Source: Actinomycetota bacterium (GTDB taxonomy: Bacteria > Actinomycetota > CADDZG01 > JAHWKV01). Taken from it: 64,000 nucleotides of DNA. Below are positions 1-64,000 of the stretch, piece after piece. The notes beneath the pieces are model-generated. The model was not told the DNA's origin and searched no databases. It saw nothing but the letters and a program-made list of their open reading frames with translations. Position 1 is the first letter of the stretch. Each line of letters begins with the position of its first letter. The DNA lies in contig JAUJPC010000006.1 in assembly GCA_030447305.1 (NCBI GenBank), positions 62,001-126,000 on the forward strand. The letters run 5' to 3'. The position numbers and the translations under genes are program-made.

Positions 1-458
1 CTCACTCCTACCTTTTGCAGCTCACCTTGGATCCTTAGGTACCCCAGCGGGGATTCTCCTGGCCAAGCGCACGATCAGTGCAACCGTTTCAGGGGGCAGT
101 GGCCGCCTTCCAGGCTTGCTTTCCTTCTTATATCTCCACTTGCGCTTGACCAGGTGGAGGTGCCAGCGGAGCAGGGTGTGCGGGGTAACCATGAAGCTGC
201 CCCAGCGTTGCCTGGGCAGGATCCGGCTGAGCGCGGCCAGAAAGAGACGGTCAGTTGGCCGCAGATCTGGCCGAGCGACCTGGCGGCGCAGGATCTTCAG
301 CTGGTGACGCAAGACGACGATCTCGAGGTCGATGGAGTTCTGATTGCGGTGGGGGAGCAGCCGAAGGAGTTCGGAGCAGCAAGTACAGGATCGATAGGAA
401 CATGGGCTGCGATGCTATTGGAGCGTGATTGAGCCGCAAAACCGGGTTTTGTACCGTC
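1..458 (-). pseudogene. Truncated IS-beta transposase, N-terminal part
   Basis: This is the 5' third of an rve/DDE integrase-type transposase. Two minus frames (312 to 22 and 439 to 251) carry the family hallmarks in order: a hydrophobic leader FLSILYLLLR, then RHQLKILRRQ, RPTDRLFLAAL and TLLRWH. The frame changes near 300, so the copy is dead. The catalytic DDE part is absent; it lies left of the window or is lost. The DNA is closely similar to the IS-beta copy at 42.0-42.19 kb up to a shared CAAAACCG. The degenerate inverted repeat that marks the element edge falls at about 440-458. The insertion removed the 3' end of the neighbouring membrane-protein gene. Confidence 0.75.
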
Positions 459-1331
459 CGGCTTAGCTCTGCTGGTCCTGATCAAGTCCTCGAACATCGT
501 GACCTCAATCCGGGTAGGCGTCCAGCTGACGTTGCCCTCCGGAAAGACCACGCCGTCGAGAGTGATCCGACGGTCCACCGGATTCTCCGGTGGTGGCGTT
601 TTCTCAAAACCGCTTCCCCTGATGACGATGACCTGGTCAGGAGCGAGCGGAATCCGACGCGGGATGACCGCCGTGATGCCCGGTTTTTCGTCCGTCTGGA
701 GCGCCTTCTTCGTCGTGTAGGTTGCCGCCGAGAGCCCAGCGAGCGCGATCAAGGTGGTCGGCAGGTCCGGCAACCCCTCGCCGGGATCGGTGAGGAACTC
801 GACAAAGAAGAATCCAAGGGTAAGAAGATTGAAGGCGAAGTACTGGAAGTCGAGCAGGTCGATTTCACCATGGTCGTTGCTGACTACCTCCTCTAGGCCT
901 TGCGTGATCGTCCCTTCCTGTTCCTTGGGAAGCTTGTCCTTGGTCACCGCGCCGCCGGCGATCTTGGATGTGGTGAGGGCCTTCGCGCCCAGCGCCGCGG
1001 CCAGCGGGAATCCGAGGAGCACGAAGTACTCGGCCTGCAGCGGCTCGGCGATTGTCTGGTCGAAGTCGAAGGACCGAGCAGCAGCGCACTTGGACGCACT
1101 GCGGTTCGCTCCCTCGCCACACCCGATTGAGCGGCCCAGAAAAAGCAGATACGTCAACGCGAAGAGCACGGCAACCGTCCAAAGCGAAGCTTGAAGCTTC
1201 GACGTCGACGCCCGGTTGTCCGACCCGATCACCAGCCCCTTTACACCCCCTACGTCGTTGCGCAACCGCAGAGGCCTTCGGACTGTTCTTAAGGAGCACA
1301 TGGAAGATCCAGCCCACCACCCCAACTGCAC
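297..1331 (-). CDS. Membrane protein with TIG-like domain, 3' end replaced by IS sequence
   Basis: Unrecognised membrane protein. One transmembrane helix (LWTVAVLFALTYLLFL) is followed by a Cys-containing loop, a second hydrophobic stretch (YFAFNLLTLGFFFVEFL), another near FPLAAALGA, and a C-terminal segment with IPT/TIG-like strands (VIVIRGSGF ... ITLDGVVF). From about position 445 downward the frame reads into the IS-beta end, so the native C-terminus is lost. The start is uncertain. A frame starting at 1392 encodes a convincing extra helix (FVIGRFLAGVLALGAVGVVGWIF) that would join this frame near 1250 through a one-base shift. A GTG near 1230 preceded by AGGGGG is the alternative. Function unknown. 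Confidence 0.5.
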   Translation of the reverse strand: MQLGWWAGSSMCSLRTVRRPLRLRNDVGGVKGLVIGSDNRASTSKLQASLWTVAVLFALTYLLFLGRSIGCGEGANRSASKCAAARSFDFDQTIAEPLQAEYFVLLGFPLAAALGAKALTTSKIAGGAVTKDKLPKEQEGTITQGLEEVVSNDHGEIDLLDFQYFAFNLLTLGFFFVEFLTDPGEGLPDLPTTLIALAGLSAATYTTKKALQTDEKPGITAVIPRRIPLAPDQVIVIRGSGFEKTPPPENPVDRRITLDGVVFPEGNVSWTPTRIEVTMFEDLIRTSRAKPDGTKPGFAAQSRSNSIAAHVPIDPVLAAPNSFGCSPTAIRTPSTSRSSSCVTS

Positions 1332-1545
1332 CCAACGCTAAGACGCCAGCGAGAAAGCGGCCGATGACAAAGGGCAACTCCATCAACGGCACCGGCCAAC
1401 GAACGTTGCTGCCGATGTTCCTTGCCTTAAGAGCGAATCCGTGACAGGAACCATTGCTCCATCATCGATCCGCCGCTGAGCACGGCGGAATCCGTACTTC
1501 TACCTATTTATTCCTGAGCAGGTCAGGCACAAGCCGACCAAACCG

Positions 1546-1861
1546 CCTGTGGGGTGCACAAATTCGATTAGCCGTTCGTTCCGCTTCTTCCGCGATCCCT
1601 TAGGGTCTTGACCTCCCGCAACTCAGGACGTCTCGTTCCTCTACATCGCACTACGGCCCTCTGTTCGGAGAACCACCAAAGATCCCGAACTCGTCATAGT
1701 CCGTCATCAGCTCGAGGTGCTACGGCGGCAGGTAAAGCATCCCCGTCGACAGGTCAAGCGACCGCAGTTCTAATTGCGACCGAGCCGTCCTCTCCTCCCT
1801 CAGCCCCCTACTACCCTCCGGAATTGGCCGCTTGGGCGCGAAAATTTGTGCACCCCACAGG
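1546..1861. mobile_element. 316-bp mini-IS (MITE-like), IS-beta related
   Basis: A perfect 19-bp inverted repeat, CCTGTGGGGTGCACAAATT, bounds this stretch (1546-1564 and 1843-1861). It resembles the IS-beta ends elsewhere in the window. Inside, positions 1693-1770 read [10 protein letters not shown], the integrase N-terminal motif, on the plus strand, followed by a stop. This is therefore an internally deleted derivative that could only move with a transposase supplied in trans. It sits directly against the IS256 fragment. I see no convincing target duplication. Confidence 0.7.
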
Positions 1862-2048
1862 TCGGCATCTTCCCTACCATGCAGCGGTAATCCGGCTGGT
1901 GGGAGCGGTGCTGGCCGAGCTCCACGACGAGTGGCAGGTGAGCCGACGCTACATGAGCCTGGAGTCGCTCACCAAGGTTGGCGGCGACGCCAAAGACGAT
2001 CTAGACAGCGACCTGATGGAGGTGAAAGAACTAGTAGTGGCGAACTGA
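1862..2048 (+). pseudogene. IS256-family transposase, C-terminal fragment
   Basis: The frame ending at 2048 carries [20 protein letters not shown], which matches the conserved C-terminus of Mutator/IS256-type transposases as I know them (hydrophobic VGAxL, HDEW, RRY). Only about 60 residues remain. The DDE core is absent and the fragment is preceded directly by the mini-IS, which probably inserted into or beside it. It is a remnant with no activity. Confidence 0.6.
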
Positions 2049-2055
2049 TCGGCGG

Positions 2056-2538
2056 ATGGGCCGCTGGTCTTCAGACACCCCCTCTACGGGCGTGGCCGCG
2101 CAAAATCTAACTGTGGACAAGGCGCAACTACTGGAAAAAGAGTACTTCCACTTACGGGACGTGATTGAGAGCTTTGACCAGCGCGCCCTAACCATCAAAG
2201 GATGGAGCGTCGCAGTAGGGGCGGCTTTGGGCGCCCTCACGAGAGAACGAACTTGGGGGCTCGTTGCAGCTGCCATCAGCTCAGTCGTCTTCTGGATCTT
2301 GGAGCTTTATTGGCGGAGCTTTAAACACGTTTTCGTGATGCGGGCGGAACTCTTGGAACAGTTCTTTGCAGGAGGCTCCCAACCAGTCCCGCTACAGATC
2401 CAGACGCACTGGGATAAGGAATGGAAGACGAACGGCAGAAAACAGATGATAAGGATGTCCTGGTGGCTTCATGTCTGTTTTCCCCATGTAGTGGTCCTGG
2501 TCATCGCAGTCGGCCTCCTGTTGGTCCTGAACGATTGA
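2056..2538 (+). CDS. Small membrane protein, unknown family
   Basis: A 160-aa protein. An amphipathic N-terminal segment (LLEKEYFHLRDVIESFDQRALTIKGW, split by a bend) is followed by two helices (VAVGAALGALTRE and GLVAAAISSVVFWILELYW), a cytoplasmic loop, and a C-terminal helix (VVVLVIAVGLLLVL). The pattern of a charged helix, a two-helix hairpin and a distal helix is reminiscent of SLATT-like membrane effectors that travel with defence genes. I cannot assign it firmly. ATG start; no clear partner gene, since the flanks are an IS256 tail and gene scraps. Coding appearance is good and uninterrupted. Confidence 0.6.
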   Translation: MGRWSSDTPSTGVAAQNLTVDKAQLLEKEYFHLRDVIESFDQRALTIKGWSVAVGAALGALTRERTWGLVAAAISSVVFWILELYWRSFKHVFVMRAELLEQFFAGGSQPVPLQIQTHWDKEWKTNGRKQMIRMSWWLHVCFPHVVVLVIAVGLLLVLND

Positions 2539-2631
2539 AGGGCTCGGGCCTTTATTAGGCTGGTTGAGTGAGCTTGAGCCGCGGACCATTCACAACAAGA
2601 CGATGATGGATTCGTTGATCTGGGCTTTCTC

Positions 2632-2855
2632 ATGCGGCAGGGCAGCGACGCACTTAAGGCATCGAACGTTCAACTTAATCCCGAAGCGCTGGTCACCTGG
2701 TTAAGAGACCGCGCGCAGGGGGGAACGAGTCTTCTGAGGGCCTACCTCTTCGACGGAAGTTATGACCCTCGTCACCCGGACTACGCAGCGCAGCGAACCG
2801 AGTTCGACCGCATTGCGGAGGCCCCATATGCGGCTGCGCCGGGGATCCCTTCAGG
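2632..2855 (+). pseudogene. NYN-domain (LabA/DUF88-like) fragment
   Basis: The frame reads [18 protein letters not shown] then [12 protein letters not shown]. It resembles the central strand and following helix of NYN ribonuclease-fold proteins, where a Y-D-(A/G)-x-x-DPRHP pattern is common. Both the N-terminal acidic DGxNL strand and the C-terminal half are missing. At about 2830-2855 the sequence passes into a DnaB-derived segment, so two unrelated gene scraps are fused. Not expected to be functional. Confidence 0.45.
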
Positions 2856-3057
2856 ACTCGGACTGGCCGAAGCTGTCGCACGCCCTCGGACGGCTGGCCG
2901 AGGCGCCCGATCTTCATCGACGACACCGCCAGCGTGTCGATCATGGAGATGCGGGCAAAGTGCCGGCGCCTCAAGGCCAAGCACGGCCTGGGACTGGTGA
3001 TCGTCGACTACCTGCAGCTGATGCAGCCGGCGTCCCGGGTGCGGGGCTCCCGAGCTT
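2827..3057 (+). pseudogene. dnaB: Replicative DNA helicase DnaB fragment
   Basis: From 2907 the frame encodes [20 protein letters not shown] then [12 protein letters not shown], the Walker B region of DnaB (hydrophobic strand ending in D, then YLQLM). Upstream, in another frame (2831-2907), [16 protein letters not shown] is the preceding DnaB segment. One extra base near 2909 separates the two. The Walker A half and the C-terminus are gone. This is a decayed scrap of about 75 codons and cannot be a working helicase; it could derive from a phage or plasmid dnaB. Confidence 0.75.
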
Positions 3058-3151
3058 GAGAAGATGGGGCTTATGCCAACTCAAAGAAGATACTCACCGG
3101 AAATGCGCGAGCGGACTGTTCGGCTCGTTGCCGAACACCAAACTAAGTACA

Positions 3152-3180
3152 ACAGTTAAAGGCGTGGGATATCTAGTCCA
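3152..3180. repeat. Dispersed 28-29 bp direct repeat, copy 1
   Basis: The segment ACAGTTAAAGGCGTGGGATA followed by TCTAGTCCA recurs at 30982-31009 with a single base deleted in the A run. Neither copy lies in a convincing gene, and flanking sequence diverges immediately. This copy sits between the dnaB scrap and the dehydrogenase gene. Confidence 0.8.
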
Positions 3181-3283
3181 CACTGAAGCGCATATTGATG
3201 GTTGCCATCGCAAGCAACGAGACTCGAGAGTTCGCGGCTTCCTGGCCCGGGCCCAGAGCTCTTTTTCGACAAACGTGAAAAGC

Positions 3284-4945
3284 TCATAGATTCTGGGGCG
3301 GTCGGCCAGTTGGTACATAACTAAAGCCTGCTTCCACCACTAGATTAGAGTCCAGAAGATTGGGTCCATCAATGACGATTGGGAATGTGACGATTCCTTT
3401 CAACCGCTCGAAGTCGAGGTCCCGATACTCCGGCCAAGCCGTGCAGATAACGATGCAATGCGCTCCCTCGGCTCCCGCGTAAGGGTTATCTACAATGTGT
3501 AGGTCCGGAAATTCTCTGGCGGTCGCCCTGTTCGCTTGAGGGTCATGTCCAAAGACTATTGCGCCAGCGTCGGACAATATGGCTGCAAGCTTTAAGGCCG
3601 GTGAGTCGCGTACGTCGTCCGTTCCGGCTTTGAAGGCTAAACCAAGAAGCAAAATCCGCTTGGACTCCACGTTCCATAATGCATCCGTAATCTTTCGGAA
3701 GGTTGAATCGATAGCTTGCTGATTGATTTTAATGACTTCGTTCAGAAGGCCAAATTCGTAACCTAACCTGCCCGCAAGGGCATAAAAGTCAGGCACATCC
3801 CTTGAGAGGGAGTAGCCGCCGTAACCAAGTCCGGGGTTAAGGAACTCCCTTCCGATGCGATGATCCGAACCCAAAATATCCGCCACCGATACAACGTCTG
3901 CACCCGAAGCTTCACAAATCCGGGCCAGAGCATTTGCGAACGAAATCTTTAATGCAAGGAATGTATTGCAAGCATACTTAGCCAACTCGGCCGTGAGTAT
4001 GTCTACTTCGAAGTACTGGGTACTGCCTCTCAAAACCGGTTCGTAAAGCCGCCGCATAAATGCGAGGGCCACAGGGTCGTCGCTTCCAACAAGGAGCCTC
4101 TCCGGCCTTAAGCAATCCTCTATAGCAGACCCCTCCCTAAGGAAGTCAGGGTTAACTACTAGTCGTACCACCTGGCTTGTTCCCTTAGCGAAGATCATTG
4201 CTAGCCGATCCGCCGTCCTTAGAGGCACTGCTGACTTCTGGATCACGACGATCTCTGCAGTTATGTTCCTGGCTATCGCCCAAGCCGCATTCTCAACTGC
4301 TAAAAGGTTCTTATCGCCCGCTTCTCTCGATGGAGTTCCGACGCAAATGAAGGCGCACTCGGCCCCGCGGAAGGCGTCGGAGACCTCGTGGGTGAAATCC
4401 AGCCTTCCCTCGCGAATTACCTCGTCTAGCAGGGCTTGGAGACCAGGTTCGTAGAAGGGCATTTCTCCGGCCTTTAGCATGCTGACCTTGACTTCATCTT
4501 CATCCAGGCCGACGACCTCATAACCGAAGAAGGCGAGAATCCCGGCAGTAATAAGACCTACATGTCCGAGTCCGATCACTAGGACCTTCAGGGGAGTGAA
4601 TCCAGTCGGCAAACTATCCTCGTGATCAATGACCTTTGCGCTCAGTCTTGCGAGAACATCAATTACCTTTGCTTGCTCCTCCGCCCACGCCTCTTTGGAG
4701 TCGTCAGGCAGTGAAGAAATAAGTTCGATTGTGAAGACGTCTTCACCAACATCACGACGCACAATTAGTTGAGCGGCATCTTCACCCATTTCCCGTAGCA
4801 AGCGATGGCCGATCGTTACTTCGTGTAGCCGATGGGCGCCTAGGAAAGTTACCCCCAGCTCTCGTTGTAGCGTCTCAATAGCGACGGCATTGAGCGGGAA
4901 GGTTGCCGCCACCTTCCACCAACGACGAGGAGCGTTTGAGTCCAT
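3284..4945 (-). CDS. UDP-glucose/UDP-ManNAc dehydrogenase homologue lacking the catalytic cysteine
   Basis: Residues from about 120 onward form a complete UDP-sugar 6-dehydrogenase. The Rossmann motif is VIGLGHVG. The substrate-binding segment NPDFLREGSA and the central helix ELAKYACNTFLALKISFANA (K and N conserved) follow. GLAFKAGTDDVRDSPAL opens the C-terminal UDP-binding domain. The catalytic loop, normally GYGGYCLPKD or GFGGSCFPKD, reads GYGGYSLSRD, so the nucleophile Cys is Ser and the Lys is Arg. An extra N-terminal domain of about 115 residues is unlike ordinary enzymes of this family. The ATG at 4945 overlaps the stop of the upstream gene by one base (TGATG), so translation is coupled; an in-frame GTG at 4963 exists. 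It may bind nucleotide sugars without full oxidation. Confidence 0.85.
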   Translation of the reverse strand: MDSNAPRRWWKVAATFPLNAVAIETLQRELGVTFLGAHRLHEVTIGHRLLREMGEDAAQLIVRRDVGEDVFTIELISSLPDDSKEAWAEEQAKVIDVLARLSAKVIDHEDSLPTGFTPLKVLVIGLGHVGLITAGILAFFGYEVVGLDEDEVKVSMLKAGEMPFYEPGLQALLDEVIREGRLDFTHEVSDAFRGAECAFICVGTPSREAGDKNLLAVENAAWAIARNITAEIVVIQKSAVPLRTADRLAMIFAKGTSQVVRLVVNPDFLREGSAIEDCLRPERLLVGSDDPVALAFMRRLYEPVLRGSTQYFEVDILTAELAKYACNTFLALKISFANALARICEASGADVVSVADILGSDHRIGREFLNPGLGYGGYSLSRDVPDFYALAGRLGYEFGLLNEVIKINQQAIDSTFRKITDALWNVESKRILLLGLAFKAGTDDVRDSPALKLAAILSDAGAIVFGHDPQANRATAREFPDLHIVDNPYAGAEGAHCIVICTAWPEYRDLDFERLKGIVTFPIVIDGPNLLDSNLVVEAGFSYVPTGRPPQNL

Positions 4946-5709
4946 CAAATATCTACCACCCAATCAGTGGGGCGAAAATGCGCGGACTGCGGCCCTATTT
5001 CCTCCTCTCGGTTGAGGGGACCCCGAGCCGGAAATACCGCAACTGAGACCAGCCGTCCGAGCGCCTCTCGTTGCCGGACCGTCCACAGATGTAGGTATGG
5101 ACAGACTTCTTCGACGAGGTCTTTTCTTATGAATGCGTACTGGGTCGAGTGAACCGTAAGTTCGTTCGCTTCCAACCCGAGCTCCTCGATGAGCTTAATT
5201 GCACGGTTTGTGATTATGTCACTGGAAAGTTGAAGGTCGTAGTCGCTGCGCTCGGGACTAAGGCCGAGGACAAACAATGAGTCAAACGGCCTCCGAGATG
5301 GTCGAGGCTGGGCGGAGGGCCAGATAGCCTCCATAGTTGCCAGAATGTGGTCAACCTGCAATGCATAGGGAAGCCGGCGGTGCAAATACCGGTACGTTTC
5401 GACGGTTTCCAAACGGGTCCAAGGCAACAACTTGTGGTAACCAGAGAAAAAGTCTACGGAACTTCCTTTTAGTCGAACGTCGACTTCGTTGACACCGTCT
5501 CTGAAAAGTGCATCCCGCAAAGAATCAACAAACAGCGCGTATTGACCAGTCGTCATGCCCAGTGGTGCCAGGCGATGGAGGTACGCACCAATAGATTCCT
5601 TAGATATTCCAAGGAAGGAGAAATCCTCGGAGCAACAACAGTAGCCAGACCTCTCGTCGACCGGAAGCGCGATTGCCGTTTGGCTCTCCTGCCTGGGTCC
5701 TCTTAACAA
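4945..5709 (-). CDS. Nucleotidyltransferase-like protein, partner of the dehydrogenase homologue
   Basis: A 254-aa soluble protein of a family I know only as uncharacterised in actinomycetes. Conserved-looking blocks are VDVRLKGSSVDFFSG, then RRPFDSLFVLGL and SDYDLQLSSD. The order Gly-Ser-Ser, then after about 70 residues Asp-Tyr-Asp, recalls the GS ... DxD signature of nucleotidyltransferase-fold enzymes, with wider spacing than usual. A Cys cluster (GYCCCSED) lies near the N-terminus. The frame begins with TTG at 5709; an internal ATG at MTTGQYAL would be too late to keep the first block's flank. It is the first gene of a two-gene unit with the Cys-less dehydrogenase. The NTase assignment is inference. 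Confidence 0.6.
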   Translation of the reverse strand: MLRGPRQESQTAIALPVDERSGYCCCSEDFSFLGISKESIGAYLHRLAPLGMTTGQYALFVDSLRDALFRDGVNEVDVRLKGSSVDFFSGYHKLLPWTRLETVETYRYLHRRLPYALQVDHILATMEAIWPSAQPRPSRRPFDSLFVLGLSPERSDYDLQLSSDIITNRAIKLIEELGLEANELTVHSTQYAFIRKDLVEEVCPYLHLWTVRQREALGRLVSVAVFPARGPLNREEEIGPQSAHFRPTDWVVDI

Positions 5710-5897
5710 AGTGGATCTCTCGGACAGGCGCAGTTTCTAGGGTACGAGGTAATTGTTGGTGTCAGGCAGGGGGAAGGGGTTTGGACGCCGGTGTGGAAGT
5801 GGTTCATGAAGCCTTTCATTGCCTGAAAGTGTTCTAGGCACTATAGACATGCCGAAGAGTTCACCAGCATGTTCAACCTTACTTTGACATTAGTACG

Positions 5898-6384
5898 GTG
5901 GTTTTCATCCTCATGACCTTTCTCCGTACTCTTTTTCCGATCCTTTACGCCGACCTGGCTGGGCGCAAGCACGAGTTGACCATGACGTTGCAGTGGAGTC
6001 TCGTCCGTGACCGCGACTTTCACGCAGAAAAGGAGAAATGGAAGGCGGTTATCAAGGAGGCAGAAGTTCCTCCAGCTGCTCAAAAAGCTGTCTTCACCTG
6101 CTTGACGCGTTATTTCTACCAGTAAATCCGCTGTCGAAAACATGAAGTACGGAGGCCAGCACAGTGCGGAACTGGGACGGGATCACCGGGTCGGAAATGA
6201 AATGTTCTTCGAACGATACTTTCATTTCGGTGTGCCGCCAGATGATGTTTCGGACAAATTGATACGCGATGTGCTGACCGAAATCACGACCGGAGAGATT
6301 GGGGCCGCCGTTAAGGCCCCCCGACAAGCTGCCCCTTCAAGAGGTGAGCGGATAATAAGCAAGCTCTCGGCTCATGAAGAATAA
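5898..6384 (+). pseudogene. KAP-family P-loop NTPase C-terminal remnant
   Basis: Two plus frames (5898-6125 and 6142-6384) together resemble the C-terminal part of KAP NTPases: AAQKAVFTCLTRYF, then in the second frame KYGGQHSAELGRDHRV followed by FFERYFHFGVPPDDVSD. The FxRYFxxxVPxxDVSD pattern is the part I recognise. The Walker motifs and transmembrane segments are missing and there is a stop with a frame change at about 6125-6142, so the gene is dead. KAP NTPases occur in phage-exclusion contexts, which suits this accessory region. Confidence 0.5.
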
Positions 6385-6830
6385 TGCAATTTGTGGTCCG
6401 AGGCGCCCTTGCGTTTATAGATGAGCACACGATCCAGACGCTAGTCGCCATTGTCCAGCGTGCTCTTGGGGAGCCTACTCGCGGCCATAACCTTCATTTA
6501 CGTGGTCCTTAGTCACCGACTATCCAAGGCTTGGCTTCAACTTGCCAGAGAGGCGATCCGAATACCAGGATCAACAGGCGCCGGTGCTCTTAGTGACCGT
6601 ATCGGCCAACCCTAATGTCTTTTATGCTCCGACAAGTGGACTTGGCGGCGAAGCTAAGGCAACGGCGGTTTCCCATGGGGCACCCCCCTAGTGCGAGCGT
6701 TAGCGTGGTAAGACACCAGCTGCAACCGTTGCGGAGCCTGCGGAGCTTGGGGTGCTCCATACCGTGACGGCGTTCGAAGCGAGCGTGGGTGCTGTGCTCC
6801 AGGCGATGAGGAACGTCCCCCAGGACTTCC
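6385..6830. other. Stretch without supportable gene
   Basis: Short frames on both strands run through this region, but none shows a recognisable motif. A minus frame ending at 6590 mirrors the beginning of the plus-strand gene that follows and looks like a shadow. I see no repeat or structured element. Confidence 0.4.
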
Positions 6831-7682
6831 ATGAACTCCCGCTTGGTACGCCGGCCCACCCAGACGGTCCGTTCCCAGTACCGGCCTCGGCTCCGACTAG
6901 CTACAGTTGAAGCCGTGGACGACGAAGAGTTTGACCGAATTCGAGAGGAGATCAGGCGTCTTGACGCCGAATTGAAGGCCGCTCCCGGGTGGGTCTTGCT
7001 CCAGGATCGCAATTCTCTTGACGACACGATTCGAGTGTTTCGGGGCAATCATTGGGAACTGAGCCAGGCCCTCGCCGTGGGGCGGGACCCCCACAAATGG
7101 CTTCCTCTGATGGCGCAGACCAACGACGAGGGCTTTTGGAAGTTCATGGATGAGCTGGACCGGCTTCTGCACAACTACCTTGCATCAGCCTTCTCACTCT
7201 CGTCTTGCATGTGGGAAATCAAGAGATCGAGGGGCTGGCCCTCGAAGGCTGAGGGGCTGGAGTTCGAGCGAAGGTCCCCATACAAGCGTCCGGGGCCGAC
7301 GTCTTTCATGTTCGCGCTACGCCATGCAGCTCAACACCAACGCATTCCCATGACGTCGGGTGGAATCAGGGGGTGGAGGGATGAGAAGTCCGGACGGCTC
7401 GAATCGGAGGCTTACTTCTTCTTGGTGTTGGCCGACCTTCGGCGCCTCAACTGGAAGAGGGCGCCTGAAGGACGGGCTTACTTGGACGCTCTCTCAGAAG
7501 ACCCTCGCCTTGACACGTTGGTCGACGTCTTCACGGACGAACTTATCGCTTTCGCGATGTGGTTCAGGACGTACTTTCAACATGTGTACCGCCAAGAATT
7601 CGAACAGCTCGAGCGCCTCAACCTTCAACGGAACAAGGTGGGTAAGCCAGTTTTCGATTTATGGGCCAAAATCAGGAGCTAA
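6831..7682 (+). CDS. Hypothetical soluble protein
   Basis: No family recognised. The translated protein (up to 283 aa) is predominantly helical, rich in Trp, Arg and acidic residues, with no membrane segment or signal peptide. Coding character is convincing from VDDEEFDRIREEIRRLDAEL onward, so a GTG at 6915 may be the true start; the upstream 28 codons (Arg-rich) look less protein-like. Segments such as RPGPTSFMFALRHAAQHQRI and DELIAFAMWFRTYFQHVY suggest a helical bundle. It is followed by about 170 bp of spacer and then a convergent frameshifted gene. Function unknown. Confidence 0.6.
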   Translation: MNSRLVRRPTQTVRSQYRPRLRLATVEAVDDEEFDRIREEIRRLDAELKAAPGWVLLQDRNSLDDTIRVFRGNHWELSQALAVGRDPHKWLPLMAQTNDEGFWKFMDELDRLLHNYLASAFSLSSCMWEIKRSRGWPSKAEGLEFERRSPYKRPGPTSFMFALRHAAQHQRIPMTSGGIRGWRDEKSGRLESEAYFFLVLADLRRLNWKRAPEGRAYLDALSEDPRLDTLVDVFTDELIAFAMWFRTYFQHVYRQEFEQLERLNLQRNKVGKPVFDLWAKIRS

Positions 7683-7853
7683 AACGGTTAGTCGGCATCG
7701 TAGCGATTTCGCCCAGCGACCCAACGAAGAAACTAAGTCCACCGGTCGGGCCGATGCCCCTAACTACAACAATAGTTATGGGAGGCGGGTTGTAGCCGCT
7801 GTAAGCGGCGAGGGTTCTGGCAGGATCGGTTAAGAATGACTAAGTCTCAAGAA

Positions 7854-8627
7854 TCACCACTCTTGCACACTCTCCTCAGCCGCGGCCTCTTGAGTCATTA
7901 TCTGTAGATTGCGCCAAAAACGATCAGCGAATTCTTCGAACTCTGCCCCAGTTCTTGGGCGCATCGGCGGAGGCCACCCGATCACGCCCCGGCTTTGCCA
8001 GATCCGCGCCAGCGCCGCCATGTAAGTGGGGGGCGGCACTACGACAACGTCGCTTCCAGGGAAATAGACGTAAAGGCAGAGGTGTCCGATCTTCATCGGC
8101 GTGAAGAGTCCATCAAGCCTAGGCCTGGCAGCAGGGTCCTCCCTCGGCTCCAGTTCGACCTTGACTGTGTGGCTGGTGACTAGAGGATCGATTGCATCGC
8201 ATGCTCCAATCCAAATTCTCGTCCCTCCTGGGATTGCCCGGTGTGTTCGCAATCGGGCAACTTGCAACGACGACAACAGGGGACCGTTTGAGTCTGGTCG
8301 AGCATCATTGACGTCTTCACTGCCCACACTGCAACCTTGCGCTGCTGCGTTGTGGTTAGTAGCTGAACTTCAACACTGCTGATCAGAGGATGGAGTACGG
8401 GAATAGCTTCTGTTTCGAGCCGCGACATCCACTCGTTGTTGCACCTAGAACAAACTTTCCGGACTGTGAAGTCGAGACCAATGCTGCGACGTTGCCTTTC
8501 GAATCCGTTGTCTCCGTAACGCGTCTGCTCCAGATGCTGTACCCGGTCTTCCGGCAAGTACCGATTTAGCCATGTGGGAAAAATATGCTCGTGTAACCGG
8601 GGAACGTCCGCAAAACATGCAAGGCAT
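7854..8627 (-). pseudogene. Frameshifted zinc-binding HNH-like protein
   Basis: Three minus frames join into one protein. Residues MPCMFCGRSPVTR (start 8627) run into EHIFPTWLNRYLP, then VCSRCNNEWMSRLE, WAVKTSMMLD, and finally PGGTRIWIGACD to the stop at 7854. The CxxC ... EHIFP ... CxxCNNxWM layout is that of a small family with an HNH-like zinc fold, probably nuclease related. The first break is consistent with loss of a GA dinucleotide (CGAGAG to CGAG) near 8588, and a second shift lies near 8290. Either a true pseudogene or two sequencing errors; otherwise full length at about 257 aa. Confidence 0.65.
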
Positions 8628-8662
8628 ATAGCAACGTTAAGCAATACCATCCATTACGGGAG

Positions 8663-8935
8663 TTACCGCAGGCGTGAACGCCACCTCCGAGCCGCCGTCA
8701 TGCACGATCCTCGCTCGCTCGCTGAATTTATGCGCTCTGTTGGTCGGCGTACCACCGCTGCGATGGGTGCTATGAGGATACTGGCAACTATGCTCGCCAG
8801 ACCGACCACCAAGTCCCCTTTTTGCTGGCGACCTTCCAACCGGATTGCTGGGTTTGGCGCGCCCTGCCCCAACTTAGGCGCACCCCTGCGGTCGAGGTCG
8901 TCTGGCGCGTAGGGTTCAAAAACCCGGGTCGTCAT
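8663..8935 (-). CDS. Small membrane protein fragment abutting IS-alpha
   Basis: A 90-codon frame whose first residues (MTTRVFEPYAP) are written in the IS-alpha inverted repeat, so its native 5' end was removed by the insertion. The rest holds one hydrophobic helix (LVVGLASIVASILIAPIAAVV) and a basic tail. It is probably the C-terminal part of a former membrane protein. Coding status is uncertain and no family is recognised. Confidence 0.3.
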   Translation of the reverse strand: MTTRVFEPYAPDDLDRRGAPKLGQGAPNPAIRLEGRQQKGDLVVGLASIVASILIAPIAAVVRRPTERINSASERGSCMTAARRWRSRLR

Positions 8936-10048
8936 GTTGCAGCCTCGTCCAGGTAGTACTCATGTAGCAATCCGCCGAGACGATCTCGACGCCGGACGGA
9001 CCTCATATCGATTTGCGAACCGACCTTAGAATCATCCTGCAGAGGGGACCGAAGGTCGAGGCTGCGGTGTGGCCGCTCACGGTTGTAATGGTCGATGAAT
9101 TCCTGAAGGACCCGAGTCAGATGACGACGTCCCCAGATCAGGATCGAGTCCAAGCATTCATTCCTAACGGTTCTTATCCATCGCTCTGCGTTCGCGTTGG
9201 CGTTGGTAGCTTGGACCGGCGTCCGGATCACTTTGGCGCCATCGGCTAAGAACACTTCATCGAAAGGACCCGAGAACTTCTTGTCCCGGTCGTGGATCAG
9301 GTACCGAAACCTCGCATGGTCCTCTCCGGCGGCCATCGAGAATTCCCGAGATCGCTGGACGATCCAAGCGCCGTTGGGGTGGTCGGTTACGCCACCGAGA
9401 CGGACTCGCCGGGTACCGAGTTCGATAAAGAACAACACGTACAGCATCTTCAGCCGCAGCGTCTCCACAGTAAAGAAGTCGCAAGCGACGATCCCCGAGG
9501 CCTGGGCCTTGAGGAATTGTCGCCAACCCATTGATTCTTTCCGAGGAGCCGGCCGAGGCAATTGCTTATGAGAATGCTGCGGATGCTCGTCGCCGAGGCC
9601 CGGAACGCGAGCTTGGCCAGCTCTCCTTGGATACGGCGGTACCCACCTGGGATTCTCCCGAGCCAGTCGAAGGATGTGCTCCGCGATTCCTGAGGCAATG
9701 CCGGACGGCCGATCGGGCGCGACGGATAGGTCCATTTCAGAGCAACGATCCGCCGGTGCCAATGCATGATCGTCTCGGGAGTGACCAGCTAGACCTGCCA
9801 ATGCCGGCGGGGAGCAGGGAGCTTAGCGCCGAGAGCAGCGCTCGGTCGGGATGAGAATACTTCGGTCGTTTGACCTGTCGGCTAAGATCGCAAGCGGGTG
9901 CTGCAGGATCACGATCTCGACTTCTTTGGCGTACTCGCTTCGCAGACTTCCGAGAAAGATTCGGAGAAGCGCGCGCATGATGACATACAGAAATGAAAGG
10001 GCCATGCGGGCGATTATCGTTGAGGAATCGGCTTTTTGAACCCTACGC
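8907..10048. mobile_element. IS-alpha copy A, complete ends
   Basis: The element is bounded by a perfect 16-bp inverted repeat (GCGTAGGGTTCAAAAA at 8907-8922 and its complement at 10033-10048), giving about 1142 bp. It carries one rve/DDE transposase gene on the minus strand, broken by frameshifts. The same ends appear at 34962/36097, at 54103 and as a solo right end at 39842. Insertion removed the 5' part of the DUF3761-like gene to its right and the start of the small membrane gene to its left, unless these were already broken. No clear target duplication is visible. Confidence 0.85.
8932..10005 (-). pseudogene. IS-alpha transposase (rve/DDE integrase), frameshifted
   Basis: The N-terminal part (start 10005, MALSFLYVIMRALLRIFLGS, EIVILQHPLAIL) is separated by stops and frame changes from the catalytic part (9801 to 8932). 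The catalytic triad is still visible: D in CDFFTVETL, D in LIHDRDKKF, and E in NAERWIRTVRNECLD, followed by FIDHYNRERPHRSLDL. The end of the gene (RRRDRLGGLLHEYYL) runs into the inverted repeat. The family is related to IS3-type InsO integrases. Because the N-terminal DNA-binding part is out of frame, this copy should be inactive. Confidence 0.8.
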
Positions 10049-10135
10049 GGCGATCAAGCTGAACGGGCTTTCAAGGAACCCGAAGAGGTATTGGAGGAGT
10101 CCAAGCAACTAAGCGGCGTCTGAACCTTAGTCAAT

Positions 10136-10513
10136 TTGGCAGCTTTGACGGCACTGGCCGCCGAGGAGGCCGCACAAAGAGCTGAGGCCGAGCGGCTCGG
10201 ACCAGAGGCGGCGGCTAAGGCAGCAGCGGAATCCGAAGCCTTTCGACACGACCTTCATCCGGTTCCTTGGGTAGCTCCTCCGGCTTTTGATAAGTGCTGG
10301 GAGCCGATTTCTACGTCAATGGGGTCAATGCAGAAGGCCATTGCGTCCCGGCGCCCCCGGGTCCGACCCACCGGCCCGGCATCTCGTTGCCGCGACAAGA
10401 CATACAGCTATATGCCAAACAGACGGGGTACATGCTCGCATCATGGTCGTGAAATGGCTCTAAGAGGTTATGAACTTGTTCGGAAGTGGGACGAAATCTC
10501 ACTTACATCGTGA
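10136..10513 (+). CDS. DUF3761-like protein, N-terminus probably lost
   Basis: The C-terminal part contains SRCRDKTYSYMPNRRGTCSHHGRE, closely matching the short DUF3761 motif (C-x-D-G-x-Y-S-Y ... RRGTCSHHGG) found at the end of small secreted or membrane-anchored proteins; its role is not known. The preceding part is Ala/Glu-rich (AALTALAAEEAAQRAEAERL), a likely helical stalk. No signal peptide is present. IS-alpha ends only 90 bp upstream, so the original leader was probably removed. Cys in RCRD and TCSHH may pair. Confidence 0.5.
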   Translation: MAALTALAAEEAAQRAEAERLGPEAAAKAAAESEAFRHDLHPVPWVAPPAFDKCWEPISTSMGSMQKAIASRRPRVRPTGPASRCRDKTYSYMPNRRGTCSHHGREMALRGYELVRKWDEISLTS

Positions 10514-10556
10514 GCACGATGGGTGCCCCCTCGAGATCGACGTAGGTTGAGCCCGG

Positions 10557-11526
10557 CTAGACCGTTACCTCCTCTAGTTTTCGAGCGAATAATTCGGTCA
10601 CCTTGGCAAATCCCTGACTACTTGGATGAAGCTCGTTGGCCCAATCCTCCCGATAATCAGGTCCGCCCGAGAGCGTTCCACGGAGATCTAGATAGTGGAC
10701 ATGATCGAAGCCTGACAGAAGCGGGAGATCATTGAGCATCGTATTGAAGCGATCGATTAAGGATCGAACTATTGCGATCCGTTGCTGCAGTTCATCAAAG
10801 CCCTTTTCTCGGAACCCTGGCTCTAACCATGGCCCCGGGAATGGTCCCCATCCGCCTGCAAAACCTCGTCCATCTGGAATCGCGTAGTCATAACCGTGCA
10901 CGATGATCGGAAGAACTCGACCCAATCTGTCCTGACAGAGACTTGTCACCGTGCTGATGATCGTGATGTAGGCGCCTTTTGATTGTTCATAGATAACGCC
11001 CTGAACGATTGATTGATTTAGACCGGCGATAGGCGACGCAGCATGATTCAACAGCAAACGAAACTCGTCACCGGCCACGTCATTGCCGCCGCCGGAAAGA
11101 AGGATTGCGGACGGTACTATGCCGGCGCGGCCCAGTTTCTCAATTCTTCGAGTCAACTTTTCCAAATTGACCCTTGCCATACGCCATTGACTCAACTTTG
11201 TCGCCCTTATGAGCCACCGATTCAATGTCGTAGCCATAGTCGTCCTCGAGCAGTCGAAGCACATCGTCGAAGGGGTAGTCGAACCAGGAATCTCCCTCAG
11301 CGACTATGGTTGCTCGCCCTGGCACACCAAAGACGTTGAAGTCGGGAACCGCTTCTTCCCCTAGGCCAAGTGTCGCAAGACCGCGCCCCGGACGTAAGAC
11401 GTCAGGGTCTAGACTGGTTACGATGGCTCGTCGCCGTTCCAGTTTTTCATTCCGGAACAAGATGATTTCCTCCGCCTGTCGACGCCCCAGTTCGATCGCC
11501 GCTGCAATTTCTTCGTCAGAGAGCAC
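10557..11526 (-). pseudogene. SGNH/GDSL-type hydrolase with one frameshift
   Basis: Two minus frames form one lipase/esterase-like protein. The first (11526 to about 11172) ends with VAEGDSWFDYPFDDVL, the block I nucleophile region (GDSW). The second (to 10557) holds SAILLSGGGNDVAGDEF (block III) and DWANELHPSSQGF (block V with the catalytic Asp and His). A single extra G in TTTGGAAAAG near 11172 breaks the frame; removing it yields GQFEKLTRRIEKL and a protein of about 320 aa. All catalytic blocks are otherwise intact, so this is either a recent mutation or a sequencing error. No signal peptide, so probably cytoplasmic. Confidence 0.75.
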
Positions 11527-11666
11527 TTAGCATCCCCTTTCCCCGGACACAAAGGTCAATCGTTGGGAAGAGCCCCGTCCTTCGTTCGCTAATCTCTAAC
11601 GTTTCTCAGGATTGATTCCTAAATACGAATAGCCAGCGGCAACAGTAAGTCCGAACCATGCTTGAC

Positions 11667-12098
11667 CTAGATCAGTAAGTGGCTGGAGAACCCTAGGATG
11701 CTGAGCACTCCCGTAACGAAGGCCCAGAGGCCGACGACGAACCAAACTGCTATGTATGCCCAAGTACTTATCGTGACTGCCTTCCTGCGTCTGCCCGAGG
11801 CATTAGCCCGTATTGCCCTGGCGAGCGGTTGCTTCCCCGGTGGCGTTATAGCAAGTTCGCTCACCACTAACGCGGAGACCAGACCGCCAATCAAAGCCAT
11901 GGTTGAAGCAATTTCAGGTGTGAATGCCTCTCGAGGATGGGCCGTGCAATTGGGAATCGCCACCCACCTTGCAACGAGAATGCCGGTTGCAACCACGTAG
12001 ACGTAGATCGCCAGCAACACAACTGCACAGATTCCGCCGACAGCTGCTTTCACTGCCACTCCGATCATCGCTGCGGTCGGAGAAAAAGGTCCGGCCAA
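11667..12098 (-). CDS. Small polytopic membrane protein
   Basis: A 143-aa protein with at least three membrane helices (AVGGICAVVLLAIYVYVVATGIL, STMALIGGLVSALVVSELAI, and AYIAVWFVVGLWAFVTGVLSI), the second and third separated by a basic loop (RAIRANASGRRRKA). No family recognised. ATG start at 12098. It runs in the same direction as the downstream hydrolase gene but 140 bp away, so joint transcription is possible but unproven. Confidence 0.55.
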   Translation of the reverse strand: MAGPFSPTAAMIGVAVKAAVGGICAVVLLAIYVYVVATGILVARWVAIPNCTAHPREAFTPEIASTMALIGGLVSALVVSELAITPPGKQPLARAIRANASGRRRKAVTISTWAYIAVWFVVGLWAFVTGVLSILGFSSHLLI

Positions 12099-12138
12099 TC
12101 CTCTCCTAGCAGTTAATAACCGTCAACCACTTTTTGCT

Positions 12139-12303
12139 AATGCGCAGGGGACAGTCCGGGGCGTAGTTGACAGATGACGTCCAACGACTGCTCCAGCTGC
12201 TGGCCGAGCCGAGGCAGCAGTTCGGGATCAAAGCGCCGCCGTGCGGCCGCGTCGATCATTAGGAGCTGCTGAATCTCCCGCTGGCGGGGCGTTAAGCCGT
12301 TCA
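12139..12303 (-). CDS. Short ORF, possible N-terminal scrap of a larger protein
   Basis: An ATG-initiated frame of 54 codons beginning MNGLTPRQREIQQLLMIDAA and containing RRRFDPELLPRLGQQLEQSL. The composition is protein-like and resembles the first helix-rich segment of some nuclease or helicase-like proteins, but I cannot name the family. It stops at 12139. Treat as a fragment or a genuine small protein. Confidence 0.3.
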
Positions 12304-12730
12304 TGACTACACCCTAGCAACGAGCTATGACAGCACCTGTAGGCAGGCGCTCGAGAACCAGACAAGGTTTGGTTTCCGGGCGGAATCAAGAAGCTGGCCG
12401 CTATGCTGCCGCTGGGCGTGCCCGTGGAGATCAAAGAGTAGTTCGTCTGTGGGGGGCGCATAAGGGTTGTTCACTCCAGCCCTTCACCGGTGCCCATATA
12501 TAAAAGGATGGGGTTATAAAAGCCGGGGTCGCCGTCGGAAGACCCTGGCTCCACAACGTTGAACTTGGATCCGTTGGCTGAGAGACGCGCTCCAGGTTGA
12601 GAGTCGCGGCCTCGTCGGGAAGGGTCGAGGTCTGCGCGCGAGGCCGATGCGCAGTTCCGGGAGACGAGCGCGCTCAGGAGCTTCGCGCACTGTCGAGTAC
12701 TCTTCAAAGGGCTTCAGACTGTTACACGCG
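12304..12730. other. No supportable gene; scraps only
   Basis: A plus frame at about 12365-12450 reads KVWFPGGIKKLAAMLPLG then VPVEIKE and a stop, which looks like a real C-terminal tail without a start. The remainder shows short shadow frames. This stretch lies at the inner edge of the tRNA-Asn associated junction. Confidence 0.3.
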
Positions 12731-12905
12731 CTGAATTTGCTCACGGATTTGCTCACGAACCGCTCCGTATTGAGCCGGACGAAGCGCGACGACCGGTCGC
12801 ATAAGTCCAACGAAGTGTGCGTCACCGAGACCAAGAACCACCTCCTCGGACGGCCGTCTTCGGACTGTTATCAATAGGTTGCGGGTTCGAGTCCCGCCCC
12901 CCGAG
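12731..12905 (+). tRNA. attR-like junction with displaced 3' half of tRNA-Asn(GTT)
   Basis: Positions 12861-12905 read CGGACTGTTA (anticodon loop with GTT), a degenerate variable region, then GGTTGCGGGTTCGAGTCCCGCC (T arm, split here as GGTTGCGG plus GTTCGAGTCCC) and an acceptor-like CCCCGAG. The 5' half of the tRNA is absent; instead the upstream DNA carries paired TGCTCACGGAT-type motifs (12735-12759). This is the arrangement expected where an element integrated in the anticodon loop and displaced the tRNA 3' end. Related arm-plus-core sequences recur at 14321-14390 and 24671-24810. Not a functional tRNA. Confidence 0.6.
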
Positions 12906-12908
12906 CAG
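12894..12908. repeat. 15-bp target duplication of IS481, left copy
   Basis: CCGCCCCCCGAGCAG is repeated exactly at 14245-14259, immediately outside the ends of the IS481 element. Long target duplications (up to about 15 bp) are known for this family. The duplicated target overlaps the 3' end of the displaced tRNA-Asn. Confidence 0.9.
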
Positions 12909-14244
12909 TGTGATGTCGCGGGGCATCATGGACAGATGTCTCAGGGCATCGTGGACAGTGTCTCAGGGCATCGTGGACGATTTCTTCTTCGGCTGTCCAG
13001 TGTGGCGCCCCTTTGGGGGCCCTGGTGGTCGGCCGGTCCCGTGATAGATCTTGCGCGGATCGAGCGTGAAATGCCGGAGCAGTTCTCCCTTTTGTGTGAG
13101 GATCCGGATCTCCATCCCGTCGATCAACATGGTGACCCGGGTGTGGCTGCAATCTCTGCCAACTCCGATGTGGTGCAGCTTTCCTGCATGTCTTAGCGTC
13201 ACCGTGCCACTCGAATCTATGGAGTCGTACCTCACCCGAACTCCCGATCCGACTTGGATCGCGGGACCTGCCGGGCGGGCCTTGTCTCGTCCATCGAAGG
13301 CTGATCGAGGCGTCTGGCGCCCCTTGGCCCGGTGCGGTCGTTCCTCGTTGTAGTAGGTGATGAATCGATCGATCTGCGACTGCAGTTCGACGATTGTGGC
13401 CGCCGGGGGTTGCTTGGCCAGAAACCTTTTCAAGCTCTGGTGGACCGCTCCACCTTGCCGCAGGTCTGGGGATGGTAGGGGCGGGAGTGTTTGAACTCGA
13501 TTCCCAGCCCAAGCAGTGCGGTCTGCAGCACATTAGACCCGCCCCTGTGCCAGGTGGTGTAGACGCAGCCGTTGTCGGTGAGCAACGCCGCAGGTAGCCC
13601 CCAAACGTGTGCAGCGCTGCGAAACACCTCGAGCACCCGTGGTGCGGTGGTGACCCGGAAAGCTTTGCTGGCCACTGCCACCCGGGAGTAGTCGTCCAGG
13701 AAGTTGACGATCTCCGCCTCGGTTCCGTCGGCCAGCTTCCACATGGTGACGTCGGACTGCCAGCACTGGTTGGGGAGCTGGGCCTCAAATCTCACCCACG
13801 ACGATCGGGGTCGTTTGTGGGGCTGGGCAACCACGAAGCCCCGTCGCCTAAGCACTCGCCAGATCGTGGTGACCGAAGGCACGCTTTGATGCCGGCGGCA
13901 CAGGTGGTAGTGAATTGTCTGGGCACCGGCGTCGTAGCCCTGCTCCACCAGCTGCTTGCGCAGCCTTAGGATCTCATCCTCGAGCTCGAGCGGGGTGCGG
14001 TGCGGAATTCGGTGGGCCGCCTTGGAGCGAGGCCTTATCCCCTCATCGCCACTCTCTCGGTAACGCCCGACGATCTTGGCCACCCAGCTCTTCGAAACCC
14101 CAAGGGCCCGGGCTACCTCCCGATAGCTTCGGCCCTCCAGCAGAACCGCCTCGACCACGTAGCGCGCCAGATCCATCGCAGACCCCTCTCATAGGTGTCC
14201 ACGATGCTCCGACACAGGTGTCCACTATCCGGTGAATTCAGACA
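12909..14244. mobile_element. IS481-family element, complete
   Basis: A 1336-bp element beginning TGT and ending ACA, flanked by a perfect 15-bp direct repeat. The ends are inverted: TGT...ATCATGGACA at the left, TGT...ATAGTGGACA reading inward at the right, each followed by further copies of a GCATCGTGGACA motif (three in the left arm at about 12923-12980, one at the right at 14197-14210). The perfect target duplication implies recent insertion, in contrast to the decayed IS-alpha and IS-beta copies. Its single gene carries one frameshift. Confidence 0.9.
12963..14176 (-). pseudogene. IS481 transposase, single-base frameshift
   Basis: The first frame (14176 to 13430) has an N-terminal helix-turn-helix (SYREVARALGVSKSWVAKIV) and the catalytic core start (WQSDVTMW with D, then LLTDNGCVY with the second D). 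The second frame (to 12963) continues with FITYYNEERPHRA and a C-terminal beta domain. The junction reads GKVERSTRA-stop. Restoring one T in CGGTCCACC gives GKVERFHQSLKRF, placing the catalytic Glu (KVE) in context. Apart from that base the protein is full length (about 404 aa), so this is a recently inactivated or mis-sequenced copy. Confidence 0.85.
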
Positions 14245-14259
14245 CCGCCCCCCGAGCAG
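14245..14259. repeat. 15-bp target duplication of IS481, right copy
   Basis: Identical to 12894-12908. Collapsing the element restores a continuous sequence from the tRNA-Asn 3' end into the downstream terminator and arm-type repeats. Confidence 0.9.
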
Positions 14260-14274
14260 AAATGTGCGTAAATC

Positions 14275-14295
14275 GGGCCTTAGGGGCCCTTTTTG
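14275..14295 (+). terminator. Rho-independent terminator
   Basis: A GGGCC / GGCCC hairpin with a TTAGG loop is followed by TTTTT. Before the IS481 insertion it lay about 15 bases beyond the tRNA-Asn 3' end, which is where a tRNA terminator would be expected. Confidence 0.5.
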
Positions 14296-14320
14296 CTGCC
14301 CCGAGGAGGGCCAAAATGGG

Positions 14321-14396
14321 CCTTGTGTTCACAATGTGCTCACAACGTCGAGAATAGGGCCCACGGGGAATGCCCAGACTGTTAATGATGGGTCCC
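14321..14396. repeat. Attachment-site-like repeat, tRNA-Asn type, site 2
   Basis: The motif TGTTCACAATGTGCTCACAA resembles the TGTTCACGGATCTGCTCACGAA-type arms at 12.74 and 24.67 kb (about 14323-14345). About 35 bp further, CAGACTGTTAATGATGG matches the GGACTGTTAATCAACAG core at 24.8 kb. No tRNA T arm follows. It may be the left junction of the island that carries the HEPN pair, integrase and OLD nuclease. Confidence 0.5.
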
Positions 14397-14403
14397 GTGG
14401 ATG

Positions 14404-15576
14404 TCAGGCCTTCGTACACGCCTCTCGGAGGCGCGCCAGTACATCGGAATGGGGATATTCGCCGCGCAAGGTGCTCAAGACCCAGTCCACAGAGAGCCGA
14501 TTGTGAGCTCGTCTAAATCCGTCCGTCAAGGCTGGGCCGTCTATGACCATGCAGACCTGTCCGCGACCGCGGCGGGATCTTATGAGGTCGGCGCGGATCC
14601 GTCCTCTTCCCTCCAGTTCTGCCATAGAAAAGGAAGCGTTAGTCAGCACGGGATTTCCGCTTCCGATACTGGCCGTGCCGGTCGGTGCCCTACCCGTTTG
14701 GGCATGAATGTCTTCCACAATATGAGCTAGAGGCAACTCTTCCTGAAGAGTCCAATAGAGGGTCCAGTACGGAGTCTCGCAAGCCTCGATAAGCGATTCA
14801 AAGGCACGGTGACTAGTGCTCTCGACGTAAATGTTTCCGCAGGTGTAGTAGCGTCCGTCGTACTGTTCGAAACCCCACCTCAAAGTCACCGTCACGTGCC
14901 CAAAGGGCAGACGCAGTCGGTACGTTTCTTCGAACTCATTGAGGTTCTCTAACCTTTCAGTCTTCGGTGAAAGAGTCTCAGAGAGAGTTTGAAACCATTC
15001 CTGTAGTTGGACCTTCGACGCCGCCACCTCTGATTTTCGAACAGCGAACTCCTCGTCGTTAAGAGGTCTCTCTCTGCCATTCCTATCGATGCAGAGTCGC
15101 AAGTCAGCCGCGTAGCCATGAAGTTTGGTGTTGTACCCTCTGCTCCGACGCTCCAAGGCCTGGAGAAACTCTCCGCAAATCCCCAGCACCAGATGCTCCT
15201 GATGAGGCAGCAGGTCCCGCCCATGCATCAATGGGATCCGCAGATCGTTGAGCTGGTCGAAATACAACTCGGTCCGTCGTCGATCCCAAAACACAGCGCT
15301 GAATGAATTCCAATTTCGCAGCACCAGGGCCTTCAGTTCCACGATATGGCTGTAATCCAATAGCCTATCTGAGACCGTTCGGTCGGGAAATCGTTGTTTC
15401 TCATCGGTGCGTCGATGCTCGAGCCCCTCCCGCTCTAGCTTTGTCCAACCGGTCGGCTGGTTTTCCCAATCAGGTCCTATCTCGTTAGATAGAACCCTGG
15501 CGATTACTGCGCGAAGATGTCTTTCTACGGTACTGACACAGTCCCTAGCTTGGCCGGGAGAAAAAGTAAACTCCAC
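14404..15576 (-). CDS. Swt1-type HEPN domain protein
   Basis: A 390-aa soluble protein. The N-terminal 130 residues match the Swt1-like HEPN fold: RAVIARVLSNEIGPDW, a charged helix, DRLLDYSHIVELKALVLRNW, then the HEPN signature RIPLMH (R113-x4-H118) within LRIPLMHGRDLLP. HEPN domains with intact R-x4-H are commonly metal-independent ribonucleases used in immunity and toxin systems. The C-terminal 200 residues are unrecognised, with beta-rich stretches (YRLRLPFGHVTVTLRWGF). The start is GTG. It is divergent from a second HEPN protein 193 bp away, and both lie between attachment-like repeats, so they probably moved as one cargo. Confidence 0.75.
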   Translation of the reverse strand: MEFTFSPGQARDCVSTVERHLRAVIARVLSNEIGPDWENQPTGWTKLEREGLEHRRTDEKQRFPDRTVSDRLLDYSHIVELKALVLRNWNSFSAVFWDRRRTELYFDQLNDLRIPLMHGRDLLPHQEHLVLGICGEFLQALERRSRGYNTKLHGYAADLRLCIDRNGRERPLNDEEFAVRKSEVAASKVQLQEWFQTLSETLSPKTERLENLNEFEETYRLRLPFGHVTVTLRWGFEQYDGRYYTCGNIYVESTSHRAFESLIEACETPYWTLYWTLQEELPLAHIVEDIHAQTGRAPTGTASIGSGNPVLTNASFSMAELEGRGRIRADLIRSRRGRGQVCMVIDGPALTDGFRRAHNRLSVDWVLSTLRGEYPHSDVLARLREACTKA

Positions 15577-15769
15577 ATATCTAGAATCCCTGATTCGGTA
15601 GCCAGTTGCCTAAGTGCAGTTCTTGCCAACTTTCTTGCCCATGAACCTGGGATTAAGAATCCATCCGACACTGAATGGTCGCGGCTGTTGTCCAACTATG
15701 GCCCGTTACTACTCTCCGGCTGCGCGGATGGCTGTTTAACTGGCAGTAGGTTAGGCGTACGAGGGCCTT

Positions 15770-16726
15770 ATGGGTGCTTGGAAGTTTCGACTTCGCTTCC
15801 GAATGCCAGAAACGTCGGGATTTTCAGTTGAAGAAAGCAAGCTTGTGGTGGACGTGAATCCATGGATTGGCCCGCTTGTCCTCGAAGTGTGGCCTCGTGG
15901 CAACGGACCCATTAGTCAAGCGGAATGGCTAGTGCTTACCGGCACAGCCCCATCAGAGGAGGACGCCTGGGAACGTGGGGCGGCGCTTGCCCGTTCGGCT
16001 CAGCGAGCGTTTGCTCGGTTAAGAATTGCCGCCGACTTTGGAGACCGAGCGGCCAAAGGAGGCCTAGGTGTGGATGGCAAACATTTGATAAAGGGCGCCA
16101 CCGGAAGACCGGCGTTAGATGACGTCCATGGCCTTATGGTATTTCCAGAAGATCCGAAACCGTGGCTCCTAAGCGTGGGTTCAATTACGGCCAAAATGAG
16201 CGCTCAGGAGGATCGGCTGCGCGTTGCGCTGGAAGCAGCGCTGGAGGAGCATGAAGTCCTAGGCGAGGACGAACGCATCGCATATGACTTGTACGCAGCA
16301 TCCTTCTTTGATTCCTCGGCCGATTCAAGACTCATAACGCTGGTCACAGCCGTTGAAACGATGGTTACGCCGATCGCTCGTACGGCAAAGGCGACGGAGC
16401 ACGTAGAAGGTCTGATTGTCGCCACTCGAGAGTCGAGGGCCTTGGCTGAAGACGACAGAGCATCGTTGATAAGTGGCCTAAGGGAGCTTAGGAACAAATC
16501 GATCACCGCGAGCGGGGTCGACTTCCTTAATGCAAGGTTGGGAGAGCGCAAGTACGGCGATGAATCGCCGGGACAGCTATGGAAAACGGCGTACCGTCTC
16601 CGAAGCAAGCTAGTTCATGGTTCAGTTCCCCGACCCACAAGAGACGAAGTCGGAAGGTGCGCCGCCCGCCTTGAAGTGATGGTTAGTAACCTCTTGGCAG
16701 GTAGCCTTATTGATCTTGCGGTGTAA
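15770..16726 (+). CDS. ApeA-like HEPN domain protein
   Basis: A 318-aa soluble protein. The last 150 residues resemble ApeA-type HEPN: LITLVTAVETMVTP, then LISGLRELRNKSIT, and the signature LRSKLVHGS (R-x4-H). The N-terminal 150 residues are a separate, probably beta-rich sensor-like region (VVDVNPWIGPLVLEVWP). ApeA-like HEPN proteins are associated with abortive defence. The start is ATG at 15770; the intergenic gap to the divergent Swt1-HEPN gene may hold a shared control region. Both catalytic residues are present, so it could cleave RNA on its own or neutralise or be neutralised by its neighbour. Confidence 0.7.
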   Translation: MGAWKFRLRFRMPETSGFSVEESKLVVDVNPWIGPLVLEVWPRGNGPISQAEWLVLTGTAPSEEDAWERGAALARSAQRAFARLRIAADFGDRAAKGGLGVDGKHLIKGATGRPALDDVHGLMVFPEDPKPWLLSVGSITAKMSAQEDRLRVALEAALEEHEVLGEDERIAYDLYAASFFDSSADSRLITLVTAVETMVTPIARTAKATEHVEGLIVATRESRALAEDDRASLISGLRELRNKSITASGVDFLNARLGERKYGDESPGQLWKTAYRLRSKLVHGSVPRPTRDEVGRCAARLEVMVSNLLAGSLIDLAV

Positions 16727-16798
16727 CAGGGGAACAGTACTGGGCCTAATTTATGAGAACTGGGGCGTCCCAATGTACGCACGGACAACTGAAGTTGT

Positions 16799-17984
16799 TC
16801 ACCGCGATGTCTTCTCAAGTCCTCCGTAAACAATCTCCGCTACGCGGTCCGCTGCGTCCCGTTGCTGACCGGGCATCTCATGCCCGTAGGTGTCCAGGGT
16901 GAAGCTCACGCTTGCATGACCGAGTCGCTTTGATACGACAAGAATGTTCACACCGGCTTGAAGCGCCAGGCTCGCGCTTGTGTGCCGGCAGTCATGAAAT
17001 CGAATCACCGGGACTCCGGACTCCTTGATGAGTCGCTTGAACGCCCGGCCGAATGCCTCGGGGTGAACCAACTCCCCGTTCTCGCGGCTGAATACTAGGC
17101 CGGAGTCCTGATAAGCCGGGCCCCAAGCGAGACGTTCTTCGGCTTGCCTGCTCTTATGGACCTTGAATCTGGACTGTCTTGGAGTCCAGGTCCAGCGTCC
17201 GCCCACCGGCGAAGCTCTTGGGAGAGCCAAACTGAGGTCGGTAAGCCACGCTGATCAGCGTCTGGTTAACCGTCAGCCTGCCAGCCTCCAGATCGACATC
17301 CTTCCAGCGAAGACCCAAGATCTCGCCTTTGCGCATACCGGTGCAGAGTGCCAGAGCCCACGCTGCCCATAGCCGGTCGTGTTCGGCATGGGTAAGGAAC
17401 CGTTGAGCCTCCGGCGCAGTCCAGTGCTTCATCTCGTCCTGAACCAGCTTCGGGGGCCTAACGAGCAGAGCCATGTTTCTTTGAACCAGCCCATCGGTTA
17501 CTGCATCGCGCAGCGCAAGCTGCAGGACCGCATGGATGTAGCGGATGGTCCTGCTAGACAGGCCCCCGGGTTCGCCGTCTTGGCGTCCGCCCTCCTGGGC
17601 CAAGTCCGAGTAGAGCCGGCGTAAATGGCTGGCCTTGAGGTCCTGTAGGGCAATAGCTCCAAGCCGCGGAATGATCTGGCGCTTAACGAGGCTTGAGTAG
17701 CTTAGGTGGGTGGATGGTCTCACTTGGGAGGTCATGCTGGGAATCCAGTCCGCAAGGAACTCTCCGACGGTCAGTGAGCTCGGCTGTACGTACTCGCCTC
17801 GATCTATCTCTAGAAGGGTCGAGCGCACCCATCGCCATCCCTCTCGCTCGCTTTTGAACGCGTTGGTCCTGGTAACTTGCTTTCGCCGTCCGGTCGCTGG
17901 GTCGACGCCGATGTCAACCACAGCACTCCATGCGTCGTACGGCGCACCATCGCGTCGTTTCCGCTGGAATACTCGTCCTTTCAT
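16799..17984 (-). pseudogene. int: Tyrosine recombinase (phage/ICE integrase), frameshifted
   Basis: The frame from 17984 carries an AP2-like N-terminal domain (GRRKQVTRTNAFKSEREGW), the SAM-like arm domain (VGEFLADWIPSM) and the first catalytic Arg (CTGMRKGEILGLRWKDVD). After a one-base loss near 17170 the second frame continues KSRQAEERLAWGPAYQDSG, with HDCRHTSASLAL (H-x-x-R) and the nucleophile Tyr in TLDTYGHEM, ending at 16799. All catalytic residues survive. It would act on the nearby tRNA-Asn type attachment sites. With the frameshift the island should not excise by itself. Confidence 0.85.
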
Positions 17985-18144
17985 CTAGCCGACCTTCCGT
18001 GCCGTTCTTGCCTGCCGTACCGCTTGAGCCTCATAACAACGACGATACGGATCGGGGTGACACGGACCGGAACCGCGGAGAGACCAGCGATCTCATCGGT
18101 CCGCTGCCGTGGATGCACCGGGGCCGGAGCCCTCCAGGAGTTCC

Positions 18145-18300
18145 TCAAGGGCTCTGCGCGCGCAGGCGCCGGCCGAACCTTAATGCCGGGATTTCGCCCC
18201 GACGGACCGCCTCGTAGGCGGCCGAGCGGCCAATTCGCAGAAGGCGGGCGGTTTCCTCGACGGTGTAGACGCTGACCGCAACCGTTTCTTCAACGTCCAC
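18145..18300 (-). pseudogene. xis: Excisionase (HTH, Xis/MerR-like), frameshifted tail
   Basis: A short helix-turn-helix protein typical of actinobacterial integrative elements: VYTVEETARLLRIGRSAAYE then AVRRGEIPALRFGRR. A GTG at 18300 (VDVEETVAVSVYTVEE) is the likely start. After FGRR the frame reads LRAQSP-stop; a one-base shift would continue into RALEELLEGSG, the usual C-terminal helix, so the tail is broken near 18160. It sits about 160 bp upstream of the integrase in the same orientation, the standard xis-int order. Confidence 0.75.
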
Positions 18301-18455
18301 GGACCTACTGCCCGAGCTCGGTGGCGAAGGCCTCGGACTACTCATGGCGGAGGTGCTCCAAGGAGAGTCGTTTGTCCCCGCCCAGCGCGAGCCAGATCGG
18401 CTCCAGCGGCCTGTCAAGATGCCAGTCGAGGATGGAAGTCGCCACGGTTAAGCGA

Positions 18456-19010
18456 CTAGCTCGAAGAGCTGGCCTCGCGAACCGCTCTCGCCTTGTGCTT
18501 GGAAAACAGAACAGCAGCAGCTCTGGCAGATGATTTGAGATATTTTACCTGCCTCATGTGGTCGAGCCGAGGGCTGTTAACCAGAGCGAGGTGCCGGCTC
18601 TTGCGAAGGTGCAGCTTGTTGGCGTCGATGCCCCGGGCATGGGAGACGATGTCGGCGCCGAGCTTGTCCAGCACGTAGTGCCAGGGCCAGGACCCGGGCC
18701 TTTTTGGGGGCCGGAAGCGGTTAACCAATCCCAGCAGGTAAAGCTCATGGAGTCTGACCCGAGCTCGGGCATGGGTGGAGAAGTGAAGCTGATAGACCTG
18801 AGTGGTGGTGAGGAACCGGTGATCGAAGATGTCGAGACAGATGTCCAGGTCTCTTTGAGTAAGGTTGGAGAGCACGGATACAGAATCGAATCTGTACCGG
18901 TTAGGCAATACAGATTGAGAGTGGAGGTCTTGACTGCGCGCCGCATCAGGCCTCTCAGGCACGGAGCTGGCCACTTTGGCCCCGCGGTCGCGGACGCGCG
19001 CCATAGGCAC
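18456..19010 (-). pseudogene. Replication-relaxation family protein, N-terminal part
   Basis: LTQRDLDICLDIFDHRFLTTTQ, HARARVRLHELYLLGLVNRF and PWHYVLDKLGADIVSHARGI are the winged-helix N-terminal half of replication-relaxation proteins of actinobacterial plasmids and integrative elements. After SPRLDHM the usual domain is replaced by a short Ala/Lys/Ser tail (stop 18456), so about half the protein is missing. It completes the int-xis-rep block of a decayed integrative element. Confidence 0.65.
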
Positions 19011-19949
19011 CTCCAGATCGCGCCAGGTTGCGCGAGACAGTGATCAGACCGGCTCAGGCGTCGCTCCGGCGTCGCACTGTTCTTGGATGGGCCGAGCGCC
19101 AGGTTTTTCGGCAACTAGGACAGGGCGATGCAGCTTTGTGGTGGACCTGATCAGGGCACGATTTCAGGACAAGTGCCCGAGGCGGGGCTGTGACGTCGCT
19201 ACCAATGTCCCTAGTGCACGGGACCGGCGTGGTCAGCGATCCCTTCATTGACTCCTTCACCATGGCAGCAGTCTGAAGTAGGCGCGTCGCCGGAACGTCG
19301 CTATGGCGTCGCTGTGCCAACGTCCCGCCGTATGCGATGTCCCAAGAGGTGGGACAAATCGTTCCGGAGACATCTCTGACGTTCCGGGGACAACCATGAC
19401 GGCTGTTCCGGATTATGCCTGAAACCGCCAAGCGTTGGGCTTCAGCCTGTCTCCAAATCGAATTGATTCAAGAGGCGGGTGTGCCTGAAGGTGATGGAAC
19501 ATGGCAGAACTCAAATTGCGGCTAATCTTCGGCCAGAGAGGACCGGCCAGTCGATGTCCAAGGTATGCCGGGCGCCATGGCTCTCGAGACATATTTTCTT
19601 GTGTATTACCGGTACCTTACTGAGGGCGGGGACGGGCTGCTACCTAGAACCAGGGCACCCTACAGGTCGCCGGGACAGATCGACGTCGACCTGGAGATTC
19701 AGATCTGCAAGACGCGAAAGACTACCGTCCCTGGGGAGCCCGCCTGATCCGCGCCGAGCTGATTAGGGCCGGGCTTTTCGGCATCCTGTTCGGGAAGGCG
19801 GTCCTGAGATTGCTACGCTGTGGCAGGTTGCCTTGCATCAGCCAGATCTTGCGGAGCTGGCGCTTAGGCTGGGAATTCCAAAAAATACCCAAGGCTAGAC
19901 ATGTCAATGTCATGGAGACGATGGGGGGTATCGGCTGCTCATTAAGACC
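19011..19949. other. Non-coding stretch with recurring CGTTCCGG motifs
   Basis: No supportable gene in about 940 bp. Within 19288-19415 the octamer CGTTCCGG or its complement occurs about four times (near 19289, 19350, 19380 and, with one mismatch, 19402), giving an irregular array of inverted and direct copies. A plus frame at 19565-19747 (VYYRYLTEGGDGLLPRT) is open but without recognisable features. The array could be a regulator or replication-protein binding region for the element. Confidence 0.35.
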
Positions 19950-22364
19950 TTGTACGTAAGGTTCTTCCGATCATTCAATGTCGACTACATCAGGAAAAAT
20001 GATTCCAGGGCCCGTCCGAGAGCATGGGAAGAGATCGATAACACTTGGCAACCTTTCGTTGAAGTGCCGATAGAGAGGGCAATAACAACGATCGTCGGAG
20101 CCAACGAATCAGGGAAATCGCAATTGCTCGGGGCGATGGAGCGCGCCCTCACAGGAGAAAACATAAGTAGGCCAGATATGTGCCGGTACTCCGAGTTCTT
20201 TCGGGTCAGAGAAGGACTTGTTCGATTGCCGGATTTCGGTCTGAAGCTGGGGGAGCTTACAGAGGGAGATAGAACTGCACTATCCAAGGCGTTCGGTACT
20301 TCAGTGGAAGGACGTGACGTCTTCCTGTTCCGGTTGAACGGGGGGGCTCCAACTCTTTATCTGTCACAAGAAGGAGATCCTTTCAGGATTCGAGGCGACG
20401 CCAGACTAGAAAACGTCCTACCCACGATCATCAAGATTGACGCACGAGTAGCTCTGCCGGCGAGCATTCCAATACACGCTCTCTCCGGAGAACGATCATT
20501 CCTCAAGACCCGTAGGCGAAGGCGCACCGCAATCGATCTCTTGGACAGCGATTCATCTTGGTCCAAGCCGGAAACAGGTTCGAACCTCATGTCGACTCTT
20601 CGGGATGCACTTCAATCCGCGGAACCCGACAGGAAAGAAAAGACGGTTCACCAAGGCGAGCTAGCCTTAGCAAAGAAGCTCCTTTTTGCGGTAGCGGGCA
20701 TTGATAAGAGCGTTATGAAAGAGCTATCAGATGCGCTGAAGGACGAACAGGACGGTCATGTCAGAGGCATCGTCGATCAGATCAACCGCGAACTAGGCGT
20801 ACGACTGAACTTTCCGACCAAATGGGCGCAGGACCGGGAATTCAACTTAACGGTCGCACCGAATGAGTATGACTTGCTCTTCACTATCTCGGATCGGACT
20901 AGGACTCATTACACTTTTGCGGAACGAAGCTTTGGGTTGCGTTACTTCCTTAGCTATTACGTCCAGTTCTTGTCGCACTCCCCTGCCGAAGGCGGTCGAT
21001 CTGAAATCCTATTAATGGACGAGCCCGACGCCTACTTGTCGAGTCAGGGACAGCAAGATCTCCTCAGACTGTTCGATGACTTCGCTGCCACTCCCAATAC
21101 GAGCCGTCAGGTAGTTTTCGTGACTCATTCACCTTTTCTGATTGATCGCAACCATGGAGAACGAATTCGTGTATTGGAGAAAGGCTCTCGAGATGAGGGC
21201 ACTCGCGTAGTCAAGGATGCGTCTCGTAATCACTACGAACCGCTGCGGTCTGCGTTCGGTACGTATGTCGGTGAGTCCGCCTTCATCGGAAACGCAAACC
21301 TTTTCGTGGAAGGGCTATCCGACCAAATTCTTCTGGTTGCCGCATCCTCATACCTTAGGTCTATAGGTTCCGCCGCAACCGAAACACTTGATCTGAATCA
21401 GGTCACGATTGCCCCAGCGAGCGGCGCACAAAATCTTGCGTATTTGGTGTACCTTGCCCGCGGGCGCGACGTGGAACAGCCAGCACTCGTAGTACTACAC
21501 GACGACGACGAAGCGGGACGCTCTGCTGCCGCGGAGATCAGGCGAGGGCCACGTGGAAAGCCGATTCTCTCGGACAAATTCATTATTTCAGTGACGCAAG
21601 CGTTCAAGGCTACGGGTGATCAAGGAATTGAACCGGAGATCGTCGTTAGGGAGCCGGAAGATCTTATCCCTCTCCCGCTTGCCGCCGCGGCCGTAACTGC
21701 CTACGCCAATTTGTTCCTGGCTCAGGACGGCGCAGTGCTTAACGTGACCTCAGGTGACATATCTAGTCATCTAGGTGATGAAGGTCGGCTCTTTGCTGCC
21801 ATAACGAGCGCACTGCAAACGAAGGTGGGAACCGCAACTGCTGGTATATCGAAGGTCGGTTTTGCTCGAGAGATTGCTAGCCTCCTGGAAAAGGTTCGCA
21901 GGGGGGAAGCGATCGACGGATGTTCCCCCGCCGACTTCGATCAGTTTGCTCGAAACTTTCGATCACTCTTTGTCACAGTTTCCGATGCCCTCCTTCAAGC
22001 AATCGGGGAGAGGAAGCGAATCAGCGTTGGGACTTTGGTGGAACGAGCGAAGAATTCATTCTTGCGGGACCACGTCGGGGCCGCTAAGAGGGAAGACGGG
22101 CGTAACCTGATCCTTCAACTAGAGCAAGTTCTGGACGACAGTCTTGAAGCAGATATTGTTCGCCAGGAACTCGGAAGGCTGCGAAGAGACTTCAACCTCG
22201 AGGTGGATCTAGCAGCGCCCATTTCGGAGTTCGCCGAATTCAGACAGCAACTAAACCGAATCCGCTACGCGGGGGTGTTGGCCACACAAGAGCTAGACCC
22301 TACAAAGCTTGGTGAAGTCGAACCTGAAGATGGGACTGCGGGTGGAAGGCCGACGGGCCTCTGA
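19950..22364 (+). CDS. OLD-family nuclease (ABC ATPase + TOPRIM)
   Basis: An 804-aa single-chain OLD endonuclease. The ATPase half has Walker A VGANESGKSQ (residues 49-58), Walker B ILLMDEPDAYL (about 351-361) and the H-loop VFVTHSPFLI (about 390). The TOPRIM half has NLFVEGLSDQI (catalytic Glu, about 449) and VVLHDDDEAG (Asp pair, about 515). A helical C-terminal region of about 150 residues follows. OLD proteins are DNA nucleases of anti-phage systems (P2 Old, GajA of Gabija). No UvrD-like GajB is adjacent, so this would be a stand-alone type. The start is TTG at 19950, giving MYVRFFRSFN, which fits the family. It is intact, unlike the surrounding mobility genes. Confidence 0.85.
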   Translation: MYVRFFRSFNVDYIRKNDSRARPRAWEEIDNTWQPFVEVPIERAITTIVGANESGKSQLLGAMERALTGENISRPDMCRYSEFFRVREGLVRLPDFGLKLGELTEGDRTALSKAFGTSVEGRDVFLFRLNGGAPTLYLSQEGDPFRIRGDARLENVLPTIIKIDARVALPASIPIHALSGERSFLKTRRRRRTAIDLLDSDSSWSKPETGSNLMSTLRDALQSAEPDRKEKTVHQGELALAKKLLFAVAGIDKSVMKELSDALKDEQDGHVRGIVDQINRELGVRLNFPTKWAQDREFNLTVAPNEYDLLFTISDRTRTHYTFAERSFGLRYFLSYYVQFLSHSPAEGGRSEILLMDEPDAYLSSQGQQDLLRLFDDFAATPNTSRQVVFVTHSPFLIDRNHGERIRVLEKGSRDEGTRVVKDASRNHYEPLRSAFGTYVGESAFIGNANLFVEGLSDQILLVAASSYLRSIGSAATETLDLNQVTIAPASGAQNLAYLVYLARGRDVEQPALVVLHDDDEAGRSAAAEIRRGPRGKPILSDKFIISVTQAFKATGDQGIEPEIVVREPEDLIPLPLAAAAVTAYANLFLAQDGAVLNVTSGDISSHLGDEGRLFAAITSALQTKVGTATAGISKVGFAREIASLLEKVRRGEAIDGCSPADFDQFARNFRSLFVTVSDALLQAIGERKRISVGTLVERAKNSFLRDHVGAAKREDGRNLILQLEQVLDDSLEADIVRQELGRLRRDFNLEVDLAAPISEFAEFRQQLNRIRYAGVLATQELDPTKLGEVEPEDGTAGGRPTGL

Positions 22365-22509
22365 GCCAATTCTGTGCCGACTTTGAGCCGGCGGGAGTCC
22401 GTAGACAATGGCCGCCGGTCGTCCCGATTCGCGTGTCGAGATGATTCCTGGGCCGACTAAGGCATAAATTCCTGGACTGACTGGGATGCTCGCCCCACGG
22501 ACGTATCAC

Positions 22510-23493
22510 TCAGTCACTCAAAGGGGTACCGCTCGGAAGAGACTCTTTGCGTCTATTTCTCCCGCGGGCGTCTCTCCAATGGACCTCAATTGCGTAAGGC
22601 GGATCCTTCGCCAAGGGCCGCATGAACGGGAAACCAATCTCTTCTCGACGTTTGAGAGGGCTCTCCGACGCGTATCGGTTTGAATCTTTGGGAGCGGACA
22701 ATGACTCTGCGGCAAGAATCTCACCAGAGTCAGAAAAGCGGAAGCAGTCTTCAATGACGACTTCGAGATCGGTGGCCGTCGCCGGACCTAAGTTCTTGAT
22801 GACCAAAGAAGTAAGCAGCTGGTCCGTTTGGAGGCGGAGCGCTAGCTCCGCCGCATCTCGTTGCATTACCCAAGGTTCTGTTCCAGCGAGAAAGTCGAGG
22901 AACCTGTCTCCGTATTCGGTTAGATCATAGGCAGCCGCGTAGTCCCATGTGCCTACGGCGCGGTCTATGACGAGTCCCTCCCTGACTAGAGCGCCAAGCA
23001 GAGGGTGGGTGAGGTCTCGGTTGTCTTGAAGGGCTTCCGATACGTCTTCTGTGGTGACGCACCCTTCGAGCCGAGTGCCGGCGCGTGACCCAATGCCAGG
23101 GGCCGGGGCACCGATACGGTTCAGAAGCCGTATATGCAGCGGTTCGAGAGCTTCTACTGTTCTTAGAAAAAACGGCAGCATATCGACAACAACATCATCC
23201 ATAGCCCTAAGCCCACGGGCGACGACGCTAGCAAGAAGATAGCGCTTATCCTCGGATGCACTACGAGCTGCCGCTTCCCACGCCTCCCAGATAAGCTCGG
23301 CGACTTCAGGGCGCTGGTCTATTAGCGACCCGACCTCCCCCTCGTTAAGTCCGCTGAGCTTTTCAACCAGAGAAGGCCATGACTCTATGCGTTCAGCCCG
23401 GTTGGCCATAACCTTTTCAACGAATGGCTTGGTCCAAGAGCTCAAAAGGGCGATCCACGCAGGAACATCCCCCCACTGCACCGGCAAGTTCAT
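22510..23493 (-). CDS. Hypothetical protein with helical repeat and beta-rich C-terminal domain
   Basis: A 327-aa protein, no family recognised. Residues 35-130 are strongly helical (RYLLASVVARGLRAMDDVVV), a winged-helix-like segment follows (LGALVREGLVIDRAVGTWDY, LTEYGDRFLDFL), and the last 90 residues look like a beta sandwich (SLVIKNLGPATATDLEVVIE). There is no signal peptide or strong membrane segment. It converges with the OLD nuclease, 145 bp between stops, and is followed 60 bp downstream by the UPF0489 gene in the same orientation, so the latter two may form an operon. Confidence 0.6.
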   Translation of the reverse strand: MNLPVQWGDVPAWIALLSSWTKPFVEKVMANRAERIESWPSLVEKLSGLNEGEVGSLIDQRPEVAELIWEAWEAAARSASEDKRYLLASVVARGLRAMDDVVVDMLPFFLRTVEALEPLHIRLLNRIGAPAPGIGSRAGTRLEGCVTTEDVSEALQDNRDLTHPLLGALVREGLVIDRAVGTWDYAAAYDLTEYGDRFLDFLAGTEPWVMQRDAAELALRLQTDQLLTSLVIKNLGPATATDLEVVIEDCFRFSDSGEILAAESLSAPKDSNRYASESPLKRREEIGFPFMRPLAKDPPYAIEVHWRDARGRNRRKESLPSGTPLSD

Positions 23494-23553
23494 GTCAACC
23501 TCGGACTAAGAATGGTCGTGGTCTGAAGGCTAGGCGAGGCGTCGAGCGTTAGC

Positions 23554-24378
23554 TCATTGAATCCCTAGACCTCCATGAAAAATCAGCTCATCTAAATAGA
23601 GAAGAATTTCTGCAACCTCGACCTCGCCGCCTGAGAAGTCTGGCTCTCGAGCAATCGTTACCAGAGGAGCTGACTGGACGGCCTTCGAAAGGATGCCTTG
23701 AACAGAGAATGTCCGACCGAAGCGAGAATACGGCGTTTCAAACTCCTCTTTGAACCATCGCCTTGGCCAAGCGGTAGTTGGGCTATCGGACTCCGAGGTG
23801 GTGAAGGCATCGATGTCAATGGAGATAACGAAAGGGCGTGAGTCTAGGCCAAACTCCCCCGAGGTGGAATCCCAACCGATTTCTTCCCAAAGCCTTCTAT
23901 TACCTGCCGGCACCTCATCCATCAGTTGTCCTTGGTTACCCAATAACCCACTCAGCCTCCCGAAGCTCCATGAGGGAATTCCCGTGAGTGATTCGCACGG
24001 CCAATCGTGACGTTCATCGGGATTAAGATAGAAGGTAAGAACTCCTCTCACGAGCCGAGCATACGCGACCGCCGTCACCCAGTCGCCGTCGATTGGATCT
24101 AGGTCCCACTCCACGAAGTCCCAAACGGCTCTCGGGTCCGGATCAGCGCCCAATGAGACCCACTTATCTTGAGCCCCCTTCGTCATTGGTTTGCAGTCGT
24201 GATGCTTATCTATCCGAATTAGTAGCGGTGGTTCCGAAATCCACTCCTGGTTGAGCGCCACCCACAGAGCCGTGAAAGTTGCCCTGTCGTCATCGAAGAT
24301 CAAGATCCGTCGGCTTTCCAATCGCTTTTCGCGCCAATGAAGACGGTGAGACGAGTACCAGTCGGGGATTCGAGTCAT
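23554..24378 (-). CDS. UPF0489-like (arginase-fold) protein
   Basis: Motifs of the UPF0489/peptide-arginase superfamily are visible: FDDDRATFTALW near the N-terminus, LLIRIDKHHDC (metal-binding D-x-H-x-D-like strand) and FVISIDIDAFT (second metal-binding strand, D-x-D). Related peptide arginases convert arginine to ornithine in modified peptides; other family members are uncharacterised. The ATG at 24378 (MTRIPDWYS) is preferred over an upstream start that adds a Cys-rich leader. It clusters with the OLD nuclease and the gene between them, a context suggestive of defence but not proof. Confidence 0.55.
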   Translation of the reverse strand: MTRIPDWYSSHRLHWREKRLESRRILIFDDDRATFTALWVALNQEWISEPPLLIRIDKHHDCKPMTKGAQDKWVSLGADPDPRAVWDFVEWDLDPIDGDWVTAVAYARLVRGVLTFYLNPDERHDWPCESLTGIPSWSFGRLSGLLGNQGQLMDEVPAGNRRLWEEIGWDSTSGEFGLDSRPFVISIDIDAFTTSESDSPTTAWPRRWFKEEFETPYSRFGRTFSVQGILSKAVQSAPLVTIAREPDFSGGEVEVAEILLYLDELIFHGGLGIQ

Positions 24379-24670
24379 TACAAGCAAGGTACAGCAGCGG
24401 AATCTGAGGGTCACCCCAAAAGCGCAACGTACGTTCTGTTATTCGTGTCCTTCCCATTACTGAGAAGGTAAAAGGAGATCTCAACCATGCCCATGAAGCA
24501 AATGATCCATGGCCCCGATCCAGATCGGTCGGAATGCCGTCCAGAGGAGTATGGTCCCGTCTATCTTCGGGCGCCACACCTTAATGAAGGACGACCTCAC
24601 GGCGCAGCAGGCGGTCCAAGCGGCTAACGTTCGAGGGAGCGCTCAGCTTGGGGTCTAAATGCTTCCAAGC

Positions 24671-24830
24671 GCGTGTTCACGGATCTGCTCACGAAATATT
24701 CCGTACCCAGCCGGACCAAGGGGTATGAAGGGGAGTTTTGGCCCCACATATGTGCCTGGAACGGACCTCTTGGGACGCTCCTGGACGGCCGGTCCCGGAC
24801 TGTTAATCAACAGTCCTTAGGCGCCGGAGT
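24671..24830. repeat. Attachment-site-like repeat, tRNA-Asn type, site 3
   Basis: TGTTCACGGATCTGCTCACG (24673-24692), then CCGTACCCAGCCGGACCAAG, and at 24782-24812 GACGGCCGGTCC followed by CGGACTGTTAATCAACAG. The same order of elements, with the same spacing of about 100 bp, is found at 12731-12880 (TTTGCTCACGGATTTGCTCACG ... CCGTATTGAGCCGGACGAAG ... GACGGCCGTCTTCGGACTGTTA). This is the opposite junction of the integrated island. No T arm follows the core here. Confidence 0.6.
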
Positions 24831-24881
24831 CTCGGCCGTGGCAACCCCGCCAGTACGTCCCAGGTCGCTGAACCGCGAAAA

Positions 24882-25133
24882 ACGGCACTAAATAACGGGC
24901 ACCGACTGAACGGTGTACAACTTGCTCTGGCGCCGGAGAAGGGTGACGAGGTAGCGGAGCGGATCAAAGTGCTCGTCAAAGGATCGAGGATCTTGGACGC
25001 CGCCAGTATCAGCAGGATCGAGCGCTTGAGGCCGACGATGATCTGGAACCAGCAACAACTTAAGGGGTTAGAGCCCGTGCAGGGTTTGTCGGACATTTGT
25101 CGGACCGAACGCGCTCGGACAGGTCCTGAGTAG
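24882..25133 (+). pseudogene. Start-less ORF remnant with helical composition
   Basis: An open plus frame of about 80 codons without a start codon reads LNGVQLALAPEKGDEVAERI then KVLVKGSRILDAASISRIER. It resembles the helical segment preceding DNA-binding helix-turn-helix motifs in small phage or element proteins, but the helix-turn-helix itself is missing. It is followed by several TCGGAC repeats. Likely a scrap left at the junction. Confidence 0.25.
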
Positions 25134-25365
25134 CCGGACGAACCGGACTTTTTAAGCGGTCTCGACGGCACATTCACGCTAAAAATCCGGACGAAAGTTG
25201 TGCCGGCGGACGAATTTGAACTTCTGAAACGATGCGCAGAGGTCTCATAACCCGAAGGTTAAGCCGGCGACAGCGTGGAAGAGGTTCGTATTCTGTAAAG
25301 CTGGGCCCACCAATTTCTACGCACATTACGTCCCGATTAATGCACCCCACACAGTGGGGCCGTCG

Positions 25366-27306
25366 TCATTCCTCCTGGTGGTTGTGATGGCCGTGATCGC
25401 TTTCCGGGACATCGAGAGCGGGATTGCGGTCGAAGAACCCTTGGGGCCTAAGCGTGAACCCCGTGTACTCGACCGGCATCACGGGCCAGTCCTCGGGACG
25501 GGGAATGTGGCAGACACCGAAGGTGTGCCAGAGCACCACATCCTCATCTACGAGGGGACGATCGCCTGCCGTCCAGGCCGGCAGCCCCTCGCCGCCCCGC
25601 CCCTGATTGGGATAGTCCCCCGCGGCGTAGCGCTCAGATTGGTTAAAGCGCGTGACCCAGAGGTGTCTGGTGGCGAAGCGGGCCCGGGCGTGGACGTTCG
25701 ACTCCGGATCGGCGAGCAGCAGGGGGCTGGCGGCCGGGACGAGCTTGTAGCCGACCGGCTGCCCGAGCCCGTTCAGGACCGAGGAGTTGATGATCTTCCA
25801 GTAGCGGCCGACGAACGAGTCGGCGGATCGCTGCGCCCGCTGCTCGCTCTCCAAGAGAGTCTCTTGCAGAACGAAGGCGTTGCCGTGCTGGTTACCGGGG
25901 CCCTTGGGCAACGGCGTCGCGTCGACCTCATAGACCCGGTTGGAGGTTCCCTCGATGTCCAGGTCGAGACGCACGTTGAAGAGATGCTCGTGGTAGGGGG
26001 CCGCCAACTGGGGCGCAACCAGGGTCCCGTAGGGTGGCTGCTCTCCTGGCGGCACCGCGGATGTCTGAAGAATCCCAGTGAGCTTCACCTCCAGCTGGAT
26101 GGTGCCGTCGAGATAGAAGTACCAGTAGAAGCCGTACTCGTAGTTGCCGACGGTGGCGATCGCCGAAACCACGAGCCGCCTCGACCGGCGCACCTCCGAG
26201 ATCTCCGATCGGAAGTCGTCGTGCTTCCACAAGATCCCGTAGTCCTCCTCATGAATGCATATGGCGTTGGGTACGGTGTACGGCTGGCCCCTGTCGTCAG
26301 CGAAGACGGCATCGAGGTAGCGGATTTCGCCCAAGCAGTCGCAGTCCGGCCGCAGCGAACCAACCAGCTTGCCCATTCCGTACTCGCCGGCATCGAACGC
26401 GTTGCGCCAGTAGAACCAGGGACCTGGGTCTCCGTACGGCACCACCATCTCGGAAAGCGACGCCCGATAGAGGATCGACCGCCAACGACCGGCGTCGTGA
26501 TACGCGATCCGGTGAAGGAGAAGCCCGTCGCGGGGGTGCAACTGAACGTGGAGGCGCCAGCGCTGCCAGAGCACCTCGTGGCCTCGCACCTCGAAGCTAG
26601 GGCCCTCCGGCTGATGGATCGTCAGGGGCCTGAGGCCTTCACGAAGTTTTCCCACGGCGGCGGCGTCGAAGTTGCCGTGTTCCTCCGGCACGGGGACGAC
26701 GCCAGCGTCGATCACCTCCACCACCTCGCCGGCGTTGAGGTCGACCACGACGACGACGTTTTGGATCGGATGAGCGTAGCCGTTGTCGGTCGGGCTCGAT
26801 CGAACGTATGCCGCTCCTCGCACCAGTCGACGCCCTTCCTCGCTGTCGATGCCCCAGAAGCCCGCTCCCCAGGGGTCTACCATGACGAGGTCGTGATCGG
26901 TGATGCCGCGTCGCCGCAGCGCTTCCCGGAATGCCGGCGACTCCTTGGCGATGCGTTCCAAGGCGAAGATCTCTTCCAGCAACAGCTGCGGCTGCACCCC
27001 ACGCACAGCCCGCCACTCAGGCACGCGGTTCTCCGACAGAGACACGACCGCCTCCAAGGTCTCACCGGTAGCCTTGTCGAGCATCACCACGAACGCCTCC
27101 CGAGACACGGGGTCGCCGGGCCGATGGGCAAGTACCGCCTTCTTCGGCGGCTCGTGCAACCCGATCATGGGGAACAGCGTCGCCTCACTCAGGGGGCGTT
27201 CCCGGCGGAGGATCTCCACCGCGCCGACGAGCTCCTCTTCGGACAACGGGTCGAGCGGATCAACACCCGTCGCGGGATCGCCGCGTGTGGAAAAGTCCTC
27301 ATGCAT
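25366..27306 (-). CDS. Copper-containing amine oxidase (TPQ cofactor)
   Basis: A full-length 646-aa copper amine oxidase that oxidises primary amines to aldehydes with release of ammonia and H2O2. The cofactor-forming Tyr lies in VGNYEYGFYW (about residue 387), the catalytic base Asp in FDAGEYGMG (about 304), and the copper ligands in YHEHLFN (HxH, about 438) and CHIPRPEDWP (about 595). N-terminal N2/N3-type domains precede the catalytic beta sandwich. There is no signal peptide, so it is probably cytoplasmic. The ATG at 27306 (MHEDFS) follows a strong GAAGGAGGGACAG ribosome site. It stands alone between the tRNA-Asn and tRNA-Val type junctions; no copper or amine transport genes are adjacent. 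Confidence 0.95.
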   Translation of the reverse strand: MHEDFSTRGDPATGVDPLDPLSEEELVGAVEILRRERPLSEATLFPMIGLHEPPKKAVLAHRPGDPVSREAFVVMLDKATGETLEAVVSLSENRVPEWRAVRGVQPQLLLEEIFALERIAKESPAFREALRRRGITDHDLVMVDPWGAGFWGIDSEEGRRLVRGAAYVRSSPTDNGYAHPIQNVVVVVDLNAGEVVEVIDAGVVPVPEEHGNFDAAAVGKLREGLRPLTIHQPEGPSFEVRGHEVLWQRWRLHVQLHPRDGLLLHRIAYHDAGRWRSILYRASLSEMVVPYGDPGPWFYWRNAFDAGEYGMGKLVGSLRPDCDCLGEIRYLDAVFADDRGQPYTVPNAICIHEEDYGILWKHDDFRSEISEVRRSRRLVVSAIATVGNYEYGFYWYFYLDGTIQLEVKLTGILQTSAVPPGEQPPYGTLVAPQLAAPYHEHLFNVRLDLDIEGTSNRVYEVDATPLPKGPGNQHGNAFVLQETLLESEQRAQRSADSFVGRYWKIINSSVLNGLGQPVGYKLVPAASPLLLADPESNVHARARFATRHLWVTRFNQSERYAAGDYPNQGRGGEGLPAWTAGDRPLVDEDVVLWHTFGVCHIPRPEDWPVMPVEYTGFTLRPQGFFDRNPALDVPESDHGHHNHQEE

Positions 27307-27559
27307 CTGTCCCTCCTTCTTCTCAGCGTTCCCGCGCTTTGGTCCCACGTCTCACCTCGGGAAGACTGCCTGCTGTCCTGGGGGAAGGTTAGCGCGCGGT
27401 ATCCCCGGAGGTTAGCCCTGGGCCCTGTGCCGGCGCGGGCGAGATGATCTCCAAGATTTCGGCGCGCTCAGAGCCGGCATTCCAAAAGGTACGGGGTAGC
27501 CTCTGAGGTTCCATATGCGGTTAGCAGGAATGACAGTGAAGGATTTCGCCTCGCCGAGG

Positions 27560-27850
27560 TGGTCCGTATATGGTCCGTCGATAACCGAAAAGTGACGGAA
27601 ACGGACGCAAAATGATGGGTGGTCCGAACCGAGAACGCGGGCGTTTCTCCGCTGAAATTACGCCAATATCGGGCCAAATTGTGCGTGGAGCTTGATTCAG
27701 GAGATTTCCCTCCGGTCGCTTTGACACGGAGGAGGTCTGGAGCGAAGGAAATCGCCATTTTTTACGCACATTTCCGCCTAGTTGCTGGCAAAATCGCCTG
27801 AAATCTGGAATTGGTCCGTCTTGGTCCGTCAGGAGGATCTGGCCGATTTG
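27560..27850. repeat. tRNA-Val type cassette junction 1
   Basis: Order of elements: TGGTCCGTATATGGTCCGTC with CCGAAAAGTGACGG (27560-27600), about 120 unrelated bases, the core GGTCGCTTTGACACGGAGGA (27714-27733), GGTCTGGAGCGAAG, then AAATCGCCATTTTTTACGCA, CATTTCCGCCTA, and TTGGTCCGTCTTGGTCCGTC (27813-27832). Nearly the same block occurs at 42.3-42.6 kb; its left half also occurs at 54.54-54.72 kb. The core equals the anticodon loop of tRNA-Val(GAC) (TTGACAC). I interpret it as the join between one integrated element and the next. Confidence 0.75.
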
Positions 27851-28066
27851 ACCGATTTCAGGGCACATTCGAGCTTAGTGGGGGAGTGAGCTCGGTCCCA
27901 CCTGACCTCTTCTGTATCACGGAGCGGTTCAGAGCAGCATGGTGCAAGGCTTCTTACTCTCGGGCTGGCCCAGAAGTTGGGGTCCCGGAGGTCCGAGTCG
28001 GGTCTTTCCGAGAGACATGCAGAGCTTAGGCTGTTGCCGGGTTGAGCCCTCGAGGGAGACCATGCA

Positions 28067-28645
28067 GTGAGCGAATCCTTAGGTGCCTACAACGATGGTC
28101 AACAGGCTGTTGGCGGTAGGGCAGGCGATCGGCTTTCGGGTCAAGACCAGCGGTCCAATGGGGCGGTTAATCGGAATGCTCGCAAGACCCACTGTCCGCA
28201 AGGACATCCGTACTCGGGCGATAACCTCTACGTCGACCCCAACGGCAACCGGCGGTGTCAGCAGTGCCGCCGGGACCGGCGAGCCAAAGCGTTAGGCGAC
28301 GAATCGCTTCGATGGCCTCGAGTTCGCAAGCCTCAACCGGCTCGGGGCATCCACAACCGGCTCAAGACCCATTGTCCCAAAGGGCATCCCTACTTAGGGT
28401 CCAACCTGTATGTGGATCCCAAGGGCTTCCGCAGGTGTCTGGAGTGCAAACACGAGGCCCGCCAGCGTGCTCGAGACAACAAGCGTCCAGGCCCGCCCAA
28501 GCCGCGCCGGCCTCGGGGGATTCACAACCAGGTCAAGACCCATTGTCCCCGCGGGCATCCCTATTCCGATTCCAACCTTTATGTAGACCCCAAAGGCAAC
28601 CGGAGATGCCGCGAGTGCAAGCGTCTGGCTCGGAAGGGCAGCTGA
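28067..28645 (+). CDS. Triple zinc-knuckle protein
   Basis: A 192-aa basic protein built of three tandem modules of about 55 residues: KTHCPQGHPY...NLYVDPNGNRRCQQC, KTHCPKGHPY...NLYVDPKGFRRCLEC and KTHCPRGHPY...NLYVDPKGNRRCREC. Each has C-x3-H ... C-x2-C zinc ligands. Single copies of this module occur at the start of phage HNH endonucleases, but no HNH core is present here. The GTG at 28067 is the likely start, 8 bases after GAGGGAGA. A fourth, single module is found at 61.1 kb. Likely DNA- or RNA-binding. It is the first gene of cassette 1. Confidence 0.8.
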   Translation: MSESLGAYNDGQQAVGGRAGDRLSGQDQRSNGAVNRNARKTHCPQGHPYSGDNLYVDPNGNRRCQQCRRDRRAKALGDESLRWPRVRKPQPARGIHNRLKTHCPKGHPYLGSNLYVDPKGFRRCLECKHEARQRARDNKRPGPPKPRRPRGIHNQVKTHCPRGHPYSDSNLYVDPKGNRRCRECKRLARKGS

Positions 28646-28848
28646 TTAGGGAGGCGACTCCTAGCTTCTTGCGCTTCCAGCTGCTCGAACAGACTGGTGA
28701 TCCCCAGAAGGATCAATGAGTTGCCTGCCGGTGTGCTGGCTAACCTTTTCCAGGCGTGCCTGCAGCTGAGGCAGTAAGTTCGCAAGACCGACCAGGCGAG
28801 CTCGCCTAGGAATTAGCCGGCGCTGTTGATGAGGCCAACACCTCAGCT

Positions 28849-29808
28849 TTAACCGGTTTTGAACTCTGCCCATAGAGGCCGGTGATCGGACAAGTAGTAA
28901 CGAGTGAAGGCCTTGAAGTCCTTCTCGCCCCTGTCCTCCCATAAATCGGCGAACACCGCCCCGTCGAAATCGAATACACCTGACCTGACGAAGTCCTTCT
29001 GGGTCTCGCCCGGGAAGAAGGCAACTTGGTCGTAATGGTTGTCGGACGCGATGGCCGAGGCGACCTGAGTCGAGTGCTTGGGAATATGCAGTCCCCGCTT
29101 CGTCAAGGCCTCGAACACGCGGTCGCCCGGCTGAGCTTTGGGAAGGTTCAAGTCGCCCAGCACCACAATGTCTTTGGTGAAGGCGTTGCTGCTCCCGCGC
29201 CGCAGATCGGTCCACCTGGCTATGGCGTAGGTCTCTAACGTCCGCCGGTCCATCGACGGTTGGTCGTCGCCTCCGAAATATGAGTGGCAGTTGACTAGCG
29301 AGAAGACGAACGAACCCCTCGTAAACGTGCATAGATAGGGATTGCGGTCGAAGGCGGTGAATACGTGATCAACTCCGGTCAGCTTGACGTGGCGGAGTTC
29401 GCTCGGCGGAAATGCCACTTCTCCGATCTCCTCTGACAGGATCGCCTTCATCGAGTCATAGATAAAGGCCAGCCGCTCGTCATTTCCGGATGAGTCGGAG
29501 AAGACCATGCGGTAGCTGCGGGGCAGCTGCGACTGGATCGCCCGGATGCCCTCGATGTTGTCGTGGACCTCCTGCACCGCCACCACGTCGAACCATGAGC
29601 AGATCTCGGCGATCAGCCGATAGGCCTTTGGGGTGCGGTCTTGCAGGCCTAAGTTAGCGATGTTCCAGGTCGCTAGGAGCAAGTTATTTTCCCGCTTGTC
29701 GGGGATAGCCCTGCCCGGCTTATCCCGCTCATAGTCGCGCAGCGCTTGTAGCTCCTTACCGACATTGATCTGGTAAGAGAACCTAGGTTTTGGGAACGGA
29801 GGCATCAA
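28849..29808 (-). CDS. Endonuclease/exonuclease/phosphatase (EEP, DNase I-like) protein
   Basis: A 319-aa protein with the four EEP signatures: LLATWNIANLGLQ (Asn), FDVVAVQEVHDN (catalytic Glu), IVVLGDLNLPKA (Asp and Asn) and RYYLSDHRPLWAEF (Asp-His). The fold hydrolyses phosphodiester bonds in DNA, RNA or small molecules. There is no signal peptide, so it is intracellular. ATG start at 29808 or three bases later. Its stop lies about 200 bp from the convergent zinc-knuckle gene. Fully intact. Confidence 0.9.
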   Translation of the reverse strand: MMPPFPKPRFSYQINVGKELQALRDYERDKPGRAIPDKRENNLLLATWNIANLGLQDRTPKAYRLIAEICSWFDVVAVQEVHDNIEGIRAIQSQLPRSYRMVFSDSSGNDERLAFIYDSMKAILSEEIGEVAFPPSELRHVKLTGVDHVFTAFDRNPYLCTFTRGSFVFSLVNCHSYFGGDDQPSMDRRTLETYAIARWTDLRRGSSNAFTKDIVVLGDLNLPKAQPGDRVFEALTKRGLHIPKHSTQVASAIASDNHYDQVAFFPGETQKDFVRSGVFDFDGAVFADLWEDRGEKDFKAFTRYYLSDHRPLWAEFKTG

Positions 29809-30137
29809 TCAGGCTCCTTTTGAGAAGCCGGCTAATCGGTGCTCCTTAGCCCACAGCCGGCTTGAGGGACGGCTTTCCAGTCCGGCCGGAACACGTCCTT
29901 TCCCTGTTCGTGACCCGTCATGCGCTCGTCCAAGAATTATCAACTTCCAACGAGCCAGGTTCCATCGGCTTGACGATGAAACACGTCGAAGCTTATATCG
30001 GCGACAGCGATTCAGCTGCGGCCCCTGGTTACCTAAGTTTCTTGTGGCCGGTTAGTTAAGACCTTTAGTACGGTCAATGGTTCACCAGCGACCTAACCCA
30101 CTATGGGCATGGGCACTCACCCCGTCGACGGGGATCT
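29809..30137. other. No gene seen
   Basis: About 330 bp between the EEP gene and the degenerate ORF region. Short open frames only; no motif, repeat or hairpin recognised. Confidence 0.4.
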
Positions 30138-30650
30138 CTAGGTTCGAGCTAGGGCCGTCAACCGGACCCTGGCCTTGTCTCCTAGGAAACCCGCGGATAC
30201 CGGCACTTCGACATGCGCCACCCATGACGTTGGGTCTTCAGGTTGCTCATCCTTCAGCGGCTGTCCGGTCGGTGCATATTTCTCCAGAGTGTCCTTAATC
30301 TTAGTGAAGATCTCCTTTTCCTGATGTAGTGAGATGATCCGCAGGTGGAACACGAAGCGCATTGGCTTTTTCGGGTCGGAGGCCTGCTTCTTCCACAAGA
30401 ACGTGGTCACCAGCGGACTGGACGGTCCGCAGAAGTCTCCTCCTCACTGGGCCGGATCTTTCTTGTCAGGGTCATTCTCCTCCGATTGCACCGGGCAGCA
30501 ATGGGAAGCCAGACGCTCTGCCATCACAACTGGCAAGCCACGCACGGACATCCGCACCTCCGCCTGCCAGACGACGTCGTCCTTCGGACTAAGAACCTTG
30601 GAGGGTGGTCAACCAGGTCGGCAGTTACCTTCACGTCCCCGAACATGACG
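30138..30650 (-). pseudogene. Degenerate gene containing dispersed repeat, copy 1
   Basis: Minus frames at 30410-30138 (FVFHLRIISLHQEKEIFTKI) and 30650-30470 (VKVTADLVDHPPKVL, then DDVVWQAEVRMSVRGLPVV in a shifted frame) look like one former protein broken by frameshifts. The part at about 30474-30645 is repeated at 60468-60646 with roughly 85-90 percent identity by eye, and there it remains in one frame. The family is not recognised. Confidence 0.45.
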
Positions 30651-30981
30651 ACCGAACCCGCTACCTCGAAGCTAAAGCACCCAAGAACTACGCGGGAACC
30701 TGCCCAATCACCAAGGCCTGGGGCAAGCACTTCGTTGCCCTGGCGATACGACCGCAACGACCATCTGTTGGACGCCTGTTGCGTGTGGGCCTTCTCCAGC
30801 CTCACCAAATCACTTGAGGCCGGTCCTATTACGACCCTCTTCGGGCTTGTGGAAAGACCAACAACCAGGCGCTTAGACAATTGGCTAACCCCATGGGTTG
30901 GGATCCTGCACGGGTGCCTTCGACAGGGTCAGATGTATCCAGAGGACATTGCGTGGCCTGCGCAGAAGACGAGGCCGCCTG

Positions 30982-31009
30982 ACAGTTAAGGCGTGGGATA
31001 TCTAGTCCA
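30982..31009. repeat. Dispersed 28-29 bp direct repeat, copy 2
   Basis: ACAGTTAAGGCGTGGGATAT followed by CTAGTCCA, matching 3152-3180 except for one A. It lies 150 bp before the patatin gene and 27.8 kb from the first copy. Confidence 0.8.
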
Positions 31010-31162
31010 ACCGTAACGGCTCGGCCAGCGATTAATGGCACGAAAATAGAAGGAATTTTCCTTGGTCGAGGGCTGAGGCAGCTCACACGAGCCGGGCTTC
31101 ACAACCGCCCTGCGCAATGGAAGACTTGCGCAGGAAGAACAGGTCACCGAGGGAGTTTACAT

Positions 31163-34100
31163 TTGACTCAGCTGAGGCTTGCGTTGGCGATGCGGGGCGG
31201 CGTTAGCCTTGCGGTTTGGATGGGCGGGGCGTGTGCCGAGATAGAAGCGTTGCGAAGGGCGCGGCCCACCGAAGAGCAGGAGCCGCTTGATCGAAAGCCC
31301 GCTGATGCAGTTTGGGTTGGCCCTGCCGTTGCGGCGGGCGAGTTCTGGGGGCCGCTACTAGAAGTTGCCCATTTCAATCAGGTCCAAGTGGACGTGCTCG
31401 CTGGCACGAGTGCGGGTGGGCTGAACAGCGTTCTGCTCGCAACCTCGCTAAAATACGGCGTCGAGTTCGGCGCCTACCGTGAGCTCTGGCTTGAGCTCGC
31501 CGACCTGCGCCAACTACTCCGTGGAACCAATGAGCGCGACCCTCAATCCCTATTGCGCGGGGACGAGCACTTTCTGAAGACGCTTACGACCGCGCTGAGA
31601 GAACAACTCTCGGATCGGTCCCCAAACAACAGCTACCTCGACGTTTCCCTCACGGCCACCGTCCTTGACCCCATGGGTGTGCAGTCGATCGACGACCTCG
31701 GAACACCAGTGCTTGAGCCGTCGCATCGAGCCAACTTTAGGTTCCGGTCCAACTACGGCACGACTGACTTCGTCAAAGCGGCCGTCTCTTCCGCCGAGGC
31801 CGTTTCTAAACAACAGTCAGAACTCAACTCCGGTATCGCTGAGAAATTAGCGCTGGCCTCGCGTTCTACATCGTCATTTCCGGGTGCCTTCGAGCCAGCG
31901 CTTATCAAGATTCAGCGTCCAGCGGATGTTGACCAGTCCGCTCAACTCGGGAAACGTTCGGGGCCCGAGCAAGGGGCGACAAACCTATTCGGACAATTCA
32001 GCGACGCCCGCCGGACGGAATACCGGGTTATCGACGGAGGCGTCCTGGACAACATCCCAGTTGGCCGTGCGATCCATGCAGTGGCTGGCTCCCCCGCCAG
32101 CTCGGCGACTCACCGCTACCTCCTCTACCTAGACCCCAGCCCTCGCACGGCTGGCTACGCAGAAAAGGCGGAGACGGACTTCATTGCGACGCTCTCAGGT
32201 GCCAGTGGCGCAAGGGGCACTGCGGAGTCGGTGCTCGATGATTTGGCGGAGCTCCGTCGGCACAACGATATGGCGCAGCGTTATCGGGCCATGCAACGGA
32301 TGATCAGCGCAACGCTGCCACCGCAACTAACCCTGTCAGAGGAGGTCATCGCCGCGGCGAATGAGCAACGAGCAACGCTTACAGCTAGACGGATCCGCGC
32401 ATTGCTTGAGGATCCCGTATCCGCATTGGGCGAGGACCCTTTCGTCGACACGCTACAAACCACGCCGCTCCTGGCGTCTCGAGGACGTGGTGCGCCGAAC
32501 GCTCAGACGCCATTCGCCATGCGGCTAAGTCAGGATGAGCTCGACGGATTCGAGGAAGAACTCAGAATACGGCTTAAGGAGAGGTTGCCCGCAACACTCG
32601 GCAAGCCTCGGGAAGCGGCTGCACTCCTTGGACCTCAAACTCTAACCAGAACAGCCCTCGCGCTACTCGAAGTCGCACACGATGACGAGCTCCGGGGGAC
32701 CGAACGAGGAATTTTCAAGAAGCGTCTCTACGACGTGCACGTCACCGCCTCGCTGCTTGCCCACATTGCTGAGCTCTTTTGGCCGGTACACGCCTCCTCC
32801 TCCCCGCCGCCTGGGAAAGACGGGTGGACATCGTGGATCATGGCGGCTCTCCACGAGCAACACGAGCTGCTCCAGCAAATGGGCGAGCTTACGCCCGAGC
32901 CTCAGGATAAATGGGCGTCATACAAGTGGCTTTATAAAGAGGTCGTTCGCTGTCGCGGACTCAGCCAGCGGCTGGTGAATCCTAGAAATGCCCTCCAGGC
33001 GCTGTTGTGGGATGAGCTAGTGGCGGTAGGTAGGATGCTGGGTAAGGAAGCGGTGAGTGACTCTGCGGCACCACTGCGACCAAAATTGGAGGCCGTCGCC
33101 TCGTCCAGATTTTCGTCTCCGAAGGTTGGACGCGTGCTAATCGCCTATGAGATGGCGACGCAACCGTTGCAGACCATAAGCCCACGTCCGCCACTTCCGA
33201 TGAACTTCATGCGCGTGTCGAGCGCGCAGCGTAGCCCCGCCGCTGACGGGTTTTTCGGTAGCCGGTTAACGCAGGAGTCCAAGCTGGCTGGCAATGACGT
33301 GATGAACTTCGCAGCCTTCTACAAACGCTCTTGGCGGGCCAACGACTGGATGTGGGGGCGACTTGATGCTGCTGCAGCGCTCGTCAGTCTGCTCCTGCGC
33401 CCCGGGATCATGCGCGAACACTGGGGGAGTGCGGACATCGAGACCCTCCTCGGACATTTCAAGGCCGCCGTCACAACCATCGGAAACGGTTCGCCCTTCA
33501 TGGACCAGCACATTGACACCGACGCTTGGGCCAAGGAACTTGAAAGGTTGTGGGCAAGCAACTTGGTGGGGATCCGAAAAGAACTTACGGAGCTTCTGGG
33601 ACCGCGTGGCTCGACTCAGCGTCTCGATAAACTTTTGGCGACGCTCATGGAGCGGCGCCAGCTGGAGCTTCTCTGTGGGGAGCTACCCTCCGTAATCCGA
33701 GCCGCAGCCGCTGACCAACTTGGAGTTGCCAATGCTGCACTTGCAGAGGCGACCCGGAGGGAATCCCTGATCGTCCCAACCACTCTTTCGGGGGTCAATG
33801 CGGAACAACATGTTGCCACGCCTGGGAAGCTGCGGTCGCTATGCCGCAACGACTATCGGGTGGGTTCCGAGAGGCTCAAGGATGACATTGGGCGAGCCGA
33901 CTTCACGGAACTGATGGCGCATTTGCTCGTCGTCGCGTGGAAAGCCGTCCGTGCTTCAGTTCAGATTCCCGCATTTCTCCGCCCAGTCGGGATTGCGCTT
34001 AACGCGATTCGCGCGGCGGCGGTGGGAGTTGTACGGGCCCCACGATGGGCGCTCGTGGGCTTACCGCTGGGCGTAGTACTGTTTCTGTGGGTGGCCATCG

Positions 34101-34816
34101 ACGGACGATCCGTCTTCGGGGTCCTCGATCGAACGACGGCGATCGCTGCGCTCGTCGGAATCTTTATCACCGTCGGCTTGCCCGTGATGCAGTCGTCACG
34201 GCTACGGCTCGTAGCGACGGTCGCGATGCTTGCAGCTGGGGGAACATTGGGTTTACACCTTTGGGAACGGCAAGGGCTGCTGGCCGAAGAGTTCCGCGGC
34301 GTTAATTTATTCGAAGGCAAAGAGATCGTGCCGGTCGAAGCCCTATGGTGGTCAGCGGCTGGGATTACCGGGGGAGCCGCTGCACTAGCAGCATATAGAG
34401 GGATGGCGTTGTTGTCCGCCCGTCGCCGCCTCGGCTTATCGGAGGCCAGGAACTCGAATGAAACACCTTCACATTTAGGGACGCCATTGTTCATTGCCGC
34501 AACCACAGGAGTACTGCTGCTCCTCAGCTGGCGCTCCGATGCTGTAAAGAGTTGGATCAACAACCTCGCCTTCGAGGCCGTATTGGTAGCTTCCCTAGTT
34601 GCCGTAGTCACAGCGTCACTCGCCGTGTCCGTAGCTCTTTATGTTGCGTGGCGCCTCCACCGCTCTACGTATGTCTCCGTACTGGTCGGGACATTCATGT
34701 TTGTAGCGGTTATGCGCTGGCCGCTGAAACTGCCCGAACTAGCCACCCTAGTTGCAGTGGCAATTGCATCCATTGTCCTACCAGTCCTGCAATCACGACG
34801 ACAGCCTCAGCGCTAA
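31163..34816 (+). CDS. Patatin-like phospholipase with C-terminal multi-pass membrane domain (DUF3376 type)
   Basis: A 1217-aa protein. The N-terminal patatin domain begins LRLALAMRGGVSLAVWMGG (oxyanion-type Gly-rich strand), carries the nucleophile Ser in VLAGTSAGGLNS (GxSxG, about residue 80) and the dyad Asp in VIDGGVLDNIPVGRA (DGG, about 291). A helical middle region of about 500 residues matches the architecture of actinobacterial DUF3376 patatins. The last 270 residues contain about eight hydrophobic helices (for example ALVGLPLGVVLFLWVAI, AVLVASLVAVVTASLAVSVAL). TTG start, with GGGAG eight bases upstream. Expected to hydrolyse phospholipid at the membrane; patatins act as effectors in several immune systems. 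No sensor gene is adjacent. Confidence 0.9.
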   Translation: MTQLRLALAMRGGVSLAVWMGGACAEIEALRRARPTEEQEPLDRKPADAVWVGPAVAAGEFWGPLLEVAHFNQVQVDVLAGTSAGGLNSVLLATSLKYGVEFGAYRELWLELADLRQLLRGTNERDPQSLLRGDEHFLKTLTTALREQLSDRSPNNSYLDVSLTATVLDPMGVQSIDDLGTPVLEPSHRANFRFRSNYGTTDFVKAAVSSAEAVSKQQSELNSGIAEKLALASRSTSSFPGAFEPALIKIQRPADVDQSAQLGKRSGPEQGATNLFGQFSDARRTEYRVIDGGVLDNIPVGRAIHAVAGSPASSATHRYLLYLDPSPRTAGYAEKAETDFIATLSGASGARGTAESVLDDLAELRRHNDMAQRYRAMQRMISATLPPQLTLSEEVIAAANEQRATLTARRIRALLEDPVSALGEDPFVDTLQTTPLLASRGRGAPNAQTPFAMRLSQDELDGFEEELRIRLKERLPATLGKPREAAALLGPQTLTRTALALLEVAHDDELRGTERGIFKKRLYDVHVTASLLAHIAELFWPVHASSSPPPGKDGWTSWIMAALHEQHELLQQMGELTPEPQDKWASYKWLYKEVVRCRGLSQRLVNPRNALQALLWDELVAVGRMLGKEAVSDSAAPLRPKLEAVASSRFSSPKVGRVLIAYEMATQPLQTISPRPPLPMNFMRVSSAQRSPAADGFFGSRLTQESKLAGNDVMNFAAFYKRSWRANDWMWGRLDAAAALVSLLLRPGIMREHWGSADIETLLGHFKAAVTTIGNGSPFMDQHIDTDAWAKELERLWASNLVGIRKELTELLGPRGSTQRLDKLLATLMERRQLELLCGELPSVIRAAAADQLGVANAALAEATRRESLIVPTTLSGVNAEQHVATPGKLRSLCRNDYRVGSERLKDDIGRADFTELMAHLLVVAWKAVRASVQIPAFLRPVGIALNAIRAAAVGVVRAPRWALVGLPLGVVLFLWVAIDGRSVFGVLDRTTAIAALVGIFITVGLPVMQSSRLRLVATVAMLAAGGTLGLHLWERQGLLAEEFRGVNLFEGKEIVPVEALWWSAAGITGGAAALAAYRGMALLSARRRLGLSEARNSNETPSHLGTPLFIAATTGVLLLLSWRSDAVKSWINNLAFEAVLVASLVAVVTASLAVSVALYVAWRLHRSTYVSVLVGTFMFVAVMRWPLKLPELATLVAVAIASIVLPVLQSRRQPQR

Positions 34817-34961
34817 GCAATTGAAGGCATGTGCGCCCTGCGGAGGTAACCATTTGTGGTCGTAGAGGCAGTTACGAGCCAGATCTTGGGGCGGCGTCAT
34901 AAGTAACCACCCTGGGGTGCACTAATCCGTACCTTTCATGCCGCCGCTTTCAATCGAGCCC

Positions 34962-36097
34962 GTAGGGTTCAAGAATTCAGCCGTCATGCTGCGACGTCCT
35001 CGAGGGAGTACTCGTGGAGCAATCCGCCGAGACGATGCCGGCGCCCGGACAGTTTCGTATCGATTTGTGAACGGTCGTCGGGACGCTCCCGGGTTAGGGC
35101 CGCCGAAGGCCGAGGCTCCGGTGCGGCCGCTGATGGTTGTAATGGTCGATGAACTCCTAAAGCACGCGCACCAGGTGTCGGCGTTCCCAGATCAGGATCC
35201 AGTCCAAGCACTCATTCCTAACCGTCCTGATCCATCGCTGCGTAGGCGTTGGCGTTGGGAGCTTTGGAACGGGGTCCGGATGACTTTGGTTCTCACCGCG
35301 GAAAAGACTTCATCGAAAAGGCGAGAGAACTTCTTGTCGCGGTAATGAATCAGGTACCGAAACCGGAGATTGTCCTCTCCGGCGGCCATCGAGAACTCCC
35401 GAGCTTGCTAGGCAATCCAAGCGCCGTTGGGGCGATCGGTGACGCCGCCGAGGAGGACTCGCCGGGAAGCGAGTTGGATGAAGAACAACACGTACAGCGG
35501 CTTTAGCCGCAGCCTCTCCACCGTAAAGAAGTCGCAGGCTACGATCCCTGAGGCCTGCGCTTCGAGGAATTGGCGCCAGCTCAATGATGCGCTACGTGAG
35601 CCGGGCCGAGACCATGCCGATGAGAATGGTGCGGATGCTGGTGGCCGAAACTCGGTACCGAAGCTTGGCGAGCTCTCCTTGGATCCGGCGGTATCGCCAC
35701 CTCGGATTCTCTCGAGCCAGGAAAGGATGAGTTCGACGATTTCTTATCCAACGGGGGCGCCCGGCGTGACCCTGCGAACAGGTCCATTTCCTCGCCACGA
35801 TCCGCCGGTGACAACGCATGATGGTCTGTGGAGTGACGAGGTAGACGTGCCAAAGCCGGCGGGGGAGCAGGGAGCTCAGGGCGGAGAGCACCGGTCGGTC
35901 GGGCTGACAGAACTTCGGTCGTTTGACCTGTCGGCTGAGGATCGCAAGTTGGTGTCGCAGGATCGCTATCTCAACGTCCTTGGTCGTCTCATTTCGCAGA
36001 CGGCCGAGAAGGATTCGCAGAAGCGCGCATCATCATGTAAAGAAATGAAAGGGCCATGCTGGCGATTATCGCTGTCAACCCAATTTTTGAACCCTAC
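34962..36097. mobile_element. IS-alpha copy B, degraded
   Basis: Ends GTAGGGTTCAAGAA (34962-34975) and TTTTTGAACCCTAC (36084-36097) are the IS-alpha inverted repeats, giving about 1136 bp. The interior is collinear with copy A, but the minus-strand transposase is split over at least four frames (35211-34984, 35389-35192, 35853-35581, 35891-35592), with RERPDDRS, LIHYRDKKFS and RRIQGELAKL as landmarks. About 50 bp to the left, GGGGTGCACTAATCC resembles a lone IS-beta end, so nested insertion is possible. Confidence 0.8.
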
Positions 36098-36149
36098 GGG
36101 GCGCCGGGATTGCGGACATGTTCACCGAGGCCTTTCGGGAAGGTCGACT

Positions 36150-36430
36150 CACTTATCGCCCGGAGGGCTACAGGCTCACCGGCGGCCACGAGTCCCAGGG
36201 CCGGAGCATCACAAGGTTGGTCTCGTCTCCCGGCTCCAAGGTCTCCTCGGCAGTGGGCGGCTGAAGTTTTCCTCCGGGCTTAAGTTCCGGAGGAGCTTCA
36301 AGACGAGCTAATGCAATTCCGGGACAAAGGTGAAGTGGTCCCGCCATTCCACCTTCGAGGCCCGCTCGGGAGCCCACGACGACCTCGTGATCGCGCTTGG
36401 TCTCTCGGTCTGGCGGAGCCATACCCGATC
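36150..36430 (+). pseudogene. Phage terminase large subunit, C-terminal remnant
   Basis: Three frames in series read LLGSGRLKFSSGLK, then PEELQDELMQFRDK, then HSTFEARSGAHDDLVIALGL followed by SVW. This is the end of the RNase H-like nuclease domain of terminase large subunits, where A-H-D-D-L-V-x-A-L is diagnostic (catalytic Asp). Two frameshifts separate the pieces and everything upstream is cut by IS-alpha copy B. It is the only structural-phage sequence I recognise in the window. Confidence 0.6.
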
Positions 36431-36607
36431 CGATCCGAGGCTTCTCGTCGACGATCCCCGTCGCCGGGTCGAGTGGCGGGACGGGTTTGACGCGGGACCC
36501 TCTCCGAGGCAAGAGGGGTTTTAGCTCTAAATCGGCCGCTAGTCGCACGAATAGACTTAAGCTCGCGAAAGGTGGTATTGCCAGGAGCTAACAGTGTTCG
36601 GTATTGG

Positions 36608-37450
36608 ATGAACAGTACTTCCGCCGAGGACCACCCGTTCCGAAACCTCTTTAATTGGTTAAAGGACCGACTTTGGCAGATATCCATACTACTCGGGGGC
36701 CTGGGGATTGCCATAATCCCCTCTCCATTCGCACAGGAAGGAGACTGGAGGCGAGATTTGTCATGGGCAGTCTCCATAATCGCTCTGTGCCTCGGCACGT
36801 TTGGTTCTTGGAGAGCTGTCCCCAGGTTAGGAAGACTCAAAGCGCAACTTCTCGAATCGGAGAACCGCGCAGCGGAGTTGAATAGGGAACTACAACAGGA
36901 GAAGGCTGACTATATCGATGCCTTTCAAAGCAACTTGGCTGCGTTCGCTAGTCACACCTTGGGATTTACGGACCGTGATCGGATCAGCGTCTTCCGCCAC
37001 TATGACGCTCCGAAAGGCGGTGTATTTGTGAGGATCGGCCGGTTCTCGATGAATCACGAATACAACAAGCCAGGGAGAAGTGTTTACCCAGACGTCGGAG
37101 GCTGTCTCGGGCTAGCCTGGAAAGACGGGACATGCTTCATTCCCGCTCTCTCTGATCCCGAGACGGACCATCGGCAATGGGTGCAAGACATGCTGCGTTA
37201 TGGGATCCCAGAGCAGGTTTCTAGCACCCTGACGATGAAAAGTCGATCCTATTTCGGGATTGCAATTGCCGACCCAAAGGGCACCGCGCGCATAGCGGTA
37301 TTGCTTTACGAAAGCATCGATCCGAATCGTTTTGATCCGGAGGCCCTGACGCACTATAGCGAGTTCCAGGGCAAGACCATCGCTCAATTCATTGAATCGA
37401 AGAAGTTGGAAGAGCCGAACCCCATCGAGATAGCTAAGGAGGGATGGTAA
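36608..37450 (+). CDS. Membrane-anchored protein with coiled coil and GAF-like domain, partner of Panacea protein
   Basis: A 280-aa protein. Two N-terminal membrane helices (LWQISILLGGLGIAIIP and LSWAVSIIALCLGTFGSW) form a hairpin. A coiled coil follows (RLKAQLLESENRAAELNREL), then a cytosolic GAF-like alpha/beta domain (RISVFRHY, FVRIGRFS, YFGIAIADP, RIAVLLYES), similar to GAF/PAS-type sensor folds. An ATG at 36608 is preferred to the earlier GTG at 36572. Its TAA stop at 37450 is followed directly by the ATG of the Panacea gene with no spacing, so the two are surely co-translated. Sensor-like input at the membrane is inferred. Confidence 0.65.
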   Translation: MNSTSAEDHPFRNLFNWLKDRLWQISILLGGLGIAIIPSPFAQEGDWRRDLSWAVSIIALCLGTFGSWRAVPRLGRLKAQLLESENRAAELNRELQQEKADYIDAFQSNLAAFASHTLGFTDRDRISVFRHYDAPKGGVFVRIGRFSMNHEYNKPGRSVYPDVGGCLGLAWKDGTCFIPALSDPETDHRQWVQDMLRYGIPEQVSSTLTMKSRSYFGIAIADPKGTARIAVLLYESIDPNRFDPEALTHYSEFQGKTIAQFIESKKLEEPNPIEIAKEGW

Positions 37451-37936
37451 ATGGCTTCTCTTCGCGATGTCATGGTTTACCTTGCGTTGCATTACCCACA
37501 CCCCCATGAGCTTTCAAACGGCAGGCTTACCAAGATGGTCTACTTGGGAGACTGGAAGTCGGCAGTTCAACGAGGCTCTCAACTAACCCCCGTGCACTGG
37601 TACTTCGACCACTTCGGCCCCTATGTCCACGACATCATTGAGACCGCCAACGCGGATCCAGTTTTCGAGGTCTCGCCAACACTGAACGCCTACGGCGACA
37701 CAAAGAGGCTAATTAGCGTGCGGCCAGATGCACGCCACGAAGCGCTCACTAAAGAAGATGAGGACATTCTGGACTTCGTCATTTCAAACACTTCGGCGAG
37801 GTATTGGAAAGAGTTCATTCAGCTTGTGTACTCCACCTACCCGATCATGTCGCAGCCCAAATACTCCTGGTTGGACCTTGGCACTTTGGCGAGTCGGTAT
37901 CGGGAGGAGCGAGAGACCTACCTCTCTTCGACCTGA
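37451..37936 (+). CDS. Panacea-domain (DUF4065) protein, putative antitoxin
   Basis: A 161-aa protein matching the Panacea/DUF4065 (SocA/GepA-like) fold: DVMVYLALHYPHP, LTKMVYLGDWKSAVQRG, then HWYFDHFGPYVHDI, and a winged-helix-like C-terminus (LTKEDEDILDFVI). Panacea domains are known antitoxin domains that neutralise many unrelated toxins. Here the gene starts at the base following the stop of a membrane/GAF-like gene. The usual order and coupling of a toxin-antitoxin pair is therefore met, with an unusual candidate toxin. Confidence 0.75.
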   Translation: MASLRDVMVYLALHYPHPHELSNGRLTKMVYLGDWKSAVQRGSQLTPVHWYFDHFGPYVHDIIETANADPVFEVSPTLNAYGDTKRLISVRPDARHEALTKEDEDILDFVISNTSARYWKEFIQLVYSTYPIMSQPKYSWLDLGTLASRYREERETYLSST

Positions 37937-38598
37937 GCGCCGTCCTTGCCTATTGATTCAGGTAGACGGACAATAAGCAGGCGCCGGGGACACTGAGATC
38001 CGGTTAGCACGCTGAGTTCAGGGTCGGATTCCTTAGAGTAGGTGTCCGGCCCTTCTCATTAGTTGTGGCGCAACGATCCTAGCTTCAAGACGCCGTCCGG
38101 CTGGGCTACTCCGACTCCGTGCTCTGTGGAAGCTTAAGGCGAGCCCGGACCTGGAAGCGGCCAATGCGGAGCGAATCCCGCGGGCTATGGCGGTGGAGCC
38201 TCGACCACAGTCCCGTTACGAGCGCTCGCGCCGAGCCTGGCGATAAGCAGCCGGTCCCGCGGCCACGCGACGGCAACGGATCGGTACGACACCACCTGGT
38301 CCCAGGTCAACGTTCTCCAGGGTTTCGACGATCTCCCGGGACCCGGTCCATAGCACGACGCTCGTCGTCTAATTGCGGGCCGGAGCCCACAAGGAACGCC
38401 TATCGGCGTAGCCTCAAGAGCCCAATCGCCCCATTGCCACTTCGTCACGGTCTCGCGCCGGTCCAGTTCCTGGCGGCTTTTGTCCTGGCGTCGAGAGGAT
38501 AACCTCCGCTTTCCCAGGCTGCTCGATCGGACCGGCCAATTAATGACGGTGACGAACTTGTGTGGCGGAGGGGCTCTTCTTCAGTGGTCACTTCATCG
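37937..38598. other. Long stretch without supportable gene
   Basis: About 660 bp. Open frames exist on both strands (38119-38502 plus, 38448-38185 minus) but their residue composition is Arg/Pro/Ser-rich with no motif, typical of GC-rich shadow frames. No tRNA, hairpin or repeat noticed. Confidence 0.4.
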
Positions 38599-39752
38599 CC
38601 TGTGGGGTGCCAAAACCCAGATTTCCCATGTTAGGCAGCCCTCTCGTACTCGTGAATCAGCCCGCCGAGGATGTCGCGGCGTTCGAGTCGAACCGCACCT
38701 CGACGCTCCGCTGGGTCGCCACGTGACTCGGCGTCTTCAGGTCGAGTCCCCGATGAGGCCGCGCTCGGGCATAATGCTTAACGTAATCCCGTAAGACCCG
38801 TTCAAGGTGGCGACGGCTGCGGATCAGAATCCAGTCCAGGCATTCGCTTCGAACGGTCAGAACCCATCGCTCCGCGAACGCGTTCGCTTGAGGCGCCCGA
38901 TGCGGTGTTCGGATGATCTCCATGCCCTCACACTCGAATACCTCATCGAAGGAGCCGCAGAACTTGGAATCTCGGTCGTTGGATGAGAAATCGTGGAGGA
39001 GACGAACCGTTCTCCCGAGCGATGAACACGTTTTTTGCCTGTTGGGTCACCCACACTGAATCGGGGTGGGGGGTTACCCCGGTCAGGTGAATCTTGCGGG
39101 TAGAAAGCTCGATGAAGAACAAGACGTACAGGGTCTTCAAGACCGTCTCAACAGTGAAGAAGTCACGAGCGATGATCCCCTGCGCCTGCGCCCGCAAGAA
39201 CTCCGACCACCTGGGTCCCTCACGCCGTGGAGCCGGCTCCAGTCCGTGCGCCTTAAGAACCCGCCGAACGGTGCCGGTCCCCACCCGGATGCCGAGCTTG
39301 CGTAGCTCACCTTGAATTCTCAGGTATCCCCAACGCGGATTCTCCCGGGCTAAGGCGCAAGTGGACGTATCGCAAGACGGGCAACCCGGGCCGGCCGCCG
39401 ATTGGTTCTTCTGTCGTCGCAGCGATCCTCCGCTTTAATCAGTTCACGGTGCCAGCGCAGCAAGGTCTGCGGAGTCACGCAGAAGCTCGCCCAACGCTTT
39501 CTGGAAAGCAATCGGCTGGCCGCTGCCATAAACAATCGGTGCCAATGTCGCAACTCAGGACGAGCGACTGCCGGCGCATAACGCGCATCTGATGGCGAAG
39601 AACGACGATCTCCAGGTCCCTCGAGTCCTGATCGGAGCGAGGCAGGAGCCTAAGGAAGGCGCGCAATAACAGGTAGGCGATCGAGAGGAACATGGCCCGG
39701 ATGCTATTCACGCCACCCAGAGCCGGCAAATCCCAGTTTTGGCATCCCACGG
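38599..39752. mobile_element. IS-beta copy C with decayed transposase
   Basis: Ends CCTGTGGGGTGCCAAAAC (38599-38616) and its imperfect complement ending GGCATCCCACGGG (about 39752) bound roughly 1154 bp. The minus-strand integrase survives in pieces: the N-terminus LSIAYLLLRAFLRLLPRSDQ and EIVVLRHQMRVMRRQ (39710-39560), the first Asp in ARDFFTVETVLK (39180), and the Glu with NAFAERWVLTVRSECLDW (38880). RARPHRGLDLKTP lies near the end. At least three frame breaks make it inactive. It abuts an IS-alpha right-end remnant, indicating insertion into an older IS. Confidence 0.8.
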
Positions 39753-39764
39753 GATTCGCAAAAG

Positions 39765-39842
39765 CGCTCGCGTCATTAGATACAGAAATCAAAGGGCCAT
39801 GTCGGCGATCATCGGTCGCGATCGAGTTTTTGAACCCTACGC
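39765..39842. mobile_element. Solo right end of an IS-alpha copy
   Basis: TTAGATACAGAAATCAAAGG ... GGCGATCATCGG ... TTTTTGAACCCTACGCG is the terminal 70-80 bp of IS-alpha, collinear with 9970-10048 of copy A. The rest of that element is missing; IS-beta copy C lies directly on its left, so copy C probably inserted into it or replaced it. Confidence 0.75.
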
Positions 39843-39937
39843 GCCTGTATCTAGCAAGCAAAACTGGGAACGACTTGAGTAAAGTGGTATGGCCGAAGAA
39901 CTGGGCGACTTAAGAGTTAAGGAACAGAGGCTCGCTC

Positions 39938-40330
39938 ATGACGGTTCCCAACTTTGCCAAACGGTTGGCGGCGACGACCCTCCTCTTATCGGCATTGATT
40001 CTCTCGATATTAGATCCGGTTGTAGCAGCGTTTGCGGTGGCAGGCCTCTTCATCGGTCCTGGTATACGCAAATCACGAACTTCGATTCATAAATTGAGAG
40101 CCCGCCAACCTTGGCGGGTTAAAGGGATTATCACCGGCTCAGCCTTACTGTTATTGGTAGGCACCGCTCTTCTTATCTCCCGCACCCAGCGGGGAATCGA
40201 GAACAACTCGGGACCAACAGAGGAGCCATGGTACATAACCGTTGAATATATGGGGCGTCCTCACGGGGAACGATACACGGGCTCCATGGAGGATGCGTCA
40301 TGTGATGTTTGTATCTGCCGAAAACCTTGA
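39938..40330 (+). CDS. Two-helix membrane protein, possibly frameshifted with next frame
   Basis: A 130-aa frame with helices LLLSALILSILDPVVAAFAVAGLFI and IITGSALLLLVGTALLI and a basic loop between them. Its C-terminus (after EEPWYITVEYMG) overlaps the following frame by 89 bp. A single gene encoding an N-terminal hairpin plus a large soluble domain, split by one frameshift near 40250-40320, is a plausible reading. No family recognised. Confidence 0.45.
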   Translation: MTVPNFAKRLAATTLLLSALILSILDPVVAAFAVAGLFIGPGIRKSRTSIHKLRARQPWRVKGIITGSALLLLVGTALLISRTQRGIENNSGPTEEPWYITVEYMGRPHGERYTGSMEDASCDVCICRKP

Positions 40331-40949
40331 AACCATGCGAATGGCTTTGGTGGCGTCGCATAATGCAGATCCGAGTAGTGCAACGCCGGAACGAGTCTTG
40401 GCCGAATCCGTATCGGTAGGCGGATGGAAAGTGGAAAGAGTGGATGACGGTCTGCGGCTTAGGAGCGAGTCGGCTTGGGAGCCTACACAGGGAAACTGGC
40501 CACTAGTTAGACGTAATGAAGTCTATATTCCAACTTTGGAAATCGACTCAGATTCGTTGGGAAAGTTTCAGGAGTCCCCGCACTTAGTGTTAGAGCCGAA
40601 GGATGGCTCAGTCCTGACCGTAACTTCTCCTCGCTTTCATATCGTCGATACGACACCTCCTTCAGAACCTGTAACTCTGAGAGACGGGGAGATACGCAAG
40701 GTTTTACTTGATAAGAACCTTGAGGAAGGACTTGTCATCGAAATCTACACTGCACATCCGGTGCTACACAGCCCGCCTACCGCCGCGCTTGCAAACATTT
40801 CGATGTGGACGCCGTTGAAGTATCTGTTCAGCCTAGCGTTCTGGTGGGGGGACGACCAAATTAAGTCGAGAATAAAGAGGATTATTGCGGGCACATCTTC
40901 TAGAAAGCGCTCCGAGAAACAGCCGCTTAGTCGACGCCGCGGAAACTGA
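40242..40949 (+). CDS. Hypothetical protein, possible continuation of preceding membrane protein
   Basis: A 235-aa frame, mainly beta-rich (VLTVTSPRFHIVDTTPPSEP), with a late hydrophobic stretch (PLKYLFSLAFWWG) and a strongly basic tail (SRKRSEKQPLSRRR). The first 30 residues may not be translated if this is the second part of a frameshifted gene starting at 39938. No recognised family or catalytic motif. It is flanked on both sides by IS-beta copies. Confidence 0.45.
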   Translation: MNIWGVLTGNDTRAPWRMRHVMFVSAENLETMRMALVASHNADPSSATPERVLAESVSVGGWKVERVDDGLRLRSESAWEPTQGNWPLVRRNEVYIPTLEIDSDSLGKFQESPHLVLEPKDGSVLTVTSPRFHIVDTTPPSEPVTLRDGEIRKVLLDKNLEEGLVIEIYTAHPVLHSPPTAALANISMWTPLKYLFSLAFWWGDDQIKSRIKRIIAGTSSRKRSEKQPLSRRRGN

Positions 40950-41043
40950 CTGCAAGGATTCACAGAAAGGGTTCCAGAAGCATGATGTCCACGACGGGGT
41001 TCGGCGTCAATCACGGTGCGAATACCGTTGGTTCGAAAACTGG

Positions 41044-42195
41044 CCTGTGGGGTGCCAAACAGGGTGTGGGGGTGCCAAAACTTGATTTTTGCCGTTACGC
41101 CGCTCTTCGGTACTCGTGAATCAACCCCCCAATATGTCGTGCCGAACATCGGGACGGCTTGGTGAGGCGCCGTTGGAGTTAGAAGTGCATGAGGCGTTCG
41201 CAGTTCCAGCCCGCAGTGAGGCCTTTGCTGGTTGTAATCCTCGATGTAGCTACGAAGAACCCCCCTCCAGGTGGCGCCTACCCCGGATGAGAATCCAGTC
41301 AAGGCACTCCCTGCGAGCAGTGAGAGGGATCCAAGCGCTCCGCGAAAGCATTGGCTTTAGTCGCCTGTACCGGCGTTCTTATGATCCTGGTGCCTTGTGC
41401 TTCAAAGACATCGTTGAAGGCACGAGAGAACTTGGAATCCCCGATCGTGAATCAGAAGGCTCAATTGGGGCGAACCAACAGGCGCCGCGATCGCAGGTTT
41501 CTTGCTTGTTGTGATCCGAGCCGAATCGGGGCTGGCGCTGACGCCACCCAGATGGACTCGCCTGCTTGCGAGCTCGATGAAGACAAGGACCTACAACGTC
41601 TTCAGCCGAACAGTTTCAACCGTGAAGAAGTCGCAGGCCAAGATTCCGTTGGTCTGGGATCGAAGGAACTGAGACCAGCTCGGTCCGTTGCGACGAGGGC
41701 CGGCCCGATCCCATTCGCTCGAGAACCCTTCGGACGGTACCCAACCTTGACGTCGAGCTTCTACCGCTTACCCTGGATCCTGACGTAACCCCAGCGAGGA
41801 TTCTCCCGGCCACCGCACAATCAGTGCAACGGTCTCCTCGAGGATTGCCGGCCTTCCTTGCTTTCTGTTCCTTAATATCTCCACTTGCGCTTGACCAGCT
41901 GCCGATGCCAGCGGAGCACAGTGTGCGGGGGTGACCATGAACGACCCAGCGTTCCCTCGGCAGGATCGGGCTGAGCGCGGCGAGAAAAAGTCGGTCAGTT
42001 GGTCGCACATGGGGCCGACCGACCTGGCGGCGCAGGATATTCAACTGGTGACGCAAGACGATGATTTCGAGACCGTCGAGTTCTGATTGGGGTCGGCGAG
42101 GAGCCGAAGAAGCAAGTACAGGATCGATAGGAACATGGGCTGCGATGCTGATCGGAACCGATTGAACGGCAAAACCGACTTCTGGCACCCCTCAG
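41044..42195. mobile_element. IS-beta copy D with decayed transposase
   Basis: The left end carries the inverted repeat twice in tandem (CCTGTGGGGTGCCAAACAGG at 41044 and GTGTGGGGGTGCCAAAAC at 41064). The right end reads TTCTGGCACCCCTCAG (about 42180-42195). The integrase is in fragments on the minus strand: EIIVLRHQLNILRRQVGRPH and RPTDRLFLAALSPILPRERW (42150-41960), and YIEDYNQQRPHCGLEL near 41220. The N-terminal DNA closely matches the truncated copy at the window start, so both derive from the same IS. Confidence 0.8.
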
Positions 42196-42289
42196 GTTGA
42201 GTCGATCATGCGCAACTAGGGATACGGAATAGGTGCTGTTCTTGCCCATTTTCGGCGATTAGCCCGACCAGTGGTCAAGTCGGCCCGCG

Positions 42290-42600
42290 TCAACCTGGTC
42301 CGTATCTGGTCCGTCAGTCGCCGAAAAACGATGCGAACCAATACGAAATCATGAATAGCTCGAAATCCTGATTCGGGCGATTTCACGTACAGATTGGCCC
42401 TACAGCGGCTTAATGTACGTAAGATTTGACTTGAGGAGTCTGCGCCCGGTCGCTTTGACACGGAGGAGGTCTGGAGCGAAGAAAATCGCCATTTCTACGC
42501 ACATTTCCGCCTAATTGCTGCATCAAAAATCGCCTGAAAACTGGACTTGGTCCGTCTTGGTCCGTCAGGCAGTTCCTGGCCGATTTCGCTTCATTTCAGC
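42290..42600. repeat. tRNA-Val type cassette junction 2
   Basis: Same order as junction 1: TGGTCCGTATCTGGTCCGTC and CGCCGAAAAACGATGCGAAC (42298-42340), the core GGTCGCTTTGACACGGAGGA (42448-42467), GGTCTGGAGCGAAG, AAATCGCCATTTCTACGCAC, ATTTCCGCCTAATTGCTG, then TTGGTCCGTCTTGGTCCGTC (42548-42567). From the core rightward the two junctions are near identical for about 120 bp, then share CTGACCTCTTCTGT. The distance from core 1 to core 2 is 14.7 kb. Confidence 0.8.
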
Positions 42601-43128
42601 TCTGCCGTGAAGCGGAGCGGCATCGGCCTGACCTCTTCTGTGTCGCGGATTTGTTCGGATCCGATAGCTCGGTGTGGCCAGGCTCGTGATGAACGGCTGT
42701 GCTCAGCGTAGCGGGGGGCAGAGCGGGAAGCACTTTAACCCGAGCTTTCATTTAACCGGCAAGAGCGTCAGAGTCGACAGTCTTCGATCGAGGCTTGGAG
42801 AACCGACGCGTGGCTCGTCCGCCCTGACCGTCGATACGTCAGGCAGCGGCACAAGTGCTCCTCGAATGACCAAACACCGCTCTCACATGCGGGCCTGATG
42901 GGCTCGAAGGTCGCTTTGAACGTCCTTATGTCCCGCAATCCCCTTTCTCAGAGCAAAGATGCGCTCGGCATTGGCGGCGTCGGGTATGTCGACCTCATGC
43001 ATCTTCGGATTGGGCGAATTCATCGCCATCGATAAAGAGACTCCTCGGTCGCTGCCCCTTCTAATCGGCTAAACCAATCCAGCCGGCCCTCCGTCGCCGT
43101 CGGCGTGAGCTCATCCCGTGTCGGCATC
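42601..43128. other. Leader region of cassette 2, no gene seen
   Basis: About 530 bp between the junction and the tandem repeat. The frame 42674-42898 is Ser/Arg-rich with no motif. No other feature recognised. Confidence 0.35.
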
Positions 43129-43232
43129 GAGACCTTCCTCTCCCGTCGCTTATGGAGAGACCTTCCTCCCGTGGCTTATGGAGACCTTCCTCCCGTCTTT
43201 ATGGAGAAAACCTTCCTCTCCCGTACTTATGG
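43129..43232. repeat. Four-copy tandem repeat upstream of the giant-gene operon
   Basis: Four imperfect units of 24-28 bp with consensus GAGACCTTCCTCCCGT followed by CGCTTATGGA lie head to tail, starting near 43129, 43156, 43181 and 43205. They end about 140 bp before the ATG of the first large gene. Unit length is not a multiple of three throughout, and no gene covers them, so they are probably not protein repeats. They could be regulator-binding iterons or a replication-slippage array. Confidence 0.75.
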
Positions 43233-43373
43233 ACATTTGCAATCGGCTCTGAAATGCTGCCTGCTGCGGGGAGAAAATACTAGCGGGCTTGCCCCCGTCC
43301 TGAAGAGCCGACCGTCCGTCTCGGCTCAACATGATTGCTGGAGCTCGCGCACCGGCCGCTGCTGGAGTTGGAC

Positions 43374-46190
43374 ATGAGTCCGACGGTCGCAATGGATGGG
43401 AGGGTGGTTTCGCTCTTGAGGCGAGACGACCTGCTCGTCCTCGACTTCGCATTGGTAAACCTCTCGAAGACTGCCGCAGAGACCGGAGGGGAGGAGGTCC
43501 TGATCCCGACGGACTCCTCGACGCCGGCCTTCATCGAGGTTTCGTTCCCGCCCCAGGCGGTTCTCGAGGAGATCCTCCCGAGGGACGGTACTCCTCTCCC
43601 CATGGGTCTGAGCGCGCGCTTTTCGGGACGAACTCGGCTGGGTTTCGAGGTCCCGCTAGGGGCGGCCGTCCCCTTCACTCCGTCAGGTCTCTTGTCGTGG
43701 GCCGGCTTTCTCGGTTCACCAGATCGAACGCTCATCGAATGCGTGTGGGACCTCGTCTTCCGGGAGCTACCAAGCGATGCTCGGTGGTCGCATTCTTCGA
43801 CGGAGGTAACGCCCGAGGGGGTAAACGAGCTCTGGCAAACGACCCTGGTAGCCAGGCAGGGCGAGGGCCGCCGAGCAAAACGCAAGCCGCTGCTTGGCGG
43901 AGCTCGGTCTGCAGGATTTTCGCCATCATTTCGAACCTCGTTGGAGGTCGATCAACGGCGGCGGATTGCGGTTGCTGTTGAGGCACGACCCCTGGTCGCT
44001 CACGAACTCACGTTCAGCTCCCGGGGCGCCACGGTGGATCTTATCGGAGATTGGACCGACATCCCGGAGCTCAGCCTGACTATGTACCGTCACAGCTCCA
44101 CCCTTGGCCGCGAAGCGCGAGTTGCCACCGTCGAACAGGGTTACCTGCTCCCTTTCGGCTTTCCCGCCCAGCTCGATTCGTACACAGAGCGCCAACTGCG
44201 GGGGGGCCAAGCGACACTGGTCCAAACGGTCGTCCTTACGGTGCACGTCGCGGAAATCAGCTACGAGGGGGCGATAGGTTTGCCGTTTGAGGGCCGGGAG
44301 TTTCCCTTTCGCGTTGTTCGCCTTGACGATCCTCTAGTAACCAGCGTGACGAAAAGTGCGCTCGCCGGGGGAATTTCCTGGTTGGACACTACGGCAGGGA
44401 GCCACCTGGGATTCAGACTCACCGCCGAAGATTTCGAAGGTCACCTCATCTCCTTCAGTGCCCCCGCGGCGTTCGTTCCCCGGGATCAGGCGTTCGGCGG
44501 AGAGGTATTGAGGACTGCAGTTGAAGGCTACGACGCTCAGTGCAAGACAATCCCCCTCCCAGTCGCCGGGCAGGTGGCTCTAGCGCCTCCCGGCCTGGAC
44601 CCAACTGCCGTTCACGGAACGTCCGTCGTCGACGTCGAGGCACTCTACATAGGCGGTGCAGTGGCGAACGCCGACCCCTCCATCCTGGCGGCGCAGAGGC
44701 AGCTCGGCTCCTTCCCCAAACTAGCGGGCGTCGATGCGAGGATCCCGGCCCTGGAGGCATTCACTAGAGGCGCCACGTCGCGCGCAAGAACTAACACGCT
44801 AGAAAGGGTCCGCGGCCGGGCAGCAAGGTTGGACCTAGATCGCCAGTACGTTGAGTCAGGTCTCGGAGCTTCTCGAGGCGTTTACTCGAAACTCGCTCAG
44901 GCGGTGGACTTTGTCCCCCCAGTTACAAGTAGCGGCAGCTTGGCGGCCCTGTCTTTCCCCACTTCCGGACTGTCTCGAGATTCAGGTCTGGTGGGGGGGG
45001 ATCTCGAGGCTTTCAAGAGCGCCGGGTTTGACCCGCAGAGCTTCTTCCCGATAGAGACCCCGGAATTGCTGCCCATATTGCTGGGGGTGGTGGAGCTCGA
45101 CAAGCTGGTCGAACCAACCCCCGACGTCGGGGGGGCCGGCGCCCCCCAGGTGCTCGTCGAGACACTCTTTCGGGAGGAACAAGGCCGCCTCCCCATTGCC
45201 GTACAAGCCAAGCTAGCGTGGCGTCCGAGGCTGAAGGTCGGCTTCCACGGCCCGGGCGACCTCTTGGAGACCACCGCCAACACGACGCTGGATCTGCGCA
45301 GCACCCACGTGGCCCGCTTCGACGGCCGTCCTCCGACATCGGAAGTTGCGGGCGAGCTAAGGTCGTTCAGTTTGACCTTCTGTAATGGATTGCTCGTCGT
45401 TCCCTTCGAGAGGCTCGGCTTCGTCTCGCACTCCGGGGGCACCCCCTCCCTCGACGTCAAGGTAGGCACGGTGGGTTTCGGCGGTGACCTGCGTTTCCTC
45501 AACAGCCTAAGCAAATTTTTGTCACCGCCGGAAAATGGACCTCGTGTGGCGGTGACCGCAGCGGCAATCGAGGCAAGCCATACGATTGCTGTGCCCGACG
45601 TGTCGATGGGGGTCTTCTTACTGCAAAATCTCGCGGTGTCGGCCTCGTTGTCGTTGCCGCTGGACCGGCGCCCGGTTCGAATGCGCTTCGCCGTGTCGAA
45701 ACGAGACGACCCCTTCCTCGTCACCATCTCGTTGTTCGGTGGCGGAGGGTTCATCGACCTCGAGCTCGAGCTTGAGGAGATCGTTCGGCTGGAGGCCGGA
45801 ATCGCCTTTGGCGCGGCCGCCTCACTCGATCTGAAAGTAGCTAGTGCGTCGGTGATCGTGACGGCCGAAATCCACTTTCTACTAGAGGCAGGTCGACCCA
45901 AGCTTGACGGGTTCTTCCGGGCCGTGGGCGAACTGGACGTGCTCGGCATCGTCAACGTATCGGTCGAGATCTATCTGGGCTTGGCCTTGAGCCCGCCGCC
46001 CACGAAGGAGGTTACGGGCTACGCGATGTTCAGCGTTCGAATCAGGGTCGCCTTCTTCTCGAAGTCACTGACTCTTTCGGCGGAAAGGAAATTCAGCGCA
46101 GGTAGTGATCCCACGTTCGACGTCGCCTTCGCATCCCCGGAACCGTGGCTCGAGCGCTGCGCAGCCTTTGCCAGCATGAGCGGGCCATGA
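43374..46190 (+). CDS. Giant uncharacterised beta-rich protein 1
   Basis: About 938 aa, no family I can name. The ATG at 43374 is preferred because GGAG lies 6-7 bases upstream; an in-frame TTG at 43335 exists. There is no signal peptide or membrane helix. The N-terminal domain (residues 1-170) contains the segment STPAFIEVSFPPQAVLEEI. The middle has long beta-rich stretches and an Arg-rich helix (RARTNTLERVRGRAARLDLD). The last 300 residues are repetitive amphipathic strands, including DPFLVTISLFGGGGFIDLEL and AGIAFGAAASLDLKVASASV, like a beta-barrel or shell-like module. Its TGA overlaps the ATG of the next gene (ATGA), so the two are coupled. It may be a structural component of a large assembly. 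Confidence 0.8.
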   Translation: MSPTVAMDGRVVSLLRRDDLLVLDFALVNLSKTAAETGGEEVLIPTDSSTPAFIEVSFPPQAVLEEILPRDGTPLPMGLSARFSGRTRLGFEVPLGAAVPFTPSGLLSWAGFLGSPDRTLIECVWDLVFRELPSDARWSHSSTEVTPEGVNELWQTTLVARQGEGRRAKRKPLLGGARSAGFSPSFRTSLEVDQRRRIAVAVEARPLVAHELTFSSRGATVDLIGDWTDIPELSLTMYRHSSTLGREARVATVEQGYLLPFGFPAQLDSYTERQLRGGQATLVQTVVLTVHVAEISYEGAIGLPFEGREFPFRVVRLDDPLVTSVTKSALAGGISWLDTTAGSHLGFRLTAEDFEGHLISFSAPAAFVPRDQAFGGEVLRTAVEGYDAQCKTIPLPVAGQVALAPPGLDPTAVHGTSVVDVEALYIGGAVANADPSILAAQRQLGSFPKLAGVDARIPALEAFTRGATSRARTNTLERVRGRAARLDLDRQYVESGLGASRGVYSKLAQAVDFVPPVTSSGSLAALSFPTSGLSRDSGLVGGDLEAFKSAGFDPQSFFPIETPELLPILLGVVELDKLVEPTPDVGGAGAPQVLVETLFREEQGRLPIAVQAKLAWRPRLKVGFHGPGDLLETTANTTLDLRSTHVARFDGRPPTSEVAGELRSFSLTFCNGLLVVPFERLGFVSHSGGTPSLDVKVGTVGFGGDLRFLNSLSKFLSPPENGPRVAVTAAAIEASHTIAVPDVSMGVFLLQNLAVSASLSLPLDRRPVRMRFAVSKRDDPFLVTISLFGGGGFIDLELELEEIVRLEAGIAFGAAASLDLKVASASVIVTAEIHFLLEAGRPKLDGFFRAVGELDVLGIVNVSVEIYLGLALSPPPTKEVTGYAMFSVRIRVAFFSKSLTLSAERKFSAGSDPTFDVAFASPEPWLERCAAFASMSGP

Positions 46191-49100
46191 TGAAGCAGAC
46201 CATCGTTTGGAGTGTTCTTCCCGATCCCGCCAAGCGGCTTACAAGCGACCGAGTCGCCCATCTAGCTCTGGTTGTGAGTCCGCGATTAAGCGTCGACGAG
46301 GATCCTATGGGGCTAACCCTGGCCACCTTGGGCGACTTCCCGGACATGGCGGATTGGCCGAGCACGCGGCTCGACCTTCGCGTAGAAGTTGTCGGACCGT
46401 CTAGAACAGCTTTGCTTCCGGCAACCTTTCTCGACGAACCGCCCGCACTGGAGCTGTGGGGGGCCGTATTTCCCCCGTCGCTGTCGGTCGCACCGTTCTC
46501 GTCCGAGACCGCAACTGAGAACCGCCGCATCCTGAGTTACCCAGCGGCACAGTTTCATGCGGCGGTGAAGGAGGAGTATGGCGTTTCCGTCGAGTCGATT
46601 GACAATGTTGTTGCTGAACTACAGCCGGGGGGATTGTCCGGGTCCTGGGGCCGAGTGGACCGGCTCATTCGCAACTTCGCTGCTTCCCGTCCAAACCGAG
46701 CCGGCTCAGAGAGGGCCTCGATTAATTCCATGCACGACCCGCTCGACACGGACCTGACCGGGTCGATCAGGCTCTCCGAGTTTCATCGAACCACCGGCGA
46801 GGATCGACGTCTCGATAGATCGCGGGCGGAGCGAGTCCGCCGCGGGGTATCGACTGAACGAGAGTTCCATCGCGTGGTCGCGGCATTAGCGGACCACCCG
46901 GAAATGCTCAAAAGACTCGGCTTGGTGCGGCGTGCAGGAGTTGTTTTGCCCGACGGGCTCACTGGATCGTTCACGATTCGCGCGATCCCGTCGCACGGTC
47001 GTAGCTTTTCCGACTATTGCCCCGGGATCCGGTGCCTGGTTCAAGACGGCCGCTTTACATTGCAGGATGCCGACGGGAACCCGGCCCTTTTCCTCAAATT
47101 AAACGACGGGGGGCGCTTCAACGTGATCGACGTTGACCTGGATGCCGCCGGTCTGGCGCTTAAGGCGTATGTCTCTACGCTGGAGCGCTCGGCACGAGAC
47201 CGCCCTCCTCCGCCGGTGCACCTCCCGGCTCTGAGTTCCGACGGGATCTTTGTCGCAGAAGCAGACCGTGAGGTAACCTTCCAGGCGGCTTTGGAGGCGG
47301 CGCAGCACCTCAACGGCGATCTTTCAGCCGGAGGTAAGGGAGACCAAACCATCCTCGATGCCGCAAGCGTCCTTCAGGGGTACCGGATTGACGTCTTCGA
47401 TGAGGGATCCGGGCGCTGGTATTCACTGTGTCGCCGGGTCGCCACCTACAAGGTGAAGGGTATGGCCGACCCTATAGTCATCGAGGACGAAGGCAGCGTC
47501 TCGGAGGCACTCGCCGAATCGGTCCAAGACGCCGAAACCGTCAACAAATTGCACCAAGCCGTGTTCAGGTGGAGTGGGTGGAGTTTGGTCGCCCCGCCCC
47601 CGGGCAAGATGGTGGGCCTCGACGGTGAGGTCGCTGATCCTGTACCCGCACCTGACCCTACGCTCCCGTTTTCCTCGACCGTTTCAGTAGCTAAAGGTAC
47701 GTTGCCCTCGCTTAGATTCGGACGGACTTACCGGTTCCGGGCCCGGTTGGTCGACATTGGCGGGCAGAGTGCACTGTTCGAGGCCAGACACGAAGAGGGC
47801 GCTACGGCTACGGCCCCGTTGCGCTACAGGCGATACGAACCGGTCCCGAGTCCCGTTCTGGTGCCGCGCCGGGCCATGACCGGGAGTGAGTCGGTCGACG
47901 TCATGGTTGTTCGGACCGACAACCGCAGCGCCACCCCGGTTTCTGGGCCTCCGTCGGAACGCCACCTCCTTGCACCCAAAGCCCCGGTGTTATTGCTGGA
48001 GCGCCACGGGGTGCTGGACGTGCCCGGCGAACACCGCCTCACCCCGGATGCTTACCAGCTGCTGTTCGACCGAGACAAAAGGGTTGTGGCCGGCACTACA
48101 GACCCCAGCTCCGAAGACGTGCAGTTTGTCGAAACCGACGCCATGGAGCTGCCTTGGCTTCCCGACCCCCTGGCCCGGGGCGTCACCTTTTCGGGGCTGC
48201 CGGGTATCCAGGAGCTCACGTTTGCCTGGCCGCAGGGCCCCCAATGGCACGAGCGGACGCCGCTACGGCTCGTCCTAGAGCCCGGTTCCTTGGACTCCGC
48301 GGCACCGGTTCGGGTCGAGGGCCAGGACCGGGTCGTACGAATGAGGATCCAACCCGGCCTTGACCTCGAAATCCAGCTGAGCAGCCAGCTCCATCCCGGG
48401 GACGAGGAGGTGATCGGTACGTGGAATCTTTTAGCCGGAGCGGAACCTAGATCTTCTGCTCTGATCGAGACTCGACGCCGGGACATGATCTCCGGGAAGG
48501 TCCGCCAGATAACACCCTCCTGCTCGCTACGCCTGGTCCATGCGGTTCGATGTCCGCTCGAGCCTCCTGCGCTCGGCGACCCAACGGTCGCCCGCGAGCA
48601 AGGGGCCACGTCTTACGAGATCACCGACGACTCCCTCTTAGTACACCGCCCGACAACGGTTTCCGTCGAGGTGGAAGCAAAGTGGACCGAGATAATCGAC
48701 GATCCGCAGAAACCAAGGCCCGAGCGGTTTGAGGCACGGGCGGTCATCGGACAGTCCGGCGACGATCTGGTTGCAGCCTGGGACTCGGCGGCCGGGGGGG
48801 AACCGTTGCCGTTCAGGGCGGTGCACGAGCTGGGGGACACGCGGCATCGGGAAATCGAGTACCGACCCATAGCCACCTCGCGATTTGCGAGCTACTTCAG
48901 CGAGCGGCGCTCGGTAAATCTCTCCGGTACTGCGGCGGTCGGGATTGCCGACTCATTCGTGAGGGGGACGGTCACCGTCCGGGAGAGGTTTGGCTCCGTG
49001 GAGGAGGACTCCTTCGCGACGCCACCAAGAACGTACAGCAACGAGAACGACGTAGAGATCGGCTATGAGTCCGGAACCATCGCTCGTAGGGCCAACGGAG

Positions 49101-50173
49101 CCGTGCCGGACGGCGCCGAGGTCGAGGTTTCCTTCGTAGTGCCGCCGGTCACCCGGGAGGGCTTTGGGGCATTTCTATCGGTCCCTTCGAGCGCCCGACC
49201 GGCACCACCCGCGGTCCACTCGATCCTACCGGCCTACCAATGGCGAGAGCACTCCCAAGGCGGAGGCATCGTCAGCACCCGGACTGGAGGCCTCCTACGG
49301 ATCTTCCTTGAGCGACCTTGGTTCGTTTCGGGGGAAGGGGAGGTCCTAGCCGTTCTCATAGCAGACGAAGATTTGATCGAACCGCAACCAGGGACCGGAC
49401 TTTCTCATCCAACTACGTTCACCCGGACGCTGGACTTCGTCAGCCGCGTGGGAGGGGACCCGACTCCGCTCGGCGGCAGCGCTCCGGCCGCTCTAGAGTT
49501 CAACCGCTCGATACCGCGCTCTGCGTTTCCACGAGCCGTTACCGATCAAGTAATTAGGGTTCCGGACCTACATAGGACCAATCCGGCTTTCGTCGCAGAT
49601 GAGTTTTTCCGTATTCGAGCGATGGGGCACACCGTCGCGTTCGACGAGCGGCGGGGGCTGTGGTTCGCGGATGTGGAGATCGATCTCCCGGACTCCTACC
49701 AGCCCTTCGTGCTGCTTAAGCTCGCTCGGCTACAGCCCGCGGCAGTAAAGCCGTCGACCCCCGGCGTCCACGAGGATCTCCATCTATCACCAATCGTCGA
49801 CGCGAGTTTCCACCAACTCCCTGCCCACCGCAAGGCGGAAGTCATTATGGAGGGGGACAGCGTAAGTATTTCTGTGACGGGAGCCTGTCCAGGACCACAG
49901 CTACCCGAGATGACCGCGACTTTGGAGATCGCCGACACGGTCGGCGACTTGGTCGTATGGGAGGACCTAGACCGGTTTCCCCAAACCCCGCTAGCCGGAA
50001 CCACGATTTCCCCGGACGGCCGATTCGCCAGGTGGAGCGGGATCGTCGCATTGCCGCCTCCTGCTGGGACCCAGCGACGGTTGTTGATAAGGGAGTACGA
50101 AGTACTGCCCGGCGATCCACGTTCCGACGCTCCGGTGCGCCGGCTTACTTACCTCGATACCTTGAGGCTTTGA
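46187..50173 (+). CDS. Giant uncharacterised protein 2
   Basis: About 1328 aa, starting at the ATG that overlaps the preceding stop by four bases. No known family recognised. Predicted mostly beta structure; LRFGRTYRFRARLVDIGG (about residue 510) looks like a strand pair of a fibronectin III-like domain, followed by a Gly-poor insert and further strands (CSLRLVHAVRCPLEPP about 780). A helical block at 175-260 is Arg/Glu-rich. There is no signal peptide, no membrane helix and no nucleotide-binding motif. Together with protein 1 it would be the main bulk of a multi-protein structure. Codon appearance is uniform, with no frameshift over 4 kb. Confidence 0.8.
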   Translation: MMKQTIVWSVLPDPAKRLTSDRVAHLALVVSPRLSVDEDPMGLTLATLGDFPDMADWPSTRLDLRVEVVGPSRTALLPATFLDEPPALELWGAVFPPSLSVAPFSSETATENRRILSYPAAQFHAAVKEEYGVSVESIDNVVAELQPGGLSGSWGRVDRLIRNFAASRPNRAGSERASINSMHDPLDTDLTGSIRLSEFHRTTGEDRRLDRSRAERVRRGVSTEREFHRVVAALADHPEMLKRLGLVRRAGVVLPDGLTGSFTIRAIPSHGRSFSDYCPGIRCLVQDGRFTLQDADGNPALFLKLNDGGRFNVIDVDLDAAGLALKAYVSTLERSARDRPPPPVHLPALSSDGIFVAEADREVTFQAALEAAQHLNGDLSAGGKGDQTILDAASVLQGYRIDVFDEGSGRWYSLCRRVATYKVKGMADPIVIEDEGSVSEALAESVQDAETVNKLHQAVFRWSGWSLVAPPPGKMVGLDGEVADPVPAPDPTLPFSSTVSVAKGTLPSLRFGRTYRFRARLVDIGGQSALFEARHEEGATATAPLRYRRYEPVPSPVLVPRRAMTGSESVDVMVVRTDNRSATPVSGPPSERHLLAPKAPVLLLERHGVLDVPGEHRLTPDAYQLLFDRDKRVVAGTTDPSSEDVQFVETDAMELPWLPDPLARGVTFSGLPGIQELTFAWPQGPQWHERTPLRLVLEPGSLDSAAPVRVEGQDRVVRMRIQPGLDLEIQLSSQLHPGDEEVIGTWNLLAGAEPRSSALIETRRRDMISGKVRQITPSCSLRLVHAVRCPLEPPALGDPTVAREQGATSYEITDDSLLVHRPTTVSVEVEAKWTEIIDDPQKPRPERFEARAVIGQSGDDLVAAWDSAAGGEPLPFRAVHELGDTRHREIEYRPIATSRFASYFSERRSVNLSGTAAVGIADSFVRGTVTVRERFGSVEEDSFATPPRTYSNENDVEIGYESGTIARRANGAVPDGAEVEVSFVVPPVTREGFGAFLSVPSSARPAPPAVHSILPAYQWREHSQGGGIVSTRTGGLLRIFLERPWFVSGEGEVLAVLIADEDLIEPQPGTGLSHPTTFTRTLDFVSRVGGDPTPLGGSAPAALEFNRSIPRSAFPRAVTDQVIRVPDLHRTNPAFVADEFFRIRAMGHTVAFDERRGLWFADVEIDLPDSYQPFVLLKLARLQPAAVKPSTPGVHEDLHLSPIVDASFHQLPAHRKAEVIMEGDSVSISVTGACPGPQLPEMTATLEIADTVGDLVVWEDLDRFPQTPLAGTTISPDGRFARWSGIVALPPPAGTQRRLLIREYEVLPGDPRSDAPVRRLTYLDTLRL

Positions 50174-50243
50174 CCAGCATGGGGACGACCTTCCGCGGTG
50201 GAGCGTCGTTACGCCGTGTTCTTACTCTGGAGAGTGTGTTCCT

Positions 50244-51197
50244 GTGACGTTCAGCGTGTTCCCCGATTCGCCAGCCGCTCCCTTGAGGCTCGAGAGCGGG
50301 GTGTTCAGCGGTTTGCTTCGTCCATTCGACGAGCTATCGGCTGGCACACCCCGAACGATGTTCGTCCGGATTGTCAAGCTTAGGAGCGAGCCGCCACCGG
50401 CTGACCCACAACACGCATGCAAACCTCCAGGCGGAGAGCCTCCAACTTTTCGCTTGCGAGCCGGTTCTGGAATGCCGGTCGAGATCAAACAGCACCCGGA
50501 AACCGTCTCCATTCGTAGCAATCCCGATCCCTCCAGCCCACCAGTCGCGACGGCGAAGTTCTTCCTAGGGACCCTCGACGTGTTCCTCGTCGAGGTTCTC
50601 GTCAGCCAGCCCGGGAGTACCTGGCAAATGGAGATCATCAACAACGATCCAACCGAACGACAATTCACGTGGGTGGTTTCAGATAATCGGGAGGAATCTC
50701 ACCGGCCGTGGATCAACCTCCCTCAATCGGTGCAGTTAGAGGCGAGCCTTGGGGGGTCCACTATGGCGCAAGTCCACGTCGCCAATCTCGGGACGGGGGC
50801 GCTCCGCATTGAAAGCGGCACGCTTGCTCCCAGCTCGCGGTTCGAGTTGGCCGGCCCTCCTGAGCCCATTCTCCCCAACACTTGCGGGCGGTTGGGGATC
50901 AGGTTCAACGCGCCTAGCGAGCCGGGGACCACAACGGAGGAGTTAGCGGTCAAAAGCAACGACACAATCGCCTTCGCATCAGTAGGGCACAACAACGTTA
51001 TGAGCCTGAAGGGGAGAACCTTAATTCAACCTCCCCCTCCGCCCCCGCCCCCTCCGCCTCCACCGCCTCCACCGCCGCAAGCTTGCAACGAATGCGAACG
51101 TCAGGGGCGTTTCTGCGCTGGATTTGAGGGGACGCCCGCCCAAGTCCGATGCCGCAGTTGTGGGCACGATTTCTTTCACCACCCTCCACTTACGTGA
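50244..51197 (+). CDS. Ig-like (ASH/DUF1573-type) protein with polyproline linker and zinc ribbon
   Basis: A 317-aa protein with three parts. Residues about 150-265 look like an ASPM/SPD-2/Hydin-type Ig domain (MAQVHVANLGTGALRIESGT ... FELAGPP ... LGIRFNAPSEPGT). A run of about 16 prolines (about 266-282) forms a rigid linker. The C-terminus is a four-Cys zinc ribbon (CNECERQGRFC ... VRCRSCGHDFFHHP). The start is GTG at 50244, 70 bp after giant protein 2 in the same direction. An adaptor or tether role is suggested by the linker; function unknown. Confidence 0.75.
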   Translation: MTFSVFPDSPAAPLRLESGVFSGLLRPFDELSAGTPRTMFVRIVKLRSEPPPADPQHACKPPGGEPPTFRLRAGSGMPVEIKQHPETVSIRSNPDPSSPPVATAKFFLGTLDVFLVEVLVSQPGSTWQMEIINNDPTERQFTWVVSDNREESHRPWINLPQSVQLEASLGGSTMAQVHVANLGTGALRIESGTLAPSSRFELAGPPEPILPNTCGRLGIRFNAPSEPGTTTEELAVKSNDTIAFASVGHNNVMSLKGRTLIQPPPPPPPPPPPPPPPPQACNECERQGRFCAGFEGTPAQVRCRSCGHDFFHHPPLT

Positions 51198-51614
51198 CCG
51201 TCCGGCGCTGTGACTGTGGACGGGATAGCCGGACTGGTGCCTGCTTTAGCTTTACGGGTAGGCGCTGATCCTCACCAGATCGGACGTCCCGGACTCGGTC
51301 CCCCACACCCTCGTCTAGCCTTCCCAGCGTTGGCGGAAGTTGGGGGTCGGCGAGCTGGCTTGGGTTGAGTTGAACCGGTCGTCTCGAACATGCTGCTCGA
51401 CTCCTGGAGGCTGAAGGCGACCTGGAACTCCGCGGGCGTGCATCGACCAGCTAGTCCGCCTGGCCTTACGTGAGGACGCCGCGACTCCCGAACGGAAGGC
51501 TCACAGGTCCTTCGTAGTAATTCCAGCAGCAGAGTCTGTGCTAGGTCGAGGTGCCTGGGGTGGTCTCGATCTCTACATGCTTTCCGCGTTTGCCGCGATC
51601 TTTGGCGTCGTCAG
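51198..51614. other. No supportable gene
   Basis: About 415 bp after the zinc-ribbon gene. Short open frames only, one of which (VLGRGAWGGLDLYMLSAFAA near 51540) may be a scrap of the serine hydrolase that follows. Confidence 0.35.
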
Positions 51615-51866
51615 ATGAGGGAGCCGCATTGCGTCTCAGTCACGGCAAGAGCAACGACAAACAAGCTAACCAACTACATACTGCGTGGCGAGGTAATCAA
51701 GGCTGCCACGGGCAAGGCCTGGCATGAGGTGCTCCACCAACGGGTGCTCGACCCACTCGGGCTGGAGCGAACCCTGCTTCCTACCGACGGCAATGCACCC
51801 GTGCTAGCTACAGGGTCGAACAGCCCCATGAGATCCGAGCGGCCGGCCAACGCGGCAATTGAGTAG
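51615..51866 (+). pseudogene. Beta-lactamase-fold serine hydrolase fragment
   Basis: KLTNYILRGEVIKAATGKAW then HEVLHQRVLDPLGLERTLLP is the segment around the YxN motif of class C beta-lactamase/esterase proteins (Y-S-N-x-x-Y/N-x-x-L-G ... PLG-M/L). Only about 70 codons are present; the SxxK nucleophile and the C-terminal HxG are missing. Dead remnant. Confidence 0.65.
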
Positions 51867-51974
51867 CCGTTTCCCATGCCGCCTTCAAGGAGGGTTAGAT
51901 CGGGTGTCACTCCTTCGACGGTCGTTAGCCGCCCAGATGATGACGAAGCCCGTCTGCGTCTCATCGAGAACGCA

Positions 51975-52040
51975 GCGCCCCATTCGAACCTTAGTGGGGG
52001 GGTCAAGCCAGGTCCGATGAACCTCTTCTGCCTCGGGGAC
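51975..52040. repeat. Short remnant of cassette-end sequence
   Basis: CATTCGAACCTTAGTGGGGG ... ATGAACCTCTTCTGCCTCGG resembles CATTCGAGCTTAGTGGGGGA ... CCTGACCTCTTCTGTATCAC at 27868-27925, just right of junction 1. It suggests a further decayed cassette boundary inside cassette 2, before the hemopexin gene. Confidence 0.4.
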
Positions 52041-52197
52041 TAGCTACGTAGGACTTCCCACGTTCCCGCAAGGGCGAATCGCCGTAGAGACTGTTTGTTT
52101 GGAGGCGGCCAAAATGAACATGGACGTGCGTTCTAATGGGTAGTCGCTCATTGTCGAGTTGTACACTAATGGCCATCATCTGTTTGGATCTTAGGTT

Positions 52198-53406
52198 GTG
52201 AAGCCAAAGCGGGTCTACTTTTTCAAAGGCGCCAGGTATTTGCGCTACGATGCCCGCACCGACCACGTGGACCTGACGACCTACCCGTCAGACGTGAGCC
52301 CGGCATGGCGAGGACTCGCCGAAGTTGCGCAAGGGGCTGACTTCGACGCCATCCTGAACTGGGGCGATGGATTCGTCTACTTCTTTAGGAACGATATCTT
52401 CGTTCGCTACGATGTCCGGGCGGATACCGCAACAGGGCCTCCGTCCACGATTGCAGCCGGGCTTCCGGCGCTAGCAGGCGTCGGATTCGACCGAGACCTC
52501 AGCGCCGCGGTTCATTACCGGCCTGGGAAGGCTCTCCTGTTTAAAGGCGACCGCTACTTGCGGTACGACCTTCTCTCTAACACGGTGGACGCTGAGTACC
52601 CGAAGCTGATCAGCGCTGGCTGGGCAGGTATCGATGCTGCGGGCTTCTCAAACGGCATCGACGCGGCGGTAAACTTCGGTGAAGGCAAGGCCTACTTCTT
52701 CAAGGGGCCCAGTTACGTCCGGGTGGACATTGCGTCCAACGCCGTGGATCCGGGGTTTCCCCTAGACATTGCATCGCAGTGGCCCGCTCTCCCACCGGAG
52801 TTCACAGCGGACCTCTTCGACATCGTCGAGTGGCCCTACTGCGACGTAGCAGAGTTCGACGTGCAAATCGACCCCAACTGCGTCTCTACCCCGGGGAAGC
52901 TTACGTTCCCGCCCAGCCCGAGCCGAGTGCACCGGCTGTTCGCAGTTGTCGGCCGGTTCGAGGCCTCAGCCTATCCGGCTGACTGCCGCTGCGGCGAGTA
53001 CCGTCAGTTCGTGCGTGGCACTTACTCACGCAATAGTCAGCTCCAAAAGCAGCCCCTAGGTAACCCGCAGGGCGGCCCGCCGTTGACTCTCCTGCCCCGT
53101 CCTGCTCAGGGAGCCGCCTTCGACAACTTCCAAGAGGACAGTCTTCAGCGTTCGGGGAGCCTTACTAACTTGCGGTACGGCCACCGCGACGAGTTGCCGG
53201 GCAACGTGGACTTGAGCGACCGCTACCTGCCTGATCGGCCTACAGGATGCGAGTATCGGGGATTCGATGCGCCCTTCTTGGAGGGACAAGCCGGCGAGAC
53301 CTACTCGTTCGACTTGGACTTCCGCGGCGTGCTCGTCGATGTGTGTAACGGAAATGAAGAAATGGTTCGTAAGGAGTGGGGGCTTTTCTGCTCCGGAACT
53401 TTCTGA
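52198..53406 (+). CDS. Hemopexin-repeat protein
   Basis: A 402-aa protein. Residues 1-200 hold four hemopexin-like blades with the repeated pattern YFFKGxxYxRYD...VD..YP..I...W: VYFFKGARYLRYD, VYFFRNDIFVRYD, ALLFKGDRYLRYD and AYFFKGPSYVRVD. The C-terminal 190 residues are a separate Cys-containing domain (WPYCDVAEFDV, DCRCGEYRQFVRG, GYxxDVCNG-like end) that I do not recognise. There is no signal peptide. The start is GTG at 52198. Bacterial hemopexin proteins occur as binding modules in secreted toxins and particle-like clusters. It is the last gene of cassette 2, following the giant proteins. Confidence 0.8.
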   Translation: MKPKRVYFFKGARYLRYDARTDHVDLTTYPSDVSPAWRGLAEVAQGADFDAILNWGDGFVYFFRNDIFVRYDVRADTATGPPSTIAAGLPALAGVGFDRDLSAAVHYRPGKALLFKGDRYLRYDLLSNTVDAEYPKLISAGWAGIDAAGFSNGIDAAVNFGEGKAYFFKGPSYVRVDIASNAVDPGFPLDIASQWPALPPEFTADLFDIVEWPYCDVAEFDVQIDPNCVSTPGKLTFPPSPSRVHRLFAVVGRFEASAYPADCRCGEYRQFVRGTYSRNSQLQKQPLGNPQGGPPLTLLPRPAQGAAFDNFQEDSLQRSGSLTNLRYGHRDELPGNVDLSDRYLPDRPTGCEYRGFDAPFLEGQAGETYSFDLDFRGVLVDVCNGNEEMVRKEWGLFCSGTF

Positions 53407-54102
53407 GCAGCCGCTCATACTGCTCAGCTTACGGGCACACCTCGGGCGCAGTGTCGAGCACGGGTTTTGGTTCTCTTGATAAGAACGTGCTCCCAAAATT
53501 CCTAACGAACTACCATTAGAGGTTGACGAGCCAGGCACGGTGAACAGACTCTATGCGAACCAAGGACGGGACGATGGAGAAATTCCCGCGAATCGTCAAT
53601 GGCACAGTTATACGATGAAAGGACGAGAGTCGTTGAGTTCGGCGACTGGCCGAGCCCTTCGCTGGTGTGTCCCCCGGTAGGCCGCCGTCGAACTCGACCA
53701 GGGCAAACCTACTCCCTCTGAAACTCAGTGCCGAGCCACCGGACGGGTGACCTTGATGCCCCGAAAGCGAATGCAGTGCTCGACCTTCATCGTTTGGAGG
53801 GTGATCCCGATATCTCGCCCAAGCAGCTCAAGTGGATTACGGACGTGTTGGGGATCACTCAAGGGCATCAGCCGCGCGTTCCTCGGGCTTACCCCCCAAT
53901 GCTGAGGGTACGCCGCCTCCGCGGAGTGATAAAAGACTTTCGGGCCTCGAACCGCATCTGGATCACCATGTGGACCGCTGAGCCGAAATGCTTTAGCTAA
54001 CAGCTCACCGCCCACTAGACTTCGGCTCGCGGGCCTCGTATTGTCAGCTAACCAACCACTCAGTTGCCTAGGTGGGGGCTGGTCCGGCGCCGTCCTGAGC
54101 CC
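53407..54102. other. Intergenic stretch, no supportable gene
   Basis: About 700 bp. The minus frame of the IS-alpha fragment remains open through 53725 but its residues beyond HEYYLEVLQ have no transposase motif, so it is read-through. The plus frame 53728-54000 overlaps it; neither is convincing. Confidence 0.35.
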
Positions 54103-54500
54103 GTAGGTTTCAAGAAGTCGGCCGTCACACTGCAATACCTCCAAGTAGTACTCGTGGAGCAATCCTCCAAGACGATCCCTGCGACGGATCGACGGATTTC
54201 GGTTCCGGCTGTTGCTTGCGCTTCTCAGTAGCCCGAGGTGGCCGCAGGTCCAGGCTTCGGTGTGGCCTCTCACGGTTGTAGTGTTCGTGTACTCTCGGAG
54301 GACTCGGACCAGATAGCGTCGGCTCCAAACCAGCACCCAATCCAGGCACTCAACCCTCACAGTCCTAACCCACCTCTCGGCGTAGGTTTTGGCGTAGGGC
54401 GCTCCGACCGGAGTCAAGATAACCCTCGTGCCTTCGGCCGAGAACACCTCTTCAAATGGACCGGAGAATTTGGTATCCCGGTCGTGGATCAGGACTCCTA
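54103..54500 (-). mobile_element. IS-alpha copy E, truncated
   Basis: The left inverted repeat (GTAGGTTTCAAGAAG at 54103) is followed by the C-terminal half of the minus-strand transposase: LIHDRDTKFSGPFEEVF (second Asp), YAERWVRTVRVECLDW (Glu) and RRRDRLGGLLHEYYLE at the end. Near 54490-54530 the copy stops abruptly and junction 3 sequence begins, so the half encoding the N-terminal domain and first Asp is missing. Confidence 0.8.
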
Positions 54501-54539
54501 AATGCATGGTGAATCGGAGGCCGCCGAGTTCGACGACCT

Positions 54540-54756
54540 CACAGTTCGTCTGCTCCGTATTTGGTCCGTCAGTCACCGAAAAGCGATACGAACAGCCGCA
54601 ACATGGTGCGAAAGCGCCGCTTCGCCAATTTGGGGCAATCTACGTACAAAACCGGCGCAATATTGCCGAAGATTCCGTATCGTTTGCCACTGTTGTTGGG
54701 GATTTGACGCTTTGACACGGAAGAGGTCGGAGGTTCAAATCCTCGTACGCCCACCA
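54540..54756 (+). tRNA. tRNA-Val type junction 3 with displaced 3' half of tRNA-Val(GAC)
   Basis: The left half repeats the cassette-end pattern (CTCCGTATTTGGTCCGTCAG, CACCGAAAAGCGATACGAAC at 54553-54595). At 54709-54756 the sequence reads GCTTTGACACGGAAG (anticodon arm with GAC), AGGTC, GGAGGTTCAAATCCTCG (T arm) and TACGCCCACCA, ending in an encoded CCA. The 5' half of the tRNA is absent. This is the expected product when an element integrates in the tRNA anticodon loop and pushes the original 3' end to the far side; it marks the outer edge of the cassette array. Not a functional tRNA. Confidence 0.8.
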
Positions 54757-55136
54757 ACTGCTAGGCACATTTTGCGACCGTCTCAAGCCAGTATCTGGTA
54801 GGTAACTTCTGCGGCGTCCCGTCAATGTCCCGTCAGTCAGATGTTACCAGTAGACTTAGAGACCCTTTTGATCGGAAGACGGGTGCGCCTCGGAGCAGGC
54901 CATGTTCTTTTTACGTCGCACCCTTAAGGGGGGCCGGGAAAGCAGATTTTGTGCCTGAAAGAGGGTCCCTTTCGCCTCGGCTCGCCCCCTTAGCTCCGAA
55001 AGTTTTGGCGCGGATGTCCTAAGGAGGTTCGTTTTTTGGGGCTCAAAGCGGTGAGGTGTCGACACAGCTCTTACCAACGCCTGTTACCTAAGAAGCAGGC
55101 TCCGAAAAAGATCTGGACCCGGCACCCTTCCGGTCG
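54757..55136. other. Post-junction spacer, no gene seen
   Basis: About 380 bp. It begins with GTCCCGTCAATGTCCCGTCA (54818-54837), a doubled motif resembling the TGGTCCGTCTTGGTCCGTC pairs inside the cassettes, so it may be a further recombinase arm site. The remainder has no convincing frame. Confidence 0.4.
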
Positions 55137-55466
55137 ATGGTCACCTATCAGAGGGGCGAGCTCGGCGTCGACCCCTTCGACAATCTGGGCAGCGCCGACA
55201 TCACCGCGCACGTGAACTTCTCGGCGCTCGATCGGGCGGCGCAGGACGCCGGGCTGCACGTGCTTCCTCTGCAGACCCAAAAGGATTGGCTGAAGAAGTT
55301 AGGTCTCGCCGAGGTCGTGGCGGAGCTGCGCCGGCAGGCGACAAAGGCTCAGGCCGAGGGCCGCCACGCCGACTACCTGCGGTATCTGGCCGAAAGGTCG
55401 AGGGTCGAGCTTCTGGGCGCCCGTGGAGGCCTGGGCGACTACCTGGTGTTTACGGCAGAGCGCTGA
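55137..55466 (+). pseudogene. MidA/NDUFAF7-type SAM-dependent methyltransferase, C-terminal fragment
   Basis: The frame reads VTYQRGELGVDPFDNLGSAD, ITAHVNFSALDRAAQDAGL and LQTQKDWLKKLGL, ending GGLGDYLVFTAER. This is the last quarter of COG1565-type methyltransferases, where DITAHVDFxAL is characteristic. The SAM-binding Gly-rich loop is absent, so the gene was truncated, probably during rearrangement next to the tRNA site. It converges on the TPR gene with adjoining stops. Confidence 0.65.
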
Positions 55467-56783
55467 TCACCGGCCGGCGGCAAGTTGAGCAAGTGTGTCC
55501 CTGGCCGTGCGGGACCTCAGAGGACTGAACTGAGGGTTGATCTCAAGAGCGGTCTTCAGGTCAGCCTCCGCTGCCGCCTTGTCGCCCAGAGCCAGGTTGA
55601 TCATCCCGGCGTGGTAATAGAGGTTGGCGTTGCGCATTCCAAGAGAACGAGCCTTTCGACTCCACTCCAAAGCTTCGGCGTGCCTGCCGATGTTGTGAAG
55701 GGACCAGGCGTAGGAGTCCTGAACCATGAGAAAGGACCGGGTTTGAATATTCTCTTCCGCAATGGCGAGCGCCCGTTCCGGTTGTCCGTGGTTGGCGTAG
55801 AAAAGAGTGGCATCGACGTCCGGCTTCTCGCCGTTGGCCTCGAACTGCTTCGTCAGCTCCTCGAACAGCCGGTACTGCTTTTGAGCCCGCTCTTGTTTAC
55901 CCAGCGACTCCAGAAGCTCACCGTACTCGATCACCCAACCCGGCTCGGGAGACAGGTCGACCACTTTCGCGTAGTTGCGGACCGCAGCATCGGTCTTGCC
56001 CATAGCTGCCTGTACCTTGGCGATACCTTGAAGCAGGGGAATGTACCTTGACCCGGTGGCTTGCCCCTTTTCGTACTCACGCAACGCGGTCTTGAAATCG
56101 CCCGAGTCGAACGCCAGCTCCCCCAAAAAGTAGTGGGCGAAGGCTTTGTCGTCGGCCGTGCCTGCGCTCTTGAGAGCCCGCTGCATTAGGGCTTCGGCCT
56201 GAACCAGATCACCCCTGAGCTCCCACGTGTAGGAGGCCCGGGCAAGCGACGCGGTATCTGGGGAAAGGTCCACCATCCTTTGGGCCGCGTCAAAAGCGGC
56301 CGGGTAGTTGCCCAGTTGCGTCTCGGCATCGGAGAGCACCCCGTACAGCGCAGAGTTGGCCTCGTTAATCTGGATTCCCTGCTCCGCCCAGCTCTTGGCT
56401 TCCGGGAACCTGTGCCGGCCGGCCGCCAGCGCAGCCATTCCCAAACACGCCGGGTAGTTGTCCTGGGCGTTGATCTCGAGCGACCGGCGCAAGACCTCTT
56501 CCGCCTTGGGATAATAGGACGAGTCGATGGTGACCCTGGCTTGCTCAACATAGGCCAACCCAAGGGAGGCCAGCGACACATAATCGTTGGGCACTGCCTT
56601 GGCCCGCGCCTCGAGGGCCGGGATGCTGTTTCGGGAGCCGGCGCCACCACGCGCAACACTGGCCGGCTGCGCCGGCTGAGACACTTGGGGCTTGAGCAAC
56701 GCCAGCACGCCGCCGACGAACAGCACGGCGCCCACCGCGAGGGCGATCACCAGCGCAACGGTCCTGCTCCGGGGCCCAGTCAC
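55467..56783 (-). CDS. Membrane-anchored TPR protein
   Basis: A 438-aa protein. One N-terminal membrane helix (VALVIALAVGAVLFVGGVLAL, residues about 9-29) is followed by a Ser/Pro-rich linker and about nine tetratricopeptide-like helix pairs, for example LASLGLAYVEQARVT, AEEVLRRSLEINAQDNYPA, ALREYEKGQATGSRYIPLL and LALGDKAAAEADLKTALEINP. The TPR part is outside the membrane. Its ATG overlaps the end of the sortase gene by four bases, so it is the last gene of the DUF4331-sortase-TPR operon. Likely a scaffold for assembly of surface proteins. Confidence 0.85.
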   Translation of the reverse strand: MTGPRSRTVALVIALAVGAVLFVGGVLALLKPQVSQPAQPASVARGGAGSRNSIPALEARAKAVPNDYVSLASLGLAYVEQARVTIDSSYYPKAEEVLRRSLEINAQDNYPACLGMAALAAGRHRFPEAKSWAEQGIQINEANSALYGVLSDAETQLGNYPAAFDAAQRMVDLSPDTASLARASYTWELRGDLVQAEALMQRALKSAGTADDKAFAHYFLGELAFDSGDFKTALREYEKGQATGSRYIPLLQGIAKVQAAMGKTDAAVRNYAKVVDLSPEPGWVIEYGELLESLGKQERAQKQYRLFEELTKQFEANGEKPDVDATLFYANHGQPERALAIAEENIQTRSFLMVQDSYAWSLHNIGRHAEALEWSRKARSLGMRNANLYYHAGMINLALGDKAAAEADLKTALEINPQFSPLRSRTARDTLAQLAAGR

Positions 56784-57547
56784 CGCGCGGCTCCTGCCTG
56801 GGTGGCCGGAGGCGAAACCTGGCGGGCAAATACCACCACGTTATCCTGGTAACTGTGGGTTTCTCGATTGAAGACGCCTCCGCAGGTGATCAGCCTCAGG
56901 GTCGGCTCGGGCGTCGAACCGTACACGAGCTGCGTCGGGAACTGGTCCTTGGGATACTGACCAACCTCGGTAACCTGAAAAGTCACGCTGCTACCATCCT
57001 TTCGTTGTATCAAAACTTGAGATCCCTGCTGAAGCAATCCGAGCTTGAAGAAGACGGCAGGTCCGCGAAACGAGTCCACGTGGCCCACCACCACGGCGGG
57101 GCCGGGATCACCAGGGCGGGTGCCCTCAACCCACCAACCTGCGACTGCGAAGTCCTCCGGAGCCTCCAGACTGCCGTCCGGCTGCAAACGCAGATCCGTC
57201 AGCTCGCTGCTCACGCCGATGCTCGGCAGGTCTACCCGAACCGGGAGCGGGGTTTCCGGAGCCAGCGCTGGCCCCTGCGTCGTCGGGCCCGGCAAGCTGA
57301 CCTCGGTCGCAACCGCCCCCCCAGACGCAACAGCGCGTCTGGTCGCCTCCCGCAAAGTCGGTTCGCCGTCAACGAGGGCGATAGCCGCCACAGCCGCGGC
57401 GAAGCAGGCCAACATGACCACGGCAACGAGCGCTACAACAAGCCTGTACGTCAGAGGGGTGCGGCGAGGGTCACCCGGCGCTGCTGATCTCCGAGTGACC
57501 CTCGCCGACCCTCCTTGGGACGCCGAGCCCATAATCTTGCGACTCAA
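56780..57547 (-). CDS. Class F sortase
   Basis: A 255-aa membrane-anchored transpeptidase. An N-terminal helix (LVVALVAVVMLACFAAAVAAI) is followed by a variable linker and the sortase barrel: IPVRVDLPSIGV-like opening (VRVDLPSIGVSSELTDL), VVVGHVDSFRG with the catalytic His, and LRLITCGGVFN with the catalytic Cys. VVVFARQ near the end closes the barrel. Class F sortases are typical of Actinomycetota and attach surface proteins to the envelope. It lies 12 bp after the DUF4331 gene, whose C-terminus ends in a membrane helix and a short charged tail, and may act on it. Confidence 0.9.
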   Translation of the reverse strand: MSRKIMGSASQGGSARVTRRSAAPGDPRRTPLTYRLVVALVAVVMLACFAAAVAAIALVDGEPTLREATRRAVASGGAVATEVSLPGPTTQGPALAPETPLPVRVDLPSIGVSSELTDLRLQPDGSLEAPEDFAVAGWWVEGTRPGDPGPAVVVGHVDSFRGPAVFFKLGLLQQGSQVLIQRKDGSSVTFQVTEVGQYPKDQFPTQLVYGSTPEPTLRLITCGGVFNRETHSYQDNVVVFARQVSPPATQAGAAR

Positions 57548-57559
57548 CGCCCGTTCCGC

Positions 57560-59251
57560 CTAGTCGGTGCTGATCTTGCGAGTCAGCAGGTAGGTCACGG
57601 AGCCCGCCATGAGCAGACCGATCACCACCGCCGAGATAGGCACGATCGGCATGGAATCCGAGTCGGACGTGCCGCCCGCTCCGGCGCCAACGCCTCCCGT
57701 GGGAGCCGTCGAGTTACCGGCGACCTCAGTGCCGGCCCCAGGAGCTGCAGGGGCTGCAGAGCTGGAGGCAGCGATGTTCGTAGTGCCGCCACCGGCTGCT
57801 CGGTTCACGTCGGCACTGTGGGGCAGCGCAACGTAGGGGAACGAAGAACCGAACGGCAGCTCGTTCTGATTGACCCCGTCACCGGCTGCCAGCGCCTCCA
57901 CGAGCTCGCCCGTTTGGGCAGCGCCCTCAACTGCTTGAAGTGCGATGTCGACCACGTCGTCCGTCAGCCTCCTGCCGTTGGGGAATCCGGCTAGGTCCTT
58001 GGCCAGGACCCCGAGGCGGTTGGGGTTTGCCGTCGGAGGAATGCTCATGTTGAGGCGGAGCATCTCTGAAGGCTGGAACTCGGCGCCCTTCCTACCGTCT
58101 TTGTTGAGCATCTGCGAGTTGAGGTCGATGGGCAGCGCCACGTTTCCATCGGGTCCTGCACACTCCTTGCAGATACCGGTGAGGAAGATCTCGAACAGGT
58201 CGTTACGAGGGGTCGCGGGAGCCGGCAGCTTGTAGATGCTCTCGATCAACTTCGGAACGATCGGATCCAGGACCTTCTCCACCACGGGGGCCACAGTGGC
58301 GTCCTTGTCGGGCGTAAGTCCGTTGAAGGCGTCCTTCAGCTTCACCGGCACCACGACTTCGTTAACCAGCGGGTTACCGAGGCGTGACACCTGCGTGAAC
58401 TCGCCCGAACCGGAGCCGTTGACATCGGCGCTCTTGCGCTCGGTGGTGCTCCAGACACCGATCACCGGGTTTCCTTTGGAATCACCCTTGGCGGCCAGCA
58501 GATCCTTGGGAACCTGCACGGCCAGCGTGTTGACGTTGTAGCCGGTCAGGGTGTCCTGGCCGGATGACTTGAGGTCCGTGCCGTACAGAAGATCGAACAC
58601 CCGCAGGTCAAGGAAGAACGAGTCGTCGGCCTGTCCGGCAAAGGCCAGGCCCTTGTTGCCTTCGATCTTCTTGACGGCCTCCCGGCGGAGCTTCGCGTAG
58701 TCCGGCATGGAAGCTTTGCCGGTGTGCGAGGGAGCGACGATCCCGTCATCCACCAGGGTCTCGGTTTCGCCGTCCGTGGTCACCGTCAACTTGTAGGTCT
58801 GGAAGAAGTTGAGATTCTTGTCGGTCAGGCTCTTCACCGGGCCGGTGTTGTAAAGGAACTGGCCGGAGTCATCCCGGTAGTTGTTCTTGAAGGTCCAGGT
58901 GTACTGAACGTGGGGCTTGGCGTCGCCGACGTTGTCCACCAGGATGTTGTACCTGGCGTCCTCGGCGAAGGGGTAGAAGTTCGGACCGCCATTGGGCTCC
59001 TGGAACGGGATCCAGTTGGCCAGCAGCGTCACGGTGTCGGGCTTGTCGGGGCTGACAAACGCGTAGGTGTCGGTGTTGTCGGCGCGGGGGTCACCTGCAA
59101 TGAGCGGCGCCTCCCGGTGGCTGGAAGCCGAACCGACGCCCGGCAAGATCAAGGCGGTTGTACCAAGCAGCATCGCCAGGAGAACGGAAGTTAGCCGTCT
59201 CTGGCGTGGGGGGGCAGACGAAGGCCCCTTAGGGGAACTATCTGAGTTCAT
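57560..59251 (-). CDS. Secreted DUF4331 protein with C-terminal membrane anchor
   Basis: A 563-aa protein. An ATG at 59251 preceded by AGGAGAGTGAG is preferred to the longer frame. A signal peptide (RRLTSVLLAMLLGTTALILP, then GVGSAS) precedes the DUF4331 hallmark SSHREAPLI, ADNTDTYAF and ANWIPFQEPNGGPNFY. A single CKEC pair occurs near residue 380. The tail is Ala/Gly/Thr-rich followed by MPIVPISAVVIGLLMAGSVT and a short basic end, so it is anchored outside the cell. No canonical LPxTG is present; MPIVP could be a divergent sorting signal for the neighbouring sortase. The role of DUF4331 is unknown. Confidence 0.9.
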   Translation of the reverse strand: MNSDSSPKGPSSAPPRQRRLTSVLLAMLLGTTALILPGVGSASSHREAPLIAGDPRADNTDTYAFVSPDKPDTVTLLANWIPFQEPNGGPNFYPFAEDARYNILVDNVGDAKPHVQYTWTFKNNYRDDSGQFLYNTGPVKSLTDKNLNFFQTYKLTVTTDGETETLVDDGIVAPSHTGKASMPDYAKLRREAVKKIEGNKGLAFAGQADDSFFLDLRVFDLLYGTDLKSSGQDTLTGYNVNTLAVQVPKDLLAAKGDSKGNPVIGVWSTTERKSADVNGSGSGEFTQVSRLGNPLVNEVVVPVKLKDAFNGLTPDKDATVAPVVEKVLDPIVPKLIESIYKLPAPATPRNDLFEIFLTGICKECAGPDGNVALPIDLNSQMLNKDGRKGAEFQPSEMLRLNMSIPPTANPNRLGVLAKDLAGFPNGRRLTDDVVDIALQAVEGAAQTGELVEALAAGDGVNQNELPFGSSFPYVALPHSADVNRAAGGGTTNIAASSSAAPAAPGAGTEVAGNSTAPTGGVGAGAGGTSDSDSMPIVPISAVVIGLLMAGSVTYLLTRKISTD

Positions 59252-59607
59252 CTCACTCTCCTGATAGGCATTACGGACGGCATCGCCATAGGTAGCCCTC
59301 AGCCCGCGGATCCTGGCCCTTGAAGGCCCGTGTGAAGAGAGCTTGCGAAAACGATTGGCTGAATGCGAAACACCTGGGTGGCCGTTATGGACGCTCAGGT
59401 TCCAACTTTCCTGCACACCCACCTGGTCCTCAGCCAGGCAATTGTCCGTGACGGTTTTACTTTTGTTCGGCGGGGCCCGCAGTTTGGATGGTTACTGGTT
59501 ATCTGAAAGTGCCGTATCTCGTATCGCTGCCAAAACCCCTTCGGCAATCCGGCCTGGCCGCTCCCCTATCCCCTGCACTTTGGAGGGGATACATCGGGGA
59601 TCAACCT
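59252..59607. other. Upstream region of the DUF4331 operon
   Basis: About 360 bp between the operon start and the truncated gnd gene. No gene or recognisable hairpin; it should contain the operon promoter, but I cannot point to reliable -35/-10 boxes. Confidence 0.4.
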
Positions 59608-59886
59608 CTACCACTTCGCCTTTTCGGTTGGAGTTGCCGCCGTCGTAAGCACGTCGCCCTCATCGAGCAGCTTGCACATATCGTCGATGTTGCGCTGGGT
59701 GACGTCGCCCGAGGGCACCATCAGCCACACCACCTTCGGGGAAGGCAGCTGGCTGACGAGGTCGGCCAGGTCCTTCGCCTGCTGGGTGTTGGACCGGGAG
59801 TAACCGATCACCTCGTGACCGTCACGCTCCAGGCGCTCCTTCATGTTGCCGCCCATGCGGCCGAGCCCTACCAGTCCGATCTTCAT
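59608..59886 (-). pseudogene. gnd: 6-phosphogluconate dehydrogenase, N-terminal fragment
   Basis: Starts MKIGLVGLGRMGGNM (NADP-binding GxGxxG), continues RLERDGHEVIGYSRS and VVWLMVPSGDVTQRN, the first Rossmann half of decarboxylating 6-phosphogluconate dehydrogenase of the YqeC/Gnd2 type. After LLDEGDVL the sequence diverges to TTAATPTEKAKW and stops, so about 200 residues including the catalytic Lys and Glu are missing. Its ATG overlaps the stop of the upstream isomerase gene (ATGA), preserving the normal operon order. Confidence 0.8.
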
Positions 59887-60135
59887 GACATCACCTCTCG
59901 AAGTTGCTCCAGGGTCACCTTGCCACCCGTCTCCCGGCCTGTGGAGACTGCGGTAGTCGCCCTGAGCCTGTGCTGAGATGAGGTCACCAAATGAATAGGT
60001 TGCATGCGGAATGGCCAGGTCCTCGCCCATATCGGGGTCGACGACCTGAATGAACACACCGGTGTTGGGGCCTCCCTTGTGAAGCTGTCCGGTTGAGTGC
60101 AGATACCGGGGCCCGAAGCCGACAGTCGTGGCTAC
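59887..60135 (-). pseudogene. pgi: Glucose-6-phosphate isomerase (or transaldolase-isomerase fusion), C-terminal fragment
   Basis: The frame reads HRVATTVGFGPRYLHSTGQL, HKGGPNTGVFIQVVD and IPHATYSFGDLISAQAQGDY, the end of the phosphoglucose isomerase domain as found in transaldolase/isomerase fusions. A one-base shift near 59940 is needed to reach the native end (KVTLEQLREVMS-stop), which overlaps the gnd ATG. Upstream of about 60135 the sequence switches to a pilus gene fragment. Both pentose-phosphate genes here are therefore dead leftovers. Confidence 0.8.
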
Positions 60136-60145
60136 CCGGTGCTTG

Positions 60146-60464
60146 TCACCCCGGGAAGATAGCGAGCCCAACCAGGCCGCTGGCCAACTTGAGGCCAAGA
60201 AATAGTCCGAGGCCGCCAGCATCACCGGTCAGCCGTAACCTGTTGGCGGTCTCATTTAAGTCAAGCCCGACTCGTCGGGACGCACTAAGAAGCCAGTTGC
60301 CAGCATGCTGGAGTGCCGGGCGCAACAGCTCTTCAAAAATGAAAGTCCGAAACACCGGAACGATCGGCGGGTCGATCTTGGCCGGAAGATCCGGCCGCAA
60401 GGCGTCCAACCGTGCATACAGCGGGGGCCTGGCAGCTCCAAGAGGCTGACTCGTCAATACCATC
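60146..60464 (-). pseudogene. Type II secretion / Tad pilus F-type protein fragment
   Basis: RPPLYARLDALRPDLPAKID, then LLRPALQHAGNWLLSASRRV and LDLNETANRLRLTGDAGGLG followed by a first membrane helix (FLGLKLASGLVGLAIF) resemble the N-terminal part of TadB/TadC-like T2SSF proteins in actinomycetes. The C-terminal GspF domain is missing and the frame ends at the junction with the isomerase fragment. The ATG overlaps the stop of the upstream repeat-derived frame (TGATG). Confidence 0.5.
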
Positions 60465-60465
60465 A

Positions 60466-60646
60466 ATTCTCCTCCGACAGTTGCACCGGGCAGTGATGGG
60501 CAGCCAGACGCTCAGCCGTCACAACCGGCAAGCCACGCACGGACATCCGCACCTCCGCCTGCCATACGACGTCGTCCTTCGACCTAAGAACCTTGGAGGG
60601 TAGGCCAACCAGGTCGGCTGTTACCTTCACGTCCCCGAACAGGAAT
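60466..60646 (-). repeat. Dispersed 175-180 bp coding repeat, copy 2
   Basis: Matches 30474-30645 with about 85-90 percent identity by eye. Here it is open in one frame: FGDVKVTADLVGLPSKVL, then DDVVWQAEVRMSVRGLPVV and AERLAAHHCPVQLSEEN-stop. The preservation of reading frame and synonymous-looking differences suggest a former protein C-terminus. Family unknown. Confidence 0.7.
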
Positions 60647-61095
60647 CTGCTTAGGTTTTGATAGCTCCTCCTCGGAGTTGACCATCCCGTAACGCCACTG
60701 TGGCTCCGGTGGACGAAGGCATGATTAGCCCCCTCGAGATAGGCGTTATCGATCTGTACCAACCCATCACTTTTTGGGCCGACGTTCTGGATATCTGGCT
60801 AGACAGCGACCGGATAGTGCTCGTGGCGTCGGCGGGCGCAGGTGAGAAGAAGTCCTGCGAGTTCTGTGGAGACCGAGGCAGTTACAGGCTCGAGCGCTTC
60901 AGAACGAAGTGGGTATGGCCGGGACTGCCTGATGGGCCTGGCGTCGCTGGCCGCCGCGGGTCGACAGTTACCCGAGCTCCCCGCGCCTGATGCGAGACGA
61001 TCGCCGAAGCGCCGACAGCCAGGGGAGGAGTGGGGGTTGGCCGGGTGAAGCGGAGTGCGATTTAGCCACCTCAGCCAAAGGCGGAGTTCGATAAA
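60647..61095. other. No firm gene; one doubtful frame
   Basis: A plus frame (60700-60990) contains FWADVLDIWLDSDRIVLVAS and CEFCGDRGSYRLERF, which could be the zinc-binding start of a protein such as an ISL3-type transposase, but it decays into Gly/Arg-rich sequence. I do not annotate it as a gene. Confidence 0.3.
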
Positions 61096-61213
61096 CCATC
61101 CCAACCGCCAGAAGACACACTGTCCCCGGGGCGATCCGTATTCGGGCGAGAACCTCTACGTCGATCCGAATGGAAACCGGCGTTGCCGGGCTTGCAAGGT
61201 GATGGCCCGATAG
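61096..61213 (+). pseudogene. Single zinc-knuckle module, homologous to the triple protein at 28.1 kb
   Basis: Frame NRQKTHCPRGDPYSGENLYV then DPNGNRRCRACKVMAR-stop. It is the same module as in the 192-aa protein of cassette 1 (GENLYVDPNGNRRCxxC), with the second zinc ligand His changed to Asp (CPRGDPY). There is no start codon of its own and the upstream sequence is unrelated, so it is a terminal scrap of a similar gene. Confidence 0.65.
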
Positions 61214-61400
61214 GGCTTAGCGTCCTTCCTCGCATCGGGTTCTGCCCCCTGCTGGCGAACCGCTATACGCCAATACGCCTGCGTGCAGCGCCGTGCGTGC
61301 CGGTGACAGTGCCGGATCGACATGGCTTATTGCAGAGTTCGGGACTGTCCGTTCCACGACCAGAGCTACCTCCGCATCGATCGCAGCTCGGTAACCACTG

Positions 61401-61781
61401 CTAAAGCATCTTCCGCAGTTCAGGCCATACATCTCGCACCTGCTCGACTTGGAGCATTCTTAGCCTGTAGTCGCCGAGAATTGTCTTGCCCCTCCTTGTC
61501 TTCAGGCGATGGTAGGTGCTTCCTGCGCTGAAGCTAGCGACGAGATAGCCGAACTCCTCGTCCGTTATCCCTTTATCCCTCACGGGCTGTAAATTGATGC
61601 CATGAAACCGAAATGCTTGGGGCAGCGAGACGAGCATTTGCTCTACTTCATTCACTTTGCCGAGACTGATGCTGAGCAATTCGAGACGTCTTAGTCTGAA
61701 CCATTGGTAAGCGCTGAAGAGCACCGAGAGCACCGACACAATAAGTGTGGCGAGTAGTACCCGGATTTCTGGCTCATCCAT
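61401..61781 (-). CDS. Single-pass membrane protein, unknown
   Basis: A 126-aa protein if started at the ATG at 61781 (MDEPEIRVLLATLIV), which has AGGAGG five bases upstream; the longer frame lacks such a site. One N-terminal helix (VLLATLIVSVLSVLFSAYQW) then a charged cytosolic part (RRLELLSISLGKVNEVEQML, TYHRLKTRRGKTILGDYRL). Family unknown. It is followed in order by another small membrane gene upstream (61898-62149), same strand, about 115 bp apart. Confidence 0.65.
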   Translation of the reverse strand: MDEPEIRVLLATLIVSVLSVLFSAYQWFRLRRLELLSISLGKVNEVEQMLVSLPQAFRFHGINLQPVRDKGITDEEFGYLVASFSAGSTYHRLKTRRGKTILGDYRLRMLQVEQVRDVWPELRKML

Positions 61782-61897
61782 GTGGCCTCCTAAGGTTAAA
61801 TCTCCTCCGAATCCCAGGAAGAGCAATGGGATCCGGGGAAAAGGCGAGCCCGGGCCCGCCACCGGTCCTGGAACCGGTCGCAGCAAATCGCGCAGAC

Positions 61898-62149
61898 TCA
61901 CTTGACCTCTTCGGTGGGTACGGGGGAGTCGGGGGAATTCTGGACGGTGACTGGAGTTGCTGTGGTCGCGGCGGAGGTCTTGGCCAGCAATGCAGCGAGT
62001 GAACCCAGTCCGCCGGAGGTCGTCGCGACCAGGAATTCGGGAACCTCGATATCCATGAAGGCCAAAGTAAAGCCCCCAGCCAGTCCCAGAACGGTGATTA
62101 TCCCGATGAAACAGATCACTATGTCGATGGTCCGTTGGTGGTTACCCAT
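61898..62149 (-). CDS. Two-helix small membrane protein
   Basis: An 83-aa protein starting at ATG 62149 (MGNHQRTIDIVICF) after GGGAGG. Helices IDIVICFIGIITVLGLAGGFTLAF and a more amphipathic TTSGGLGSLAALLAK, then a Thr/Pro/Glu-rich tail. Similar small proteins are common in actinobacterial phages and elements, where holin-like roles have been proposed; I only note the resemblance. Confidence 0.6.
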   Translation of the reverse strand: MGNHQRTIDIVICFIGIITVLGLAGGFTLAFMDIEVPEFLVATTSGGLGSLAALLAKTSAATTATPVTVQNSPDSPVPTEEVK

Positions 62150-62370
62150 GACATCGCCTCCCTTTGTAGTCTGGTCCACCATTCAAACGGCCAGCGGTAT
62201 CACAAACCATGGAGAGATAGGCCCAGTCCCGGCTGGCAAAATACTCATTTTTGAGTGAGCGGTCTGAGAGCCGGTCCGTCCCCAGGTAACAGCGCTTCTG
62301 TTTCCGTATTCCTTCCTCCAGCCCTTTGGTCATCGTCCGCGTCTTAAGGTCATCTAACTCAGTGGGTGAT

Positions 62371-63279
62371 CTATGAAGGGGGGCTATCTGCGAGCTGGTC
62401 CGCCACTGTCACGATCATTTCCGGTTCTTCTCGAAACAACTTCAGCTCTCCGGTCACATACGCGTAGCTGCGTCCAGGGTGATTCTCGTCGCGCGCTACA
62501 TAACGGTTGTCGAGTAATCGGATCACGTCCCGCGCCTCTTCGGTATCCATGTCGGGAATGAAGAGCTTGAAGGGCTGGGCCTTGGAGCCGATGTCAACCA
62601 TTGCCTTGCGTTGACCCAGCCGAGTAAAGGTCCGCAGTTCGGTGAAGATGGTCGCAGTTTGACCAGCAGCTGCTAGCTCGACGATCTGCTGATAATCCAG
62701 GCGGCTGTTCAGAAGCTCTGGACGGGATTGTCGAGCCGCCCGGTATTTGTCGATGACGTCCGCCCTCAGGTTCCACCAGACATGCAAAAGCGCGTAGTTG
62801 CGCATCTCGGAGCCGTTTACTTCGAGCTGGTTCCACACCCCCACGTGGTTTGACTGCGCGACTCGCTCCGCATGTGTGTATCTCTGGTCGTGACCGGCAA
62901 AGTCGGCTCTGCCGTATTTATTGAAGTAAGGGCTAAACCCCTCACGGATCATCTGCTCCTGAAAGTCCTTTTCCTCGACGTAAACCCAGACAAGGAGGCG
63001 CCCGAAGTTGTCCCGATACCGCGCAAGTGCTTCGTCGATGGGTTCGGTCCCGGCGAACTCCAGCGTCACCTGAGATCCGATAGGAAAGGTGGCTATCGCC
63101 TTCTCCTTGGCCTTCTTGCCGAAGGGAGTTTCCGGCTTTTCTCCCCCGGGGTTCGACTCCTCGGTGTCGAGCGAGGCAATTCTCAGCTTCTCCTGGACTC
63201 CGTCTAAGTCGACCACCAGCGTGTCGCCGTCTACCACTCTCGTCACATTCGCCGAAATCGTGGATCCTTCCGTGGGCAC
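62371..63279 (-). CDS. Staphylococcal-nuclease-like (thermonuclease) protein
   Basis: A 302-aa protein. The N-terminal OB-fold nuclease domain shows RVVDGDTLVVDLDG (Asp), KLRIASLDTEES (first catalytic Arg and the Glu), and RDNFGRLLVWVY (second Arg), with FGKKAKEKA between. There is no signal peptide, so unlike secreted SNases it is intracellular. The C-terminal 130 residues look like a second OB-like domain (FTELRTFTRLGQRKAMVDIG ... SYAYVTGELKLF). ATG at 63279. It stands alone, near the window edge. Confidence 0.85.
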   Translation of the reverse strand: MPTEGSTISANVTRVVDGDTLVVDLDGVQEKLRIASLDTEESNPGGEKPETPFGKKAKEKAIATFPIGSQVTLEFAGTEPIDEALARYRDNFGRLLVWVYVEEKDFQEQMIREGFSPYFNKYGRADFAGHDQRYTHAERVAQSNHVGVWNQLEVNGSEMRNYALLHVWWNLRADVIDKYRAARQSRPELLNSRLDYQQIVELAAAGQTATIFTELRTFTRLGQRKAMVDIGSKAQPFKLFIPDMDTEEARDVIRLLDNRYVARDENHPGRSYAYVTGELKLFREEPEMIVTVADQLADSPPS

Positions 63280-63525
63280 CTAGGCCTCCTCCCTCTCGCC
63301 GGCTAGTACCGAAGTCTTTCTCATCGGAAGCCAGGTTGAACAGAGCGAAAGTACCTAAGTCAGGGCGTCGAAACGGCTCAAAACGATCTGGTACAAAGGC
63401 ATATAGGTGTGTAGACGGGGCACTCAGGCGCGAATGTCTAAATCTAAGGAAGGCCGGCATGTTGGGGTCCCACGCCTTCTGAAGTGGACAACCGTCCGGT
63501 AAGAATCTTGCGGGAGCCAGTTTCA

Positions 63526-63822
63526 TTAGTCCCGTACCCACCGGAACTCAAGAATTCGGCCCTCTCGCCCGGCGACCATCGGCAACCCGTATCGCTCCGT
63601 GTGAACGCCGAACATCATCGCCTTCAGCAGTGCGATCCAATGTCCTCCTCGCTCAGCTTCGTTCCCATCGACCATGACCGCAGTAGGCGTCCGGAAGTCC
63701 TCGTGGGTTTCAATGACCGCTACAACCTGACTCGGTTCGTTTCGGGGATCTGCAGGAATCGGGTGCTCTCCATCAGTGCCCGTCGACACTCCAACGATAT
63801 TGGGCTCCTCTGGCCTCTTCAC
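63526..63822 (-). CDS. Small hypothetical protein
   Basis: A 98-aa frame with ATG at 63822. The C-terminal half (PTAVMVDGNEAERGGHWIAL ... VHTERYGLPMVAGREG) has a protein-like composition; the N-terminal third is Pro/Asp/Thr-rich. No family, signal or membrane segment recognised. The DNA between 63280 and 63525 and beyond 63823 holds nothing I can support. Confidence 0.35.
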   Translation of the reverse strand: MKRPEEPNIVGVSTGTDGEHPIPADPRNEPSQVVAVIETHEDFRTPTAVMVDGNEAERGGHWIALLKAMMFGVHTERYGLPMVAGREGRILEFRWVRD

Positions 63823-64000
63823 CTCAAGCCCTTTCTACATGTAATGCCCGGCCCAGCTGTCAGTCGGCTATCAATGACTCCGGGGCTACCAGCTCGTTCC
63901 GAGTATTCGATGCGTCCTCGGCACCCGTTACGGCCAGAGGCACGGAGGGGCCATCAAGCTGCACGGCGGGGTAATCAATGGGATCCGGCATAGAAATTTT

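What the first reader, a model, noticed from the sequence alone, without database searches (positions are those of the whole stretch)
3284..5709. Coupled pair: UDP-sugar dehydrogenase homologue with Cys-to-Ser at the nucleophile plus nucleotidyltransferase-like protein
The dehydrogenase has every signature except the catalytic Cys and Lys (GYGGYSLSRD instead of GYGGYCLPKD) and an additional N-terminal domain of about 115 residues. The upstream partner has GSS and SDYDLQLSSD blocks suggestive of a nucleotidyltransferase fold. Stop and start overlap by one base. In bacterial UDP-glucose dehydrogenase, Cys forms the thioester; Ser would be expected to stall at the aldehyde or only bind. A nucleotide-sugar sensor or a modified-nucleotide pathway, possibly defence related, is an attractive inference.
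Basis: partly seen in the sequence, partly recalled or inferred. Interest (0 to 1): 0.8.

Follow-up and report, generated by a model that had tools for sequence, protein, structure and literature searches.

The report
Toxin-like gene with dead-enzyme-fused antidote
In a defence-gene island of an actinobacterium, a toxin-like gene is coupled to its apparent antidote, and the antidote is fused to a catalytically broken copy of the cell's own UDP-glucose dehydrogenase; relatives fuse the same antidote to an exact copy of EF-Tu or to a GGDEF domain, which suggests a tripwire that watches host proteins or metabolites.

Summary
In detail: two coupled genes (TGATG overlap), the second a UDP-glucose dehydrogenase (UGD) homologue with C260S and K263R and about 115 extra N-terminal residues. 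The interpretation changes. The genome has a normal UGD elsewhere. The window copy is a lineage-internal duplicate that has also lost T118 and E141 but keeps its other invariant residues and shows strong purifying selection, so it is a maintained pseudoenzyme. Gene 1 belongs to an uncatalogued family (no Pfam, NCBIfam or PADLOC match) that is elsewhere the C-terminal domain of long, partly T7SS-linked proteins of polymorphic-toxin type. The extra N-terminal domain is the immunity-like protein encoded just after that domain. Four stand-alone versions form one clade (support 0.95), in defence neighbourhoods or beside effector-like genes (R-M/HEPN/OLD, a CBASS-type SLATT gene, a short Argonaute, CHAT). 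Their immunity domain is fused to UGD here, to a second tuf (EF-Tu identical to the housekeeping copy) in another genome, and to GGDEF in a third. Best reading: a toxin-antitoxin-like abortive-defence module whose antidote carries a bait or sensor domain. The anatomy is shown; toxicity, binding and triggering are inferred. A nucleotidyltransferase fold is not confirmed (Foldseek finds no match).

The parts
4945..5709 (-). Gene 1: NTase-like protein (254 aa from TTG), stand-alone version of a domain that is the C-terminal domain of long polymorphic-toxin-type proteins elsewhere
   Evidence: homologues; conserved KGS-x-FFSG-HK, RRPFD, SDxD, SSGPP motifs; no Pfam/NCBIfam/PADLOC match
3284..4945 (-). 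Gene 2: fusion of an immunity-like domain (Nd) and a UDP-glucose dehydrogenase pseudoenzyme (553 aa), translationally coupled to gene 1 (TGATG)
4616..4945 (-). Nd domain (residues about 1-110), homologous to the ~115-aa proteins encoded directly after the gene-1 domain in toxin-type loci
   Evidence: Profile of 12 unfused or non-UGD Nd sequences scores it 15.2 bits, 0 of 5000 shuffles as high; model b-a-b-b-b-a, pLDDT 64
3284..4600 (-). UGD part (residues 116-553): duplicate of the genus's own UGD with T118A, E141D, C260S, P262S, K263R
   Evidence: 69.5% identical to the canonical copy G000:C4:17865-19178; tree and invariant positions; dN/dS
3809..3811 (-). Ser codon (TCC) in place of the catalytic Cys (C260 in S. 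pyogenes numbering)
2056..2538 (+). Small membrane-protein ORF, weak match to candidate defence family PDC-M50A; neighbour, membership in the module unproven
   Evidence: PADLOC E 9e-7; separated from gene 2 by IS debris (2632-3289)
14404..15576 (-). HEPN-like protein, candidate defence family PDC-M34B (island context)
19950..22364 (+). AAA/OLD-type ATPase with weak TOPRIM match (AriA/Old/GajA-like; island context)

Best explanation
The pair is a toxin-antitoxin-like abortive-defence module derived from a polymorphic toxin/immunity pair. Gene 1 is the toxin, probably a nucleotide-using enzyme although the NTase fold is unproven. The N-terminal domain (Nd) of gene 2 is the antitoxin that holds it. 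The C-terminal part of gene 2 is an interchangeable bait or sensor: here a selected, catalytically dead copy of the host's own UDP-glucose dehydrogenase. When an invader (most simply a phage protein acting on UGD) binds, modifies or degrades the bait, Nd releases the toxin and the cell stops growing or dies. Shown here: gene anatomy, homologies, pseudoenzyme status with purifying selection, the recurrent Nd-X design, defence neighbourhoods. Inferred: toxicity, Nd-toxin binding, and bait triggering.
For: 1) The gene-1 domain is the C-terminal domain of long proteins (e.g. 1688-codon frame in Mycolicibacterium arenosum L019) followed at once by a ~115-aa Nd-like ORF: L019 and L020, G1004, G861, G936, G948, G1283; Catellatospora L018/L021 carry a double-length version beside ESX-like and mycosin-like genes. 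2) The window Nd belongs to that immunity-like family: 0 of 5000 shuffles score as high. 3) Four stand-alone versions (window, G058, S. griseoluteus L016, G1271) form one clade, support 0.948, nested among toxin-type domains. Nd is fused to UGD in the window, to EF-Tu in G058, to GGDEF in G1271 (E 1e-30). 4) X is lineage-own in two cases: the window UGD branches with its genus's UGDs; the EF-Tu part in G058 is 100% identical in protein to the housekeeping EF-Tu, with 6 synonymous nucleotide differences in 1188 and identity confined to the ORF. 5) The UGD part is maintained though dead: pN 0.195 against pS 0.80 to the canonical copy; 11 of 89 class-invariant positions broken, versus 0-2 in most homologues; 4 of 7 catalytic positions hit (hypergeometric P 0.004). 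6) Surroundings: type I R-M and an NsnA-like gene 2-12 kb away in the same contig, HEPN and OLD-type genes; SLATT_4/CBASS 2TM effector beside the G058 pair; short Argonaute plus REase partner beside the G1271 pair; CHAT protein beside the L016 pair.
Against: No toxicity or binding data. Each Nd-X fusion is a single genome: 1 of 148 genomes in G058's genus, 1 of 24 in the window's class. The GGDEF of G1271 is at most 44% identical to any other full-length GGDEF in that genome, so it is not a close copy of a host protein. Nd homology for G058 is weaker (7 of 5000 shuffles). L016's second half may be another Nd rather than a bait (5.9 bits, 3 of 5000). Foldseek finds no PDB match for gene 1, so its chemistry is open.
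Confidence: 0.42

Rival explanations
1. Metabolite sensor: the fused part reads a nucleotide ligand (UDP-glucose/NAD+ for UGD, GTP/GDP for EF-Tu, GTP or c-di-GMP for GGDEF) and transmits its level to the Nd-toxin complex. The C260S UGD would bind UDP-glucose and NAD+ and could even form a stable ester adduct.
For: 15 of the 18 residues reported invariant in NDP-sugar dehydrogenases (PMC4794789) are kept, including the Rossmann glycines, K204, N208, D264 and K320. C-to-S in human UGDH accumulates a covalent adduct (PMC3184952). All three identified fusion partners of the stand-alone pairs bind nucleotides.
Against: Does not by itself explain an EF-Tu identical to the housekeeping copy, nor why catalytic residues were lost as a group.
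Confidence: 0.25
2. Plain toxin-antitoxin or orphan immunity cassette whose fusions to other genes are incidental or addictive: tying the antitoxin to another gene stabilises it, and the fused part has no sensing role.
For: Fusions are rare and each found once; Nd also occurs alone, in tandem, and fused to GNAT without a gene-1 neighbour.
Against: The UGD is catalytically dead yet under purifying selection; UGD and EF-Tu originate elsewhere in the chromosome rather than being neighbours read into; three different fusions fall in one small clade of stand-alone genes.
Confidence: 0.18
3. CBASS-like signalling: gene 1 is an NTase that makes a nucleotide second messenger for a membrane effector (SLATT), and Nd-X regulates it.
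For: GS and SDxD blocks; SLATT_4, a CBASS-type 2TM effector, divergent to the G058 pair; small membrane protein near the window pair.
Against: No PADLOC CD-NTase match, no PDB or Pfam similarity; no SLATT match at the window; the same domain is the terminal domain of long toxin-type proteins with Nd encoded next to it.
Confidence: 0.08
4. A functional variant nucleotide-sugar dehydrogenase in a modified-sugar or modified-nucleotide pathway.
For: Substrate and cofactor residues are mostly kept.
Against: T118A, E141D, C260S and K263R together; a canonical UGD is encoded beside an epimerase in the same genome; no sugar-pathway genes among the neighbours examined; partner is a toxin-type domain.
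Confidence: 0.03

Closest known systems
Polymorphic toxin / immunity gene pairs of actinobacterial type VII (ESX) loci
   Same: Gene-1 domain is the C-terminal domain of long proteins with the Nd-like gene immediately downstream; some loci lie beside ESX-like genes
   Different: Here the domain is stand-alone, with no export or delivery part, in a defence island, and the immunity domain is fused to a second protein; the toxin and immunity families are in none of the libraries searched
Toxin-antitoxin and related defence systems with a separate sensing element (CapRel-SJ46, PARIS AriA/AriB with its trigger Ocr, Panoptes)
   Same: Proposed logic: toxin held in check until a foreign factor acts on a sensor
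   Different: The proposed sensor is a copy of a host protein fused to the antitoxin; trigger unknown, nothing measured
Integrated decoys of plant NLR immune receptors
   Same: Immune component fused to a degenerate or exact copy of a host protein, with different host proteins in different members
   Different: Bacterial, no NLR, no demonstrated effector target; resemblance of design only
UDP-glucose 6-dehydrogenase (UGD/TuaD, TIGR03026)
   Same: All three domains, 69.5% identity to the genome's own UGD
   Different: Catalytic Cys, Thr118, Glu141 and Lys263 replaced; extra N-terminal domain

Membership tests
UDP-glucose dehydrogenase (active enzyme) | Three-domain UGD fold by sequence | tested here: met
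UDP-glucose dehydrogenase (active enzyme) | Invariant catalytic Cys260 | tested here: not met
   Ser; Cys in all homologues compared
UDP-glucose dehydrogenase (active enzyme) | Invariant Thr118 and Glu141 | tested here: not met
   Ala and Asp (invariance from PMC4794789)
UDP-glucose dehydrogenase (active enzyme) | UDP-glucose oxidation | not testable with these tools
   Needs assay
Nucleotidyltransferase (pol-beta) superfamily | hG[GS] followed on the next strand by Dx[DE] | tested here: inconclusive
   GSS and SDYDL on two predicted strands (77-81 and 157-162), but about 70 residues apart and no conserved third acid seen by eye
Nucleotidyltransferase (pol-beta) superfamily | Structural match to known NTases | tested here: not met
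   Model pLDDT 84.8, no PDB match with E below 2; no PDB sequence match to an NTase
Polymorphic toxin / immunity pair | Same domain as C-terminal domain of long toxin-type proteins with adjacent small gene | tested here: met
   L018, L019, L021, L066-L069, L105
Polymorphic toxin / immunity pair | Partner homologous to the adjacent immunity-like proteins | tested here: met
   0 of 5000 shuffles
Polymorphic toxin / immunity pair | Trafficking N-terminus or secretion genes in the same locus | tested here: not met
   Gene 1 is 254 aa, stand-alone; no secretion gene seen among the annotated neighbours
Toxin-antitoxin module | Two coupled genes | tested here: met
   TGATG overlap here; 4-nt overlap in G1271
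Toxin-antitoxin module | Toxicity neutralised by partner | not testable with these tools
   Needs expression test
CBASS | Recognisable CD-NTase | tested here: not met
   no PADLOC match
Known PADLOC anti-phage system | Match of either gene to a model | tested here: not met

The most novel reading that the evidence does not exclude
A family of bacterial integrated-decoy immune modules: a toxin restrained by an antitoxin that carries an exact or degenerate copy of a host protein (UGD, EF-Tu, possibly GGDEF) as bait, so that any invader attacking that host protein springs the toxin. The bait is exchanged between lineages, and in the EF-Tu case it matches the housekeeping copy exactly in protein sequence.
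Probability: 0.3. Interest if true: 0.92.

Novelty: new variant of a known kind. Interest (0 to 1): 0.76.

Why it matters
If the bait reading holds, bacteria use the same integrated-decoy design as plant immune receptors, and the identity of the bait would point to host proteins attacked by phages (UGD, EF-Tu). Independently, the work defines a toxin-type domain with an immunity-like partner that no library searched here describes, and shows a UGD pseudoenzyme kept by selection. Both are directly testable with small constructs.

Tried and rejected
Genome-contig scan with the single window protein found nothing; an alignment found 20 loci. Viral contigs and phage genomes hold no gene-1 relative; phages do encode ordinary UGDs at up to 39% identity, so the window UGD is not phage-derived. 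The idea that the window UGD is a decaying pseudogene was rejected (intact ORF, pS about 0.8 with pN 0.2). The idea that the EF-Tu fusion is an assembly artefact was judged unlikely: 3-contig genome, both copies present, six differences, different flanks. The reading of the window's small membrane protein (2056-2538) as a SLATT was not supported (no Pfam match; weak PDC-M50A only). NTase fold: Foldseek against PDB gave nothing; against viral models one hit, an uncharacterised Fadolivirus protein (E 2e-3, TMq 0.41), which gives no function. Nd fold: low-confidence model, best PDB hits to phosphoglucomutase not significant.

Full report
Observation. The two genes are as described: gene 1 at 4945-5709 (-), gene 2 at 3284-4945 (-), sharing one base in TGATG. 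Gene 2 is a full three-domain UGD from residue 120 on with about 115 extra residues in front. The active-site motif reads GYGGYSLSRD.

The dehydrogenase is a selected pseudoenzyme of local origin. The same genome encodes a normal UGD (GYGGYCFPKD) beside an epimerase gene on another contig, 69.5% identical. In a tree of UGDs from relatives, the window copy branches with the four UGDs of its own genus (0.99 for the group), on a branch of 0.37 against 0.05-0.09 for the genus copies. Of 89 positions invariant in the other homologues it breaks 11, whereas most homologues break 0-2 in leave-one-out (5 and 9 for the two worst). The breaks include T118A, E141D, C260S, P262S and K263R; 4 of 7 catalytic positions are hit (P 0.004). 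T118, E141 and C260 are among 18 residues reported invariant across 229 nucleotide-sugar dehydrogenases (PMC4794789); the other 15 are kept here. Yet the copy is under strong constraint: pN 0.195 with pS 0.80, i.e. saturated synonymous change. In human UGDH the C-to-S change leads to build-up of a covalent adduct, and the Thr mutant has an 8-fold lower kcat (PMC3184952); so ligand binding, even trapping, is plausible while turnover is not.

Gene 1 defines an uncatalogued family. No Pfam, NCBIfam, PADLOC or meaningful PDB sequence match exists. Relatives at 31-40% identity occur in Actinomycetota only, among the collections searched. In most it is a domain of long proteins: NUDIX-containing giants of Streptomyces plasmids, and terminal or near-terminal domains of 1000-1700-codon ORFs in Mycolicibacterium, Catellatospora and others, some beside type VII secretion-like genes. 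The AlphaFold model is good (pLDDT 84.8) and puts the GS loop and the SDYDL strand in a strand-strand order compatible with an NTase core, but Foldseek finds no structural neighbour in the PDB. The NTase label should be treated as a motif-level guess.

The extra N-terminal domain is the immunity-like partner. Directly after the gene-1 domain in L019, L020, L066-L069 and L105 lies a ~115-aa ORF of one family, and in Catellatospora a double-length version. A profile of these and of other non-UGD Nd sequences recognises the window's N-terminal domain (15.2 bits, 0 of 5000 shuffles). The same domain occurs as orphans, in triple tandem, and fused to GNAT in genomes without a neighbouring gene-1 homologue.

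A clade of stand-alone versions carries fused partners. Window, G058, S. griseoluteus L016 and G1271 form one clade (0.948). In G058 the partner is Nd plus a complete EF-Tu. The EF-Tu part is 100% identical to the housekeeping EF-Tu encoded elsewhere next to another GTPase gene (apparently fusA), with six nucleotide differences, all synonymous, and homology that stops exactly at the ORF ends. In G1271 the partner is Nd plus a GGDEF domain with an intact RGGDEF motif, at most 44% identical over its length to the many other GGDEF domains of that genome. In L016 the second half is unidentified and may be a second Nd (5.9 bits, 3 of 5000 shuffles), followed by a CHAT-domain protein. Homology of the four Nd domains: window, L016 and G1271 0 of 5000 shuffles, G058 7 of 5000.

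Neighbourhood. The window pair lies within about 12 kb of a type I R-M system and an NsnA/PD-T4-2-like gene, and 9-19 kb from HEPN and OLD-type genes and a phage integrase, among IS fragments. The G058 pair is divergent from a SLATT_4 / CBASS 2TM effector gene. The G1271 pair follows a short pAgo with its REase-type partner. So all four stand-alone pairs have a defence or effector-type neighbour; this was not compared with a random-locus expectation.

Mechanism. The simplest account is an antitoxin that has been given a sensing domain. The bait version is favoured by the local, self-derived nature of UGD and EF-Tu and by loss of catalysis without loss of constraint. The metabolite-sensor version is favoured by retained ligand sites and by the nucleotide-binding nature of all three identified partners. 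Neither toxicity nor binding has been shown. The fusions are single cases (1 in 148 genomes of G058's genus), so incidental fusion remains possible.

Verdict.

Noticed in passing
L005:10857-12461 (+), G058:C1:1824778-1826457: A second tuf gene: EF-Tu fused behind an Nd domain through a Gly-rich linker, protein-identical to the housekeeping EF-Tu with six synonymous differences; identity ends exactly at the ORF boundaries.
   Followed up: yes
L104:4833-6469 (-): Third stand-alone pair (NTase-like plus Nd-GGDEF) immediately beside a short prokaryotic Argonaute and its REase-type partner.
   Followed up: yes
L103:5391-6944 (-): A 517-codon ORF with three tandem Nd-type domains (poly-immunity-like).
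   Followed up: partly
L100, minus strand ending at 4596: Nd domain fused to a GNAT acetyltransferase, with no gene-1 homologue detected in that genome.
   Followed up: partly
L012:3532-6891 and relatives on Streptomyces/Micromonospora plasmids: 1100-residue plasmid proteins with NUDIX, a middle domain that looks ADP-ribosyltransferase-like by eye, and the gene-1 domain at the C-terminus, downstream of a CehA/McbA metallohydrolase and a small hypothetical gene.
   Followed up: no
window:31163-34816 (+): 1217-aa patatin-like phospholipase with DUF3376.
   Followed up: no
window:14404-22364: HEPN-like protein (PDC-M34B), phage integrase and an OLD/AriA-like ATPase-TOPRIM gene in a row: probable mobile defence island.
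   Followed up: partly
BFVD A0A7D3V5N9 (Fadolivirus), best structural match of the model of window:4945-5709: Only structural neighbour of the gene-1 model: an uncharacterised 1147-aa giant-virus protein (Foldseek prob 0.99, E 2e-3).
   Followed up: no
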